This document shows, piece after piece, positions 1-55,876 of a stretch of DNA of 55,876 nt (within the stretch, counting starts at the first letter, position 1; each line of letters opens with the position of its first letter). Location: positions 1 through 55,876 of the forward strand of contig SVED01000005.1 in assembly GCA_015057515.1 (NCBI GenBank). Direction: 5' to 3'. A program made the position numbers and the translations under genes. This stretch comes from Lachnospiraceae bacterium (GTDB lineage: Bacteria > Bacillota > Clostridia > Lachnospirales > Lachnospiraceae). Under the pieces are notes generated by a model, which was not told the origin of the DNA, did no database searches, and worked only from the letters and a program-made list of their open reading frames with translations.

Positions 1-1
1 T

Positions 2-913
2 ATTAAGTACCCAATTATTCAGGGAGGTATGGCAAACATTGCAACAGGCGAATTTGCGGCAGCTGTCTCAAATGCCGGTGGACTTGGTCTTATTGCTTCA
101 GGTGGCTTTGACGCAGAGAGAATTAGAGAAGAGATTAAGATATGCAGAGCTAAAACTGATAAGCCTTTCGGCGTTAATCTTATGCTTATGAACCCAGATG
201 TGGACAATATCGCAAAAATGCTTGTTGAAGAAAAGGTTGATGTTATCACAACTGGAGCTGGAAGCCCAGAGAAGTATGTTGCTACATGGAAGGAAGTTGG
301 TACTAAGGTTATTCCTGTTGTGTCAAGTGTTGCGTTAGCTAAGCGTATGGAGAGAATGGGCGCGGACGCTGTTATCGCTGAGGGTGGAGAAAGTGGAGGC
401 CACGTGGGAGAGATGACAACTATGGCTCTTGTTCCTATGGTAGTAGATGCAGTGGATATTCCTGTTATAGCAGCGGGTGGTATTGCAGATGGAAGACAGA
501 TGGTGGCAGCTTTTGCTCTTGGCGCTATTGGTGTACAGGTAGGTACTTGCCTTCTTGTTGCCGAGGAGTGTCCAATTCATGAAAATTATAAGCTTGCAAT
601 TATTAAGGCGAAAGATAATGGAACAGTAGTTACAGGTCGTTCCTCAGGAGCACCTGTACGTGTAATTAAAAATAATATGGCCAGAGAGTATCTTAAGCTT
701 GAGGGACAAAATGTTTCTCGTGAAGAATTGGAACAGCTGACTCTTGGCTCTCTTAGAAAGGCAGTTATTGACGGAGACACAAAGGCAGGATCACTTATGT
801 CAGGTCAGGTGTGTGGTTTAATTACAGAGATTAAGCCTGTGGAAGCTATACTTAAAGAGCTTTATGAGGGTGGCAAGGCTGAATTAGACAAGCTTTGTGG
901 TAAAGGTTTTTAA
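2..913 (+). CDS. fabK: Enoyl-ACP reductase II FabK (5' partial)
   Basis: FMN-dependent enoyl-ACP reductase, the last step of each fatty-acid elongation cycle in the cytosol. The frame is open to the left edge: the codons before the first ATG (29) read IKYPIIQGG, the usual FabK N-terminal strand, so the true start lies outside the window and perhaps 10 residues are missing. Visible family motifs are the Gly-rich SNAGGLGLIASGG, the GGESGGHVGE loop and the flavin-phosphate segment IPVIAAGGIADG. It is followed 29 bp later by fabD with its own SD (aggagg). FabK in place of FabI is common in Clostridia and streptococci. The related 2-nitropropane dioxygenase family is the alternative, but the fab context settles it. 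Confidence 0.95.
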   Translation: MKYPIIQGGMANIATGEFAAAVSNAGGLGLIASGGFDAERIREEIKICRAKTDKPFGVNLMLMNPDVDNIAKMLVEEKVDVITTGAGSPEKYVATWKEVGTKVIPVVSSVALAKRMERMGADAVIAEGGESGGHVGEMTTMALVPMVVDAVDIPVIAAGGIADGRQMVAAFALGAIGVQVGTCLLVAEECPIHENYKLAIIKAKDNGTVVTGRSSGAPVRVIKNNMAREYLKLEGQNVSREELEQLTLGSLRKAVIDGDTKAGSLMSGQVCGLITEIKPVEAILKELYEGGKAELDKLCGKGF

Positions 914-942
914 TATATGTGTTACTACATTAGGAGGTAGTT

Positions 943-1887
943 ATGAAGATAGGTTTTTTATTTGCTGGTCAGGGGGCTCAGCACGTTGGAATGGGTAAGG
1001 ATTTATACGAGGCGTATCCAGAGTTTGCTAAGGTGTTTGATGATGCAAATGTGGATTTTGATATAAAGGAATGTTGTTTTGAGGGACCAATTGAAAAGCT
1101 TGGTCAGACAAGATACACACAGCCATGTATGGTGGCTTTTGCAGTGGGTGTGACAAAGCTTCTTCAGTCAAAAGGCGTTAAGCCGGCTATGGCTGCAGGT
1201 CTTTCGCTTGGAGAGTATTCTGCACTATATGCATCAGGTGTATTTGAGGCTTCACAGGTTATAGATTTGGTTGCCTATAGAGGAAAGGTTATGGAAGAAG
1301 CAGTAACTGGCAGAGACGTTGGTATGATAGCAGTTATGAGTCTTGACAGAGAGTCTATTAAGGAGTGTTGTCTTAAAGCACAGGAAGAATTTAAGGATAC
1401 ACCTTACAATGTAGCAGAAGTTGCAAATTACAATACACCAATCCAGGTTACAGTTTCAGGAGATACCCCTGTCATAAAAAGAGCAGGAGAGCTTATGATT
1501 GAAAAAGGTGCCAGAAGAATTGTTCCTGTAGCAGTTAGTGGTCCGTTCCATACATCACTTATGAAACCAGCAGGAGATAAACTGGCAGAGAGATTCAAGA
1601 GCGAAATCTTTGGAGAAATGAGTTTTCCTATAATATTTAACTCTACAGGAAGGGAACTTGAAGAAGGAAAAACCATTCATGAGATGCTGGAATTACAGGT
1701 TCAAAGTAGTGTTTACTTTGAGGATTCTATCAGATATATGATAGAACAGGGAGTAGATACATTTGTGGAGATTGGTCCTGGTAAGACCTTGAGCGGTTTT
1801 GTAAAGAAGATTAACAAAACTATGACAACCTATGCTATTGAAGATGTGGCTAGTCTTGAAGCAACTATAGCTGCTCTTTTGGGATAG
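943..1887 (+). CDS. fabD: Malonyl-CoA:ACP transacylase FabD
   Basis: Transfers malonyl from CoA to acyl carrier protein, supplying extender units for fatty-acid synthesis. The 314-residue length is typical. The N-terminal FAGQGAQ motif, the nucleophile Ser88 in GLSLGE and His203 in GPFHTSLM form the expected Ser-His machinery. The start ATG follows taggaggtag at good spacing. It is the second gene of the fab operon, between fabK and fabG. A Leu replaces the more usual His before the nucleophile (GLSLG rather than GHSLG), a variation known in this family. Confidence 0.97.
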   Translation: MKIGFLFAGQGAQHVGMGKDLYEAYPEFAKVFDDANVDFDIKECCFEGPIEKLGQTRYTQPCMVAFAVGVTKLLQSKGVKPAMAAGLSLGEYSALYASGVFEASQVIDLVAYRGKVMEEAVTGRDVGMIAVMSLDRESIKECCLKAQEEFKDTPYNVAEVANYNTPIQVTVSGDTPVIKRAGELMIEKGARRIVPVAVSGPFHTSLMKPAGDKLAERFKSEIFGEMSFPIIFNSTGRELEEGKTIHEMLELQVQSSVYFEDSIRYMIEQGVDTFVEIGPGKTLSGFVKKINKTMTTYAIEDVASLEATIAALLG

Positions 1888-1922
1888 GGTGTGGTTTGTT
1901 GTACATAGAAAGGAAGCGTATT

Positions 1923-2666
1923 ATGTTATTGGAAAATAAAACAGCCATCGTTACAGGTGGCAGCAGGGGTATAGGGAGAAGTATTTGTGTGGCACTTGCC
2001 AAAGAAGGCGCAAATGTAGTTACATGCTATGCTTCAGGGGCTGATGCTGCCAATGAAACAGTTAAAATGTGTGAAGAATATGGTGTTAAAGCCATAGCAA
2101 TTAAGACAGATGTTGCAAATGGTGCTGAGGTTGCTGATATGGTAGCTAAGGTAAAGGATGAGTTTGGCAGTATTGATATACTTGTAAATAATGCGGGAAT
2201 CACTAAGGACAATCTTATGCTTAAGATGACTGAGGAAGATTTTGACGCAGTTATAGATACTAATTTAAAGGGTGCATTTTTATTTACAAAAAATGTATCA
2301 AAGATTATGATTAAGCAACGTGCAGGCAAAATTATAAATATAAGCAGTGTTGTGGGAGTTAGAGGAAATGCAGGACAGGCAAATTACTGTGCAAGTAAGG
2401 CAGGACTTATTGGTATGACTAAGTCAGTTGCAAAGGAACTTGCTTCAAGAGGAATCACATGCAATGCTGTGGCACCGGGATTTATTGAAACTGATATGAC
2501 AGCTAAGCTTTCTGAGACAGTTGTTGATGAGATGCTTAAGACTATTCCGATGAAGACCTTAGGTAAAACAGAGGATATAGCGAATTTAGTAACCTTCCTT
2601 GCATCAGAAGGTGCCAGATATATTACGGGACAGGTTATCTGTGTAGACGGCGGTATGGCAATGTAA
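1923..2666 (+). CDS. fabG: 3-oxoacyl-ACP reductase FabG
   Basis: NADPH-dependent reduction of 3-ketoacyl-ACP, a short-chain dehydrogenase. Starting at ATG 1923 the protein has 247 residues, the normal size. A longer frame opens at a TTG (1896), but the SD (aaaggaag) and homology favour 1923. The Rossmann motif TGGSRGIG lies at 11-18, NNAG at about 89-92, and the catalytic Ser141/142, Tyr155 and Lys159 (YCASK) are all present. The C-terminus GQVICVDGGMAM is typical of FabG. It is co-oriented with and closely spaced to fabD and fabF. Confidence 0.97.
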   Translation: MLLENKTAIVTGGSRGIGRSICVALAKEGANVVTCYASGADAANETVKMCEEYGVKAIAIKTDVANGAEVADMVAKVKDEFGSIDILVNNAGITKDNLMLKMTEEDFDAVIDTNLKGAFLFTKNVSKIMIKQRAGKIINISSVVGVRGNAGQANYCASKAGLIGMTKSVAKELASRGITCNAVAPGFIETDMTAKLSETVVDEMLKTIPMKTLGKTEDIANLVTFLASEGARYITGQVICVDGGMAM

Positions 2667-2696
2667 TTTGGGTTTTGGATATGGTAAAAGGAGTAT

Positions 2697-3938
2697 ATGA
2701 TGAAGAAAAGAGTAGTGATAACAGGACTTGGTACAGTAAATCCAATTGGTAACAACGTTAAAGACACATGGGAAAATGCAAAAAAAGGTGTATGTGGTAT
2801 CGGACCTATTACACGTGTTGATGTTACAGACCACCTTGTTAAGGTTGCCGGAGAGGTAAAGGATTTTTCTACCGAGGGCATTATTGATAAGAAGGAAGCA
2901 AGGAGGATGGACAGATACTCACAGCTTGCCATGGTGGCGGCTGTGGAAGCATTTTCAGATAGCCAGTTAGATATGGACAAAGAGGATGCATTTCGCTGTG
3001 GAGTTATTTTTTCAAGTGGTATTGGCGGAATGGAAACTACAGAGGCAAACTATGCAACTGGTGAAAAAAGGGGTTATGACAAGGTGTCCCCTTTTTATAT
3101 ACCAATGGGCATTTCAAATATGGCTGCGGGTAATATTGCAATAAGAACAGGCTTTAAGGGAATGTGCACCTGTGTGGTTACTGCCTGTGCAAGTAGCAAC
3201 AACGCAATAGGCGATGCATTTCACTATGTTAGAGATGGTTATGCAGATGTGATGCTTTGCGGTGGAGCTGAGGCAACCATTACACACTTAGGACTTGGTG
3301 GATTTACATCAATGAAGGCACTTAATACAACAGAGGATCCAAACAGGGCATCTATTCCTTTTGACAAGGAAAGGGCAGGTTTTGTGATGGGGGAAGGCGC
3401 AGGAGCACTTATCTTAGAGGATTATGATCATGCTGTGGCGAGAGGTGCAAAGATTTATGCTGAGGTTGTCGGTTATGGTTCAACCTGTGATGCTTATCAT
3501 ATAACTGCTCCATGTCCAGACGGATCAGGCGGTGCTGCGGCAATGACTATGGCAATTAACGATGCAGGCATTACACCTATGGATGTTGGATATATCAATG
3601 CTCATGGAACATCAACACATTTAAATGATGCCGGGGAAACTATGGCAATCAAAACAGCCTTTGGTGACCACGCATATAAGCTTATGGTTAGTTCAACTAA
3701 GTCTATGACAGGACATTTACTTGGTGGTGCAGGAGCTGTTGAAGCAGTATTTACAACAATGGCACTTAAGGATGGATTTATTCCGGCAACTATAAACTAT
3801 CAGGTGCCTGACGAGGAGTGTGACCTTGATATTGTTCCAAATGAGGGAAGAAATGTGCAGGTGGAATATGCTCTTTCTAATTCATTAGGCTTTGGTGGTC
3901 ACAATGCAAGTATTATTTTGAAAAAGTGGGAGGCTTAA
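2697..3938 (+). CDS. fabF: 3-oxoacyl-ACP synthase II FabF
   Basis: Condensing enzyme (KAS II) that elongates acyl-ACP with malonyl-ACP. It has 413 residues, with the active-site Cys164 in TACASSNNA and the two catalytic His in the HGTST and [12 protein letters not shown] motifs. The start has tandem ATGs (2697 and 2700). The aaaaggag SD sits about 4-7 bases upstream, so either is possible and MKKRVVITG from 2700 is slightly better spaced. Only 1 bp separates its stop from fabZ, indicating tight coupling. Confidence 0.97.
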
Positions 3939-3939
3939 T

Positions 3940-4365
3940 ATGGAGCTTAATTCAAACCAGATTCAGGAGATTATTCCACACAGATATCCTTTTTTACTTG
4001 TGGATAAAATAACAGATTATGAACCGGGCAAATATGCCAAAGGTATTAAGTGTGTAACAGCTAACGAAATGCATTTTTGCGGACATTTTCCTGAGCATCA
4101 CGTTATGCCGGGGGTACTTATCATAGAGGCCCTTGCTCAGACTGGTGCAATAGCAATTCTCTCAGAGGAGGAAAACAAGGGAAAGATTGCCTTTTTCGGT
4201 GGTATCAAGAATGCTCGATTTAAAAAGCAGGTTGTTCCTGGGGATGTACTTGAGCTTGAGTGTGAGCTCACAGAACGTAAGGGACCTATTGGATATGGCA
4301 AAGCTGTAGCAAAGGTTGATGGCAAGGTTGCTGTAGTGGCAGAGCTGACATTTGCGGTTAGTTAA
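3940..4365 (+). CDS. fabZ: 3-hydroxyacyl-ACP dehydratase FabZ
   Basis: Hot-dog-fold dehydratase of the elongation cycle. It has 141 residues, with the catalytic His49 in [11 protein letters not shown] and Glu63 in LIIEALAQ, and the N-terminal HRYPFLLVD motif. It is the last gene of the fab operon here; a hairpin terminator follows. In many Clostridia the acetyl-CoA carboxylase genes (accB, C, D, A) lie around fabZ; none follow here, so they must be upstream or elsewhere. Confidence 0.97.
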
Positions 4366-4391
4366 TTTAGTATATACATCATAGAAGGTAT

Positions 4392-4440
4392 AATGGCACA
4401 GAATTTCAGGAATTCATTTTCTGAGTTTGGTGCCATTTTT
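4392..4440 (+). terminator. Rho-independent terminator after fabZ
   Basis: An 8-bp stem (aatggcac / gtgccatt) closes a loop of about 30 nt and runs into a T tract. The loop is long, so it is a moderate candidate, but it is correctly placed 27 bp after the fabZ stop. Confidence 0.55.
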
Positions 4441-4452
4441 CTGTTAAAATCC

Positions 4453-4480
4453 TTGAAATAAAGTATACAACTGTTATAAT
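4453..4480 (+). promoter_or_regulatory. Sigma-A-like promoter for the HAD gene
   Basis: TTGAAA (4453-4458), 16 bp, TATAAT (4475-4480). It lies between the fabZ terminator and the HAD hydrolase start. Confidence 0.6.
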
Positions 4481-4544
4481 ATTAAAGATATTTTAGAACT
4501 GGTAAGTGCTACAGACATTTCGTGGAAATATAATAGGTGATTTA

Positions 4545-5216
4545 ATGAGTAAAGTAGATGATATTTTAAAGGATTTAGAACCAATTATCAAAGATAAAAA
4601 AGGTCTTATATTCGATGTGGATGGCACTCTTCTTGATAGTATGCCTATGTGGGCAAGACTTGATATAGAATACCTGGAGAGTATGGGTATAACTCCAGAG
4701 CCAAACTTTCACAATGAAGTGAAGATGATGACTATGCTTGATGCATCAAAGTACATCAAAAAGAAATTTGGGGTAGACAAGGATGCTGAAATAATCGCAA
4801 AAGAGATAGAGGGCATAGCATACAAATATTACGAAAAAGTACTTCTTATTAAGGAAAATTCAAGGGAGCTTTTGAATGAGCTTAAAAACAGAGGATATAA
4901 GATGTATGTGGCGACTGCAAATGAGTATGATATGTGCAGTTCGGCCCTTATTAGAAATGGTGTTATGGATTTGTTTGATGGTTTAGTTACCTGCTCCATG
5001 ACTGGTTATAGCAAAGAACGACCAGATGTGTATCTGTTAGCTTGCGAAAAGATGGGACTTGATGTGAAAGATTGTGTAATCTTTGAGGATTCCTGCTTTG
5101 CCATAAATACTGCCCTTAGGGCTGGATTTACAGTGGTTGGCGTATATGATAAAGCGGAGGAAGAAAACTGGGATAAAATATGTGAAATAACAAAAGGACA
5201 GATTGTATTCTCATAA
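4545..5216 (+). CDS. HAD-superfamily hydrolase (phosphatase / beta-phosphoglucomutase-like)
   Basis: Haloacid-dehalogenase phosphatase of subfamily IA, 223 residues from ATG 4545 (SD ataggtga; the frame extends upstream to a GTG at 4506 without an SD). Motif I is the nucleophile segment DVDGTLLDSMP near residues 22-32, a helical cap follows, then motif III Lys in GYSKERPDVY and motif IV FEDSCFAINTALRAG. These are characteristic of PGMB/phosphoglycolate-phosphatase-like enzymes, but the substrate cannot be named from sequence. It stands alone between the fab operon and a Cys-rich small protein. Confidence 0.85.
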   Translation: MSKVDDILKDLEPIIKDKKGLIFDVDGTLLDSMPMWARLDIEYLESMGITPEPNFHNEVKMMTMLDASKYIKKKFGVDKDAEIIAKEIEGIAYKYYEKVLLIKENSRELLNELKNRGYKMYVATANEYDMCSSALIRNGVMDLFDGLVTCSMTGYSKERPDVYLLACEKMGLDVKDCVIFEDSCFAINTALRAGFTVVGVYDKAEEENWDKICEITKGQIVFS

Positions 5217-5303
5217 AAAAGGCAATTAATCAAAACACATTTGTTAGACACATTAGATAATACAAGTTGTATATTGTTAGTTAGAAAACAAGGAGACTAT
5301 ACT

Positions 5304-5507
5304 ATGGCAGATAAGAAAAAGAAAAAAGAAAGACAATCAAGCTGTGAGTCTTGTGCATATTATATGTATGATGATGAGTACGAGTGTTATGTGTGCGATG
5401 TAAATCTTGACGAGGATGAGATGTCCAGATTTATGTCTGATACATTTTACAACTGTCCATATTATAAGTATGGAGATGAGTATAGCGTGGTAAGAAAACA
5501 GATGTAA
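5304..5507 (+). CDS. Small Cys-rich protein (DUF6472-like)
   Basis: A 67-residue protein from ATG 5304, chosen over an earlier in-frame codon because caaggag lies 8 bases upstream. After a very basic Lys-rich N-terminus it has two CxxC pairs (CESC and CYVC) and a further Cys in NCPYY, separated by an acidic, Tyr-rich stretch. This looks like a small metal-binding knuckle. I recall a clostridial family of this shape (DUF6472), from memory only. It ends 13 bp before the next kinase gene and probably shares its transcript. Function unknown. Confidence 0.75.
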   Translation: MADKKKKKERQSSCESCAYYMYDDEYECYVCDVNLDEDEMSRFMSDTFYNCPYYKYGDEYSVVRKQM

Positions 5508-5520
5508 AAGAGGTGCATGT

Positions 5521-6027
5521 ATGAAAAACAATATAGTTTTAATTGGTATGCCTGGAGCTGGAAAAAGTACTGTAGGTGTACTTTTGGCTAAGGCTATGAA
5601 TTATCAGTTTCTAGATACGGACCTTACAATACAGCAGGAGCAAGGAAAGAAGCTTTTTGAAATCATAAATGAAAAGGGCTTAGATGAATTTCTCAATATA
5701 GAAAATGATGTACTTAGTAGAATTGACGCGTTTAACTCGGTAATTGCTACTGGTGGAAGTGCTGTATTTGGTAAAGAAGCTATGGAGCACCTAAAAAGTA
5801 TTGGCTACATTGTTTATATTAAGCTTAGCTGTGAAGAGATAATCCGCCGAGTTAATAACATAAAAACAAGGGGGATTGCCATGAAAAAAGGCAAAACCAT
5901 AGCTGACGTTTATAAGGAAAGAGTGCCACTATACGATAAATATGCGGATATAATAGTCGACGCAGAGGGTACTACCATAGAAGAGTGTGTAGAGAGTATT
6001 ATAGAAGCCTGCGAGAACATAAAATAG
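5521..6027 (+). CDS. Shikimate-kinase-like P-loop kinase (divergent)
   Basis: A 168-residue P-loop kinase of the shikimate kinase fold. It has Walker A GMPGAGKST at 9-17, DTD in the shikimate-binding position, and TGGSAV where the Gly-Gly pair normally sits. The usual FRxxE arginine is replaced (FLNIE), and the lid reads TRGIAM in place of RPLL. The later ERVPLYDKYAD arginine is kept. A canonical aroK lies at 54839 in this same window, so this paralogue may phosphorylate a different small molecule or be a weak shikimate kinase. It sits just upstream of gpr. Confidence 0.7.
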   Translation: MKNNIVLIGMPGAGKSTVGVLLAKAMNYQFLDTDLTIQQEQGKKLFEIINEKGLDEFLNIENDVLSRIDAFNSVIATGGSAVFGKEAMEHLKSIGYIVYIKLSCEEIIRRVNNIKTRGIAMKKGKTIADVYKERVPLYDKYADIIVDAEGTTIEECVESIIEACENIK

Positions 6028-6055
6028 CATAATATTTACATTTATACAAATACTA
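6027..6055 (+). promoter_or_regulatory. Candidate sigma-G promoter of gpr
   Basis: GCATA (6027-6031), 17 bp, AATACTA (6049-6055). This resembles the forespore sigma-G pattern (-35 GHATR, -10 CATNNTA) with one mismatch in the -10. The -10 overlaps the left arm of the hairpin in front of gpr, so a transcript started here would lack that arm. Inference from consensus only. Confidence 0.4.
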
Positions 6056-6081
6056 CTCCCTGTAAGGAGTGGTATTTTTTT
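6049..6081 (+). terminator. Terminator hairpin containing the gpr ribosome-binding site
   Basis: An 11-bp stem (6049-6059 with 6066-6076, one G-U pair) is followed by a T tract that runs to 6081, directly against the gpr ATG at 6082. The right arm contains the gpr Shine-Dalgarno aaggag (6064-6069). It would stop read-through from the upstream kinase gene and hide the SD in any read-through RNA. Confidence 0.7.
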
Positions 6082-6993
6082 ATGGAAAGATATATAAGAA
6101 CTGATTTAGCAGTGGAACTTCAGGAGGAAATATCTGAAAAAAGCTTACTACAGGGTGTGGAAATATATACCAGATATAGTAAAGACAAGAAAATAAAGGA
6201 AACCAAGATAGATGTTGTAGATGAACAAGGGGCGAAGATTCTGGGTAAACCCATAGGAACATATATAACTCTTGAGAGTGGGGAATTAAGAGGAAGTGAC
6301 GAGGATATTCATAAACCTTTGGTGGATATGCTGCATAAGAATTTAAAAGAGCTGATAAAAGAAAATGATAAAATTCTTGTTGTTGGATTAGGCAATAGAG
6401 AGGTCACACCAGATGCCTTAGGACCATATGTTGTTGACAATTTGTATATTACAAGACATTTGCTTTCGGAGGGAATAATTGTAAATGCAAGAGAAATTAG
6501 TGCTATAAGTCCTGGAGTTATGGCTCAAACAGGTATAGAAACAGGAACTATATTAAAGGCATTATGCAAAGAAACAAATCCAGATATTATAATTGCGGTG
6601 GATGCCTTAGCAGCCAGAGAACCTACAAGGCTTAATTCAACTATACAACTTTGTGATACAGGTATAAGTCCCGGAGCGGGTGTGGGGAACAACAGAGCAG
6701 TGCTTAATGAAGAAACTTTGGGCGTAAAGGTTATTGCTGTAGGTGTGCCGACAGTTATTTCCGTGCCAGCCATAATAAATCAGGCAATTGATAATATGCT
6801 TACTGTTTTTTCTGAAAATGGAAAAAATTTAAGTGAGGGACTAACTGAGGAAGAGAAATATTCTATTGCCACCCAGCTTATAGAACCTGATTTGGCAAAA
6901 ATGTTTGTTACACCAAAAAATATTGATGAGGCAGTGAAACGGATAAGCTATACAATTTCTGAAGCAATTAATAAGTTTCTTGAATTATATTAG
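6082..6993 (+). CDS. gpr: Germination protease Gpr
   Basis: Spore protease that degrades small acid-soluble DNA-binding proteins (SASPs) on germination. It is made in the forespore as a zymogen. The 303-residue protein starts with the IRTDLAVE segment also found at SASP cleavage sites and has the signature GLGNREVTPDALGP at 102-115 and the AVDALAAR motif of this aspartic protease. It is followed directly by spoIIP, a common pairing. Its start codon abuts a terminator hairpin that contains its SD (see the separate entry). Confidence 0.95.
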   Translation: MERYIRTDLAVELQEEISEKSLLQGVEIYTRYSKDKKIKETKIDVVDEQGAKILGKPIGTYITLESGELRGSDEDIHKPLVDMLHKNLKELIKENDKILVVGLGNREVTPDALGPYVVDNLYITRHLLSEGIIVNAREISAISPGVMAQTGIETGTILKALCKETNPDIIIAVDALAAREPTRLNSTIQLCDTGISPGAGVGNNRAVLNEETLGVKVIAVGVPTVISVPAIINQAIDNMLTVFSENGKNLSEGLTEEEKYSIATQLIEPDLAKMFVTPKNIDEAVKRISYTISEAINKFLELY

Positions 6994-7015
6994 TGCCATA
7001 ATCATATATTTAACT

Positions 7016-8170
7016 ATGAGAAATTCAGCATTTAAATATAATTGCATAATGTGTTTTATTCTAGTATTTCTGTGTATATACGGTATTGCTAAAAGAGAAG
7101 ATATATCACAAATATTAATATATGAGTTTAGAAATGAAATACTTCCTTTATCGCAGGGAAACTATAAATTTGATTTTGCCGTAGATGAGTTTTTTCCTAT
7201 ATTAGCTATGGATGGTGTATTTCATACTGACGAAGGTGTGAAGAGTAACGAAGTATTTAGTGAAGTAGTTTTTGCTACACAAACGGACGCGATTTCTGTT
7301 GTTGCAGAGGAAAATGCAACCACCGAATATTCTTTGCCAGAGGAAGATGTGGACACTGAACTAGCAATGAATATAGGAACACCTACACAAACTGGAATAG
7401 AATATTCAATGGAGGAACTAAATGATTTTAATTTTTTGGTTTCAAATTGTTATGTAGTAGATAGCTCAACTAGTGTAAATCCAGAGGAACTCAATGCAAA
7501 TAATTTATTAGGAATGGATATGACTATAGATATATCAAGTCAGGATTACAAGGTGCTTATATATCACACTCATGGCAGTGAAGCGTTTGCAGATAGCGAA
7601 CCGGGAGTTATGGAGGATACAATTATCGGAGTAGGTGATGAGCTGACAAGAATTTTGGAAGAAGATTATGGTATTAAGGTATATCATGACAGAAATGTAT
7701 ATGACGTGATTGATGGGGAACTAGACAGGAGTAAAGCATATGATATGTCTGGGTTGGGCGTTGATGAAATTCTTGCACAATATCCATCCATAGAGGTTAT
7801 TATAGATTTACACAGGGATGGTGTAGGCGAGGATGTTCATCTTGTGACAGATGTAGATGGAGAACCAACAGCAAAAATTATGTTTTTAAATGGTGTAAGC
7901 AGATTAAATGTAAACGGTGACATTGATTACCTATATAATCCTAACAAAATATCTAATTTGGCATTTAGTTTACAGATGCATTTAGAGGGTAAGAGATTAT
8001 ATGGTGATCTTATGAGGCCTATATACATAAGGGGTTACAGATTTAATTTAGATAAAATGCCTAGAGCAACCCTTGTTGAGGTTGGTGCACAGACGAATAC
8101 CGTTGCTGAAGTAAAGAATGCCATGACACCACTTGCTGCAATTCTATATAGTGTTTTAAGTCAAAAATAG
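7016..8170 (+). CDS. spoIIP: Stage II sporulation protein P (SpoIIP)
   Basis: Peptidoglycan amidase/endopeptidase of the SpoIID-M-P engulfment complex, anchored in the membrane facing the intermembrane space. From ATG 7016 it has 384 residues with an N-terminal membrane anchor (about residues 7-23). The C-terminal amidase-3-like domain shows YHTHGSEAF, IIDLHRDGV and the ATLVEVGAQTNT motif. The start is uncertain: a TTG at 6980 overlapping the end of gpr is also in frame, and neither has a strong SD. Probably cotranscribed with gpr. Confidence 0.9.
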   Translation: MRNSAFKYNCIMCFILVFLCIYGIAKREDISQILIYEFRNEILPLSQGNYKFDFAVDEFFPILAMDGVFHTDEGVKSNEVFSEVVFATQTDAISVVAEENATTEYSLPEEDVDTELAMNIGTPTQTGIEYSMEELNDFNFLVSNCYVVDSSTSVNPEELNANNLLGMDMTIDISSQDYKVLIYHTHGSEAFADSEPGVMEDTIIGVGDELTRILEEDYGIKVYHDRNVYDVIDGELDRSKAYDMSGLGVDEILAQYPSIEVIIDLHRDGVGEDVHLVTDVDGEPTAKIMFLNGVSRLNVNGDIDYLYNPNKISNLAFSLQMHLEGKRLYGDLMRPIYIRGYRFNLDKMPRATLVEVGAQTNTVAEVKNAMTPLAAILYSVLSQK

Positions 8171-8171
8171 A

Positions 8172-8201
8172 TTGTCACAGCTTTAAGTGTTGTGATATAC
8201 T
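8172..8201 (+). promoter_or_regulatory. Sigma-A-like promoter for lepA
   Basis: TTGTCA (8172-8177), 18 bp, TATACT (8196-8201), just after the spoIIP stop and 36 bp before the lepA start. Confidence 0.5.
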
Positions 8202-8237
8202 TTAGACAAATATGTGTACATTAGTGAGGAAATAAAA

Positions 8238-10052
8238 ATGGCTCATTTAGACCAGAAAAAGATTAGAAATTTTTGCATTATAGCTCATATAGATCACGGT
8301 AAGTCTACGCTGGCGGACCGTATTATCGAAAAAACAGGCTTACTTACAGATAGAGAGATGCAGAACCAGGTTCTTGACAATATGGAACTTGAGAGGGAAC
8401 GAGGTATAACTATTAAGGCTCAGTCTGTCCGTATAGTCTATAAGGCAAATGACGGAGAGGAGTATATCTTCAACCTTATTGATACTCCTGGGCATGTAGA
8501 CTTTAATTACGAAGTATCTCGTAGTCTTGCGGCTTGTGAGGGAGCCATCCTAGTTGTAGACGCTGCACAGGGTATTGAAGCCCAGACTCTTGCAAATGTG
8601 TATTTGGCAGTGGATCACAATCTTGATGTTATGCCGGTTATCAATAAAATAGATTTGCCTTCTGCTGATCCTGAAAGAGTAATTAATGAAATAGAGGATG
8701 TTATAGGTATTGAAGCCCATGATGCCCCACTTATTTCAGCTAAAAACGGTATCAACATCGAGGAGGTACTTGAGCAGATAGTTACCAAGATACCTGCTCC
8801 ATCGGGTGACCCTGAAGCTCCTCTTAAAGCTCTTATATTTGATAGTTTATATGATTCTTATAAGGGAGTTATTATATTTTGCAGATTATTTGATGGTACA
8901 GTAAAAAAAGGAACCAAGATTCGTATGATGGCCACCGGTGCAGAAGCAGAGGTTGTACAGGTGGGTATTTTTGGTGCTGGACAGTTCTTGCCTTGTGATG
9001 AGCTTTCAGCAGGTATGGTTGGCTATATTACAGCCAGTCTTAAAAATGTAAAGGATACAACAGTAGGTGATACTGTTACCGATGGGGACAACCCTTGTGA
9101 TGAGGCCCTTCCAGGATATAAAAAGGTTAACCCTATGGTTTACTGTGGTCTTTACCCAGCAGATGGTGCCAAGTATCCGGATCTTAGAGATGCATTAGAG
9201 AAGCTTCAGCTAAATGATGCGTCACTCAGCTTTGAACCGGAGACATCTATTGCTTTAGGATTTGGTTTTAGATGTGGTTTCCTTGGACTTTTACATTTAG
9301 AGATTATTCAGGAGCGTTTGGAGAGAGAATATAACCTTGATTTGGTAACAACAGCGCCAGGAGTTATATATAAGGTTCATAAAACAGATGGAGAGATTAT
9401 CGAGCTTACCAACCCATCTAATCTTCCTGATCCTTCTATGATTGATTATATGGAGGAGCCATTTGTATCTGCAGAAATTATGGTTACAACAGAGTATGTT
9501 GGTGCCATTATGCAGCTATGTCAGGAGAGACGTGGTATATATAAGAGTATGGAGTATATGGAGACAACCAGAGCAGTCTTAAAATATGATTTACCACTTA
9601 ATGAGATTATTTATGATTTCTTTGATGCTCTTAAGTCACGTTCAAGAGGATATGCATCTTTTGACTATGAGTTCAAGGGTTATGTAAAATCAGACCTTGT
9701 TAAGCTTGACATTCTTATCAACAAGGAAGAGGTGGATGCATTATCCTTCATACTACATAAGGATACCTCCTATGAGCGTGGTAGAAAGATGTGTGAGAAA
9801 CTTAAAGAAGAGATACCAAGACATTTGTTTGAGATACCTATTCAGGCGGCTATCGGAAGTAAGGTTATTGCCAGAGAAACAGTAAAAGCTATGCGTAAGG
9901 ACGTGCTTGCTAAGTGCTATGGCGGTGATATTACCCGTAAGAGAAAGCTTCTTGAAAAGCAGAAGGAAGGAAAAAAGAGAATGCGTCAGGTGGGCAATGT
10001 AGAGATACCACAGAAGGCATTTATGAGTGTACTTAAGTTAGATGAGGAGTAG
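8238..10052 (+). CDS. lepA: Elongation factor 4 (LepA)
   Basis: Ribosome-associated GTPase that back-translocates or remodels stalled ribosomes. It has 604 residues from ATG 8238 (SD gagga; the frame extends upstream without support). G motifs are [10 protein letters not shown], the GITI switch I, DTPGHVDF and NKIDLP. EF-G-like domains II, III and V follow, then the LepA-specific C-terminal domain ending in [15 protein letters not shown]. The lepA-hemW-hrcA order is conserved in Firmicutes. Confidence 0.97.
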
Positions 10053-10059
10053 ATTATCT

Positions 10060-11262
10060 ATGAGTAAATATGTGAGCTTATATGTTCATATACCATTTTG
10101 CGCTGTAAAGTGCAAGTATTGTGATTTTTTATCTTTTGATGGAGAAAGCTATGGCACTATGCTTAGATATGTAGACAGCCTCTGTCAGGAGATTAAGTTA
10201 TATGCACCTATTGCCGGTGATTATATTGTTAGAAGTGTTTTTATTGGAGGAGGAACTCCATCCTTATTGGATGAGGGTCTTATTACCAATATAATGGCTT
10301 TTATTAGAAAAACCTTTACTTTGGAACCGGATGCAGAGATATCCATTGAAGCTAATCCAGGAACACTTAGACATCAGAAATTAAATGGCTACAAGAGTGC
10401 TGGTATTAACCGAATCAGTATAGGACTCCAGTCTGCGGATGATGAGATGTTGAAAAAGATGGGTAGATTACACAACTATGATCAGTTTGTAGCTAGTTAC
10501 AAGGCAGCTAGAAGGGCAGGCTTCAATAACATTAATGTTGACATTATGTCAGGCTTACCAGGACAGACTATCCATTCTTATGTGGATACGCTGTCTAGAG
10601 TGTTAGATTTTGGACCTGAGCATATATCATCATATTCATTGTCTATAGAGCCAGGAACTCCATTTGCAAATGATCCGGAGATTTTAGAGTCACTTCCACC
10701 AGAGATGATAGATAGAAGAATGTATGAGATAACCAAGAAGCTTTTGGCTGCTCATGGCTATGATAGATATGAGATTTCCAATTATGCGAGAGCAGGCTAT
10801 GAATGTAAGCACAATATGGTTTACTGGACAGGCGGTGAATATATTGGCTTTGGTATTGGTGCGTCATCATATTTTCAAGGCAAACGCTTTAACAATATGC
10901 GTGATATATTTCAGTATATTGAGCTTATGGAAGAGACTAGTGAGAAGTTTGTTGAGATGGACAATATGGAGATTCTCTACAACGACACAACTAGAAAGCT
11001 TCGTGAAAATGTTACACCGGTATATATCGATGCTCGTATGGAGGAATTTATGTTCCTAGGACTTCGAATGATGTGTGGTATCAGTAGAGAGGACTTTGAG
11101 GAGCGATTTAATAAGGATATATACGAGGTATATGGCCCAGTTCTCAACAAATATATTGATATGGGTTATATGGCAGCCATTGATGATAGAATTATTTTAA
11201 CCGATATGGGTATAGATGTAAGCAACACCATTCTGGCGGATTTTATTCTTGATAAGGATTAA
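10060..11262 (+). CDS. hemW: Radical SAM heme chaperone HemW
   Basis: Radical-SAM protein related to coproporphyrinogen dehydrogenase HemN. The HemW subgroup binds and transfers heme rather than oxidising coproporphyrinogen. It has 400 residues from ATG 10060 (SD gaggagt at 9 bp). The Fe-S motif is PFCAVKCKYCDF; CxxxCxxCDF marks HemW. GGGTPS and a C-terminal HemN domain are also visible. It starts 7 bp after lepA ends, so translation is probably coupled. Often annotated as oxygen-independent coproporphyrinogen oxidase. Confidence 0.93.
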   Translation: MSKYVSLYVHIPFCAVKCKYCDFLSFDGESYGTMLRYVDSLCQEIKLYAPIAGDYIVRSVFIGGGTPSLLDEGLITNIMAFIRKTFTLEPDAEISIEANPGTLRHQKLNGYKSAGINRISIGLQSADDEMLKKMGRLHNYDQFVASYKAARRAGFNNINVDIMSGLPGQTIHSYVDTLSRVLDFGPEHISSYSLSIEPGTPFANDPEILESLPPEMIDRRMYEITKKLLAAHGYDRYEISNYARAGYECKHNMVYWTGGEYIGFGIGASSYFQGKRFNNMRDIFQYIELMEETSEKFVEMDNMEILYNDTTRKLRENVTPVYIDARMEEFMFLGLRMMCGISREDFEERFNKDIYEVYGPVLNKYIDMGYMAAIDDRIILTDMGIDVSNTILADFILDKD

Positions 11263-11283
11263 ATTCATCGATACTAAGGGGGT

Positions 11284-11712
11284 ATGTGTATGAAGGAGTT
11301 TGTTGATAAGATAAGTAGCACTTTGCTATGGGAAGTTATATCTCGCAAAGTAGAAGAACTTTCAGAGCTATCAAGAATAATTAGTGCAGCAAATGACACG
11401 GAAGATAATTTTAGTATTGATAAGATTACCAGCTGTGAAATATTAGATTCAGAGTCCTTTGATGTTCTTGGATTTAGTGTTGGTATTGAGGAGATAACTG
11501 TTAAGTTTGAAATGCCATTTATACTGGTAGCAAAAAAAGGCAAAAAACCAGTAATTAAACTTCAGGGATATGCAAGTGGTGCTTGTGTTATACCTGCAGA
11601 AGGTAGCTATGACTATTCCTCTAAAGATTTTAATAAAATGAATAAGCAAGAATTACTTGAATATAGGGATATTGTGAATATTACTTCCCTTGAGTATTTG
11701 AGTGTAGAGTAA
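11284..11712 (+). CDS. Conserved-looking protein of unknown function
   Basis: A 142-residue soluble protein not recognised. It starts at ATG 11284 or 11290, both behind an aaggggg SD. The N-terminal 30 residues are helical and charged; the middle (about 60-100) is beta-rich (GFSVGIEEITVKFEMP, VIKLQGYASGACVIP); the C-terminus is helical and acidic. There is no signal peptide or membrane segment. It lies in the hemW operon orientation and ends at a strong terminator, so it is probably the last gene of lepA-hemW. Confidence 0.6.
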   Translation: MCMKEFVDKISSTLLWEVISRKVEELSELSRIISAANDTEDNFSIDKITSCEILDSESFDVLGFSVGIEEITVKFEMPFILVAKKGKKPVIKLQGYASGACVIPAEGSYDYSSKDFNKMNKQELLEYRDIVNITSLEYLSVE

Positions 11713-11749
11713 TCTCTATTTTTCGTAAAAAATTGTATTAGTATATTAG

Positions 11750-11787
11750 TTCATCTGTTTAATTTCTTAAACAGATGAATTTTTTTT
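11750..11787 (+). terminator. Strong rho-independent terminator
   Basis: A perfect 11-bp stem (ttcatctgttt / aaacagatgaa) with an 8-nt loop and a run of eight T. It separates the lepA-hemW transcript from the ECF-sigma island. Confidence 0.9.
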
Positions 11788-11857
11788 GAAAAAAATTAAA
11801 AAAATAGGATTTTTTTGATTTTTAAATCGTGTAATAGATAAAGGAGGAAAAAAGGTA

Positions 11858-11971
11858 ATGAAAAAACATATAAAGAGAGCAATTGATATGCTTGTGCCCA
11901 CAAAAGAACAATCTATAAAAATGTGGTTAAAAATAAAAACAATATTTAATAGAGAAGATAAGGAGAATTAG
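11858..11971 (+). CDS. 37-residue peptide resembling an anti-sigma N-terminus
   Basis: A short ORF with an excellent SD (aaggagg, 10 bp upstream) that ends 2 bp before the next lipoprotein start. Its residues 2-30 match residues 6-34 of the anti-sigma factor encoded at 13659: 15 of 29 positions are identical, including PTxEQSxKMW. In the anti-sigma this segment is the cytosolic part expected to touch the sigma factor. It could be a stand-alone sigma-binding peptide or the leftover start of a deleted anti-sigma gene. It has no membrane segment. Confidence 0.6.
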   Translation: MKKHIKRAIDMLVPTKEQSIKMWLKIKTIFNREDKEN

Positions 11972-11973
11972 AA

Positions 11974-13122
11974 ATGAGAAAAATTAAAGGATTGAAAAAA
12001 ACAATTTATTTGGTAATGTGTGCATTATTGCTTACAGGCTGTGGCAAAAAAGATGTTACTGTTGAGGAAAATAAAAATAGTTCAGTTTATGAAGCAGAAG
12101 TTTATACCACAGAGGAAAATAACGAAGAGTCAGTTGTTGAAGAGGAAGCAGAAAGTACAGAGATTCCAGAAGGAATAGTAATTAATGATGGCAGAGAAAG
12201 TTATGAGTATACTTTTAATCCTCATGTAATTCCGGATTTTTATGTAGAAACTTATGGTGAAGAATTTGTTGAATACTATAAAGGCTTCTGTGATGCAGTA
12301 TTAGCTGGCGAGGATAGCTTTGAATGTCCAGATTATGATACATATTGGAAGATTTTAGATGTAGCCTTCACTTTTTTACCTATAACATCTGATTGTCTAG
12401 ATATGCCAGTGTATGATGATAATACAATTGTTGATGGAAAATGCCAGATTGTGTATAGATATTCAAAGAATGAACATTTGAAGAATGTAGAAGAATTTAA
12501 GGCTAAGGTAGAAGAAGTAATAACTACGAATATACAGGAGGGTGATACAGAATTTGAGCGCGCTCTTAAGCTATATCAATATTGCAGTATGACTTATGTA
12601 TATGATTATGTACAGCTTGAAACAGGAGTAGTTACAGGGGATAAATTATGTGGTGGATATAGAATGATAATGGATGAGACTGGAATATGTCAGGAATATG
12701 CGGCCGCATATGCATATTTGCTGTTACAAGTTGGAATTGACGCTGATGTAGTGGGTGGATGGAATGATGATACTGCTCATGCATGGAATATTGTAAGAAT
12801 TGACAATCAGTATTATTACATGGACACTACATTTCAGAGTGGATATATGTCCTATCCATTATATTTCTTTGGTGTGACTATTGATGATTATGCCCAGTTG
12901 TCTGGTTTTCCCGCAGAATCGCACACTGTAGGCGGAACTAGCATGATTAAAGTTAATTACAACGACGTAAGCGATGATAGATTTGAAGAATTAAGAAAGT
13001 GTTATTTTTATGAGATTGACCATGATAATCATACCATAAAATATGAGGGGTACATTTATGAAGAGATTGATTATGAATCAGAGGATAATGGGGAGTTCTT
13101 TGAAGGTGAATTAGAATTTTAG
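11974..13122 (+). CDS. Lipoprotein with transglutaminase-like domain
   Basis: A 382-residue exported lipoprotein. The signal peptide ends in the lipobox LLTGC (Cys23), followed by an acidic, Glu-rich linker to about residue 65. The C-terminal half is a transglutaminase/protease-like fold with the triad Cys239 (GICQEYA), His269 (DTAHAW) and Asp284 (YMDTTF). Such domains act as proteases, peptidases or cross-linkers at the cell surface; the substrate is unknown. It is two bases from the 37-residue ORF and 76 bp before the ECF sigma gene. Confidence 0.85.
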   Translation: MRKIKGLKKTIYLVMCALLLTGCGKKDVTVEENKNSSVYEAEVYTTEENNEESVVEEEAESTEIPEGIVINDGRESYEYTFNPHVIPDFYVETYGEEFVEYYKGFCDAVLAGEDSFECPDYDTYWKILDVAFTFLPITSDCLDMPVYDDNTIVDGKCQIVYRYSKNEHLKNVEEFKAKVEEVITTNIQEGDTEFERALKLYQYCSMTYVYDYVQLETGVVTGDKLCGGYRMIMDETGICQEYAAAYAYLLLQVGIDADVVGGWNDDTAHAWNIVRIDNQYYYMDTTFQSGYMSYPLYFFGVTIDDYAQLSGFPAESHTVGGTSMIKVNYNDVSDDRFEELRKCYFYEIDHDNHTIKYEGYIYEEIDYESEDNGEFFEGELEF

Positions 13123-13198
13123 TATTTATTCTTGGCGGTAGCTATGATAGAATTAGGTCTGATATTTATGGGATTACAAATGTTTAGGGAGAGGAAAA

Positions 13199-13666
13199 AT
13201 GGAGCTAAAGGATATTTTTGAACGGCAGCATAAACGAGTGTACCGTATAGCCATGCTTATGCTAAATAACGTGTCAGATGCTGAAGATGCCGTACAAAAT
13301 GTGTTTCTAAAATACATAGAAAAAGGTTCTTCTTTTGAAGATATAGAACATGAAAAGGCTTGGTTTATTACGGTTACTAGAAATTATTGTAAGGATCAGT
13401 TAAAGAATTTTTGGAAGCGTAATGTAGATATGGGAGATATACCCGAGCAAATTCAAGGGGAAGAACAGGATAATGAATTGCTGGAACATATTATGAAATT
13501 ACCAGATAAGTATAAGGAAGTAATATACCTATTTTATTACGAGGACTATTCAATAAGGGAAATGTCAAAGATATTAGATAGAAAAGAAAGTACTATACAA
13601 ACTCAGCTTAAAACTGCGAGAGATAAGCTAAAAAAAGTGATTCAGGAGGTAAGAAAATATGAGTGA
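13199..13666 (+). CDS. ECF-type RNA polymerase sigma factor
   Basis: A 155-residue sigma-70 family factor with only regions 2 and 4. Region 2 is at about 5-75 (DIFERQHKRVYRIAM, DAEDAVQNVFLKY, AWFITVTRNYCKD). A helix-turn-helix region 4 is at about 95-150 (LPDKYKEVIYLFYYEDYS, then IREMSKILDRKESTIQT). The SD is gggagagg. Its end overlaps the start of the anti-sigma gene by 8 bp, the usual translational coupling of a sigma/anti-sigma pair. Confidence 0.92.
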   Translation: MELKDIFERQHKRVYRIAMLMLNNVSDAEDAVQNVFLKYIEKGSSFEDIEHEKAWFITVTRNYCKDQLKNFWKRNVDMGDIPEQIQGEEQDNELLEHIMKLPDKYKEVIYLFYYEDYSIREMSKILDRKESTIQTQLKTARDKLKKVIQEVRKYE

Positions 13667-15113
13667 AGATAATAAAAAAATAATAAAAGACTCTATTGAT
13701 AGATTATCACCTACTGAGGAACAGTCAATGAAAATGTGGGAGCGTCTCTCGGAGGTAGTATCAGAAAATAAAACTATAGATGAGGTTTCTGAGAAAAAAG
13801 TTGTATCTATAGAAACTGTGAAAAAGCAAAAAAGCAAAGCAGGAAATAAGTTTGTCAAAACTATGATCGGTGTAGCAGCATCAATTATGATCATAATCTT
13901 AGCAGGAATAGGAGCAAATAAAGTAACTGGTGGAAAGGTGTATGCTGCAATTAAGGAGTGGGTATCTGTATTTCAAGGCAAGCAGGATGTTGCTGGTAGT
14001 TTAGAAGAATCTTACGATAAGAATAATACAGTATATGCACCTAAGATATACTACATAGACCATGAAATCTTAATATTTGCTGATTCAAGAGGGGCCATAG
14101 TATATGATTTAGCTCAGGAGGCAGTAAAGGCTACTATTGATACACAAAAGATTGATTGTGTTTATTTTGAGGGTGATAAAAAGCATAGTCATATTGTTAT
14201 GGAAGATAATAGGGTAATAGTATTTAATTCGGGAGAAAATTCACCTATAGGAAGCTATTATTGCTTTGATTTGAATGAGGCAGATGGTGGAGAGCTTACT
14301 TCATATGAAATAGGGGAAGATAAAGCAGAGTTAGATAGATATTATCAAATGTGTCAGTTAATTGAAAATAATTACGAATACACATACGAAAGATATATTG
14401 AAAATGAAGAAGTGTCACAGATGTTTTCTATAGATTCTGAAAGTGTATACAGTGAACATTCTATTAATTGGACCGATGAAACAGGTAAAAACTGTAGTAG
14501 CTTTATACTTTATACAGAAGGTGTGACTTGCCTTTATACAGAGGTTGAGGGCTTAGATTCTTTTGTTGTAAATGAAATTGACTTAAGTATGGCAAGCTCT
14601 ACTGAACAAGAAAATGTATATCTTACAGAATATATTTTTACAGGTGATAACGAAAAGATTGAGGCTATATATGAATATATGAGAGATGAATATACAATGT
14701 TCCTTGATGAGAATCAGGTGTGTATTCCGGGATATGTTATATACAAAGAAGTTGAAGAAGACGGAGAATATCTTGTTTTCGGTAACTTTTGGGCATATGG
14801 ATATCAGTTAAATGGCTCAATTATAGAAGCTCAATCGGGATATGAGATGCCAGCTTGTTTCCACCTGAAAAAGCAAGGGGGCAATTATCAGGTTATATCT
14901 TTTGATCGAGCTTCAGACGGAAGTTATTTAGAGGATATTCAGGAATTTACCAAGGACTATCCAGAACTGTATGACCAATTTATGACATTGGATGATGCTA
15001 AAAGAGTTGAATCTATGAGAGTGTATTTGGAAATGTACGTAATGGATAATAACCTTAATATTGAGTATTTTAGCGAATATGGAGAAGACCCAATTAAAAT
15101 AATACCAGACTAA
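13659..15113 (+). CDS. Membrane-spanning anti-sigma factor
   Basis: A 484-residue partner of the preceding ECF sigma factor. The cytosolic N-terminus (1-60) is helical and carries the PTEEQSMKMWERL segment. A single membrane segment follows at about 66-86 (TMIGVAASIMIIILAGIGA), then a large extracellular domain. That domain has repeated beta-strand pairs resembling a small propeller or sensor, and a C-terminal region rich in Tyr and acidic residues. Presumably it holds the sigma at the membrane and releases it on an envelope signal. I do not recognise the sensor domain. A terminator follows. Confidence 0.8.
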   Translation: MSEDNKKIIKDSIDRLSPTEEQSMKMWERLSEVVSENKTIDEVSEKKVVSIETVKKQKSKAGNKFVKTMIGVAASIMIIILAGIGANKVTGGKVYAAIKEWVSVFQGKQDVAGSLEESYDKNNTVYAPKIYYIDHEILIFADSRGAIVYDLAQEAVKATIDTQKIDCVYFEGDKKHSHIVMEDNRVIVFNSGENSPIGSYYCFDLNEADGGELTSYEIGEDKAELDRYYQMCQLIENNYEYTYERYIENEEVSQMFSIDSESVYSEHSINWTDETGKNCSSFILYTEGVTCLYTEVEGLDSFVVNEIDLSMASSTEQENVYLTEYIFTGDNEKIEAIYEYMRDEYTMFLDENQVCIPGYVIYKEVEEDGEYLVFGNFWAYGYQLNGSIIEAQSGYEMPACFHLKKQGGNYQVISFDRASDGSYLEDIQEFTKDYPELYDQFMTLDDAKRVESMRVYLEMYVMDNNLNIEYFSEYGEDPIKIIPD

Positions 15114-15120
15114 TTTTTAA

Positions 15121-15153
15121 GTCAGACAGCAAATAAGCTGTCTGGCTTTTTTT
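15121..15153 (+). terminator. Terminator after the anti-sigma gene
   Basis: A 10-bp stem (gtcagacagc / gctgtctggc, one G-U) with a 6-nt loop and a T7 tract. It ends the ECF island. Confidence 0.9.
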
Positions 15154-15199
15154 ATCGAAATAATTCACAAATATTTCTCACATTTTATATCAAATCACC

Positions 15200-15228
15200 T
15201 TGACAAAATTAATGGCTAGTGATAGATT
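15200..15228 (+). promoter_or_regulatory. Promoter of the hrcA operon
   Basis: TTGACA (15200-15205), 17 bp, TAGATT (15223-15228). The predicted transcription start is about 15235, immediately upstream of the CIRCE element. Confidence 0.7.
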
Positions 15229-15240
15229 ATGAAATAGAGA

Positions 15241-15267
15241 TTAGCACTCAAATCAGATGAGTGCTAA
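15241..15267 (+). promoter_or_regulatory. CIRCE operator (HrcA binding site)
   Basis: Perfect TTAGCACTC - 9 bp - GAGTGCTAA inverted repeat. HrcA dimers bind CIRCE to repress class I heat-shock genes. Its position just after the promoter and before hrcA shows autoregulation of the whole hrcA-grpE-dnaK-dnaJ operon. Confidence 0.98.
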
Positions 15268-15313
15268 TAAAGAAAAAAATAACAGGTCGTTTTTTAAAAG
15301 AAAGGATGATTGA

Positions 15314-16363
15314 ATGGAGCTGGATGAGCGTAAGAAGAAAATCCTCAAATCCATTATCGCCAATTATCTAGAGACTGGTGAACCAGTTGGTTCCAGAACT
15401 ATTTCAAAGTATACTGATTTGAATCTTAGTTCTGCAACCATTAGAAATGAGATGGCGGATTTGGAGGAACTAGGGTATATTGTTCAGCCACATACTTCAG
15501 CCGGCAGAATTCCAACAGATAAGGGTTATAGATTTTACGTTGACAACCTTATGGAAGAAAAGGAAGAGGTTGAAGAGGTGAAGAGTTCCTTACTTGAAAG
15601 AGTAGACAGGATGGAACTTTTGCTCAAGCAGGTTGCAAAGGTATTGGCATACAATACGAACTATGCCACTATGGTTACCGCACCAAAGTACAACAAAACA
15701 GTTAAGTTCATACAGTTATCTCAGGTAGATATAGATAATCTTTTGGCAGTTATAGTAGTTGAAGGAAATATAGTTAAGAATCAGCTTATACGAGTAAACG
15801 TAGAGCTTGCCAACGAGGATATATTGAAATTTAACATACTTCTCAATACATTCCTACAGGGAGCCAGTCTAGAGGATATAAATATCGAGATGATTCAAAC
15901 TATGAAGAATCAAGCAGGAGAGTATGAGGGAATCCTTGATCATATATTTAAGGGAATCGTTGAAGCAATCCACGAGGCAAAGGAATTAGAGATATACACC
16001 AGTGGAGCTACTAACATACTCAAGTATCCAGAGCTTGGAGATATAAGCAAAACCAGTGAGCTCCTTGAAAAGTTTGAGGATAAAACAGAATTATCCCATA
16101 TTCTCGAAGAGACGGCAGGTAAAGACGACAATGATACCGGAATACAGGTATATATCGGTGATGAAACTCCGGTACAGAATATGCAGGACTGTTCATTGGT
16201 TACAGCAACCTATAAGATGCCAGAGGGGGCCACAGGTACAATTGGAATTATTGGTCCAAAGAGAATGGATTACAAGAAGGTTGTTAATACTTTAAAAAAT
16301 TTAACTGTAGAGTTGGATGATATATTTAAGAAAGGCAAAGAGGTGAACACAGATGGCAACTAA
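15314..16363 (+). CDS. hrcA: Heat-inducible repressor HrcA
   Basis: Transcriptional repressor that binds CIRCE and is kept active by GroEL. It has 349 residues: an N-terminal winged helix (about 1-70, with VGSRTISKYTDLNLSSATIR as the recognition region), a GAF-like middle domain and a C-terminal dimerisation part ending GIIGPKRMDYKKVVNTL. The ATG has aaaggatga upstream. It overlaps grpE by 11 bp. Confidence 0.97.
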   Translation: MELDERKKKILKSIIANYLETGEPVGSRTISKYTDLNLSSATIRNEMADLEELGYIVQPHTSAGRIPTDKGYRFYVDNLMEEKEEVEEVKSSLLERVDRMELLLKQVAKVLAYNTNYATMVTAPKYNKTVKFIQLSQVDIDNLLAVIVVEGNIVKNQLIRVNVELANEDILKFNILLNTFLQGASLEDINIEMIQTMKNQAGEYEGILDHIFKGIVEAIHEAKELEIYTSGATNILKYPELGDISKTSELLEKFEDKTELSHILEETAGKDDNDTGIQVYIGDETPVQNMQDCSLVTATYKMPEGATGTIGIIGPKRMDYKKVVNTLKNLTVELDDIFKKGKEVNTDGN

Positions 16364-16994
16364 AAAGGCAAAGCAAGTCAATGCTGAAGAAACAGTAGAA
16401 GAAGTTAAGGTTGAGACAGAAGCTGCTGTTAACGAAGGCACAGAGGTTAAAATAGACGAGGTTGAGCAAATCGATGAGGTAAACGCTGAAGATGAAAGAC
16501 CAAAGCCAGTGCCAAAGGGAAGCCGCAGAGGCAGCAAAGCTCTCATGATGGAACTTGAAAGAACAAAGGAACTTGCAGCAGACAACGAAGAGAAGTATAA
16601 AAGACTTCTTGCTGAGTTTGAAAATGCAAGAGTTAGAAATGAAAAAGAATCAAAGAAATTATATGACTTTGGAGCAAAGGATGCTTTAGAAAAGCTTCTT
16701 CCAGTTGTTGATAACTTTGAGAGAGCTTTAGCAAGTATCCCAGAAGAGGATAGAGAAAGAGGCTTTGAGCAGGGCGTAGATATGATTTACAAACAGCTTA
16801 TGGCATCTTTAGAGGGCATAGGAGTAGTACCTATGAATGCTGAGGGCAAGAACTTTGACCCAGAGCTTCACAATGCAGTTATTCATGTAGAAGATGAAAG
16901 CTTCGGTGAGAATATTGTAGTTGAAGAGATGCAAAAGGGTTATATGTACAAAGACCAGGTGCTTAGACACAGTATGGTTAAAGTAGCAAACTGA
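16353..16994 (+). CDS. grpE: Nucleotide exchange factor GrpE
   Basis: Co-chaperone that releases ADP from DnaK. It has 213 residues: a low-complexity Glu/Val-rich N-terminus (1-60), a long dimerising coiled coil (about 65-120) and the C-terminal beta domain with the signature EDESFGENIVVEEMQKGYMY. Its start lies inside the hrcA end (SD aaagaggtg), so translation is coupled. Confidence 0.97.
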   Translation: MATKKAKQVNAEETVEEVKVETEAAVNEGTEVKIDEVEQIDEVNAEDERPKPVPKGSRRGSKALMMELERTKELAADNEEKYKRLLAEFENARVRNEKESKKLYDFGAKDALEKLLPVVDNFERALASIPEEDRERGFEQGVDMIYKQLMASLEGIGVVPMNAEGKNFDPELHNAVIHVEDESFGENIVVEEMQKGYMYKDQVLRHSMVKVAN

Positions 16995-17061
16995 CCATGA
17001 GACCTTTGCGAAAATGAGTCGAAGATACCCGTATAATGTAATAATAAATATAAAGATATAA

Positions 17062-18930
<1,869 letters not shown>

Positions 18931-18969
18931 GAAACAACTATAAATTTGAGAAAATAAGGGTGAATGCAT

Positions 18970-20130
18970 ATGGCAGATAAGAGAGATTATTATGAGGTGC
19001 TCGGCGTAACCAAGGGAGCAACGGATGCAGAACTTAAAAAAGCTTACCGCGTGGTTGCGAAGAAGTACCATCCGGATACTAATCCAGGTGATACAGAAGC
19101 AGAAGAAAGATTTAAAGAAGCAGCTGAAGCATACGCCATTTTGAGTGATCCTGAGAAGAGGGCTAAGTATGACCAGTATGGTCATGCTGCCTTTGAGCAG
19201 GGTGGTGGCCCAGGTGGATTTGGCGGTTTTGATTTTGCAGATATGGGAGATATCTTTGGAGATATTTTCGGAGATATTTTTGGCGGTGGTTCAAGACAGC
19301 GTCAGCAGACTGGCCCGATGAAGGGTGCTAACATTAAGACAACAGTTCGTGTATCTTTTGAGGAGGCTATTTTTGGTTCTCAGGAAGAACTGGAGTTGCC
19401 ATTAAAGGACGAGTGTGATGTATGTAATGGTAGTGGAGCACAGCCTGGACATCAACCAGAAACATGTTCAAAATGTGCCGGTAAAGGTCAGGTTGTATAT
19501 ACACAACAGTCACTTTTTGGTATGGCAAGAACTGTACAAAGCTGTCCGGATTGTGGAGGTTCAGGTAAGCTTATTAAGTTTAAGTGTAGCAACTGTGCTG
19601 GATCAGGTTTTGTAAAGAGTAAGAAGAAGATTCAGGTTGCAGTGCCAGCAGGTATAGACAACGGACAGAGTATTCGTATTCGTGAGAAAGGTGAGCCTGG
19701 TATCAATGGTGGTGGAAGAGGAGATCTTCTTGTAACCGTACTTGTTGATAGACATCCAACCTTCCAGAGACAGGAGTACGACCTTTATTCATCAGAGCCA
19801 ATCAGTTTTACTCAAGCTGCTCTTGGTGGAAAGGTTACCATTAACACAATAGATGGTCCTTATGATTTAGACATCAAGCCAGGTACTCAGACTGATACTA
19901 AGGTTAAACTTAAAGGTAAGGGAGTTCCAACTCTTCGTAATAAGAATGTAAGAGGTGACCACTATGTTACACTTGTTGTACAGGTACCTGATAAGCTTAC
20001 TGAAGAGCAAAAGAATATACTTAACCAATATGCCAATACAACTACTGTAAATGCTCGTTCTTCAACAGATTCAGCAGGAGAATTCAGCTTTGGCGGACAC
20101 AAGAAGAAAAAAGGATTAAAAAAATTTTAA
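18970..20130 (+). CDS. dnaJ: Chaperone DnaJ (Hsp40)
   Basis: Delivers substrates to DnaK and stimulates its ATPase. It has 386 residues from ATG 18970; an earlier ATG at 18964 is too close to the aagggtg SD. The J domain has the HPD motif (YHPDTNPGD). A Gly/Phe region contains repeated GDIFGDIFG units, and four zinc-binding CxxCxGxG repeats follow ([32 protein letters not shown]). The C-terminal substrate domain is complete. Confidence 0.97.
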
Positions 20131-20143
20131 GGAATAAAAAAAT

Positions 20144-21108
20144 ATGGTGTGGACAAAATTAACAGTCGATACAACTGTGGAAGCAGTTGATATTCTTAGT
20201 GCCTTTCTAGATGATTTAGGCGTTGAAGGAATAATGATTGAGGATAATGTTCCACTTACAGAAGAAGACAAAAAGGCTATGTTCGTAGATATTCCTCTTG
20301 TAGAGGGTGAGGATGATGGGACTGCAAAGGTTTCCTGCTTCATTGACGATAGCTTTGATGTTGACACTTTAAAGGCGGATATAGTTGCAGAACTTACCCG
20401 CCTTGAAGAGTTTTTACCTGTAGGTACAAAGAACATTACTCTAGGTAACACAGAAGACAAGGATTGGATTAATAACTGGAAACAGTTTTTCAAGCCTTTC
20501 AGATTATATGACAATATAGTTATAAAGCCTACATGGGAAGAGCTTTTGATGTTCAGGATGGTGATATGGTGGTAGAGATTGACCCGGGTATCGCCTTTGG
20601 AACAGGTTCTCATGAGACAACAAAGCTATGTATAGGTCAGCTTAAGAAGTATCTTAAGACTGGTGATACAGTTTTTGATGTTGGTTCTGGTAGCGGTATA
20701 CTTTCTATTATCAGTGTAATGCTAGGAGCTGGCTTTGTTCATGGTATGGACATTGATGAGGTGGCTGTTCGTGCCAGCGTTGAGAATAGAGAGGTAAACA
20801 ACATATCAGAGGATAAACTTGCTCTTACCTGTGGTAATCTTCTCGCAGGAGATGATGTAGCATCTAAGGTGGCTTTTGATGTAAACAAAGGTGAGAAGTA
20901 TGATATTGTTGTGGCAAATATATTAGCTGATGTAATTATTCCACTTTCAGGCGTAATTAAGCCATTCTTAAAGGAAAATGGATATTTTATAACATCAGGT
21001 ATTATTGATATGAAGGAAGAAGCTGTTAAGGAAGCACTTCTTTCAAATGGATTTGAAATAATTGATGTTGTTCATATGAATGACTGGGTTTCTATAATTG
21101 CAAAATAG
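20144..21108 (+). pseudogene. prmA: Ribosomal protein L11 methyltransferase PrmA, interrupted by a frameshift
   Basis: SAM-dependent trimethylation of ribosomal protein L11. The gene is split into two overlapping frames: 20144-20575 (N-terminal domain, ending in the WINNWKQFFKPFR motif) and the frame that resumes by about 20545 and runs to 21108 (VEIDPGIAFGTGSHETT, the SAM site DVGSGSGIL, VANILADVI). Adding one T to the four-T run at 20544-20547 joins them as KPTWEELFDVQDGD, giving a normal 321-residue protein. A homopolymer sequencing error is as likely as a real mutation. The place after dnaJ and before rsmE is the usual one. Confidence 0.85.
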
Positions 21109-21122
21109 ATTATTTCCTCAAT

Positions 21123-21154
21123 AAAAATAGCACTCGTCACGGTGCTATTTTTTA
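21123..21154 (+). terminator. Terminator after prmA
   Basis: An 11-bp stem (aaaaatagcac / gtgctattttt) with an 8-nt loop and a T run. It closes the heat-shock operon. Confidence 0.85.
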
Positions 21155-21198
21155 TTTGCAAAATTAGAAGAAATTTAGGATTTTTATGGTGTAATTCA

Positions 21199-21227
21199 TT
21201 GTAGGAAAGACAAAAATATGTTATCAT
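21199..21227 (+). promoter_or_regulatory. Possible promoter for rsmE
   Basis: TTGTAG (21199-21204), 17 bp, TATCAT (21222-21227), between the prmA terminator and the rsmE start. Confidence 0.45.
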
Positions 21228-21258
21228 AAGTTGGTTTTATATGATAAGGAGAATACAT

Positions 21259-21996
21259 ATGCATCGTTTTTTTGTTGACGGGATTAACTCCCAAGGGGAC
21301 AATATAATAATAACAGGTGATGATGTTAATCATATCAAGAATGTGCTACGCCTAAAGTCTGGTGATGAGATTTTAGTTGGAGACGGCAATGGTATGGATT
21401 ATCAGTGCCGAATAGAAGATATAGCTCAGGATATTGTTACGGCAAACATAGTTGATGTGTTTAAAAATGCCGCAGAGCTCCCTGTCAAGATAACCTTATT
21501 TCAAGGTATGCCTAAGTCAGATAAGCTAGAGCTTATTATTCAGAAGGCGGTTGAGCTTGGTGCATATGAGATTGTTCCCGTACTTACAAAGCGAACTGTA
21601 GTCAAGATAGATGACAAAAAAGCGGGAAAGAAGATAGATAGATATAAGGGAATTGCTGAGAGCGCTGGTAAGCAATCTGGCAGAGGAATTATCCCAGAGG
21701 TTAAGCCATTTATGACATTTAAGCAGGCTATAGAATATGCCAAAACCTTGGATATGAACCTTATACCATATGAGGAAGCAAAGGGTATAGAATATTCCAG
21801 AGAGGTTATAAAAGATATAAAGGGCAAGAAAACTCTTGGCATATTCATAGGTCCAGAAGGTGGCTTTGCAAAGGAAGAGGTTGATATGGCCATTGCTATG
21901 GGTGCTAAGTGTATTACCCTTGGTAACCGTATACTAAGAACAGAGACAGCAGGGCTTGCTGTGCTGTCAATTATTATGTTTGAGTTAGATGAGTAG
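21259..21996 (+). CDS. rsmE: 16S rRNA m3U1498 methyltransferase RsmE
   Basis: SPOUT-class enzyme that methylates U1498 of 16S rRNA. It has 245 residues from ATG 21259 (SD aaggaga; the in-frame ATG 21241 is upstream of it). It shows the N-terminal PUA-like segment MHRFFVDG, then the knotted SPOUT domain with IGPEGGFAKEEV and LGNRILRTETAGLAVLS, both diagnostic. A cysteine desulfurase gene follows 8 bp downstream. Confidence 0.95.
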   Translation: MHRFFVDGINSQGDNIIITGDDVNHIKNVLRLKSGDEILVGDGNGMDYQCRIEDIAQDIVTANIVDVFKNAAELPVKITLFQGMPKSDKLELIIQKAVELGAYEIVPVLTKRTVVKIDDKKAGKKIDRYKGIAESAGKQSGRGIIPEVKPFMTFKQAIEYAKTLDMNLIPYEEAKGIEYSREVIKDIKGKKTLGIFIGPEGGFAKEEVDMAIAMGAKCITLGNRILRTETAGLAVLSIIMFELDE

Positions 21997-22004
21997 GAGG
22001 AACT

Positions 22005-23147
22005 ATGGAAGCATATTTTGATAATGCTGCGACAACAGCAGTTTTTCCGGAAGTAAAGGATATAATGATAAAGCTTATGGATGAGGACTATGGAAATCCA
22101 TCCTCACTTCATATGAAGGGTGTGGAGGCAGAAAGATATATTAAAACTGCTACAACTCAAATAGCTAAGGAGTTAAAATGTCAGGAAAAAGAAATTGTAT
22201 TCACATCAGGTGGAACTGAGGCGAATAATATGGCAATTATAGGTGGAGCTATGGCTCATAGAAGAGCCGGCAAGCATATAATTACCTCAGAGATTGAGCA
22301 TGCATCTGTATCTGCAACTATGGATTTTCTTGCAAAAGAAGGATATGAGATAAGCGTTGTAGGTGTAGATAGTGTCGGAAAGCTTAAGCTTGACGAACTA
22401 AAGGCTACATTAAGACCAGATACTATTCTTGTATCCGTTATGTATGTAAATAACGAGATAGGCGCTATACAGCCAGTAGAAGAAATAGGAAAGATTATAA
22501 AGGATTATAACTCATCAATTCTTTATCATATAGATGCAGTTCAGGCATTTGGCAAGCTTAGATTTACCCCTAAGAAGCTGGGAGCAGACTTGCTTAGTAT
22601 AAGTGGTCATAAGATTCACGGTCCAAAGGGCTCAGGAGTTCTATACATTAAGGAAAAGACGTTGATTAGACCAATTATATATGGTGGTGGACAGCAAAAA
22701 GCAATGCGTTCAGGCACAGAAAACGTTCCAGCCATAGCAGGCATGGGACTTGCTGCAGAGCTTATGTATAAGAACCATGATGCTAAGATGGAACATATAA
22801 GAGGCTTAAAGGAAGCATTTATAGATAAGGTTACTACGCTTGAGAATGTATTTGACAACTCAGGAGAAGCACCACATATAGCTAGCGTAAGCTTCGTTGG
22901 CATCAGAAGCGAGGTTATGCTACATGCACTTGAGGAAAGAGGAGTTTATGTGTCATCCGGTTCAGCCTGTTCTTCAAATAAGCCTCATGTAAGCAATGTA
23001 CTTAAGGCTATTGGTCTTGACAACACCAAGCTTGAGTCCACACTCAGATTTAGCTTTTCTGAGTTTAATACAATGGAGCAGGTAGAATATGCGGTACAGG
23101 TGATAGAGGAGATATTGCCGGTATTTAGAAGATATATTAGAAAATAA
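22005..23147 (+). CDS. Cysteine desulfurase (NifS/IscS family)
   Basis: PLP-dependent enzyme that takes sulfur from cysteine to form a persulfide. It has 380 residues: the NNMAIIGGA PLP region, HIDAVQAFGK, the PLP lysine in SGHKIHGPKG, and the active-site Cys in SSGSACSSN on a long loop (class I). It is followed 6 bp later by the thiI frame, matching the NifZ-ThiI pairing of Bacillus in which the desulfurase feeds 4-thiouridine synthesis in tRNA. Iron-sulfur assembly is an additional possible role. Confidence 0.93.
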   Translation: MEAYFDNAATTAVFPEVKDIMIKLMDEDYGNPSSLHMKGVEAERYIKTATTQIAKELKCQEKEIVFTSGGTEANNMAIIGGAMAHRRAGKHIITSEIEHASVSATMDFLAKEGYEISVVGVDSVGKLKLDELKATLRPDTILVSVMYVNNEIGAIQPVEEIGKIIKDYNSSILYHIDAVQAFGKLRFTPKKLGADLLSISGHKIHGPKGSGVLYIKEKTLIRPIIYGGGQQKAMRSGTENVPAIAGMGLAAELMYKNHDAKMEHIRGLKEAFIDKVTTLENVFDNSGEAPHIASVSFVGIRSEVMLHALEERGVYVSSGSACSSNKPHVSNVLKAIGLDNTKLESTLRFSFSEFNTMEQVEYAVQVIEEILPVFRRYIRK

Positions 23148-23165
23148 ATTAGATTGGAGAAAAAA

Positions 23166-24347
23166 ATGGATTACAAGGTATTTTTAATTAAATACGCCGA
23201 AATAGGTACCAAGGGTAAAAATCGTTATGTGTTTGAAGATATTATGTGTAAGAGAATGCGTGCAAGACTTAAACCACTTGGCAAATTTGAAGTAAAGAGA
23301 GAATATGGTCGTATATTTGTAGAAGCTCATTCAGAGTATGACTATGACGATGTAATGAAGGTACTTGGAACTATATTTGGTGTTGTGGGTATCTGTCCTG
23401 TTGTGGTTGTAGAAGATACAGCTTTCGAGAATATTTCTAAGGCAGTTGTTGATTATGTCGCTAATGAATATAAGAACAAGGATTTCACCTTTAAGGTACA
23501 TGCTAGAAGAAATGATAAGAATTATCCAAAGTCTTCTATGGAGCTTAACTGTGATCTTGGAGCAGCTCTTTTAGAAAGCTTTCCAGAACTTAAGGTGGAT
23601 GTACATGAGCCAGAGGTTATGATAAATGTGGAGGTAAGGAATGTAGCATATATCTATTCTAAGACTATTCCGGGACCAGGAGGCCTTCCAGTTGGAACCA
23701 ATGGTAAGGGTATGGTTCTTCTTTCTGGTGGTATAGATAGTCCAGTTTCTGCATATATGATTGCAAAAAGAGGTGTGGAGCTCGAGGCAGTATATTTCCA
23801 TGCACCTCCATATACAAGTGAGAGAGCAAAGCAGAAGGTTATTGACCTTGGAAATCTTGTGGCACAGTATTCAGGACCAATCAAGCTTCATATAGTTAAT
23901 TTTACAGATGTGCAGCTTGCTATATATGACAACTGTCCACATGATGAGTTAACTATCATTATGAAGAGAGTATTTTACAAGATGGCTCAGGAGCTTGCCC
24001 TCGCAAATGATTGTCAGTGTATTATCACAGGTGAAAGCATAGGTCAGGTTTCAAGCCAGACAGTACAGAGCTTGTCAGTAATTGACCTTGCGGCAGATAA
24101 GCTTCCGGTTATGAGACCATGTATTGGTATGGACAAGCAGGAAATTATTGATATATCTGAAAAGATTGGAACCTATGAGACGTCTATACAGCCATACGAG
24201 GATTGTTGTACTACCTTTGTTGCAAAGCATCCAGTAACAAGACCTAAGCTTGACAAGATACTTGAGTCTGAAAAAGCATTAGAGGGCAAGATAGAGGAGC
24301 TTTACCAGAAAGCTATGGAGACAGTTGAAGTGGTATATTGCAGATAA
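23166..24347 (+). CDS. thiI: tRNA 4-thiouridine synthetase ThiI
   Basis: ATP-dependent sulfurtransferase for s4U8 in tRNA, and in some bacteria thiazole synthesis. It has 393 residues from ATG 23166 (SD ttggaga). It has an N-terminal ferredoxin-like region, a THUMP domain (about 60-165), then the PP-loop LSGGIDSPVSAYM. There is no C-terminal rhodanese domain, so persulfide transfer probably comes straight from the adjacent desulfurase. Confidence 0.95.
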   Translation: MDYKVFLIKYAEIGTKGKNRYVFEDIMCKRMRARLKPLGKFEVKREYGRIFVEAHSEYDYDDVMKVLGTIFGVVGICPVVVVEDTAFENISKAVVDYVANEYKNKDFTFKVHARRNDKNYPKSSMELNCDLGAALLESFPELKVDVHEPEVMINVEVRNVAYIYSKTIPGPGGLPVGTNGKGMVLLSGGIDSPVSAYMIAKRGVELEAVYFHAPPYTSERAKQKVIDLGNLVAQYSGPIKLHIVNFTDVQLAIYDNCPHDELTIIMKRVFYKMAQELALANDCQCIITGESIGQVSSQTVQSLSVIDLAADKLPVMRPCIGMDKQEIIDISEKIGTYETSIQPYEDCCTTFVAKHPVTRPKLDKILESEKALEGKIEELYQKAMETVEVVYCR

Positions 24348-24439
24348 TATATTTTAAGCTAAAACTTAATTTAGAATATATTTTATATCTGATAGTCGGC
24401 TAAAATATAATGTTATAACAAATTTTTTGGAGTGATACT

Positions 24440-24829
24440 ATGTCAGTAATTTTATATAACGCAAGTAAAATTAAATCCTTCGAAAACCTTAAGGCATTAT
24501 CACTTATGGTGGGCGAAACCATAGAATTTGCCACAGAACTGTGGCAGGATATGCTAAGAGATGAGGAATTATTAGAGGAGTTTAATTACTTTGTGTCAAA
24601 TCATACTCTGAAGGGAACAATAGCCTGTGGAGAGCTGACTTTACTTGACATATATTTTAGCCAAATGAATAAATATAATATTTATCATGATATGGGTAAG
24701 AACACAGATTATTGTAACAAAGACAGAATGGTTCTCCATGCCTTTAAACAAATGGTAGATATGAGAAAAGATCCACACTATATGGTTAATTTTGAAAAAA
24801 GGGAAGAATCCGGAATGGATAAACAATAA
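24440..24829 (+). CDS. Unknown small soluble protein
   Basis: A 129-residue protein I do not recognise. The SD ttggagtg and spacing to ATG 24440 are good. It is largely alpha-helical and acidic in the middle (ELWQDMLRDEELLEEFNYF), with no signal or membrane segment and a few scattered Cys and His. It stands between thiI and tex in the same direction, 27 bp before tex. Function cannot be inferred. Confidence 0.6.
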   Translation: MSVILYNASKIKSFENLKALSLMVGETIEFATELWQDMLRDEELLEEFNYFVSNHTLKGTIACGELTLLDIYFSQMNKYNIYHDMGKNTDYCNKDRMVLHAFKQMVDMRKDPHYMVNFEKREESGMDKQ

Positions 24830-24856
24830 GAAAATAAAGGGAATTGAGGAAAAATT

Positions 24857-26995
24857 ATGAACATTCAAAAAATTATAGCAGAAGAATTAGGTGTAAAGCT
24901 CTGGCAGGTGGAAAAGACTATCGAGCTTATTGACGAGGGAAATACCATACCGTTTATTTCTCGATATAGAAAAGAGGTAACAGGCTCACTTAATGACGAA
25001 CAGCTTCGTAATTTAGATGAGAGACTTACATATCTTCGTAACTTAGAGGAGAAGAAAGCTACTGTGCTTTCAACTATTGAGGAGCAGGGCAAGCTTACTG
25101 ATGAGCTTCGTAAGCAAATTGAAGACGCTATGACCTTAGTTGCTGTAGAGGATTTGTATAGACCTTACAAGCCAAAGAGAAGAACAAGAGCTACTATAGC
25201 CAAGGAAAAAGGCTTAGAGGGGCTTGCGAATATCATAAGTCTTCAGATGACAGATAAGACTATCCTCAAAGAGGCAGAGGCCTATATTTCAGAGGAAAAA
25301 GAGGTCCTTACTGCTGAGGATGCTATTGCAGGAGCGAAGGATATTCTAGCTGAAGCCTATGCAGATGAGGCGGAATATAGAACAGCTATAAGAGATATGA
25401 CCAGAAAGAAGGGCAAGCTTGTATCTACAGCTAAGGACCCTGAGGCAAAGTCTGTTTATGAAATGTACTACGATTTCACAGAGGATATTAAGAAGGCTGT
25501 TGGCTATAGAATACTTGCTATTAATCGTGGTGAGGCAGAGAAGATACTCACTGTTAAGATTGAGGCTCCTGTAGATGATATTATTAGATATCTTAATAAG
25601 AAAATAATATATAAGGCTGACCATGATAGTGCAACCTATATTTTAGAAGCAATAAGCGATAGTTACGAAAGACTTATCGCCCCATCCATTGAGCGTGAGA
25701 TTAGAAATGAGCTTACAGATATGGCAGAAGAGGGAGCTATCAATGTATTTGGTAAAAACCTTCATCAGTTACTTATGCAGCCACCAGTTGCAGGACAGAC
25801 TGTGCTTGGCTGGGACCCTGCTTTTAGAACTGGCTGTAAGCTTGCTGTTGTGGACCCAACAGGAAAGGTTCTTGACACAATTGTAATTTACCCAACAGAG
25901 CCACAGAAAAAGATTGCTGAGGCTAAGCAGATACTTAAAAAGCTTATAGATAAGTATGGTATAACTCTTATTTCTCTTGGAAATGGTACAGCTAGCCGTG
26001 AGTCAGAGATGGTTATAGTAGAGCTTCTTAAGGAAATTAAGCAGGATGTTAAGTACGTTATAGTAAATGAGGCGGGAGCATCTGTATATTCAGCTAGTAA
26101 GCTTGCTACAGAGGAGTTCCCTAACTTTGATGTAGGACAAAGAAGTGCAGCATCTATAGCAAGACGTATTCAGGATCCCCTTGCAGAGCTTGTAAAGATT
26201 GACCCTAAGTCAATTGGTGTTGGTCAGTATCAGCACGATATGAACCAAAAGAACCTTGGAAATGCCTTAACAGGTGTAGTAGAGGATTGTGTTAACAGCG
26301 TAGGTGTTGACTTAAATACAGCTTCAGCACCACTTCTTGAGTACATTTCAGGTATCAATAAGACTTTGGCTAAAAATATTGTTACTTACCGTGAGGAAAA
26401 CGGACAGTTCAAAAACCGTAAGGAGCTTCTCAAGGTACCTAAGCTTGGACCAAAGGCTTACGAGCAGTGCGCAGGTTTCCTTCGTATCAATGGTGGAGAT
26501 GAAATCCTTGATACAACCAGTGTTCACCCAGAAAGCTATGAGGCTACAAAGAACCTTATGACCAAGCTTGGAATATCAGACGAAGAGTTAAAGAGTGGTG
26601 GTATGAAGGGCATCAGCGGAAAGATAACTAACACTGCTAAAATGGCAGAGGAGATAGGCCTTGGTGAACCAACCCTCGTAGATATAGTAAAAGAGCTTGA
26701 AAAGCCAGGCAGAGACCCTCGTGAAGAAATGGAAAAGCCAATACTTAGAAGTGATGTTCTTGATATGAAGGATCTAAAGGTAGGTATGGAACTTAAGGGA
26801 ACCGTAAGAAATGTAATAGACTTTGGTGCTTTCATAGATATAGGAGTTCACCAAGATGGACTTGTTCACATATCCAAGATGACAGATCGATACATTAAGC
26901 ATCCATTAGAAGTTGTATCTGTAGGCGATATAGTAGACGTTACAGTCATCGGAGTAGATATGGAGAAGAAACGTATACAGCTTTCAATGATATAA
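24857..26995 (+). CDS. tex: Tex-family RNA-binding transcription accessory protein
   Basis: A 712-residue Tex protein. It has an N-terminal Tex helical domain (GNTIPFISRYRKEVTGSLNDE near 29-48), a YqgF/RNase-H-like domain (GWDPAFRTGCKLAVVD), helix-hairpin-helix repeats (VDLNTASAPLLEYISGI, LLKVPKLGPKAYEQCAGFL) and a C-terminal S1 RNA-binding domain (about 640-712, GTVRNVIDFGAFIDIGV). Tex binds nucleic acid and affects transcription and stress tolerance; its exact role is unsettled. It runs to the edge of a large inverted repeat. Confidence 0.95.
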   Translation: MNIQKIIAEELGVKLWQVEKTIELIDEGNTIPFISRYRKEVTGSLNDEQLRNLDERLTYLRNLEEKKATVLSTIEEQGKLTDELRKQIEDAMTLVAVEDLYRPYKPKRRTRATIAKEKGLEGLANIISLQMTDKTILKEAEAYISEEKEVLTAEDAIAGAKDILAEAYADEAEYRTAIRDMTRKKGKLVSTAKDPEAKSVYEMYYDFTEDIKKAVGYRILAINRGEAEKILTVKIEAPVDDIIRYLNKKIIYKADHDSATYILEAISDSYERLIAPSIEREIRNELTDMAEEGAINVFGKNLHQLLMQPPVAGQTVLGWDPAFRTGCKLAVVDPTGKVLDTIVIYPTEPQKKIAEAKQILKKLIDKYGITLISLGNGTASRESEMVIVELLKEIKQDVKYVIVNEAGASVYSASKLATEEFPNFDVGQRSAASIARRIQDPLAELVKIDPKSIGVGQYQHDMNQKNLGNALTGVVEDCVNSVGVDLNTASAPLLEYISGINKTLAKNIVTYREENGQFKNRKELLKVPKLGPKAYEQCAGFLRINGGDEILDTTSVHPESYEATKNLMTKLGISDEELKSGGMKGISGKITNTAKMAEEIGLGEPTLVDIVKELEKPGRDPREEMEKPILRSDVLDMKDLKVGMELKGTVRNVIDFGAFIDIGVHQDGLVHISKMTDRYIKHPLEVVSVGDIVDVTVIGVDMEKKRIQLSMI

Positions 26996-26999
26996 AATG

Positions 27000-27412
27000 T
27001 TTCTGATAATATATTTTATGTATACTTTAATAGTTGGATATGTCTAATATATAGTCAACAATTCCTTCGCAACTCTACGGGTTTAAGTATTCCTACGGCT
27101 CGAGCTTTCGATGTTTGATTACGTGTCGCTCCCGGAACTCACGTGTCAAATGTAGGATGAGGCAATATTTTTTAGACAACTAGCTTGTACCAAATATCTT
27201 GATTTTATAATTTGCGATGTTTGCACAAGCGTAAAGTTGCTAAAAATATTGCCCCATCCTACATAGACACGTTCAGACATCCGTCCACGACACGATTCAT
27301 CGAAAGCTCTTGCGCCTAGGATTACTAAAAACCCTAATTGTCTTCAGGAATTGTTGACTATATATAAGACATATCCAACTACTAAATTACACATAAAATA
27401 TATTATCAGAAA
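27000..27412. repeat. 413-bp fold-back element (long imperfect inverted repeat)
   Basis: Two arms of about 185 bp are complementary across almost their whole length. The outermost 22 bp match perfectly (27000-27021 with 27391-27412). Other exact blocks pair 27031-27045 with 27367-27381, 27047-27066 with 27346-27365, and 27102-27113 with 27298-27309. Near the centre 27150-27175 pairs with 27240-27264 except one mismatch and one extra T. Mismatched stretches lie between the blocks. There is no ORF inside and no clear target-site duplication. It fills the gap between convergent tex and rpmB. It could be a MITE-like element, a structured RNA or a double-sided terminator. Confidence 0.9.
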
Positions 27413-27445
27413 AAAAATGGATGCTTAAAAGCATCCATTTTTTTA
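27411..27445 (-). terminator. Bidirectional terminator of rpmB (and tex)
   Basis: A symmetrical hairpin: an A-rich run, atggatgc, a short loop, gcatccat, then a T run. It works in both directions and lies 2 bp beyond the rpmB stop, touching the end of the large inverted repeat. Confidence 0.85.
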
Positions 27446-27446
27446 C

Positions 27447-27632
27447 TTAAGCTCTCTCAACTTTGCCTGATCTTAAGCATGATGTACAAACATAAATCTT
27501 CTTTGGAGAACCATCAACGATAGCCTTAACAGATTTGATGTTTGACTTCCACATTCTGTTTGATCTTCTATGAGAATGGCTCACATTGTTTCCGAAATGA
27601 GCTCCTTTTTCACAAATACTACACTTTGCCAC
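27447..27632 (-). CDS. rpmB: 50S ribosomal protein L28
   Basis: Large-subunit ribosomal protein, 61 residues. It starts at GTG 27632, read as MAKCSICEKG; the frame stays open further upstream, but ggaggtg lies 8 bases before this GTG and the product matches L28 exactly. It has the HSHRRSNRMWK signature and zinc-binding-type Cys pairs (CSIC near the N-terminus, CTSC near the C-terminus). It is divergent from the Asp23-family gene, a common Firmicute arrangement. Confidence 0.95.
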   Translation of the reverse strand: MAKCSICEKGAHFGNNVSHSHRRSNRMWKSNIKSVKAIVDGSPKKIYVCTSCLRSGKVERA

Positions 27633-27792
27633 TGCTTGCACCTCCTTGACAAAACTATTAACCCGTAGGTTTGCAACGTACATATTCTAACAAAAAAATA
27701 TACAATATGCAAGAAGAAATTTAATAATTTTACAAAAATATGAAAATGTGTTATATTTCATAGGGTGTTTAACTACAAAAACCCAATTGTAC

Positions 27793-27821
27793 TTGATAAA
27801 AATATAGAATATGGGTATAAT
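27793..27821 (+). promoter_or_regulatory. Promoter of the Asp23-family gene and fakA
   Basis: TTGATA (27793-27798), 17 bp, TATAAT (27816-27821). The predicted start is about 27828, leaving a leader of about 58 nt. Confidence 0.7.
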
Positions 27822-27885
27822 TAGGAGAAGAAAATGGAGTTATTATGTGACTTCGCACTAATATATATAAGGGGGTAATGTTCAT

Positions 27886-28245
27886 ATGAAGGGCTACATG
27901 TCAAATGAAAACGGAGAAATAATTATTGAAAATGAAGTAATTGCCCAGTACGCAGGACACGCTGCACTTGGTTGCTTTGGTATTGTTGGTATGGCTACTA
28001 TCAGTATGAGAGATGGTATTGCTAAGTTACTTAAAGGAGACAGTGTTAGTAAAGGTGTGAATGTTGTCATTGATGATAACAACAATTTATTAATTAGTTT
28101 CCATATTATAGTTGCTTACGGTGTAAGTATATCTACTGTATGTGAGAATCTTGTTAATACAGTTAAGTATTCAGTAGAAGAGATGACTAATATGAAAGTC
28201 AGAGCCATAAACATCTTCGTTGAAGGTGTAAGGGTTATCGATTAG
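27886..28245 (+). CDS. Asp23/Gls24-family protein (YloU-like)
   Basis: A 119-residue Asp23/Gls24 family protein, linked in Gram-positives to envelope stress and membrane-associated scaffolding. Recognisable features are NEVIAQYAGHAALGCFGIVGM at the start of the domain and the C-terminal VRAINIFVEGVRVID. It is upstream of the fakA-like gene by 16 bp, the conserved yloU-yloV pair. The start at 27886 has aaggggg about 10 bases upstream. Confidence 0.92.
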   Translation: MKGYMSNENGEIIIENEVIAQYAGHAALGCFGIVGMATISMRDGIAKLLKGDSVSKGVNVVIDDNNNLLISFHIIVAYGVSISTVCENLVNTVKYSVEEMTNMKVRAINIFVEGVRVID

Positions 28246-28261
28246 TAGGAGGAAGAAACAA

Positions 28262-29932
28262 GTGGCTATTGAGAAGATTGATGCAGGACTGCTTCAGAAG
28301 GCGTTCCTTGCCGGTGCTTATAACTTGGAGAGAAACAAAGATTATATTAACGAGCTTAACGTTTTCCCAGTTCCAGATGGTGATACAGGCTCCAATATGT
28401 CTTTGACTATCATGGCGGCAGCAAAAGAGGTTGGTGCACTTTCAAATCCAACTATTGAGGAACTTTCAAAGACCATTTCAAGTGGTTCACTTAGAGGTGC
28501 CCGTGGTAACTCAGGTGTTATTTTATCCCAGTTGCTTAGAGGTTTCTGCAGAGAAATCAAAGACAAAAAAGAAATTACAACAGAAGTTTTGGCTGATGGT
28601 TTTGTAAGAGGTATTGAGACTGCTTATAAGGCTGTTATGAAGCCAAAGGAAGGTACAATACTTACAGTTGCCAAGGGAGTGGCTGAAAAGGCTGTTGAAA
28701 TGGCAGATAAGAATGTTAGCTTTGAGGAGCTTGGTGAAGTAGTGCTTGCTTATGGTGATGAGGTTCTTGCCAAGACACCTGATATGCTTCCTGTTCTCAA
28801 AGAAGCAGGTGTTGTAGATTCAGGTGGACAGGGACTTATGGAGTTCCTCAAGGGTGCATACAACGGACTTATAGGTAAGGAAATAGTTGACGTTAAGGCT
28901 ACAGCTACTTCCGCTGCACCAAAGGTTTCAGTAAGCTCAGAGGATATAGATACATCTCATATCACTTTTGGCTATTGTACAGAGTTTATTATCCTTCTTG
29001 AGAAGGAATACAACATGGACATCGAGATGAAGTTTAAGGAGTACCTTACTTCTATAGGTGACTCACTTGTAGTTGTATCAGATGATGAGATTGTAAAGGT
29101 TCACGTTCATACTAACCATCCGGGTCTTGCTTTTGAGAAGGGACTTGAGTTCGGTCAGCTCACTAACATGAAGGTTGATAATATGCGTGAGGAACACCGT
29201 GAGAAGGTTATTATGGAGCAGGATAGAGCAAAGGCTGCTGAGGTAGAAACTACAAAGCCTGCTGAACCACCAAAGGAGTATGGTTTTGTTGCTGTATCTG
29301 TAGGTGAGGGCTTAGACCAGATATTTACAGAGCTTGGAGTTGATCATATCATTCAGGGTGGCCAGACAATGAACCCAAGTACTGATGATGTACTTTCTGC
29401 TATAGAGAAGGTTAACGCTAAAAACGTATATGTACTTCCAAACAATAAGAACATTGTTTTGGCTGCAAATCAGGCAGCATCCATAGAAAAGGAGAAAAAC
29501 GTTATAGTTATTCCTTCTAAGACTATACCACAGGGTATTGGTGCTATGATTGGCTTTGAAGATTCAATGTCTGTTGAGGATAACGAGGCAAGTATGATAG
29601 AGGCTATGGGTGCAGTTAAGTCCGGTCAGGTTACTTACGCTGTAAGAGATACTTCTATCGATGGCAAAGAGATTAAAACTGGCGACTATATGGGTATTGA
29701 TGACCAAGGTATTAAAGCTGTTGGAACAGATATTACAGAAGTTGTAAAAGAACTCATCAAGGAAATGTCAGATGAAGATTCAGAGCTTCTAAGTGTATAC
29801 TATGGAAGTGATGTTACTGAGGAAGATGCAGAAGCACTTGTTGCAGTGCTTGAAGAAGAGTACCCAGATTACGAGATAGAGCTTCATCCAGGTAACCAGC
29901 CAATATACTACTATATTGTGTCAGTAGAATAA
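28262..29932 (+). CDS. DAK2-domain fatty acid kinase subunit (FakA/YloV-like)
   Basis: A 556-residue protein. It has an N-terminal DhaL/DAK2 ATP-binding domain (NELNVFPVPDGDTGSNM, with the metal-binding Asp pair; SLRGARGNSGVILSQLL), a middle linking domain and a C-terminal YloV/DegV-partner domain. In staphylococci FakA phosphorylates fatty acids bound by a FakB (DegV) protein for phospholipid synthesis; no fakB is in this window. The start is GTG 28262 with SD taggagga. A terminator follows immediately. In many Firmicutes recG lies just downstream; here the lipoprotein array intervenes. Confidence 0.9.
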   Translation: MAIEKIDAGLLQKAFLAGAYNLERNKDYINELNVFPVPDGDTGSNMSLTIMAAAKEVGALSNPTIEELSKTISSGSLRGARGNSGVILSQLLRGFCREIKDKKEITTEVLADGFVRGIETAYKAVMKPKEGTILTVAKGVAEKAVEMADKNVSFEELGEVVLAYGDEVLAKTPDMLPVLKEAGVVDSGGQGLMEFLKGAYNGLIGKEIVDVKATATSAAPKVSVSSEDIDTSHITFGYCTEFIILLEKEYNMDIEMKFKEYLTSIGDSLVVVSDDEIVKVHVHTNHPGLAFEKGLEFGQLTNMKVDNMREEHREKVIMEQDRAKAAEVETTKPAEPPKEYGFVAVSVGEGLDQIFTELGVDHIIQGGQTMNPSTDDVLSAIEKVNAKNVYVLPNNKNIVLAANQAASIEKEKNVIVIPSKTIPQGIGAMIGFEDSMSVEDNEASMIEAMGAVKSGQVTYAVRDTSIDGKEIKTGDYMGIDDQGIKAVGTDITEVVKELIKEMSDEDSELLSVYYGSDVTEEDAEALVAVLEEEYPDYEIELHPGNQPIYYYIVSVE

Positions 29933-29950
29933 GATAATGTGTTTATTAAA

Positions 29951-29984
29951 TCTCTCAAGGTTTAACCTTGGGAGATTTTTTCTT
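29951..29984 (+). terminator. Terminator after the fakA-like gene
   Basis: An 11-bp stem (tctctcaaggt / accttgggaga) with a 3-nt loop and a T tract. Confidence 0.9.
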
Positions 29985-30062
29985 TTTTTGATACAATTTT
30001 GATACATTTCGGTTTTATAATTCAATAAAGTAACAAAATTATGCTTGTTTGGAGTGATAATT

Positions 30063-31478
30063 ATGAGAAGATACAAGTGGATTATAATTATGGTATGTAT
30101 GCTAAGTCTCACCGGTTGTGGCAAGGATAAGGTAGACTACGTTACAGAAACGAATACCCCTACAGACGGCATAGCAACCAACATCTCTACAGGAACCCTT
30201 GAAGAGCAAATAGGTGCTGAGAATGTATGGGAGGAAGATATAGATGTTGACAAGGGAAAGAAAATATGTGCAGAGGTTGTTATACCAGACGCAACTGGCA
30301 TGAAGGTAGTAAATCTTGAAAGAGTCTCTTTTGATGCAGAGTTTAAAGAGAATTTTATGAATTGCCTGACAGATGGGCCAGTGTATAAGTATGATTATGA
30401 ATATCTTCCGAAGGCTGATATTCAGGAAAATATTGATTATTATAAGGGAATTATAGCTAATCTTGAGGAGCAGGGATATGAACCTTACAATGAGGACGAT
30501 GAATATTATCATTGGTATCGGGCTCTTAAGGCGGAAGAGGAGTTATTAGAGCAAGCCCCTGAGGATTATGTTTTGGCAGATGACTATTCTGGTTATACAT
30601 ACTTGTTTGAAAATGATGGTGTAGAATATATAGTGAATTTTATAGGTGATGTTAGTACTATGGATAGATGGATTGTCCTAGATGTGAAAAATCCAGAAGA
30701 AACTATAGATGAGAGTAATTATACAGGTGTATTTTATCAAACAACAGGAGACTACACCACAATGGACGAAGAGGATATAAATACTAACAGATGTGATATA
30801 ACCGAGGAAGAGGCAAAGAAGGCGGCTCTTGATTTTGTTAGTTGCCTAGAGCTTGGAGAGTTCAAGATTGTTGGTACAGAGATGATGTCCGTATATTGTA
30901 CTTTAGAGGATGGAAGTGCTGAAACATTTTACTATGGTTATTCCTTTAAACTATATAGGGCCATAGATGATATAGAGGTAGATGGAAATGACTATATAAA
31001 CTCCCCTGTTACCGATGAACAGTACAGAGAGAGTCTGACAGATAGCTATAACGCTGCTTCCTGTAACATGTGTTTTGAGGAAATTAAGATAGATGTGACA
31101 GATAAAGGTGTTGTTCGAATGACGTATATGTCACCTCATAGGTATAAGGAAACCGTGGCTGAGAACGTGAATTTGCAATCCTTTGACAGTGTTAAATCTG
31201 TTGCCATTGAAGAAATTTCGGCAAAGTCATATTATGAATATGATACTATGCGACGTATGGAGCTTGGATACTACAATTATTGGGATGAAGATACAGAAAA
31301 TACAGTGGTTATTCCAGTGTGGAAGCTTACCACAGACATCAGTGGTAATTGTACCCCGAGTGACTCTTATGTTCTTATAAATGCAATGGATGGTTCAGTT
31401 ATAAATGTAGGAAAACAGCATTACACAGGCTATTATTTAAGAGATGCAGAAGATGTAGATGAAAATACAGATAATTAA
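30063..31478 (+). CDS. Lipoprotein paralogue 1 of a five-gene array
   Basis: A 471-residue exported lipoprotein: basic N-terminus, hydrophobic core, lipobox SLTGC with Cys19, then the array-typical stalk DKVDYVTETNTPTD. The fold is unrecognised; the C-terminus ends with NAMDGSVINVGKQ, which recalls PepSY/YycI-type ends (a strand closing with D-x-x-x-G). Start ATG 30063 has ggagtg 6 bases upstream. It is the first gene after the fakA terminator and one of the two most divergent members. A TATAAT at 30016 has no well-spaced -35. Confidence 0.8.
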   Translation: MRRYKWIIIMVCMLSLTGCGKDKVDYVTETNTPTDGIATNISTGTLEEQIGAENVWEEDIDVDKGKKICAEVVIPDATGMKVVNLERVSFDAEFKENFMNCLTDGPVYKYDYEYLPKADIQENIDYYKGIIANLEEQGYEPYNEDDEYYHWYRALKAEEELLEQAPEDYVLADDYSGYTYLFENDGVEYIVNFIGDVSTMDRWIVLDVKNPEETIDESNYTGVFYQTTGDYTTMDEEDINTNRCDITEEEAKKAALDFVSCLELGEFKIVGTEMMSVYCTLEDGSAETFYYGYSFKLYRAIDDIEVDGNDYINSPVTDEQYRESLTDSYNAASCNMCFEEIKIDVTDKGVVRMTYMSPHRYKETVAENVNLQSFDSVKSVAIEEISAKSYYEYDTMRRMELGYYNYWDEDTENTVVIPVWKLTTDISGNCTPSDSYVLINAMDGSVINVGKQHYTGYYLRDAEDVDENTDN

Positions 31479-31493
31479 TTGAGGTGAAACAAG

Positions 31494-32891
31494 ATGAAAA
31501 GATTAAAAAAAGCTATATTTTGTATATCTATTACAATGCTACTTACCGGCTGTGGTAAGGATAAGGTGGAGTATGTTACAGAGACAAATACACCATCTGA
31601 TAGTGTAAGTACTGATATATCTATGGATTCTGTGGCTGATAAAATTGGATTTGATGAAGAGCTATGGGAGGAAACAGTAGATGATTCTACTGTCAAGAAA
31701 ATATGTGCCGGTATTACGATGCCTGATGTTTCTGGGATGAAGGTTATTGATGTGGAGATGCTCAATCATTCGGAGAACCCAGAATTAAAAGAAAATGTGC
31801 TTAAAGCTTTTGCAGAGGGTGAGATATATAGACTTGATGAGGGATACATTCCAAAATCATGCTATCAGGGAGCTGTTGATTCATATCAGGCGATTATAGA
31901 TGCAAATGGAAATAATATAGATGAAGAGTATTTAGATTATGGTAATGAATTGCTTGAGATATACAATCAAGCACCAGATGATTATGTTTTAGCGGACAAC
32001 TATGAGCCTAATGAGTACAGAATAGATCATGCTGGACTCAATATGGTAGTGACATTTGAACATAGTGAGGAGCATAATACTAATGAAATTTTGTTTCTTA
32101 TAGAATATACAGATGATTTAGTAGACAAACAAGATGAAAATGTAACAGTAGAATTTGGGAATGGTGGACAATATCTGACAGATGATAATAGATGTACTAT
32201 GTCAGTAGAGGAAGCGCAGCAAAAGGCGGAAGAATTTGTAGAAAAATTTAATGCTGGAGATTTCGTTGTTGTGGGCATAGAGCAGATTGCGGTTTATTTG
32301 TATCATGGTGATGTATACACAGTACCTGAAAGTTATAATGATGGATATATATTTTATTTTTATAGAGACATTGATGGTGTTGCTGTGGATGGAAATATGT
32401 ATGATAATGAGGACGCGAGACGTCAGGCTGTTGAGTCAACTGGCTCATATAATACTACACCGATTAGGTCTATGGAGCAGATAACAGTTTTTGTAAATGA
32501 TAAAGGTGTATTTGGAGCTCGATATTCATCTCCATTAGAGATAAAAGAAGTAGTGTCAGAAAATGTGAATTTGCTTGATTATGAGAATGTTAAAACTGTA
32601 GTTGTTCAAGAAATGTTGAAAAACGAGTACCATAATTATGTTACATTTAGATATATGGAACTTACATATTTCTTGTGGTATGACAAAGAAAATAATAAAT
32701 ATACTATAATACCAGCATGGAGAATATCTGATGATAGTCCGCAAAATATGCTGTATAAGAGTGATTATTTCGGAAATGTGGAGGGTCATGCTATTGTAGT
32801 TAACGCAATGGATGGAAGCATAATAAATGTAGGAGAACAAACAATATCCTTTTATGAGAATGAATCAGAAGAAACATCTGCGTCAGAATAA
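31494..32891 (+). CDS. Lipoprotein paralogue 2 of a five-gene array
   Basis: A 465-residue lipoprotein with lipobox LLTGC (Cys20) and the stalk DKVEYVTETNTPSDS, then DISMDSVADKIGFDEELWEE. It is most similar to paralogue 3 over its whole length. The middle is acidic and Tyr-rich. The C-terminal third has the shared blocks ITVFVNDKGVF, MELTYFLWYDK, IIPAWR and NAMDGSIINVGEQ. It starts 15 bp after paralogue 1 with SD gaggtg. Function unknown; the anchor predicts a location on the outer face of the membrane. Confidence 0.8.
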   Translation: MKRLKKAIFCISITMLLTGCGKDKVEYVTETNTPSDSVSTDISMDSVADKIGFDEELWEETVDDSTVKKICAGITMPDVSGMKVIDVEMLNHSENPELKENVLKAFAEGEIYRLDEGYIPKSCYQGAVDSYQAIIDANGNNIDEEYLDYGNELLEIYNQAPDDYVLADNYEPNEYRIDHAGLNMVVTFEHSEEHNTNEILFLIEYTDDLVDKQDENVTVEFGNGGQYLTDDNRCTMSVEEAQQKAEEFVEKFNAGDFVVVGIEQIAVYLYHGDVYTVPESYNDGYIFYFYRDIDGVAVDGNMYDNEDARRQAVESTGSYNTTPIRSMEQITVFVNDKGVFGARYSSPLEIKEVVSENVNLLDYENVKTVVVQEMLKNEYHNYVTFRYMELTYFLWYDKENNKYTIIPAWRISDDSPQNMLYKSDYFGNVEGHAIVVNAMDGSIINVGEQTISFYENESEETSASE

Positions 32892-32911
32892 TATGACACA
32901 GAGTAGATGGG

Positions 32912-32942
32912 TAACTCACTTCAGTAACGGAGGAAAGGAAAT
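32912..32942 (+). repeat. Repeated lipoprotein leader, copy A
   Basis: The intergenic sequence taactcacttcagtaacgg followed by aggaaaggaa stands before paralogue 3. The same leader recurs before paralogues 4 and 5, carrying the SD, and continues into nearly identical signal-peptide codons. Confidence 0.8.
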
Positions 32943-34394
32943 ATGAGAAAATATAAAACAATGTTATATATAGGCGTTATGCTAATTATACTTACCGGCT
33001 GCGGTAAGGAGGATAAGGTGGAATATGTTACTGAAACAAATACACCAACAGATAGCATAGATTCTGATATATCTATGGATTCTGTGGCTGATAAAATTGG
33101 ATTTGATGAAGAACTATGGGAGGAAGCAGTAGATGATTCTACTGTTAAGAGAATATATGCCAATGTTACAGTACCAGATGTTACTGGAATGAAGGTTATT
33201 GATGTTGAGATGCTTAATCACCAAGAAAGTCCAGAGGCAAAAGAAAATATACTCAAAGCCTTTGCGGAGGGTGAAATATATAGATTTGATGAGGGATATA
33301 TTCCAAAACCATACTATCAGGCTGATGTGGATTATTATCAGTCTGTTATAGATGCAAATGGAGATAATATGGACGAGTGGGTACTCGGAAAATATAATCA
33401 ATTATTTGAAACATATAATAATGCACCAGATGATTATGTTGTAGCTGATGATTTTGAGCCTAATTCATATAGAATAGATTATGATAACCTTAATATGTTG
33501 GTATCATTTAGGCGTTATAATGAATATGGCACTAGTAATAATTCTATTATGTTTACTTTAGAAGATACTAATTCCTTAGTAGAAGAACCTAATAAAAATG
33601 TAATGGTAGAATATGGTGCTGGTGGAGAGTATCTATCAGATGATAACCGATGTACAATGACTGTTGAGGAAGCGCAGGAAAAAGCGGAAGATTTTGTGGC
33701 AAAATTCAATGCTGGAGATTTTGAAGTTGTAGGCATAGAACAGATTGAGTTTAATGTTTATTACGGTGAGCTTGGCGGTTATATATACACAGAAACCGAA
33801 AACTATTATGATGGATATGTATTTCATTTCTTTAGAAGTATAGATGGGGTAACTGTTGATGGTAATATTTATCATGCAACTTCAGATGCGATAAAGCAAG
33901 CTCTTGATGCCGCAGGTGAAGATTTGACTGAGGCATATACTTATACACCAGTCAATTCCATGGAGCAAATAACTGTTTTCGTAAATGACAAAGGTGTGTT
34001 CGATGCTACATATAATTCCCCTGTGCAGATTAAAGAAGTAGTGGCAGATAATGTAAATCTTCTTAGCTATGACAATGTAAAAAATGTGATTATTGAGGAA
34101 ATGTTAAATAAAGATTACTACAAATATGTTACATTAAGACATATGGAGCTTACGTATTTCCTATGGCACGATAAGATAAATGATAAATACAGTATAGTGC
34201 CAGTGTGGCGGGCATCAGACGATAGCCCACAAACTATGTTATATGAATCTATGCTTTTCGGATATGGAGATACACATTTTATAGTGGCTAATGCAATGGA
34301 TGGAAGCATAATAAATGTAGGAGAACAGATGATATCCTTTTATAAGTATGAACCGGAAGAAACCTATGCATCAGATGAATATGTGACAGAGTAG
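32943..34394 (+). CDS. Lipoprotein paralogue 3 of a five-gene array
   Basis: A 483-residue lipoprotein (lipobox ILTGC, Cys20). The stalk carries an extra Glu (CGKEDKVEYVTETNT) and continues SDISMDSVADKIGFDEELWE, nearly identical to paralogue 2. The C-terminal blocks ITVFVNDKGVF, HMELTYFLWHDK and NAMDGSIINVGEQ are kept. A repeated intergenic leader (see the repeat entries) with SD cggagg stands before the ATG. The last coding codons (YVTE stop) match at DNA level the non-coding sequence after paralogue 2, showing that the duplication boundary slid. Confidence 0.8.
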   Translation: MRKYKTMLYIGVMLIILTGCGKEDKVEYVTETNTPTDSIDSDISMDSVADKIGFDEELWEEAVDDSTVKRIYANVTVPDVTGMKVIDVEMLNHQESPEAKENILKAFAEGEIYRFDEGYIPKPYYQADVDYYQSVIDANGDNMDEWVLGKYNQLFETYNNAPDDYVVADDFEPNSYRIDYDNLNMLVSFRRYNEYGTSNNSIMFTLEDTNSLVEEPNKNVMVEYGAGGEYLSDDNRCTMTVEEAQEKAEDFVAKFNAGDFEVVGIEQIEFNVYYGELGGYIYTETENYYDGYVFHFFRSIDGVTVDGNIYHATSDAIKQALDAAGEDLTEAYTYTPVNSMEQITVFVNDKGVFDATYNSPVQIKEVVADNVNLLSYDNVKNVIIEEMLNKDYYKYVTLRHMELTYFLWHDKINDKYSIVPVWRASDDSPQTMLYESMLFGYGDTHFIVANAMDGSIINVGEQMISFYKYEPEETYASDEYVTE

Positions 34395-34399
34395 ATGGA

Positions 34400-34430
34400 T
34401 AACTCGCTATAGTAACGGAGGAAAGCAATT
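34400..34430 (+). repeat. Repeated lipoprotein leader, copy B
   Basis: taactcgctatagtaacgg followed by aggaaagcaatt, before paralogue 4. It differs from copy C (35855-35885) at two positions. It includes the SD. Confidence 0.8.
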
Positions 34431-35852
34431 ATGAAAAAGTATAAAATAATATTATATATAGGCATTTTGCTAATCCTTATGACTGGCTGCGGCAAGGACA
34501 AGGTGGAGTATGTCACAGATACAAATACACCAACAGACAGTATAGGTTCAGATATATCTATGACTTCTGTAGCTGAAAAGGTGGGAGTGGATGAGGAACT
34601 GTGGGAAGAGGCAGTAGACGATGCCACAGTAAAGCGTATATACGCAGAGGTTAATGTTCCTGATGTTACTAGCATGAAGGTTATAAATATGGAAAAACTG
34701 GATTATGCTAATAGTCCTGAGCTGAAAGAGAGTTTTATAACAACAGTTACTGACACCCCAGTTTACTGTTATGGTGAAGGGTATTACATAAAAGAAGAGC
34801 TTGATGATGATGTTAAGTATTATGAAAACATAATTAATATTCGGACTGAAGCTGGTGAAGTGGTGGAACAAGAATTTTATGATATGTATAACGAAGCTGT
34901 CGAGTTGTATGAAAATGCACCAGATGAATATACAGAAATAACAGATTTCTCAGGAGACGAATATCTATTTACTTCTGATACAAATGGAATGAATTATATA
35001 ATATCTTTTTACTCAAATGACTTAATTGATAATTATGGTATAAGTATGGAACTCCAAAATATGGAAGATTTAGTTGAAGCAAATGGACAGCGTGTGAGAT
35101 TTGACTCAATATATTATCATGATTATGTGTCGCCAGAGGATAATCAATGTACTATATCCGAGGAAGATGCTCTGGTAATGGCTGAAGATTTTGTGGAAAA
35201 TCTTGGGGTAGGGGAGTTTGATTTGTATTCAACACACTATTTGGAATACACCTTTTTTAGAGGAAATATAGATGAATATGATTTTACAGAAGAAGAAAAA
35301 TTATATGATGGATATAGTTTTAAATTTATAAGAACAGTAGATGGTATTTTTTGCGTTAATAATAATTTTGCAGGTGAACAACCCATAATAGAAGAACAAG
35401 CACGAGAGGTTTATGGTGCTGAAACTGATGATGCTTTTTTCGGACCAAATTATTTACCGGAAGGGATTACAATAAATGTAAGTAGTAAAGGGATAGTGAG
35501 CTTTCATTATGGATGTCCTATGACTCAACAAGAAACTTTGTATGACAATGTTAATTTGTTATCTTATGACAGTGTGAAGAATGTCTTTATTGAAGAAATA
35601 TATGAAAAAGATTACTATGATATGACTACGTTTAGATATTTAGAACTTACATACTTTGTAAATGTCGATAAGGAAACAGATGCACACACCATGGTTCCTG
35701 TTTGGTTGCTATATAGTAAATCTCAGGTAGATGGTGATTATGATCCAGAATACTCATTTGTTTTGATAAATGCAATGGATGGAAGTGTCATAAATGTAGG
35801 AGAACAGATGATGAAACCATTTTACTATTCGGATTTTTATCCAGATGAGTAG
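34431..35852 (+). CDS. Lipoprotein paralogue 4 of a five-gene array
   Basis: A 473-residue lipoprotein (lipobox LMTGC, Cys20). The stalk is KDKVEYVTDTNTPTDSIG, then SDISMTSVAEKVGVDEELWE. The N-terminal 70 residues track paralogues 2 and 3, whereas the middle (about 90-330) is clearly different in sequence. The C-terminal NAMDGSVINVGEQ end is retained. This mosaic pattern, with conserved ends and a variable centre, suggests recombination among members or diversifying selection on the exposed domain. Confidence 0.8.
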   Translation: MKKYKIILYIGILLILMTGCGKDKVEYVTDTNTPTDSIGSDISMTSVAEKVGVDEELWEEAVDDATVKRIYAEVNVPDVTSMKVINMEKLDYANSPELKESFITTVTDTPVYCYGEGYYIKEELDDDVKYYENIINIRTEAGEVVEQEFYDMYNEAVELYENAPDEYTEITDFSGDEYLFTSDTNGMNYIISFYSNDLIDNYGISMELQNMEDLVEANGQRVRFDSIYYHDYVSPEDNQCTISEEDALVMAEDFVENLGVGEFDLYSTHYLEYTFFRGNIDEYDFTEEEKLYDGYSFKFIRTVDGIFCVNNNFAGEQPIIEEQAREVYGAETDDAFFGPNYLPEGITINVSSKGIVSFHYGCPMTQQETLYDNVNLLSYDSVKNVFIEEIYEKDYYDMTTFRYLELTYFVNVDKETDAHTMVPVWLLYSKSQVDGDYDPEYSFVLINAMDGSVINVGEQMMKPFYYSDFYPDE

Positions 35853-35854
35853 GT

Positions 35855-35885
35855 CAACTCACTATAGTAACGGAGGAAAGCAGTT
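35855..35885 (+). repeat. Repeated lipoprotein leader, copy C
   Basis: caactcactatagtaacgg followed by aggaaagcagtt, before paralogue 5. It is nearly the same as copy B. Confidence 0.8.
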
Positions 35886-37427
35886 ATGAGAAAATATAAA
35901 ATAATGTTATATATGGGCATTATGCTAATCCTTATGACTGGCTGTGGCAAGGACAAGGTGGAGTATGTGGATGAAACGCAAAACTTGCAAGCTACAGCTA
36001 GTGATGCGTCTATAGAGGATATAAAGACCAAGCTTTCTGTGGAGGATTATTGGGAGGAAATTGTTGATTTAGAAGCTGGTAAAAAGGTTGAGGCTAATGT
36101 TTCAGTTCCTGACGTTATAGGCATGAAAGTGGTGACTGCAACACAGAAGTTTTATGGACCGGAGGATAGAGAGCAACTTATTAATGCCATAGCTGATGGT
36201 GAAGTATATAAGTATGATTATGATTTTTTGCCTAAGGTAGATATATATCCTTTATTAGAGGAACACAGAGTATGGGTTGAAGCAATGGAAGAATCTGGTG
36301 CCTTTGAGGCAACAATCGAGTATTATGAGAACGGTGGTTTCTATTCGGTAGAATACAATGAGTTAGAAAAAGAATATGAAGAATTAGCTGAGTATGAAAA
36401 GGATTATGAGGCGGCATCTGAGAATTTGCTTGTAGTAGATGATTATGAGAACCAAGTATATCGATTTGATTATAATGGATTAGATTTTTTGATGACATTT
36501 TATGATTACGAGTATAACGCCAAAAGATATTGTGCTCCTTTTGAACCCGATGAAAAGATAATGTCAGAATTTAAGTATGAATACGCTGATTTGCAAACTA
36601 TTGAAATGACTTTGTTTGACTCGAGAGATATATTAGGAGATGATTTATATCAGAGTATAAATATGAATTTGGGTAATATAAAACCTGATGCAGAAAATAA
36701 ATGCACCATATCTGTTGAGAGAGCACAAAGTATGGCTGAGGATATGGTGGAGGCTATGGATGTAGGTGACTTTAAGATGGTTAAAACTTATCCATTACAT
36801 CTAAGTTGTTATATAGATGAAGTTAATTCAGACAGTATCTATAATGGTCATGTTTTTTATTTTTATAGAGAAATTGATGATGTGACAGTAGATGGAAATA
36901 TATATAAATATCTTGATTATACCAGAGCTGAACAATTATGCATGGAGGAATATATTAGCACTTATTATACCGAGGAAGAATATAATGATAGAATAGAAAA
37001 TGACGGCATAGGAATCGGTGCAGATATTTTTTCAGCTTGTTGTTTTGAGGAGATTATTATATGTGTCAATGACAATGGAATCATATATATGAAATACGAT
37101 GCCCCAAAAGAGATTACCAGTGTACTTGCTAAGGATGTAAGTATGGTTTCTTTCGATGGAATTAAGAATTCTGTTAAGGATGAAATGCTTGCTAGTGAAG
37201 TGTATGATTACAGAACATTTAGATATATGGAGCTTACATATTTTCCTCTTAGAAATAAGGATGACATTAATTCATATTCCATAGTTCCAGCTTGGAGATT
37301 ATCAAGTACTGAACCAATTGATTCAAAAGATTATATTGTAATAAATGCCATGGATGGAAGTATGATTAATGTGGGGGCACATAGATGGAATATATTTGAT
37401 TTTCAAGAGACTGGATTAACTCAATAG
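35886..37427 (+). CDS. Lipoprotein paralogue 5 of a five-gene array
   Basis: A 513-residue lipoprotein (lipobox LMTGC, Cys20), the longest member. Its signal peptide is nearly identical to those of paralogues 3 and 4, but the stalk soon diverges (KDKVEYVDETQNLQATASD) and lacks the TNTPTDS block. The middle has a Glu/Tyr-rich helical stretch at about 110-165. The C-terminus keeps FRYMELTYF, IVPAWR and NAMDGSMINVG. It is the last gene of the array and lies 164 bp before recG. Confidence 0.8.
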   Translation: MRKYKIMLYMGIMLILMTGCGKDKVEYVDETQNLQATASDASIEDIKTKLSVEDYWEEIVDLEAGKKVEANVSVPDVIGMKVVTATQKFYGPEDREQLINAIADGEVYKYDYDFLPKVDIYPLLEEHRVWVEAMEESGAFEATIEYYENGGFYSVEYNELEKEYEELAEYEKDYEAASENLLVVDDYENQVYRFDYNGLDFLMTFYDYEYNAKRYCAPFEPDEKIMSEFKYEYADLQTIEMTLFDSRDILGDDLYQSINMNLGNIKPDAENKCTISVERAQSMAEDMVEAMDVGDFKMVKTYPLHLSCYIDEVNSDSIYNGHVFYFYREIDDVTVDGNIYKYLDYTRAEQLCMEEYISTYYTEEEYNDRIENDGIGIGADIFSACCFEEIIICVNDNGIIYMKYDAPKEITSVLAKDVSMVSFDGIKNSVKDEMLASEVYDYRTFRYMELTYFPLRNKDDINSYSIVPAWRLSSTEPIDSKDYIVINAMDGSMINVGAHRWNIFDFQETGLTQ

Positions 37428-37524
37428 TAAAAATTGGGCAAATAGAAGAAATGTAATGCCTGTTGCCCGAAAAAACATAATGAAATCACACTTATATTAT
37501 TTGAATTATTTAGAATACATTAAA

Positions 37525-37553
37525 TTGAAGAAATCCCTTAATTATGCTAATAT
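37525..37553 (+). promoter_or_regulatory. Candidate recG promoter overlapping a terminator arm
   Basis: TTGAAG (37525-37530), 17 bp, TAATAT (37548-37553). A transcript from here would begin near 37560, in the loop of the following hairpin, and so would lack its left arm. Confidence 0.4.
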
Positions 37554-37591
37554 AAAGTTAGTTTTTATTTAGCATAATTAGGGGATTTTTT
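37532..37591 (+). terminator. Terminator hairpin containing the recG ribosome-binding site
   Basis: A 19-bp stem with one G-U pair (37532-37550 with 37569-37587) is followed by six T and then the recG ATG at 37592. The right arm contains the only plausible recG SD, aggggat (37580-37586). It has the same arrangement as at gpr (6049-6081). Confidence 0.8.
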
Positions 37592-39602
37592 ATGGAGTTA
37601 TATGACAACATTACAACTATAAAGGGAATAGGAGATAAGACTGCAGCCTCCTTTGCAAGACTTGGGATACATACTGTGAAGGATTTGATTAGCACATATC
37701 CTAGAAATTATCTTACCTATGGTGAGCCAGTAGATATTAAGGATACTGCTGTAGGGGAGAGGTGCGCCATTACGGCTATAATTTCCTCTGGAGTTTATTC
37801 AAGAAAGGTCAGAAGTCTCAACATTACTACAATGACTGTTAAGGACAGTACTGGTTCAGTTCAGATAACTTGGTTTAATTCTCCGTTCTTGCAGAAGGTT
37901 TTTCATAAGGGTGAGACCTATGTGTTCGTAGGAACTATTAAGGTTAAGAATAATATGCGAATTCTTGAAATGCCAGAATACTATAAGCCGGCAGTATATG
38001 AGGGTATGCGTCAGGAAATGCAACCTATTTATCCTCTTACTCAGGGACTTTCCAATAAAACTTTCCAAAAGGCTGTAATTAACTGTAGAGAAACCATATA
38101 TAAGATGGAGGATTACCTTCCTGATACAGTAAGGTATGATAACAGTCTTATGGAGATTACAGAAGCCTACGAAAATGTACATTTTCCTATGAATGAAACA
38201 GTGCTTAAGAATGCCATCAGAAGATTTGCTTTCGATGAGTTCTACAAGTTTTTATATGATATGGGAAGCTTAAAGGCTGAAAATGTGGAGCAGGAAAACT
38301 GCCATATTATAGTTCAAGGCAAGGCTGTGGCAGATTTTATTGATGAGTTGCCATATAAATTTACAAAGGGACAGGCTGAGGCTATAGAAGATATACTTTC
38401 AGATATGGGCAGCGACCGTATTATGAATAGATTAGTACAGGGAGATGTTGGTTCAGGAAAGACTATAGTCGCTATAACAGCTCTTTATGCCACTGTAAAG
38501 CAGGGTTTTCAGGGTGCTCTTATGGTGCCAACTGAGGTTTTGGCAAAGCAACATTTTACGGAGCTATCTAAGATTTTTGCAAGTTACAATATAAGTGTGG
38601 CTTGTTTAGTGGGTTCTCTTTCTATGAAGGAGAAGCGTCAGATATATGACAAGGTTTCCTCTGGTGAGGTTGATATTCTTATAGGAACTCACGCTCTTAT
38701 AGAGGATAAGGTGGAATTTAAGGATTTAGGATTAGTTATAACAGACGAGCAGCATAGATTCGGTGTTAATCAACGTAAAAAGCTTGCTTCTAAGGGAACA
38801 TTTCCCCACGTTTTAGTTATGAGTGCAACACCAATTCCTAGAACACTTGCTATTATTATGTACGCTGATTTGGATATATCTGTTATTTCAGAGCTTCCAA
38901 AGGGAAGAAAGCGTATAATGAACTGTGTTGTAGGAACTAATTATAGAAACAGCCTATCAGTTTATTGCTGGCCAGATAGCTGAGGGCAGTCAGGTTTATG
39001 TTATCTGTCCAATGGTAAACGAAAGTGATACTCTTGATGTTACTAATGTAGTGGAGTATACAGATACATTAAAGGGAGCGCTTCCACCATCCGCTAGAGT
39101 AGCTATGCTTCATGGGCAGATGAAGGCTGATGAAAAAAATAGTATTATGGATGAATTTTTAGCTGGCAATATTGATGTACTTGTGTCTACAACAGTTATT
39201 GAGGTAGGTATAAATAACCCTAACGCTACAGTTATGATGGTGGAAAATGCAGAACGTTTTGGTTTAGCACAGTTACACCAGTTAAGAGGACGAGTAGGAC
39301 GAGGCACAAAGCAGTCGTACTGTATATTTGTAAATGGGAAGGAGTCAAAGGAGTCTACAGAACGTCTTAAGGTGCTTGAAGAGTCAAACGATGGCTTTTA
39401 TATAGCCAGTGAGGACTTAAAGCTTCGTGGACCTGGGGATTTCTTTGGAATAAGGCAGAGTGGTGAGGTTTTATTTACCTTAGCTGATATATATAACCAC
39501 GCTGATATGTTAAAGCTGGCTCAGGATATATATAGAAAATATGGGGACAAGGTTATACCACCGAGCCAAAATGAAAAGAATGTAACGGATACTATATTGT
39601 AG
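37592..39602 (+). pseudogene. recG: ATP-dependent DNA helicase RecG, interrupted by a frameshift
   Basis: Branch-migration helicase that remodels stalled forks. The N-terminal part (37592-38983) has the wedge/OB domain and helicase motifs (LVQGDVGSGKT, DEQHRFGV, MSATPIPRT). The frame then shifts near 38945-38949, and the next frame carries ETAYQFIAGQIAEG, YVICPMVNES, QLRGRVGRG and the C-terminus to 39602. Restoring two bases (AG, giving YRETAY) yields a normal 670-residue protein. It is either a sequencing/assembly error or a real lesion that would cut off helicase domain 2. Confidence 0.88.
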
Positions 39603-39647
39603 AGATTACAATATAAGTATGGCGTGCCAATGTTACAATAGTAAATC

Positions 39648-39682
39648 TGCAACAGCTATATTGTTTGGCTGTTGCATTTTTT
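39648..39682 (+). terminator. Terminator after recG
   Basis: A 9-bp stem (tgcaacagc / gctgttgca) with an 11-nt loop and a T6 tract. Confidence 0.85.
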
Positions 39683-39703
39683 ATAAATTTTTCTACTTTG
39701 AAA

Positions 39704-39732
39704 TTGCGGATACTGACTATTTTTGTTATAAT
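39704..39732 (+). promoter_or_regulatory. Promoter of the membrane protein-cellulase pair
   Basis: TTGCGG (39704-39709), 17 bp, TATAAT (39727-39732), 40 bp before the start of the small membrane protein. Confidence 0.6.
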
Positions 39733-39772
39733 ACTATGATGTGAAATAATGTAAATAGAAAGGTTTAAGCAA

Positions 39773-40264
39773 ATGAGCGTTGAAGTAGGATACATAACTA
39801 GTTGGCGAAGAGCTATGTTTTTTACCTTTATTATAGCAATTATACTTTTCGGAACTGTTTCCTCTGTATGTTCAGCATATGTGGGAGTTCCTCTGGTTAG
39901 CAATATTATAAGTGTAGCGGTTCTTGTTTTATGTATAGCTATGTTTATATTAGTTCTTGCAGATAGAAAAAATAAGTACACTGGCACAGGAACAGCAGAT
40001 ATAAAGGATGGAAAGTTTATATATAACGATAAAAAAAGAAATTTTGAGATATTGCTTACAGATATAAAGAAGGTTGATATGGAAAAGATTACCTTTGTAA
40101 GTCTAAATGCAGATGCTTCACCTATGGCATATCAGATGCTTGTTCAGACAGCTAAGAAAAAATATTACATAGAGTCTGACAGAGCACAGGGAAGAGCCTA
40201 CAATGAAGTTGATTTACACAGACTATATATATATTTACAGGAGCATATGAATAAGGAGATATAA
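39773..40264 (+). CDS. Small membrane protein with a cytosolic C-terminal domain
   Basis: A 163-residue protein with two membrane segments (about 14-34 and 41-61) separated by a short loop, then a Lys/Asp-rich domain. The alternating strands DGKFIYNDKKRNFEILLTD and a final helix resemble a PH-like fold, but I cannot assign a family. Its stop overlaps the first ATG of the cellulase gene (taATGATG), so the two are translationally linked. The function may relate to the cellulase or be unrelated. Confidence 0.65.
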   Translation: MSVEVGYITSWRRAMFFTFIIAIILFGTVSSVCSAYVGVPLVSNIISVAVLVLCIAMFILVLADRKNKYTGTGTADIKDGKFIYNDKKRNFEILLTDIKKVDMEKITFVSLNADASPMAYQMLVQTAKKKYYIESDRAQGRAYNEVDLHRLYIYLQEHMNKEI

Positions 40265-42030
40265 TGATGGGGAAGACTGATGAATTAAAGACGGAAGACG
40301 CTAAGGTAGAAGAAAAGGTTGAGACTGACCATACTAAGGCGTCAGAGATTGAAGATACAAAAAAAGAAGATACTAAGAAATCAGATATGGATACAGGGAC
40401 TAAAAAAACATCAGAGCATAAGTCTAATAAGGCACTGATAGGGATTATAATTGCACTTACCCTTGTTATAGTGGGCTTAGTAGTATTTATCGTTTTGGGT
40501 GGTAAGGATAAAGACAAAACTGATAAGACTGATAAAACAGACGCAACAACTTCTGAGGAAGTAACTACCGATACGGATGCCACTGAAGAAGCGGACACGG
40601 AAGATATTAATGATACTACAGAAGATGAAGTTACAGCGGAGCCTGATTGCTATGTGACAGTAACCTTGGGTGATAATTGGGGAAGTGGTTCATCATTTTC
40701 AGGTAAGTTAGAGTTTGTTATAACCAACAATAGCGACAAAGAGATAAAAAATTGGTCTGTGCAGGTACCTGTATCTGATACAACAAAGATAGAGAGTTCC
40801 TGGAATGGTAATTTTGAGATAAGCAATGGTGTGATGACTATTACACCTGTAGATCATAATAGTGCTATTGCAGCTGGTTCAGAAATGACAAATGTAGGTC
40901 TTATTGTAAATGTTTCTGCCATGAGTGAGTTTCAGGATATTGCAGATAGTGCAAAGCTTTACGTAGATGGTAAGGAATATGTAAATACAAGCAATAGTGA
41001 TAAAAAAGAAGAATCTACTACAGAGTCTGATTCGGGAACAGATGAAAAGGAAGATGCCACAACCGAACAGCAGGGTGATATAGATGCACAACAGCCTGTA
41101 ACACCAGAAGCAGGTACTCCATTTGAAAACCACGGCAAGCTTTCTGTAAAGGGAACTGATTTAGTAGATTCAAAGGGTAATATGTATCAGCTAAAGGGTG
41201 TTAGTACCCATGGTATTGCTTGGTTCCCTGATTACGTGAACAAAGAAGCCTTTAAGACCTTTAGAGATGACTGGGGTGCCAACCTTATCAGACTTGCAAT
41301 GTACACTGATGAGAACGGTGGATATTGTAACGGCGGAGACAAGGCTTACCTTAAAGGACTTGTAGATGAGGGAGTTAAAGCAGCTACAGAACTGGGTATG
41401 TATGTAATTATCGATTGGCATATACTTCATGATCTTACGCCACAAAAATATAAAGAGGATGCAAAGGCATTTTTTGAGGAAATGTCTTCTAAATACAAGG
41501 ATTACGATAATGTAATCTACGAGATATGCAACGAGCCAAACGGTGGAACAAGCTGGTCAGAGATTAAATCCTATGCGGAGGAGGTTATTCCTATAATCAG
41601 GGCAAATGATCCGGATGCTATTATCATTGTAGGTACACCGAACTGGAGTCAGGATGTAGATGTAGCTGCAAATGATCCAATAACCGGATATGATAACATA
41701 ATGTATGCAATACATTTTTATGCAGCAACACATACTGATAACATTAGAAATAAGGCTATAACAGCTTTAAATAGTGGTCTGCCAATTTTTGTAAGTGAAT
41801 TTAGTATCTGTGATGCATCAGGAAACGGAGCAATTGATTATAATCAGGCAGAGCTTTGGTTTGACCTTATAACAGAACACAATCTTTCCTACGCTGCATG
41901 GAATATTTCAAATAAGAATGAGACCTCATCGCTTATTCAGTCTTCATGCAATAAGACAAGTGGATGGACAGAGTCAGAGCTATCTGAAACAGGTGTTTAT
42001 ATCAGAAAGAAAATACTTGGTATTGAGTAA
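40264..42030 (+). CDS. Membrane-anchored GH5 endoglucanase with CBM2-like domain
   Basis: A 588-residue beta-1,4-glucanase. A hydrophilic cytosolic N-terminus (1-56) is followed by one membrane segment (57-79) without a clear signal-peptidase site, implying a type II anchor. After an acidic Thr-rich linker come a CBM2-like domain (about 129-220, NNSDKEIKNWSVQ, SSWNGNFE), a second Thr/Glu linker and the GH5 catalytic domain (about 290-588). The catalytic acid is Glu424 (CNEPNG) and the nucleophile Glu512 (VSEFS). Start at ATG 40264 or 40267 behind aaggag. It hydrolyses cellulose or related glucans at the cell surface. Confidence 0.9.
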   Translation: MMGKTDELKTEDAKVEEKVETDHTKASEIEDTKKEDTKKSDMDTGTKKTSEHKSNKALIGIIIALTLVIVGLVVFIVLGGKDKDKTDKTDKTDATTSEEVTTDTDATEEADTEDINDTTEDEVTAEPDCYVTVTLGDNWGSGSSFSGKLEFVITNNSDKEIKNWSVQVPVSDTTKIESSWNGNFEISNGVMTITPVDHNSAIAAGSEMTNVGLIVNVSAMSEFQDIADSAKLYVDGKEYVNTSNSDKKEESTTESDSGTDEKEDATTEQQGDIDAQQPVTPEAGTPFENHGKLSVKGTDLVDSKGNMYQLKGVSTHGIAWFPDYVNKEAFKTFRDDWGANLIRLAMYTDENGGYCNGGDKAYLKGLVDEGVKAATELGMYVIIDWHILHDLTPQKYKEDAKAFFEEMSSKYKDYDNVIYEICNEPNGGTSWSEIKSYAEEVIPIIRANDPDAIIIVGTPNWSQDVDVAANDPITGYDNIMYAIHFYAATHTDNIRNKAITALNSGLPIFVSEFSICDASGNGAIDYNQAELWFDLITEHNLSYAAWNISNKNETSSLIQSSCNKTSGWTESELSETGVYIRKKILGIE

Positions 42031-42060
42031 TTAGACTAATCATAAGGAGAAAGTAATCTA

Positions 42061-42609
42061 ATGAGAGTTGTTGCAGGAACAGCAAGAAGTCTTATTTTAA
42101 AGACGATAGAAGGTATGGATACAAGACCTACCACAGACAGAATCAAGGAAACCTTATTCAACATGCTTACCGGGTATGTGCAGGATGCAAAGTTTCTTGA
42201 CCTTTTTGCAGGAAGCGGTGGTATTGGAATAGAGGCATTAAGTCGAGGAGCATCAGAGTGCACTTTTATTGAGAACAATCCTAAAGCGGTAGCTTGCATA
42301 AAGGATAATCTGACCCATACAAAGCTTGAAAACAGGGGAAAGGTTCTAAAATATGATGCAATAAGCTATGTTCAGGGACTTAATAATATTGATTACGATG
42401 TTATATTTATGGACCCGCCTTATAACAAGGATTTAGAAAAAAATGTTCTAACTGTTCTTGCGGGAAAAGAGTTTTTGACCGATACACTTATTGTTGTTGA
42501 GGCATCTATAGAAGAAGATTTTTCATATGTTGAACAATTAGGATTTGACATTGTGAAGGATAAGAGATATAAATCTAATAAACACATTTTTTTACAGAAA
42601 AGAGATTAG
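42061..42609 (+). CDS. rsmD: 16S rRNA m2G966 methyltransferase RsmD
   Basis: SAM-dependent N2-methylation of G966 in 16S rRNA. It has 182 residues: the N-terminal MRVVAGTARSL, TRPTTDRIKETLFN, the SAM site FLDLFAGSGGIGIEALSRGA and the catalytic DPPY motif (MDPPYNKD). The SD is aaggaga. It is followed 3 bp later by coaD, a conserved neighbour. Confidence 0.96.
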   Translation: MRVVAGTARSLILKTIEGMDTRPTTDRIKETLFNMLTGYVQDAKFLDLFAGSGGIGIEALSRGASECTFIENNPKAVACIKDNLTHTKLENRGKVLKYDAISYVQGLNNIDYDVIFMDPPYNKDLEKNVLTVLAGKEFLTDTLIVVEASIEEDFSYVEQLGFDIVKDKRYKSNKHIFLQKRD

Positions 42610-42612
42610 AAT

Positions 42613-43089
42613 ATGATAACAGCAATTTATCCAGGAAGTTTTGATCCGGTTACACTTGGACATCTTGATATTATTACCAGATCTGCGGCTATGTTTGACA
42701 AAGTTATTATTGGAGTTTTGAATAATACTTCAAAAACACCATTGTTTTCTTTGGAAGAACGTGTTAATATGTTGAAGGATGCAGTATCAGACCTTGATAA
42801 TGTGTCCGTTGAGTCGTTTAATGGTCTTTTAGTAGATTTTGTTAAACAAAAGAAATCTAACATTATTATAAGAGGGCTTAGAGCATTAACAGACTTTGAC
42901 CTTGAAATGCAGATGGCACAAGGTAACAGAGTAGTTGCACCAGATGTGGACACCGTGTTTTTATCAACCAGCGTTCAGTATTCGTATCTTAGCTCCAGTG
43001 TAGTTAAGGAGTATGCTAGATATGGTGTAGACCTAAAAGAATTTGTACCAGAATGTGTAATTTCACAACTTATAGATAAGATTAAATAA
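42613..43089 (+). CDS. coaD: Phosphopantetheine adenylyltransferase CoaD
   Basis: Transfers AMP to 4'-phosphopantetheine in coenzyme A synthesis. It has 158 residues: the nucleotidyltransferase motif [15 protein letters not shown] with T/Hx[18 protein letters not shown] and the C-terminal [13 protein letters not shown] motif. Nearly contiguous with rsmD. Confidence 0.97.
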
Positions 43090-43109
43090 CTGTAGGAGGT
43101 TAGTTAACA

Positions 43110-43862
43110 ATGGGAAAAAAGGGCGTTGAGGAAATGATTGACCAGATAGAGATATTTATTGATAATTGTAAGTATCAGGCTCTATCTCAAAATAAAATAA
43201 TTGTACCTAAGGAAGAACTTGAGTCAATGATTAATGAGCTTAAGCTCAAGCTTCCAAGTGAGATTGAAAGATGTAAGAAGATTATGAGAAACAAGGAGGC
43301 TATCCTTGCAGATGCCAGAACTCGTTCAGATGCTATTATTACTGAGTCTGTAAATGAGGCAAACAGACTTGTTGACCAGCATCAGATTACAGAGCTTGCA
43401 AACATTAGAGCTAATGAGATTCTTGATATGGCAAGAGCGCAGGCACAGCAGATTGTGGATCAGGCTTCTGAGGAGGCAACAGAGATTCGTCTTGGTGCTA
43501 TGTACTACACTAAGGATAAACTCACTGAGATGAGAGATATATTTAACAGAATTCATGATATTGAGAAGGAAAATTACAGAACTCTTATTGAGTCTTTAGA
43601 GAATGATTCTTATATTGTGGAGACTAACATGAGTGAGATGGAGGCAAACATTAACCTTCTCACAGCATCAAGCAATATGTCCTATGCTATGACAGAGGAT
43701 GATTTAGACAGTGCTTTTTCATCAACACCGGTTGCTGCTCCTATGATGCAGCAGATGCCAGAACAGGAAAATTTTGATTCCGCTTTTGCCAATGACAATG
43801 ACATGTATGGTGATGATGAAGAAGAAATGTACGATGATGAGGACGATTTTTTAGATGAATAA
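43110..43862 (+). CDS. Coiled-coil protein with acidic tail (often annotated 'ATPase')
   Basis: A 250-residue soluble protein that follows coaD. Residues about 40-185 are a long heptad-rich coiled coil (Ala/Glu/Arg-rich, ANEILDMARAQAQQIVDQ) resembling ATP synthase subunit E/H stalks or DivIVA-like proteins. After a Met/Gln/Pro linker, the last 25 residues are almost all Asp and Glu. No nucleotide-binding motif is present, so 'ATPase' labels seem misleading. It may be a scaffold or cell-division factor. The SD taggagg is strong. Its 3' end overlaps ylbJ by 12 bp on the opposite strand. Confidence 0.75.
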   Translation: MGKKGVEEMIDQIEIFIDNCKYQALSQNKIIVPKEELESMINELKLKLPSEIERCKKIMRNKEAILADARTRSDAIITESVNEANRLVDQHQITELANIRANEILDMARAQAQQIVDQASEEATEIRLGAMYYTKDKLTEMRDIFNRIHDIEKENYRTLIESLENDSYIVETNMSEMEANINLLTASSNMSYAMTEDDLDSAFSSTPVAAPMMQQMPEQENFDSAFANDNDMYGDDEEEMYDDEDDFLDE

Positions 43863-44819
43863 TATGCAGCATACATAGGATAACAAGGCGCATATTATTT
43901 TCACAACAGTATAATATATGATAGATAGCCCTGTGTTTTCTATTACCATCTTTGTTTGGAGTATAGACGATATGCCTCCGAAGGATGTTAATGAAATTAT
44001 GAGGGCTATCTTTATTTTTTCTTCCAGTATATTAATTGCAGAAATATCTTGAACACCCCTAGTTATTTCTATGGTGCCTGAGATGATTTGCGAAAAGGGA
44101 ACTGTAATGTTGGGAATACAGTTTATGAATTCTATGGCTATTGAGCAAAGCATTATATATACGCCAACCAAAGTAATTTGCGTTATAACATTAATCAGAT
44201 AGTTGTTTAGAGCTTTATTATGGGGAGCGGTAGTTTGTTGATTGGAAATGGTAATAGAAAGAGGTATTGATTCTAATTTTGAATCCCGTTTTGTTTTATT
44301 TTGTGTTATGCATCTACATAGTAAAATTATAGTTATGTACATAATATACGGTGCGTAGATGATGAGTAGTACTGTACCCAGGGATAGACGCTCATTTAGT
44401 ATTCTGTATACAATATAACCTGATATAAACATAGGACTTGAATTGTTACATAAAGGTAAAAGAAGATTCCCTGTTTTTTTGCTGTAGGAGTTTCTCTTTA
44501 CAAAATCTGCACAGGTTTTGGCTCCTACTGGATATCCACATAAAACACCTAATAATATAGTTGTTCCAATGCTGGAGATACTATTTGTTTTTTGGGTGTT
44601 TTTATTGCTAATGTAATTAACGATTAATTCAGATATGAGCATAAATGGCAGAAGCATAGGTAAAATATTTTTGTACCAAAGCATCAGTCCATAGGATGCG
44701 CCAGATATTACAATGGAACTGTTAGTTATTAAAAGAAAAAGAATAATCAAACATATACATAGCATAAGCGTTAAATGTTTTTTTATATATTTTAGTAATT
44801 TAACACTATATTTATGCAA
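43851..44819 (-). CDS. ylbJ: Sporulation integral membrane protein YlbJ-like
   Basis: A 322-residue polytopic membrane protein, with around seven hydrophobic segments. It resembles YlbJ, needed for spore cortex formation in Bacillus and related to nucleoside-recognition (Gate) proteins: GVLCGYPVGAKTCADF, then LPLCNNSSPMFISGYI match the NSxPxF core of that family. It shares the neighbourhood of tmcAL (ylbM), as in Bacillus. The start is uncertain: TTG 44819 has no good SD, and ATG 44765 would drop 18 residues. Its stop lies inside the convergent coiled-coil gene. Confidence 0.8.
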   Translation of the reverse strand: MHKYSVKLLKYIKKHLTLMLCICLIILFLLITNSSIVISGASYGLMLWYKNILPMLLPFMLISELIVNYISNKNTQKTNSISSIGTTILLGVLCGYPVGAKTCADFVKRNSYSKKTGNLLLPLCNNSSPMFISGYIVYRILNERLSLGTVLLIIYAPYIMYITIILLCRCITQNKTKRDSKLESIPLSITISNQQTTAPHNKALNNYLINVITQITLVGVYIMLCSIAIEFINCIPNITVPFSQIISGTIEITRGVQDISAINILEEKIKIALIISLTSFGGISSILQTKMVIENTGLSIIYYTVVKIICALLSYVCCILFI

Positions 44820-44924
44820 AATATAGACATAAAAAATTATTCTTTTGTGTGATTTATGGGCATTGTAGCAATAAATGCAATATTTTTGGTATAGTGGTTT
44901 TATAATATAGTATCATAAAAATGG

Positions 44925-46169
44925 TTATATAATCGGAAGTCGGATTGTATAATCATTTTCTGCTTTAATGTTATAGCGATTGAATATAAGACAGTTGTAT
45001 AAGTTAGTTGCTTTTGTGTCCAGAGCCCACATTGTATTAGCTATATCTTTATCAATATCATAGGATGCTATAGTAGAGGAAAAATCAGCTTTCTTATTGA
45101 TAAGGGGTATAGAACTTAAGCTGTTTATATCCTTTACCAGACTTGAGCTATCTTTTCTGAGAGAAAGGATATTGCCATAAAATGCATAATCATTTTTTGT
45201 GAAAATGTCATGTAGGTGAGATGTATAATTCATAATGAGGTGGATTATACTTCTAGCTATGCGTGTTGAGGTAATATCTCGTGATTTTAAAATTTCTATG
45301 GAATCCGTATAGGATACTGATGGAGCCAATGCCTTTAGCTTGTTGCTTAAATCAGAATTGATATCCCATATGTGGTCAAAACTCTCATTAGTCATAAGGG
45401 CTGACTGTAAGAAAGGAGTTAAATCATTGTCATATATTGGGAAACAATAATTAAAAGCTTCTTTTAAAGTTGATAAGCATTCAGCTGGTATATCATTGGA
45501 TATTGCATCGATAGGGTTGTCTTCATTATGAAAGGCTTGTCTAAGCGCAGTGGCGGAGCTTATACTACTATATATGGTAGTGTCATGGTAACCAGCATTT
45601 TTTCTTTGAATCGGAATAGGTTTAATCTTAGAATTTCTTCTTTTTAATGCAGTTACATACTCAATACCTAAAATGTTATTAGGAGAAGAAACAAATTCAT
45701 CAAGAGAAAAATCTTTCAGATATAGTGAAAGAGCTTTTTGTCTGGCGGCAGGAAAGGACATACCCTGAGAGAGACAATCTTTTAATGTCTGAATGTAAGA
45801 ATCAGGCTCCTCTAATAAAACATCAGCAATCTTTTCAAACATTGTAATATTATTACATTCTGCCCCAAAGCATAGATAGTCTACGGTATTTAATTTGTCC
45901 AAAAGGCTTACTGCACCAATAGAAAAATCCATGGCACTTCCTGTTGCATAAGGAAAAGGAAGCTCTATAGTTAAGTCTACGCCACCTATAGCACAAAGAC
46001 GTCCTCTACTATATTTGTCTAATATAGCTGGACAACCTCTTTGAAGAAAGTTGCCACTCATAAGAGCAATAGTGTAGTCGGAGTTTGTGACAGCTTTTGA
46101 TTGCTGTATATGATATTGATGTCCGTTGTGGAAGGGATTGTATTCTGCTATTATTGCTAACGTTTTCAT
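44925..46169 (-). CDS. tmcAL: tRNA(Met) cytidine acetate ligase TmcAL (YlbM)
   Basis: Makes N4-acetylcytidine at the wobble position of elongator tRNA-Met using acetate and ATP. It has 414 residues from ATG 46169 (SD aaagga); the frame is open further upstream, but the family starts at MKTLAIIAEYNPFHNGH. The HxGH-type nucleotidyltransferase motif (FHNGH), SGNFLQRG and the PFPYATGSAMDFS region are typical. It faces recA divergently. Confidence 0.93.
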   Translation of the reverse strand: MKTLAIIAEYNPFHNGHQYHIQQSKAVTNSDYTIALMSGNFLQRGCPAILDKYSRGRLCAIGGVDLTIELPFPYATGSAMDFSIGAVSLLDKLNTVDYLCFGAECNNITMFEKIADVLLEEPDSYIQTLKDCLSQGMSFPAARQKALSLYLKDFSLDEFVSSPNNILGIEYVTALKRRNSKIKPIPIQRKNAGYHDTTIYSSISSATALRQAFHNEDNPIDAISNDIPAECLSTLKEAFNYCFPIYDNDLTPFLQSALMTNESFDHIWDINSDLSNKLKALAPSVSYTDSIEILKSRDITSTRIARSIIHLIMNYTSHLHDIFTKNDYAFYGNILSLRKDSSSLVKDINSLSSIPLINKKADFSSTIASYDIDKDIANTMWALDTKATNLYNCLIFNRYNIKAENDYTIRLPII

Positions 46170-46373
46170 AGATGTCCTTTCAAAAAGATACTTTTTATAT
46201 GTTAGTATCATTAAATTATATACATTATAACTATATAAATGTTGATTATCAACACAAAGCGAAACAAAAACTTTTGGAAATGTGTGTGAAATTATGCATA
46301 ATGCAAGTAATTGTTGCTTTACAAGTATTGTGTGGCTAAAGTAAAATGTACTAAAGGCATATTATCTAACAAT

Positions 46374-46387
46374 CGAACATAAATTCG
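46374..46387 (+). promoter_or_regulatory. LexA (SOS) box upstream of recA
   Basis: CGAACATAAATTCG matches 12 of 14 positions of the Gram-positive SOS consensus CGAACATATGTTCG. It ends 9 bp before the recA -35. Confidence 0.75.
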
Positions 46388-46396
46388 AGAAAAGTA

Positions 46397-46425
46397 TTGA
46401 CATTTCCCACAACATGGATTATATT
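46397..46425 (+). promoter_or_regulatory. recA promoter
   Basis: TTGACA (46397-46402), 17 bp, TATATT (46420-46425). It is flanked by two LexA-like boxes. Confidence 0.8.
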
Positions 46426-46438
46426 AGTATTATCAAAA

Positions 46439-46452
46439 CAAACATATGTTTT
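46439..46452 (+). promoter_or_regulatory. Second LexA-like box, downstream of recA -10
   Basis: caAACATATGTTtt holds the perfect palindromic core AACATATGTT and matches 11 of 14 positions of the SOS box. It lies between the transcription start and the recA SD. Confidence 0.55.
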
Positions 46453-46468
46453 ATTATAGGAGGTTGTT

Positions 46469-47485
46469 ATGGCAAACGAAGAGAAGTTAAGAGCCCTAGA
46501 TGCGGCTTTGGCACAGATAGAGAAGCAGTATGGTAAAGGATCAGTTATGAAGCTTGGTGACAAGTCGGCCAGCATGAACATAGAGACAGTTCCTACAGGT
46601 TCCTTAAGTTTAGATTTAGCACTTGGACTTGGTGGTATGCCTAGAGGTCGTATTATTGAGATATATGGTCCAGAGTCCAGTGGTAAGACAACAGTTGCAT
46701 TACATGTTGTAGCAGAGATTCAAAAAAGAGGCGGTATAGCAGGTTTTATAGATGCGGAGCATGCTCTTGATCCAGTATATGCATCTAATATTGGTGTAGA
46801 TATTGATAATTTATACATATCACAGCCTGACAATGGTGAGCAGGCTCTTGAGATAACAGAGACTATGGTTAGATCTGGTGCAGTTGATGTTATTATAGTT
46901 GATTCTGTTGCGGCCTTAGTTCCAAAGGCTGAAATAGATGGAGATATGGGAGATTCACATGTTGGTCTTCAGGCGAGACTTATGTCCCAGGCATTGCGTA
47001 AGCTTACAGGTATTATCAGCAAGTCAAATTGTGTTGTTATCTTTATTAATCAGCTTCGTGAGAAGGTTGGTATTATGTTTGGTAATCCGGAGACAACAAC
47101 AGGTGGACGTGCATTGAAATTCTATGCATCAGTTAGACTTGATGTAAGACGTATAGAGACTCTTAAGGTTGGCGGTGATGTTGTTGGTAACAGAACACGA
47201 GTAAAGATTGTAAAGAATAAGGTAGCGCCTCCATTTAAGGAAGCAGAGTTTGATATTATGTTTGGTAAAGGTATATCTAAGGAAGGTGATATCTTAGATC
47301 TTGCTGTATTGTATGATGTTATTGTTAAGTCAGGAGCATGGTATTCTTACAATGGCGAGAAGATTGGTCAGGGTAGAGAGAATACCAAGCTATACTTACA
47401 GAACAATCCAGAGTTTGCAGAAGCTATAGAAGAGTTAGTTAGAGCAAAGTGTGGTTTTGGAGATAAAGCACAAGAGGAAGAATAA
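46469..47485 (+). CDS. recA: Recombinase RecA
   Basis: Strand-exchange ATPase and SOS co-protease. It has 338 residues: Walker [10 protein letters not shown], Walker [11 protein letters not shown], loop L2 [22 protein letters not shown] and [12 protein letters not shown]. The SD ataggagg is strong. It is probably cotranscribed with recX, which begins 3 bp after its stop, and controlled by LexA. Confidence 0.98.
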
Positions 47486-47488
47486 TAT

Positions 47489-47965
47489 ATGAGTTCAAAA
47501 GCAATCTATTCTGCTTTTGATACTGCCCTTTATTATATTACTTTTAAGGATAGAACTATAAAGGAAATACAGGGCAAACTTAAAGATAAAGGCTATAGTG
47601 ATTCGGAGATTGATGATGCCACGTCAAAACTTATAGAGTATGGCTATATCAACGAAGATAACTATGCCTTTTCTTATATCAAAAGCAATATTAACAACAA
47701 AGGCATAAAAAGAATTAAACAAGAATTATTATCTAAGGGGTTGGACAAGACAACTATAATAGAGCAGAGCTCCATGTTTGATATATGCGAGGATGATATT
47801 ATTATTAACATATTGGAAAAACGGTATCCACATCTTGATTATTCTAAGGAAAAAGAGATGCGAAAAGTATATTCTTTTTTTGTTAGACGAGGATTTCGAT
47901 ATGATAGTATTAGTAGTGCATTGTCAAAATATAGAAAAAATTCTATTATTGCATTAGATTTATAA
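47489..47965 (+). CDS. recX: Regulatory protein RecX
   Basis: Modulator of RecA filaments. It has 158 residues, built of three-helix RecX repeats (ALYYITFKDRTIKEIQGKL, KDKGYSDSEIDDATSKLIEYGY, then KGIKRIKQELLSKGL). It is at the short end for clostridial RecX. Immediate coupling to recA supports the call. Confidence 0.9.
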   Translation: MSSKAIYSAFDTALYYITFKDRTIKEIQGKLKDKGYSDSEIDDATSKLIEYGYINEDNYAFSYIKSNINNKGIKRIKQELLSKGLDKTTIIEQSSMFDICEDDIIINILEKRYPHLDYSKEKEMRKVYSFFVRRGFRYDSISSALSKYRKNSIIALDL

Positions 47966-47996
47966 GACAAATTGCATAAAATAATTTAATATTTTC

Positions 47997-48023
47997 TTGA
48001 CACTTATCCAAAAAAAGTATAAT
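47997..48023 (+). promoter_or_regulatory. Possible rny promoter
   Basis: TTGACA (47997-48002) and TATAAT (48018-48023) are both perfect, but the spacer is only 15 bp, shorter than optimal. Confidence 0.5.
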
Positions 48024-48077
48024 ATTTAACTGTTGTAGTTTTACAATGAAAACTAAATAAGGAGGTGCTCCTGAGTA

Positions 48078-49634
48078 ATGTCAAAAACCGTAATCTTTGC
48101 TATTATAGTTGTAGTAGCCGTTATTGTTACAGCACTTATTACTTGGTTTGCTGCTATTGCGTATAGAAAAAATATTGCAGAAGCTAAGATTGGTAAGGCA
48201 GAAGATAAGGCTAGAGAGATTATAGATGAAGCGCTTAAAAGTGCTGAAGCTAAGAAACGTGAGACCCTTCTTGAAGCTAAGGAAGAAGCTCTTAAGACTA
48301 AGAATGAGATTGACAAAGAAGTCAAGGATCGTCGTAGTGAGCTTCAACGCATGGAGAAACGAGTTATCTCTAAAGAAGAGAATCTTGACCGTAAGAGCGA
48401 AGCTATTGAGAAAAAGGAAGCTGCTCTTGCTAAGCGTGAATCCGAGCTTGAGAAACTTAAGACCGAGGTCTCAGAATTGGAAGCAAAAAGAACTCAGGAA
48501 CTTGAAAGAATTTCAGGTTTAACCTCTGAACAAGCAAAAGAATACTTATTAAAGACTGTTGAAGACGAAGTAAAACACGAAACTGCAGTCATGATCAAGG
48601 AATTAGAAACACGAGCAAAAGAAGAGGCAGACAAAAAGGCTAAGGATTATGTTGTTACAGCAATACAGAAATGTGCGGCTGATCACGTATCAGAGACAAC
48701 TATTTCGTTAGTACAGTTGCCTAATGATGAGATGAAGGGTAGAATCATTGGTCGAGAGGGACGTAATATTAGAACTCTTGAAACAATGACGGGCGTTGAT
48801 TTAATCATAGATGATACACCTGAAGCGGTTATCCTATCAAGTTTTGATCCAGTCAGAAGAGAAGTGGCACGTATTGCCCTTGAGAAGCTTATTCTGGATG
48901 GACGTATTCATCCTGCTAGGATTGAAGAGATGGTAGAGAAAGCCCAGAAGGAAGTTGAAACAATGATGCGTGAGGAAGGTGAAGCAGCAACACTTGAGGT
49001 TGGTGTTCACGGCATTCATCCAGAGTTAGTCCGTTTACTTGGTAAAATGAAGTTCAGAACAAGTTATGGACAAAACGCACTGAAGCATTCTATGGAAGTT
49101 GCTCAGCTTTCAGGATTGTTAGCAGGCGAGATTGGTGTAGATGTTCGTACAGCTAAACGTGCAGGACTTTTACATGATATAGGTAAATCAATTGATCATG
49201 AGATGGAAGGTTCTCATATTTCTATTGGTGTAGATCTTTGTAGAAAGTACAAGGAGTCTCCAATTGTAATTAATGCAGTTGAAGCACATCATGGTGACGT
49301 AGAACCTCAAAGTTTAATAGCTTGTATAGTTCAGGCGGCTGACACAATTTCAGCAGCAAGACCGGGAGCTAGACGAGAGACGTTGGAAACATATACTACT
49401 AGACTTAAATCATTGGAAGATATTGCAAATGGATTTAAGGGAGTAGATAAGACTTTTGCTATTCAGGCGGGTAGAGAAATTCGAGTAATGGTTGTTCCAG
49501 AGCAGATTAATGATGCTGATATGGTATTACTTGCAAGAGATATTTCAAAGCAAATTGAAAATGAACTTGAATATCCAGGTCAGATAAAGGTAAATCTTAT
49601 CAGAGAATCTAGAGTTACTGATTTTGCAAAATAA
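48078..49634 (+). CDS. rny: Ribonuclease Y
   Basis: Membrane-anchored endoribonuclease that starts mRNA decay. It has 518 residues: an N-terminal membrane segment (about 4-26), a long charged coiled coil (30-200), a KH domain ([19 protein letters not shown]) and an HD domain with [11 protein letters not shown] as the metal site. The SD aaggaggtg stands 10 bases before ATG 48078. Monocistronic, ending at a terminator. Confidence 0.97.
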
Positions 49635-49642
49635 GGAGATAT

Positions 49643-49673
49643 GGGATGTGGCTTTGCCGCATCCCTTTTTTTT
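49643..49673 (+). terminator. Terminator after rny
   Basis: A 10-bp stem (gggatgtggc / gccgcatccc, one G-U), 3-nt loop, T8 tract. Confidence 0.95.
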
Positions 49674-49775
49674 ATAACTTGCAATAATATTGTACGTATA
49701 TTAAAATTGAGCTGTTAGATTTATATAAGTATTATATTGTAGAATTATTTTTAAGTTATAGGACAGGTGATTTGT

Positions 49776-50336
49776 ATGGTTGAGTTCAAAAGAAAGAAGT
49801 TAGAGCTTGCGTATGATTCAAAGATAGTTGCGTTATATAAGGACTATCTTGAGACGCCCAATGGTAATATAGTATGCTATGATTATATTAAACATAAAAG
49901 TGGTGGTGGGGCAGGTATTCTTTTGGTAGACGAGAAGGAATACACTTATCTTGTTAAACAGTATAGAAACTCACTTGATGGAGTTGATTTGGAAATACCA
50001 GCTGGTGGCTATTCCTTTTCTGGAGAAGATGGAAAAACTTGTGCTTTGCGAGAAGGGGAAGAAGAAACAGGCTATATTCCAACAAATATATATCATGTTA
50101 CGAATGTGATTTCATCTGTGGGGACTTTTGATGAGAAAACAGACATATATATAGGTACTAAATTAGAAAAAGGAAAGATAAGGCTTGATCCTGATGAATA
50201 TATTGAACTTGTATATATATCAGTTGATGAGGCAATTTCGATGATATATGAGGGTAAAATAATCGATAGTAAGACTATAGTGGCACTTCTTGCTTACAAA
50301 GATATGAAACAAAAAGGAATAATTGAAATAATGTAA
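49776..50336 (+). CDS. NUDIX hydrolase (ADP-ribose pyrophosphatase-like)
   Basis: A 186-residue NUDIX protein; start ATG 49776 follows caggtga (a GTG at 49767 sits inside the SD). The NUDIX box is at about 70-92 (GGYSFSGEDGKTCALREGEEETGY): the REGEEETGY half is intact and the first half is slightly degenerate. The upstream VKQYRNSLDGVDLEIPAGG is typical of ADP-sugar pyrophosphatases. The nudF-spoIIM-xerD order recurs in Clostridia. Confidence 0.88.
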   Translation: MVEFKRKKLELAYDSKIVALYKDYLETPNGNIVCYDYIKHKSGGGAGILLVDEKEYTYLVKQYRNSLDGVDLEIPAGGYSFSGEDGKTCALREGEEETGYIPTNIYHVTNVISSVGTFDEKTDIYIGTKLEKGKIRLDPDEYIELVYISVDEAISMIYEGKIIDSKTIVALLAYKDMKQKGIIEIM

Positions 50337-50344
50337 TCATAATA

Positions 50345-50374
50345 AATAGAGAGGGTACAGCCTCTCTATTTTTG
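50345..50374 (+). terminator. Terminator after the NUDIX gene
   Basis: A 10-bp perfect stem (aatagagagg / cctctctatt) with a 6-nt loop and a T run. Confidence 0.85.
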
Positions 50375-50448
50375 TATCACGGGGAAGTTTATGTAACATT
50401 TTTGTGAAAAATATTGAAAGGACATTAATTTATAAAAGGATTAGGTAT

Positions 50449-50997
50449 ATGACAAAGATTAGAGAAATGGATTTTAACAGATGGAGTATATTTATTTTTT
50501 CGGTTATAGCGGCAAGTGTAATTACAAATTTATTTATTAGGTGTGGGTTTGATTTTAGTTATATGCAATTATTGTATAATGAAAATGATGTATCGCAAAT
50601 TAGTTATACAACCACTACTATTTATGTAATAATAAAAAGGTTGAAACATATTATAGTTATTTCTCTTTTTATGATGGCCATAAAACCAGAATTTGTATTT
50701 AGTGCACTGACAATTCTTCTGGGATTTATGTATGGTGGGATGGCCACTGTTCAAACTTATTACATTGGTATAAGCGGATTACTTCAGCTGATTATTATGA
50801 TAATTCCACATTATATTATTTATACAATTTTAATATATGAGTTAATGAAAATGTTTTCAAATAAGATAAATGAATCGAATAAAGTGGGAAAACTTTTATT
50901 TTTACTGTCAATATTATGTTTAGGAATTGTTTTTGAGGGAACTTTTTCAAGATTTTTTTTAGAGCGATTTAATCAATATATTGTAAGTGGAATTTAG
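50449..50997 (+). CDS. spoIIM: SpoIIM-like membrane protein
   Basis: A 182-residue protein with four to five membrane segments, starting at ATG 50449 (aaaaggattaggt upstream); a GTG at 50404 is in frame but lacks an SD. The segment LLGFMYGGMATVQTYYIG and then LIIMIIPHYIIYTILIYE follow the Gly-rich and Pro-His pattern of stage II sporulation protein M, the membrane scaffold of the SpoIID-M-P engulfment machine. Its place between the NUDIX gene and xerD supports this. Sequence similarity is weak, so the call is tentative. Confidence 0.6.
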   Translation: MTKIREMDFNRWSIFIFSVIAASVITNLFIRCGFDFSYMQLLYNENDVSQISYTTTTIYVIIKRLKHIIVISLFMMAIKPEFVFSALTILLGFMYGGMATVQTYYIGISGLLQLIIMIIPHYIIYTILIYELMKMFSNKINESNKVGKLLFLLSILCLGIVFEGTFSRFFLERFNQYIVSGI

Positions 50998-51066
50998 GTC
51001 ATACCCCTATTTTGTAGAATTTTGCCAAATGCAAAAAATGGTTTAAATTTTGTGTAAAAATTATGT

Positions 51067-51095
51067 TTGATTTTATGTAAATTAGTCTATATAAT
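51067..51095 (+). promoter_or_regulatory. Promoter of xerD
   Basis: TTGATT (51067-51072), 17 bp, TATAAT (51090-51095), 45 bp before the xerD start. Confidence 0.65.
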
Positions 51096-51139
51096 GTTTG
51101 TATGTGGTTAGATTTTGTCAGATTACAAGGGGATTTTAT

Positions 51140-52024
51140 ATGATTCAACAAGTTGACAATTATATAGATTATTTGAATAATGTTAAGCGTGCAAGCAATA
51201 ACACGGTAGCGTCATATAAGCGTGATTTGTTGAAGCTTTGTAATTATTTTGATGGGATTGGTTGTAACAACCCTACAGATATTAGTGCTACGGATTTGAG
51301 TTCTTATATTATTTCTTTGGAAAAAGTGGGAATGTCTTCGGCTACTATATCTAGAAATATTGCCAGCATCAAATCTTTCTTTATGTTTATGCTAAAGAAA
51401 GGTATTATCAAAGAGGATTGTTCGGAGCAGCTTAAACCACCTAAGGTTGAGAAGAAAGCACCAGAGGTTCTCACTGTTGAAGAGGTTAATCTTTTGTTGG
51501 ATCAACCGTCTAAGGTTACTCCAAAAGAGATAAGAGATAAGGCTATGCTTGAGCTTCTTTATGCTACAGGTATGAGAGTGTCTGAGCTTGTATCCCTTAA
51601 AATAGAAGATGTCAATCTTTCTATGGGATATATATGTTGTAGGGATTCTAGTAAGGAACGAGTTATACCTATTGAGAATGCAGCAAGAGTTGCTCTTGAG
51701 AATTATATCAAGAATGCCAGAGATAACATGTGTGAGGGTGGTAATTATCTTTTTGCAAATCTAAAGGGACAGCCTATGACAAGACAGGGCTTTTGGAAGC
51801 TTATCAAGGCATATGCAAAAAGAGCTGGTATTAACAAAGATATTACCCCTCATATGATTAGACATTCTTTTGCATCGCATCTTGTGATTAATGGAGCAGA
51901 CCTAAAGGCTGTTCAAGAGATGTTAGGTCATTCGGACATCTCAACAACCCAAATCTACTTAAAGAGTAGACAAAGTCGAATCAAAGAAGAGTATGATAGA
52001 GCACATCCTCGTGCAAAGGCATAA
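51140..52024 (+). CDS. xerD: Tyrosine recombinase XerD
   Basis: Site-specific recombinase that resolves chromosome dimers at dif. It has 294 residues from ATG 51140 (SD aagggga). It has an N-terminal SAM-like DNA-binding domain (1-95) and a catalytic domain with Arg in TGMRVSEL, Lys in SSKERVIP, HMIRHSFASHL, LGHSDISTTQIYLK, and the nucleophile Tyr in the last motif. XerC is the alternative. The spoIIM neighbour favours XerD. No dif site was recognised here. Confidence 0.93.
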   Translation: MIQQVDNYIDYLNNVKRASNNTVASYKRDLLKLCNYFDGIGCNNPTDISATDLSSYIISLEKVGMSSATISRNIASIKSFFMFMLKKGIIKEDCSEQLKPPKVEKKAPEVLTVEEVNLLLDQPSKVTPKEIRDKAMLELLYATGMRVSELVSLKIEDVNLSMGYICCRDSSKERVIPIENAARVALENYIKNARDNMCEGGNYLFANLKGQPMTRQGFWKLIKAYAKRAGINKDITPHMIRHSFASHLVINGADLKAVQEMLGHSDISTTQIYLKSRQSRIKEEYDRAHPRAKA

Positions 52025-52042
52025 TATATATACGAATTATTT

Positions 52043-52079
52043 ACTCCATCATCGGAAAAAAACGGTGATGGAGTTTTTG
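52043..52079 (+). terminator. Terminator after xerD
   Basis: A 12-bp stem (actccatcatcg / cggtgatggagt, one G-U) and a T tract. Its stem starts with the same actccatc as the aroC terminator 90 bp away. Confidence 0.85.
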
Positions 52080-52125
52080 TTTTCCCTTTATACATATAGC
52101 AATTGATACATAATAGATACAAAAA

Positions 52126-52160
52126 GAAAAAACTCCATCCCTGGATTTTAAGGATGGAGT
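52126..52160 (-). terminator. Terminator after aroC
   Basis: On the minus strand, a 9-bp stem (actccatcc / ggatggagt) is followed by a T run (the A run at 52125-52131 on the + strand). Confidence 0.85.
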
Positions 52161-52175
52161 GAATAATGTTTTTTG

Positions 52176-53273
52176 TTAGCTGTAAATTTTAGCAAGATTG
52201 TCTATTCGTGATGTAGCATTTGTCATAAGAAGATCTAAAATGGTTATAGCACACATGGATTCAACCACAACTACGGCACGTGGTCCTATGATAGGGTCGT
52301 GACGGCCCTTTATATTGATGTCAACCTCATCTAGGTTGGAGTTTACAGTGTGTTGCTCCTTGTAGATGGATGGAGTGGGTTTGATAGAAGCGCGAACTAA
52401 GATGTCAGAACCATCACTTATGCCACCAAGAATACCACCTGCGTGGTTAGTAGTCTTGGATACCTGACCATCTTTTGCAACAAAGCTGTCGTTGTTAGTT
52501 GAGCCTAGGGCTGTGCTAACAGCTACACCGTCACCAATTTCTACAGCCTTTACAGCACCTATAGACATAAGTGCTTGAGCAAGAAGAGCATCCAATTTAT
52601 CAAAAACCGGTTCACCTACACCAGCAGGAACACCTGAAATAATACATTCTACAGAGGAGCCAATAGAGTCGAGGTTAGTCATAACTTCCCTTAGGTAGTC
52701 TGCCGCTGCCTCAGCACAAGCCTTGTCAGGCATATATAAGGAGTTCTTCATAATTTCAGAAGAGTCAAAGTGATTGTAGTCAATAACGTGTGGTCCAATA
52801 GAACGAGTGTATGCAGAAAAGGAAATGCCTAAGGTAGAAAGAACCTTTGCGGCAACCGCACCAGCAGCCACACGACCAATGGTTTCTCTTCCGGAAGAAC
52901 GTCCACCACCTCTGTAGTCTCTGAAACCAAATTTTTCATCAAAGCAATAGTCAGCGTGGCCTGGTCTATAGCATACGGCTATATCGCCATAATCCTTTGA
53001 ATGCTGATCCTGATTATACACCACCATAGAAATAGGCGTGCCAGTAGTTTTGCCTTCAAAGACACCTGATAGAATAGTTACAGCGTCAGCCTCATTTCTT
53101 TTGGTAGAAAAAACACTTTGACCAGGCTTCCTTCTATCAAGATATATCTGTATATCTTCCTCACAAAGAGGAACACCAGCAGGACAACCATCAACTACAA
53201 CGCCTAAAGCCTTGCCGTGAGATTCTCCCCAAGTGCTAATTTTAAATAGTCTTCCAAATGTTGAACCACCCAT
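52176..53273 (-). CDS. aroC: Chorismate synthase AroC
   Basis: Last common step of aromatic amino-acid synthesis (EPSP to chorismate, reduced FMN needed). It has 365 residues: the N-terminal STWGESHGKALGVVVDGCPAG, RPGQSVFSTKRNEAD, and GRSSGRETIGRVAAGA, all family signatures. The SD agaggaa precedes ATG 53273. It is divergent from rpsO. The aroE and aroK genes are 0.6-1.6 kb away on the other strand, forming a loose shikimate cluster. Confidence 0.97.
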   Translation of the reverse strand: MGGSTFGRLFKISTWGESHGKALGVVVDGCPAGVPLCEEDIQIYLDRRKPGQSVFSTKRNEADAVTILSGVFEGKTTGTPISMVVYNQDQHSKDYGDIAVCYRPGHADYCFDEKFGFRDYRGGGRSSGRETIGRVAAGAVAAKVLSTLGISFSAYTRSIGPHVIDYNHFDSSEIMKNSLYMPDKACAEAAADYLREVMTNLDSIGSSVECIISGVPAGVGEPVFDKLDALLAQALMSIGAVKAVEIGDGVAVSTALGSTNNDSFVAKDGQVSKTTNHAGGILGGISDGSDILVRASIKPTPSIYKEQHTVNSNLDEVDINIKGRHDPIIGPRAVVVVESMCAITILDLLMTNATSRIDNLAKIYS

Positions 53274-53382
53274 ACGTATTTCCTCTTGAAAAATAGTAGT
53301 ATTTATTATAGTCTCTCTCCAGAGACATTATGTTATAATATATCACATATAAACTGGTATTCAAAGTTTTTTCTGAAATTAC

Positions 53383-53411
53383 TTTACAATAAAGACCGCT
53401 TGTGTTACTAT
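53383..53411 (+). promoter_or_regulatory. Promoter of rpsO
   Basis: TTTACA (53383-53388), 17 bp, TACTAT (53406-53411). Start predicted near 53418, giving an 80-nt leader. Confidence 0.65.
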
Positions 53412-53417
53412 ACAAAA

Positions 53418-53497
53418 GGCCGTTACTTAGTTATGGGACGACTCCGACCTTTACTCAGTAACAGGATTACATTATTTTTTTTAAGGAGGAAGACAGT
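53418..53497 (+). promoter_or_regulatory. rpsO leader, possible S15 autoregulatory RNA
   Basis: The leader folds around gttact (53422-53427) pairing with agtaac (53457-53462), with a G/C-rich inner part (gggacgactccgacc). S15 represses its own mRNA through leader structures in several bacteria. This one is only a candidate from position and pairing. Confidence 0.35.
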
Positions 53498-53764
53498 ATG
53501 ATAACTGCAGAGATGAAGAAAGAGATTATGGAAAAGTATGCTCGTTCAGAGGGCGACACTGGTTCACCAGAGGTACAGATTGCACTTCTTACAGCTAGGA
53601 TTAACGACCTTAATGAGCATTTCAAGGCTCATCCAAAGGATCACCACTCAAGAAGAGGTCTTCTTAAGATGGTAGGTCAGAGAAGAAATCTTTTAGCATA
53701 CTTAAAGAGTAAAGATATCGAGCGTTACAGAACTCTTATCGAGAAGCTTGGTCTTAGAAAGTAA
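53498..53764 (+). CDS. rpsO: 30S ribosomal protein S15
   Basis: Primary 16S-rRNA-binding protein of the small subunit, 88 residues, normal length. It has [39 protein letters not shown] and [20 protein letters not shown]. The SD aaggagg is strong. It is divergent from aroC and ends at a strong terminator. Confidence 0.98.
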
Positions 53765-53776
53765 TCACACATTATT

Positions 53777-53807
53777 AAGCCGTATCCAATTTGGATGCGG
53801 CTTTTTT
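53777..53807 (+). terminator. Terminator after rpsO
   Basis: A 12-bp stem (aagccgtatcca / tggatgcggctt, one G-U) with a 3-nt loop and T run. Confidence 0.93.
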
Positions 53808-53844
53808 CTAAATATTCCTTAATACCTTGCAATTTAAATTAAAG

Positions 53845-53874
53845 TTTACTACCTAAGCCAGAGTGTGATAAAAT
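53845..53874 (+). promoter_or_regulatory. Possible promoter of aroE-aroK
   Basis: TTTACT (53845-53850), 18 bp, TAAAAT (53869-53874), 26 bp before aroE. Confidence 0.4.
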
Positions 53875-53900
53875 CAAATCTGTAAAAGGAGGGGAAATGT

Positions 53901-54797
53901 ATGAGTATTATGGATTATACCATAGAAGGATATAAGAATGTACAGGCAAAACAGTATATAGGAATATTTGGCAATCCTATTAAACATACCTTGTCTCCGG
54001 TTATTCACGACACCTTAAGCAAATCGTTAGGTGTTGATGAGAGATATATACCATTTCACATAACTGATAATTTGAAGGCTGCAGTAGAATCTGCTTATGA
54101 TGAGGGGATTCTTGGACTTAATATTACTGTTCCATACAAGCAGGAGATTATGCCTTATCTTGTGGACATAGACCCTGCAGCAAAGGCTATAGGGGCAGTT
54201 AATACCTTGGTAAGAACTGAGGTTGGCTACATGGGCTATAACACTGATATGCCAGGTCTTGCTAAGGCGATTTTCAGTGAGGGTATGGAATTAAAGGATA
54301 GCAAGGTTGTTATGCTTGGGGCTGGAGGAGCTGCCAGAGCTGTGGCCTATATGTGTCTTTATTATGGGGCAAAGAGGGTTTATATTGTAAATAGAACCTT
54401 TGAAAAGGCAAAGAATATAGCTGATGATATGAATACGGAATTTGGCAAAGAATGTATTATTCCATTGTCTGCTCAGGATTATAAGAGTATTCCGGAGGAT
54501 AGATACATATTTATTCAGTGTACATCTGTGGGACTTCATAATGGAGATGGTTTGCCTCTTGTGGAGGATAAGGAATTTTATCGGATGGCAGAGTGTGGGG
54601 TTGACCTTATTTACAATCCAGCAAAGACTCCGTTTCTACAATTGATAGAAGAAATGGGAGGAAAGGCATTTAATGGTTTAAAGATGCTTCTTTATCAGGG
54701 GATTATGGCGTATGAATTATGGAATCAGGTGGAGATTTCTGAGGAACTTGCAAACATAGTTTACTCAGAACTTAAAAACACAGTGTACTCCAAATGA
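53901..54797 (+). CDS. aroE: Shikimate dehydrogenase AroE
   Basis: NADPH-dependent reduction of 3-dehydroshikimate. It has 298 residues: shikimate-binding NPIKHTLSPVIHD, NITVPYKQEIMP with the catalytic Lys, GYNTDMPG with the catalytic Asp, and the NADP loop LGAGGAARAV followed by VNRT. The SD aaaggagggg precedes ATG 53901. aroK follows 41 bp downstream. Confidence 0.96.
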   Translation: MSIMDYTIEGYKNVQAKQYIGIFGNPIKHTLSPVIHDTLSKSLGVDERYIPFHITDNLKAAVESAYDEGILGLNITVPYKQEIMPYLVDIDPAAKAIGAVNTLVRTEVGYMGYNTDMPGLAKAIFSEGMELKDSKVVMLGAGGAARAVAYMCLYYGAKRVYIVNRTFEKAKNIADDMNTEFGKECIIPLSAQDYKSIPEDRYIFIQCTSVGLHNGDGLPLVEDKEFYRMAECGVDLIYNPAKTPFLQLIEEMGGKAFNGLKMLLYQGIMAYELWNQVEISEELANIVYSELKNTVYSK

Positions 54798-54838
54798 AAT
54801 CTGAAATAGAGATTTAGATAATTATAATAGGTGAAAAT

Positions 54839-55381
54839 ATGATAAAAGATAATCCAAACAACAATATAGTTCTTATAGGTTTTATGGGCTCAGGGAAGTC
54901 AACAGTGGGCAAGTATATAGCAAAAGAGCATCCTTCCAATATAGCTGGTGACAAAACTTATAATTTTATTGATACAGACGAGTATATAGTTCAAACCCAG
55001 GGGATGCCAATAACAGAGATATTTGCTACTAAGGGGGAAGAATATTTTAGAGAGCTTGAAACAAAGACACTTAAGTATTTTAAAGATAATTGTAAAGATA
55101 CTGTGTTTTCTACAGGTGGAGGTATGCCTCTTAGAACAGAAAATGCACATGTTTTAAAGGAAATTGGTGTAGTAGTGTATCTTCGTGCTACAGCTGATAC
55201 TATATATGGCAGGGTGAAGGATGATACCGGAAGGCCTCTTTTACAGGTTGATGATCCTTATGAACGTATATGTGAGCTTCTGACTGAACGAGAGGCTAAA
55301 TATATGGCGGCGGCAGATAAGATAGTTGATACCGATGGAAAGTCTTTGGAGGATATAGTAAATTATATATTTGATTTATAG
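54839..55381 (+). CDS. aroK: Shikimate kinase AroK
   Basis: ATP-dependent phosphorylation of shikimate. It has 180 residues with all canonical motifs: Walker A GFMGSGKST, IDTDEY, the shikimate-binding Arg in EEYFRELE, STGGGMPLR, the lid TGRPLL and the Arg in EREAKYMAAADKIVDT. Contrast the divergent paralogue at 5521, which lacks several of these. The SD is aggtgaaa. Confidence 0.96.
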   Translation: MIKDNPNNNIVLIGFMGSGKSTVGKYIAKEHPSNIAGDKTYNFIDTDEYIVQTQGMPITEIFATKGEEYFRELETKTLKYFKDNCKDTVFSTGGGMPLRTENAHVLKEIGVVVYLRATADTIYGRVKDDTGRPLLQVDDPYERICELLTEREAKYMAAADKIVDTDGKSLEDIVNYIFDL

Positions 55382-55449
55382 ATATTATTTGCTGGAAAAG
55401 ACAAGCTTTTATCAAATTTTATATATTGAAAACAGAATAATAGATAATA

Positions 55450-55479
55450 AAGCCAGTAGAGTAGTCTACTGGCTTTTTT
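55450..55479 (+). terminator. Terminator after aroK
   Basis: An 11-bp stem (aagccagtaga / tctactggctt) with a 4-nt loop and T6. Confidence 0.95.
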
Positions 55480-55502
55480 GTGTATATATTTAGATTTATT
55501 AT

Positions 55503-55531
55503 TTGATTTATAATAGTAGAAATGTTATAAT
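55503..55531 (+). promoter_or_regulatory. Promoter of the zinc-ribbon gene
   Basis: TTGATT (55503-55508), 17 bp, TATAAT (55526-55531). It leaves a leader of about 95 nt before the ATG. Confidence 0.6.
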
Positions 55532-55631
55532 GATTTATGTAAAATTGTGGTTTTTTTGTGCGTTATGACGTACAAGATTCTTATTAGTGACCATGGTTGA
55601 AATTATATTTTTATAGTGGGGGATACAAGAT

Positions 55632-55876
55632 ATGTTTTGTGAGAATTGTGGTAATAAGCTACAAGATGATGCTAAAATGTGTAATATGTGTGGAAAGATA
55701 GTTGTTCCAGTGGAACCTATAGCAACCCCAATTGTGGCGAGCGTGCAAGCAATATCTAACAATAGTTTTGTTAATAATTCTAGTCAAGAAGTGTCTCCAG
55801 TGGAAGATATTCAAAACATAAATGACATAGAACTTTCTCTGGATGACATAAATGCAGAAATAGAGGCCATACATGA
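55632..55876 (+). CDS. Zinc-ribbon protein (3' partial)
   Basis: The frame is open to the right edge: 81 residues are visible. The N-terminus is a double CxxC zinc ribbon (CENCG at 3-7 and CNMCGK at 17-22), typical of the many Gram-positive membrane or regulatory proteins that carry this 'zinc_ribbon_2' cap. The following 60 residues are low-complexity, Val/Pro/Asn/Ser-rich, then acidic. The functional part lies outside the window. The SD is a weak ggggga 10 bases upstream. Confidence 0.75.
   Translation, partial: MFCENCGNKLQDDAKMCNMCGKIVVPVEPIATPIVASVQAISNNSFVNNSSQEVSPVEDIQNINDIELSLDDINAEIEAIH

Follow-up and report, generated by a model that had tools for sequence, protein, structure and literature searches.

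The window, a 55,876-nucleotide stretch of a Lachnospiraceae genome that makes up contig C68 of the assembly (2.15 Mb, 85% complete), carries, between fakA and recG, five genes arranged in tandem on the + strand, as the initial annotation had described. They encode proteins of 471 aa (P0001, 30063..31478), 465 aa (P0002, 31494..32891), 483 aa (P0003, 32943..34394), 473 aa (P0004, 34431..35852), and 513 aa (P0005, 35886..37427), with intergenic gaps of 15–51 bp. A terminator-like stem-loop with a T run (29948..29978, + strand), found by a terminator scan and in the sequence 3' of fakA, separates the array from fakA, and the scan placed the next such stem-loop on the + strand 3' of recG (39648..39676). 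Because the three terminator-like sites in 12 kb are no commoner than chance (3.9 expected in shuffles), the site behind fakA is supported by its position and not by number. In the simplest reading, the five genes would form one operon, and transcription starting at the array promoter might continue into recG. The sequence 5' of the array, TTTTGATACAATTTTGATACATTTCGGTTTTATAAT, contains a GATACA-N5-GATACA direct repeat with an 11-bp period (29990..30006, + strand; repeat and composite searches), which we propose as a response-regulator box. A TATAAT follows 9 bp past the second half-site (30016..30021, + strand) as the proposed -10 element, the two together giving a perfect match to the composite pattern over 29990-30021.

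All five proteins matched the Pfam family DUF6034 (PF19499), with 113.3, 76.1, 75, 83.4, and 63 bits for proteins 1 to 5. Since all five scores of 63–113 bits exceed the gathering score of 27, the match is not due to chance. DUF6034 is a catalogued Pfam family without an assigned function. Proteins 1–4 extend to position 477 of the 481 positions of the profile and protein 5 covers positions 8–431, and an NCBIfam profile search gave nothing above cut-off. The lipoprotein assignment made initially was confirmed by a TGC lipobox behind the signal peptide in five of five proteins. Concerning the blocks said to be shared, NAMDGS.INVG is present near every C-terminus, whereas the DKVEYVTETNTP-like stalk is clear in four proteins only, the fifth having DKVEYVDETQNL. 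The mean pairwise identity among the five is 0.45 in the signal peptide, highest in the stalk (0.65), and then 0.47 (residues 45–91), 0.35 (92–136), 0.27 (137–170), 0.21 (171–240), 0.39 (241–306), 0.21 (loop 307–338), 0.43–0.49 (339–450), and 0.16 (tail 451–471). The suggested pattern of conserved ends around a diverse centre thus holds, except that the extreme C-terminal tail is variable as well. Genes 2 and 3, with 64–66% identity, form a younger pair; all other pairs share 31–43%. Across 47 relatives, the lipobox Cys, P418, W420, N440, A441, D443, and G444 are invariant (protein 1 numbering).

A search of the own assembly for the composite GATACA-N5-GATACA-N9-TANNNT gave six perfect matches and 12 with two mismatches, but no site with a single mismatch; a control with the reversed pattern gave 14 matches at up to two mismatches. 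The perfect sites lie 5' of the array and of the only other DUF6034 gene of this assembly, a sixth copy on another contig (C6:15838-17196); 5' of the regulator-kinase operon and of the adaptor-exporter operon (HlyD-like/FtsX/ABC) on contig C93; and 5' of one gene on C80, for a PEBP-family lipoprotein, and one on C85, for a secreted ChW/transglutaminase-like protein. Without the -10 part, the repeat matches exactly at eight places, and at up to one mismatch it is hardly above the control (23 versus 19). Two exact repeats were rejected as promoters: the one at 52105-52121 of the window sits where the genes 51098-52024 and 52176-53273 converge and has no rightly spaced -10 element, and the one at C115:86 has no -10 at the right distance either. 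An 11-bp direct repeat just upstream of the -10 element is the arrangement of OmpR/PhoB-type activators.

We extended the search to the genus, where the strict repeat occurs at 36 sites in 12 of 37 genomes versus one control match. The genes 3' of 30 of these sites encode DUF6034 proteins (22), the module regulator (6), or the first adaptor (2), counting two regulators recognised by eye and one DUF6034 gene (G002) that is a partial match 410 bp downstream. The other six sites precede our PEBP lipoprotein gene, an ORF resembling D-Tyr-tRNA-deacylase (by eye), and an unidentified ORF of 481 aa, lie inside ORFs (two), or lie at a contig end (one). The strict box was found neither in the seven genus genomes without DUF6034 nor in 18 of the 30 with it. 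A relaxed box was sought in a zone of 260 bp upstream plus the first 70 bp of each gene, leaving out four duplicate or cut loci, ORFs below 150 aa, and genes with too little upstream sequence. In these counts, which include close relatives and are not independent, it precedes 36 of 57 first DUF6034 genes (21 have no box) and 10 of the 75 that lie internally; the figures are only 7 of 31 for regulator-like genes and 8 of 30 for adaptor-like genes, one of 150 for other module genes, and 0/237 and 1/297 for the remaining genes. The relaxed box is present in 23 of the 28 genomes examined. Of 66 distinct promoters, 36 have their best TATAAT-like hexamer 9 bp past the second half-site, the spacing at which the mean match to TATAAT also peaks (4.45 of 6). 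The half-site variant is consistent across promoter classes in 10 of the 11 genomes with at least two classes (G017 is mixed), which is modest evidence because just two variants are involved. The module regulators of the genus mostly carry TRTLDLH[IV]QR[LI]RKK, and those of loci L117 and L118, where the box is missing, have [TC]RTVDVHIGQLRKK. We considered a rule connecting this helix with the box and do not claim one, since L120/L122 (SRTLDLHIQRLRKK), also without a box, and L127/L137/L142 (SRTVDLHVQRLRKK), with the box present, give no clear pattern.

The module on C93 comprises domains scoring above cut-off for HATPase_c, HisKA, HAMP, Response_reg, Trans_reg_C, FtsX, and MacB_PCD, ABC ATPases detected by phmmer, and the second adaptor, MFP2, at 25443-27665. 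Related Lachnospiraceae often have their DUF6034 genes within a sensor-exporter locus of this kind, and the GATACA repeat, unchanged or in variant form, often accompanies them. Among 47 loci chosen for DUF6034, 12 have a DUF6034 gene immediately 5' of the first adaptor, as do 6 of 20 loci chosen for the second adaptor. The adaptor operon in those loci encodes two HlyD-like adaptors with a lipobox (by eye) and an FtsX/MacB-type permease, whose complete copies measure ~930-995 aa; two ABC ATPases belong to it wherever the locus extends far enough. The genes for an OmpR-type regulator and a HAMP-type histidine kinase usually adjoin this operon, and locus L142 (Lachnospiraceae bacterium AC2031) combines kinase, regulator, DUF6034, both adaptors, and permease. 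The first adaptor has sub-threshold Pfam scores only, and the second is above the HlyD and Biotin_lipoyl cut-offs. Among the 37 genus genomes, 29 have both DUF6034 and the second adaptor, five have neither, and three are discordant (Fisher p 0.0003, the genomes not being independent). Copies per genome reach 20 matches for DUF6034 versus 1–2 for the second adaptor in the genomes that have it, some of these adaptor matches being pieces of one gene.

The array shares the box, at the same distance from the -10 element, with the regulator and exporter operons. Since the array, the DUF6034 gene on C6, and both C93 operons are among the six loci with a perfect site, and since DUF6034 genes are linked to the module in relatives, we consider the array most likely to be a remote part of an envelope-response regulon of the C93 type, with a probability of roughly 0.85 judged from the sequences. 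Within this regulon, the OmpR-type regulator of C93 would bind GATACA-N5-GATACA in place of a -35 element and would switch on the two C93 operons, its own and that of the exporter, together with the two DUF6034 loci; we consider such binding and activation very probable.

Parts of this arrangement have known counterparts. Two-component/exporter modules and adaptor-bearing MacB-type pumps are known in Gram-positives, according to PMC5985334. The FtsX/MacB-type permease, the ABC ATPases, and the HlyD-like adaptors resemble YknXYZ, a MacB-type system of Gram-positives, and the C93 two-component system beside an FtsX/ABC exporter resembles BceRS-BceAB (PMC5985334). BceAB, however, has no adaptor, whereas the C93 module has the HlyD-like second adaptor. 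The module described here differs from both systems in its two lipobox adaptors (by eye), its HAMP-type kinase, and the accompaniment of one or many DUF6034 lipoproteins, whose genes are sometimes far from the module. Several observations speak against the regulon: the relaxed box is missing from 21 of 57 first DUF6034 genes and from most regulator-like and adaptor-like genes, the strict box occurs in only 12 of the 30 genomes bearing DUF6034, the bare repeat with one mismatch barely exceeds its control in the own genome, and the own C93 module has no DUF6034 gene.

Searches of the open-licence literature of PubMed Central gave neither the term 'DUF6034' nor anything on the GATACA box, on tandem lipoproteins with HlyD/FtsX, or on PepSY/YycI lipoproteins of such a system. 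As far as these searches show, remote and expandable lipoprotein arrays tied to a sensor-exporter by a promoter box are new. The association offers a first lead to the function of DUF6034 and, from sequence alone, predicts a small regulon whose six promoters lie in the 85% of the genome that is assembled. It is also an example of lipoprotein genes that stand outside a resistance-type module and still bear the promoter box of that module.

The structures of these proteins offer some hints to their function. Protein 1 was modelled with confidence between residues 42 and ~460 (mean pLDDT 84.8), and the model as a whole had no match in the PDB or in BFVD at E<=0.001; sequence comparison gave no solved relative at a useful E-value. 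The C-terminal domain modelled alone (pLDDT 89.1) had a sole PDB fold match at E<=0.001, chain A of autoprocessed vibriolysin MCP-02 (3nqz; E 4e-4), with TM-scores of only 0.37 and 0.45 and 13% identity. We take this chain as the propeptide because of its 175-residue length. The domain may share the fold of the PepSY/FTP propeptide of MCP-02, though at this low similarity, and DUF6034 proteins lack a protease domain. The YycI profile (PF09648, cut-off 29.7) gave protein 1 22.8 bits at full length and 25.2 bits for the C-domain, and it matched 10 of 47 C-domains, all below cut-off (best 25.2 bits). PepSY (PF03413, cut-off 24) gave protein 1 13.5 bits and matched three of the 47 at E<=0.1, also below cut-off (best E 0.0028). 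PF19499 itself was detected in 42 of the 47 C-domains at E<=0.1; the most distant DUF6034 members rest on a profile built here, which was checked with a profile from the window and the G loci only. The resemblance to PepSY/YycI domains that the initial annotation had noticed is therefore borne out, though weakly, by the sub-threshold YycI matches and the single PDB fold match. Beyond this sub-threshold similarity, DUF6034 proteins resemble YycH and YycI in being extracellular and linked to an OmpR-type two-component system. They differ in having a lipobox (TGC, five of five) and not an N-terminal transmembrane anchor, and further in several copies, a length about twice that of YycI, an extra N-terminal domain, and the linkage to an exporter.

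What the lipoproteins do within the regulon is a more tentative matter. The mechanism we consider most likely, yet hold to be somewhat short of even odds, is that they are co-induced with the exporter and capture envelope-active ligands. The kinase might respond to damaged envelope material or to an envelope-active compound, for example an antimicrobial peptide. From their anchor on the outer side of the membrane, the lipoproteins could then capture such ligands via their loops and variable N-terminal half. Docking to a shared partner, most probably the HlyD-like/FtsX exporter, would fall to the conserved C-terminal half with its PepSY/YycI-like character. Tandem copies would widen the ligand range or raise the dose. 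Such an output role is favoured by the many copies per exporter, the joint promoter, and, weakly, the acidity of the proteins. Mature DUF6034 proteins have a median of -11.4 net charges per 100 aa (n=129) versus -6.5 for 37 other lipobox-like ORFs; this is weak and unspecific evidence because the first adaptor is as acidic (median -10.8 charges per 100 aa, n=28).

The YycI-like domain, matched below cut-off in those 10 of 47 members, favours a different role, in which DUF6034 proteins would touch the extracellular part of the module kinase and tune it, the regulator's own box closing a feedback loop. YycH and YycI are already-known partners of the kinase WalK, which they activate in S. aureus (PMC7355866). 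The regulator, kinase, and DUF6034 genes of L117 and L118, in that order on one strand, mirror walR-walK-yycH-yycI and likewise favour kinase control. Several co-induced copies per genome would be odd for a tuner, however, and the array proteins are lipoproteins, yet YycH and YycI touch WalK via transmembrane helices (PMC7355866). Furthermore, no YycI or YycH structure was among the best 50 matches listed for either the full-length or the C-domain model, and it is the regulators of L117 and L118 that differ in the presumed recognition helix and lack the box. We regard control of the kinase as the strongest competing reading, though rather unlikely, and prefer the capture of ligands together with the exporter.

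The idea of a local expansion in a housekeeping neighbourhood was well founded, and the expansion is lineage-specific. Compared with the five copies here, 20 fakA loci of other genomes have three copies (G016, the nearest genome with 94% identity by fakA), one copy plus one after recG (G017), one copy (G013), or none (17 loci); recG adjoins fakA in 16 of the latter, and L084 ends before recG. DUF6034 is present in 30 of the 37 genus genomes (E<=0.001), one of which has 20 matches, whereas a sample of 294 genomes from the order has it in 19, ours among them (E<=1e-6). A tree was built from 85 of the 99 proteins, after removal of 14 that came from five near-duplicate loci; in it, the locus copies of our genome, G016, and G017 form one clade together with our C6 copy (95/84), and the module-linked copies of G017 fall outside it. 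The G016 locus contains orthologues of gene 1 (88% identity) and gene 3 (90%), and its third member shares at most 36% with any gene of the window. Fused double DUF6034 genes were considered and rejected, as the ORF lists give separate genes.

Diversifying pressure, which had been suggested for the centres of these proteins, was not supported. Pooled between species over 36 ortholog pairs with pS<=0.55 (out of 50 reciprocal-best pairs at 55–97% identity), dN/dS is 0.13–0.47 in every region, indicating that all regions are under purifying selection between species and that the middle is merely less constrained. Between protein 1 and its G016 orthologue, a 40-codon stretch from residue 119 has pN 0.18 and pS 0.19, and it is too short for any claim of selection. 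The window/G016 pairs have dN/dS of 0.24 and 0.19 versus 0.058 each for fakA and recG, about 3–4 times as high. This ratio, the clustering of the locus copies with those of G016 and G017, and the variation in number among close species would all suit a lipoprotein of low importance that was multiplied by repeated unequal crossing-over and drift, the box being inherited passively with the copies. Against such neutral duplication, selection is still purifying, the box and its -10 spacing are kept across the 66 promoters, and the half-site variant agrees within genomes (modestly, with two variants only), so that we consider it improbable. More improbable still is that the proteins are peptidase inhibitors, with PepSY-type domains and the PEBP-family lipoproteins of the regulon shielding the surface from extracellular proteases: both families contain protease inhibitors, the sole PDB fold match is the presumed propeptide, and a PEBP-family lipoprotein lies at one of our six sites and another within the array of L101, but the TM-scores are low, PepSY appears in just three C-domains below threshold, and the exporter and the linkage to it are left unexplained.

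Returning to ligand capture with the exporter, we speculate, with considerable doubt, that a lineage of gut commensals maintains a set of PepSY-like capture lipoproteins that can expand, with several copies per genome that sometimes lie far from the pump, all under one sensor-exporter and with the promoter box travelling with the genes, and that repertoires differ by species because the envelope-active peptides of host guts differ. If capture is true, the array would represent a variable repertoire of commensal surface proteins against envelope-active compounds. Within the array, ends have been exchanged, because the first 40 codons of gene 3 and of its G016 orthologue match different paralogues: over these codons, pN is 0.10 between gene 3 and gene 4 but 0.26 between gene 3 and its orthologue, and the orthologue matches gene 2 (pN 0.01).

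The third DUF6034 lipoprotein gene of the array (gene 3, window 32943-34394) and its orthologue in G016, the nearest relative by fakA (locus L079:1339-2787), are near-identical at synonymous sites across codons 161-280, with pS of 0.00-0.04, and outside this segment pS reaches up to 0.52. Because the synonymous near-identity is confined to codons 161-280, the sequence comparison suggests a recent between-species exchange of this segment of gene 3. A further insertion of the family into a housekeeping neighbourhood is the DUF6034 pair found in two other genomes, G018 and G025 (L115:5478-8434 and L116:4409-7435). Its flanking genes there are homologous to two genes of the window: 53901, which has shikimate dehydrogenase domains, and 52176, chorismate-synthase-like by eye. 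Downstream of the array, two separate ORFs (37592-38983 and 39012-39602; span 37592-39602) together make up recG, a split that reflects either a frame break or an assembly error; in relatives with recG uncut by a contig end, the gene is a single ORF of 669-688 residues.

The proposed response-regulator box, GATACA-N5-GATACA with a -10 element, has six perfect sites in this assembly, one of which lies upstream of a PEBP-family lipoprotein gene on contig C80 (L195:805-1497). Another PEBP-family lipoprotein gene lies within the DUF6034 array of L101 (L101:6307-6972), and L102 and L103 contain ORFs comparable to it in size and position. Another of the six boxes precedes the gene for a secreted protein (L196, contig C85) that combines ChW repeats with a transglutaminase-like domain, and cell-surface remodelling may therefore belong to the response. 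The GATACA box is missing from some distant members of the DUF6034 family, such as those at L117:7219 and L122:9734; by eye, TTTACA-type 11-bp repeats take its place upstream of these genes. An exact GATACA-N5-GATACA also occurs at window 52105-52121, flanked by two convergent genes and terminator-like stems, with no -10 at the right distance.

A lipoprotein encoded at window 11974-13122, with a transglutaminase-like stretch recognized by eye, scored 31 bits against the DUF6034 profile that we built, a score that probably arises from the signal and stalk region. On contig C93, a 324-residue lipoprotein without a Pfam match (L173:16651-17625) follows the exporter ATPases; it has a GCGNDKV stalk similar to the array's GCGKDKV.
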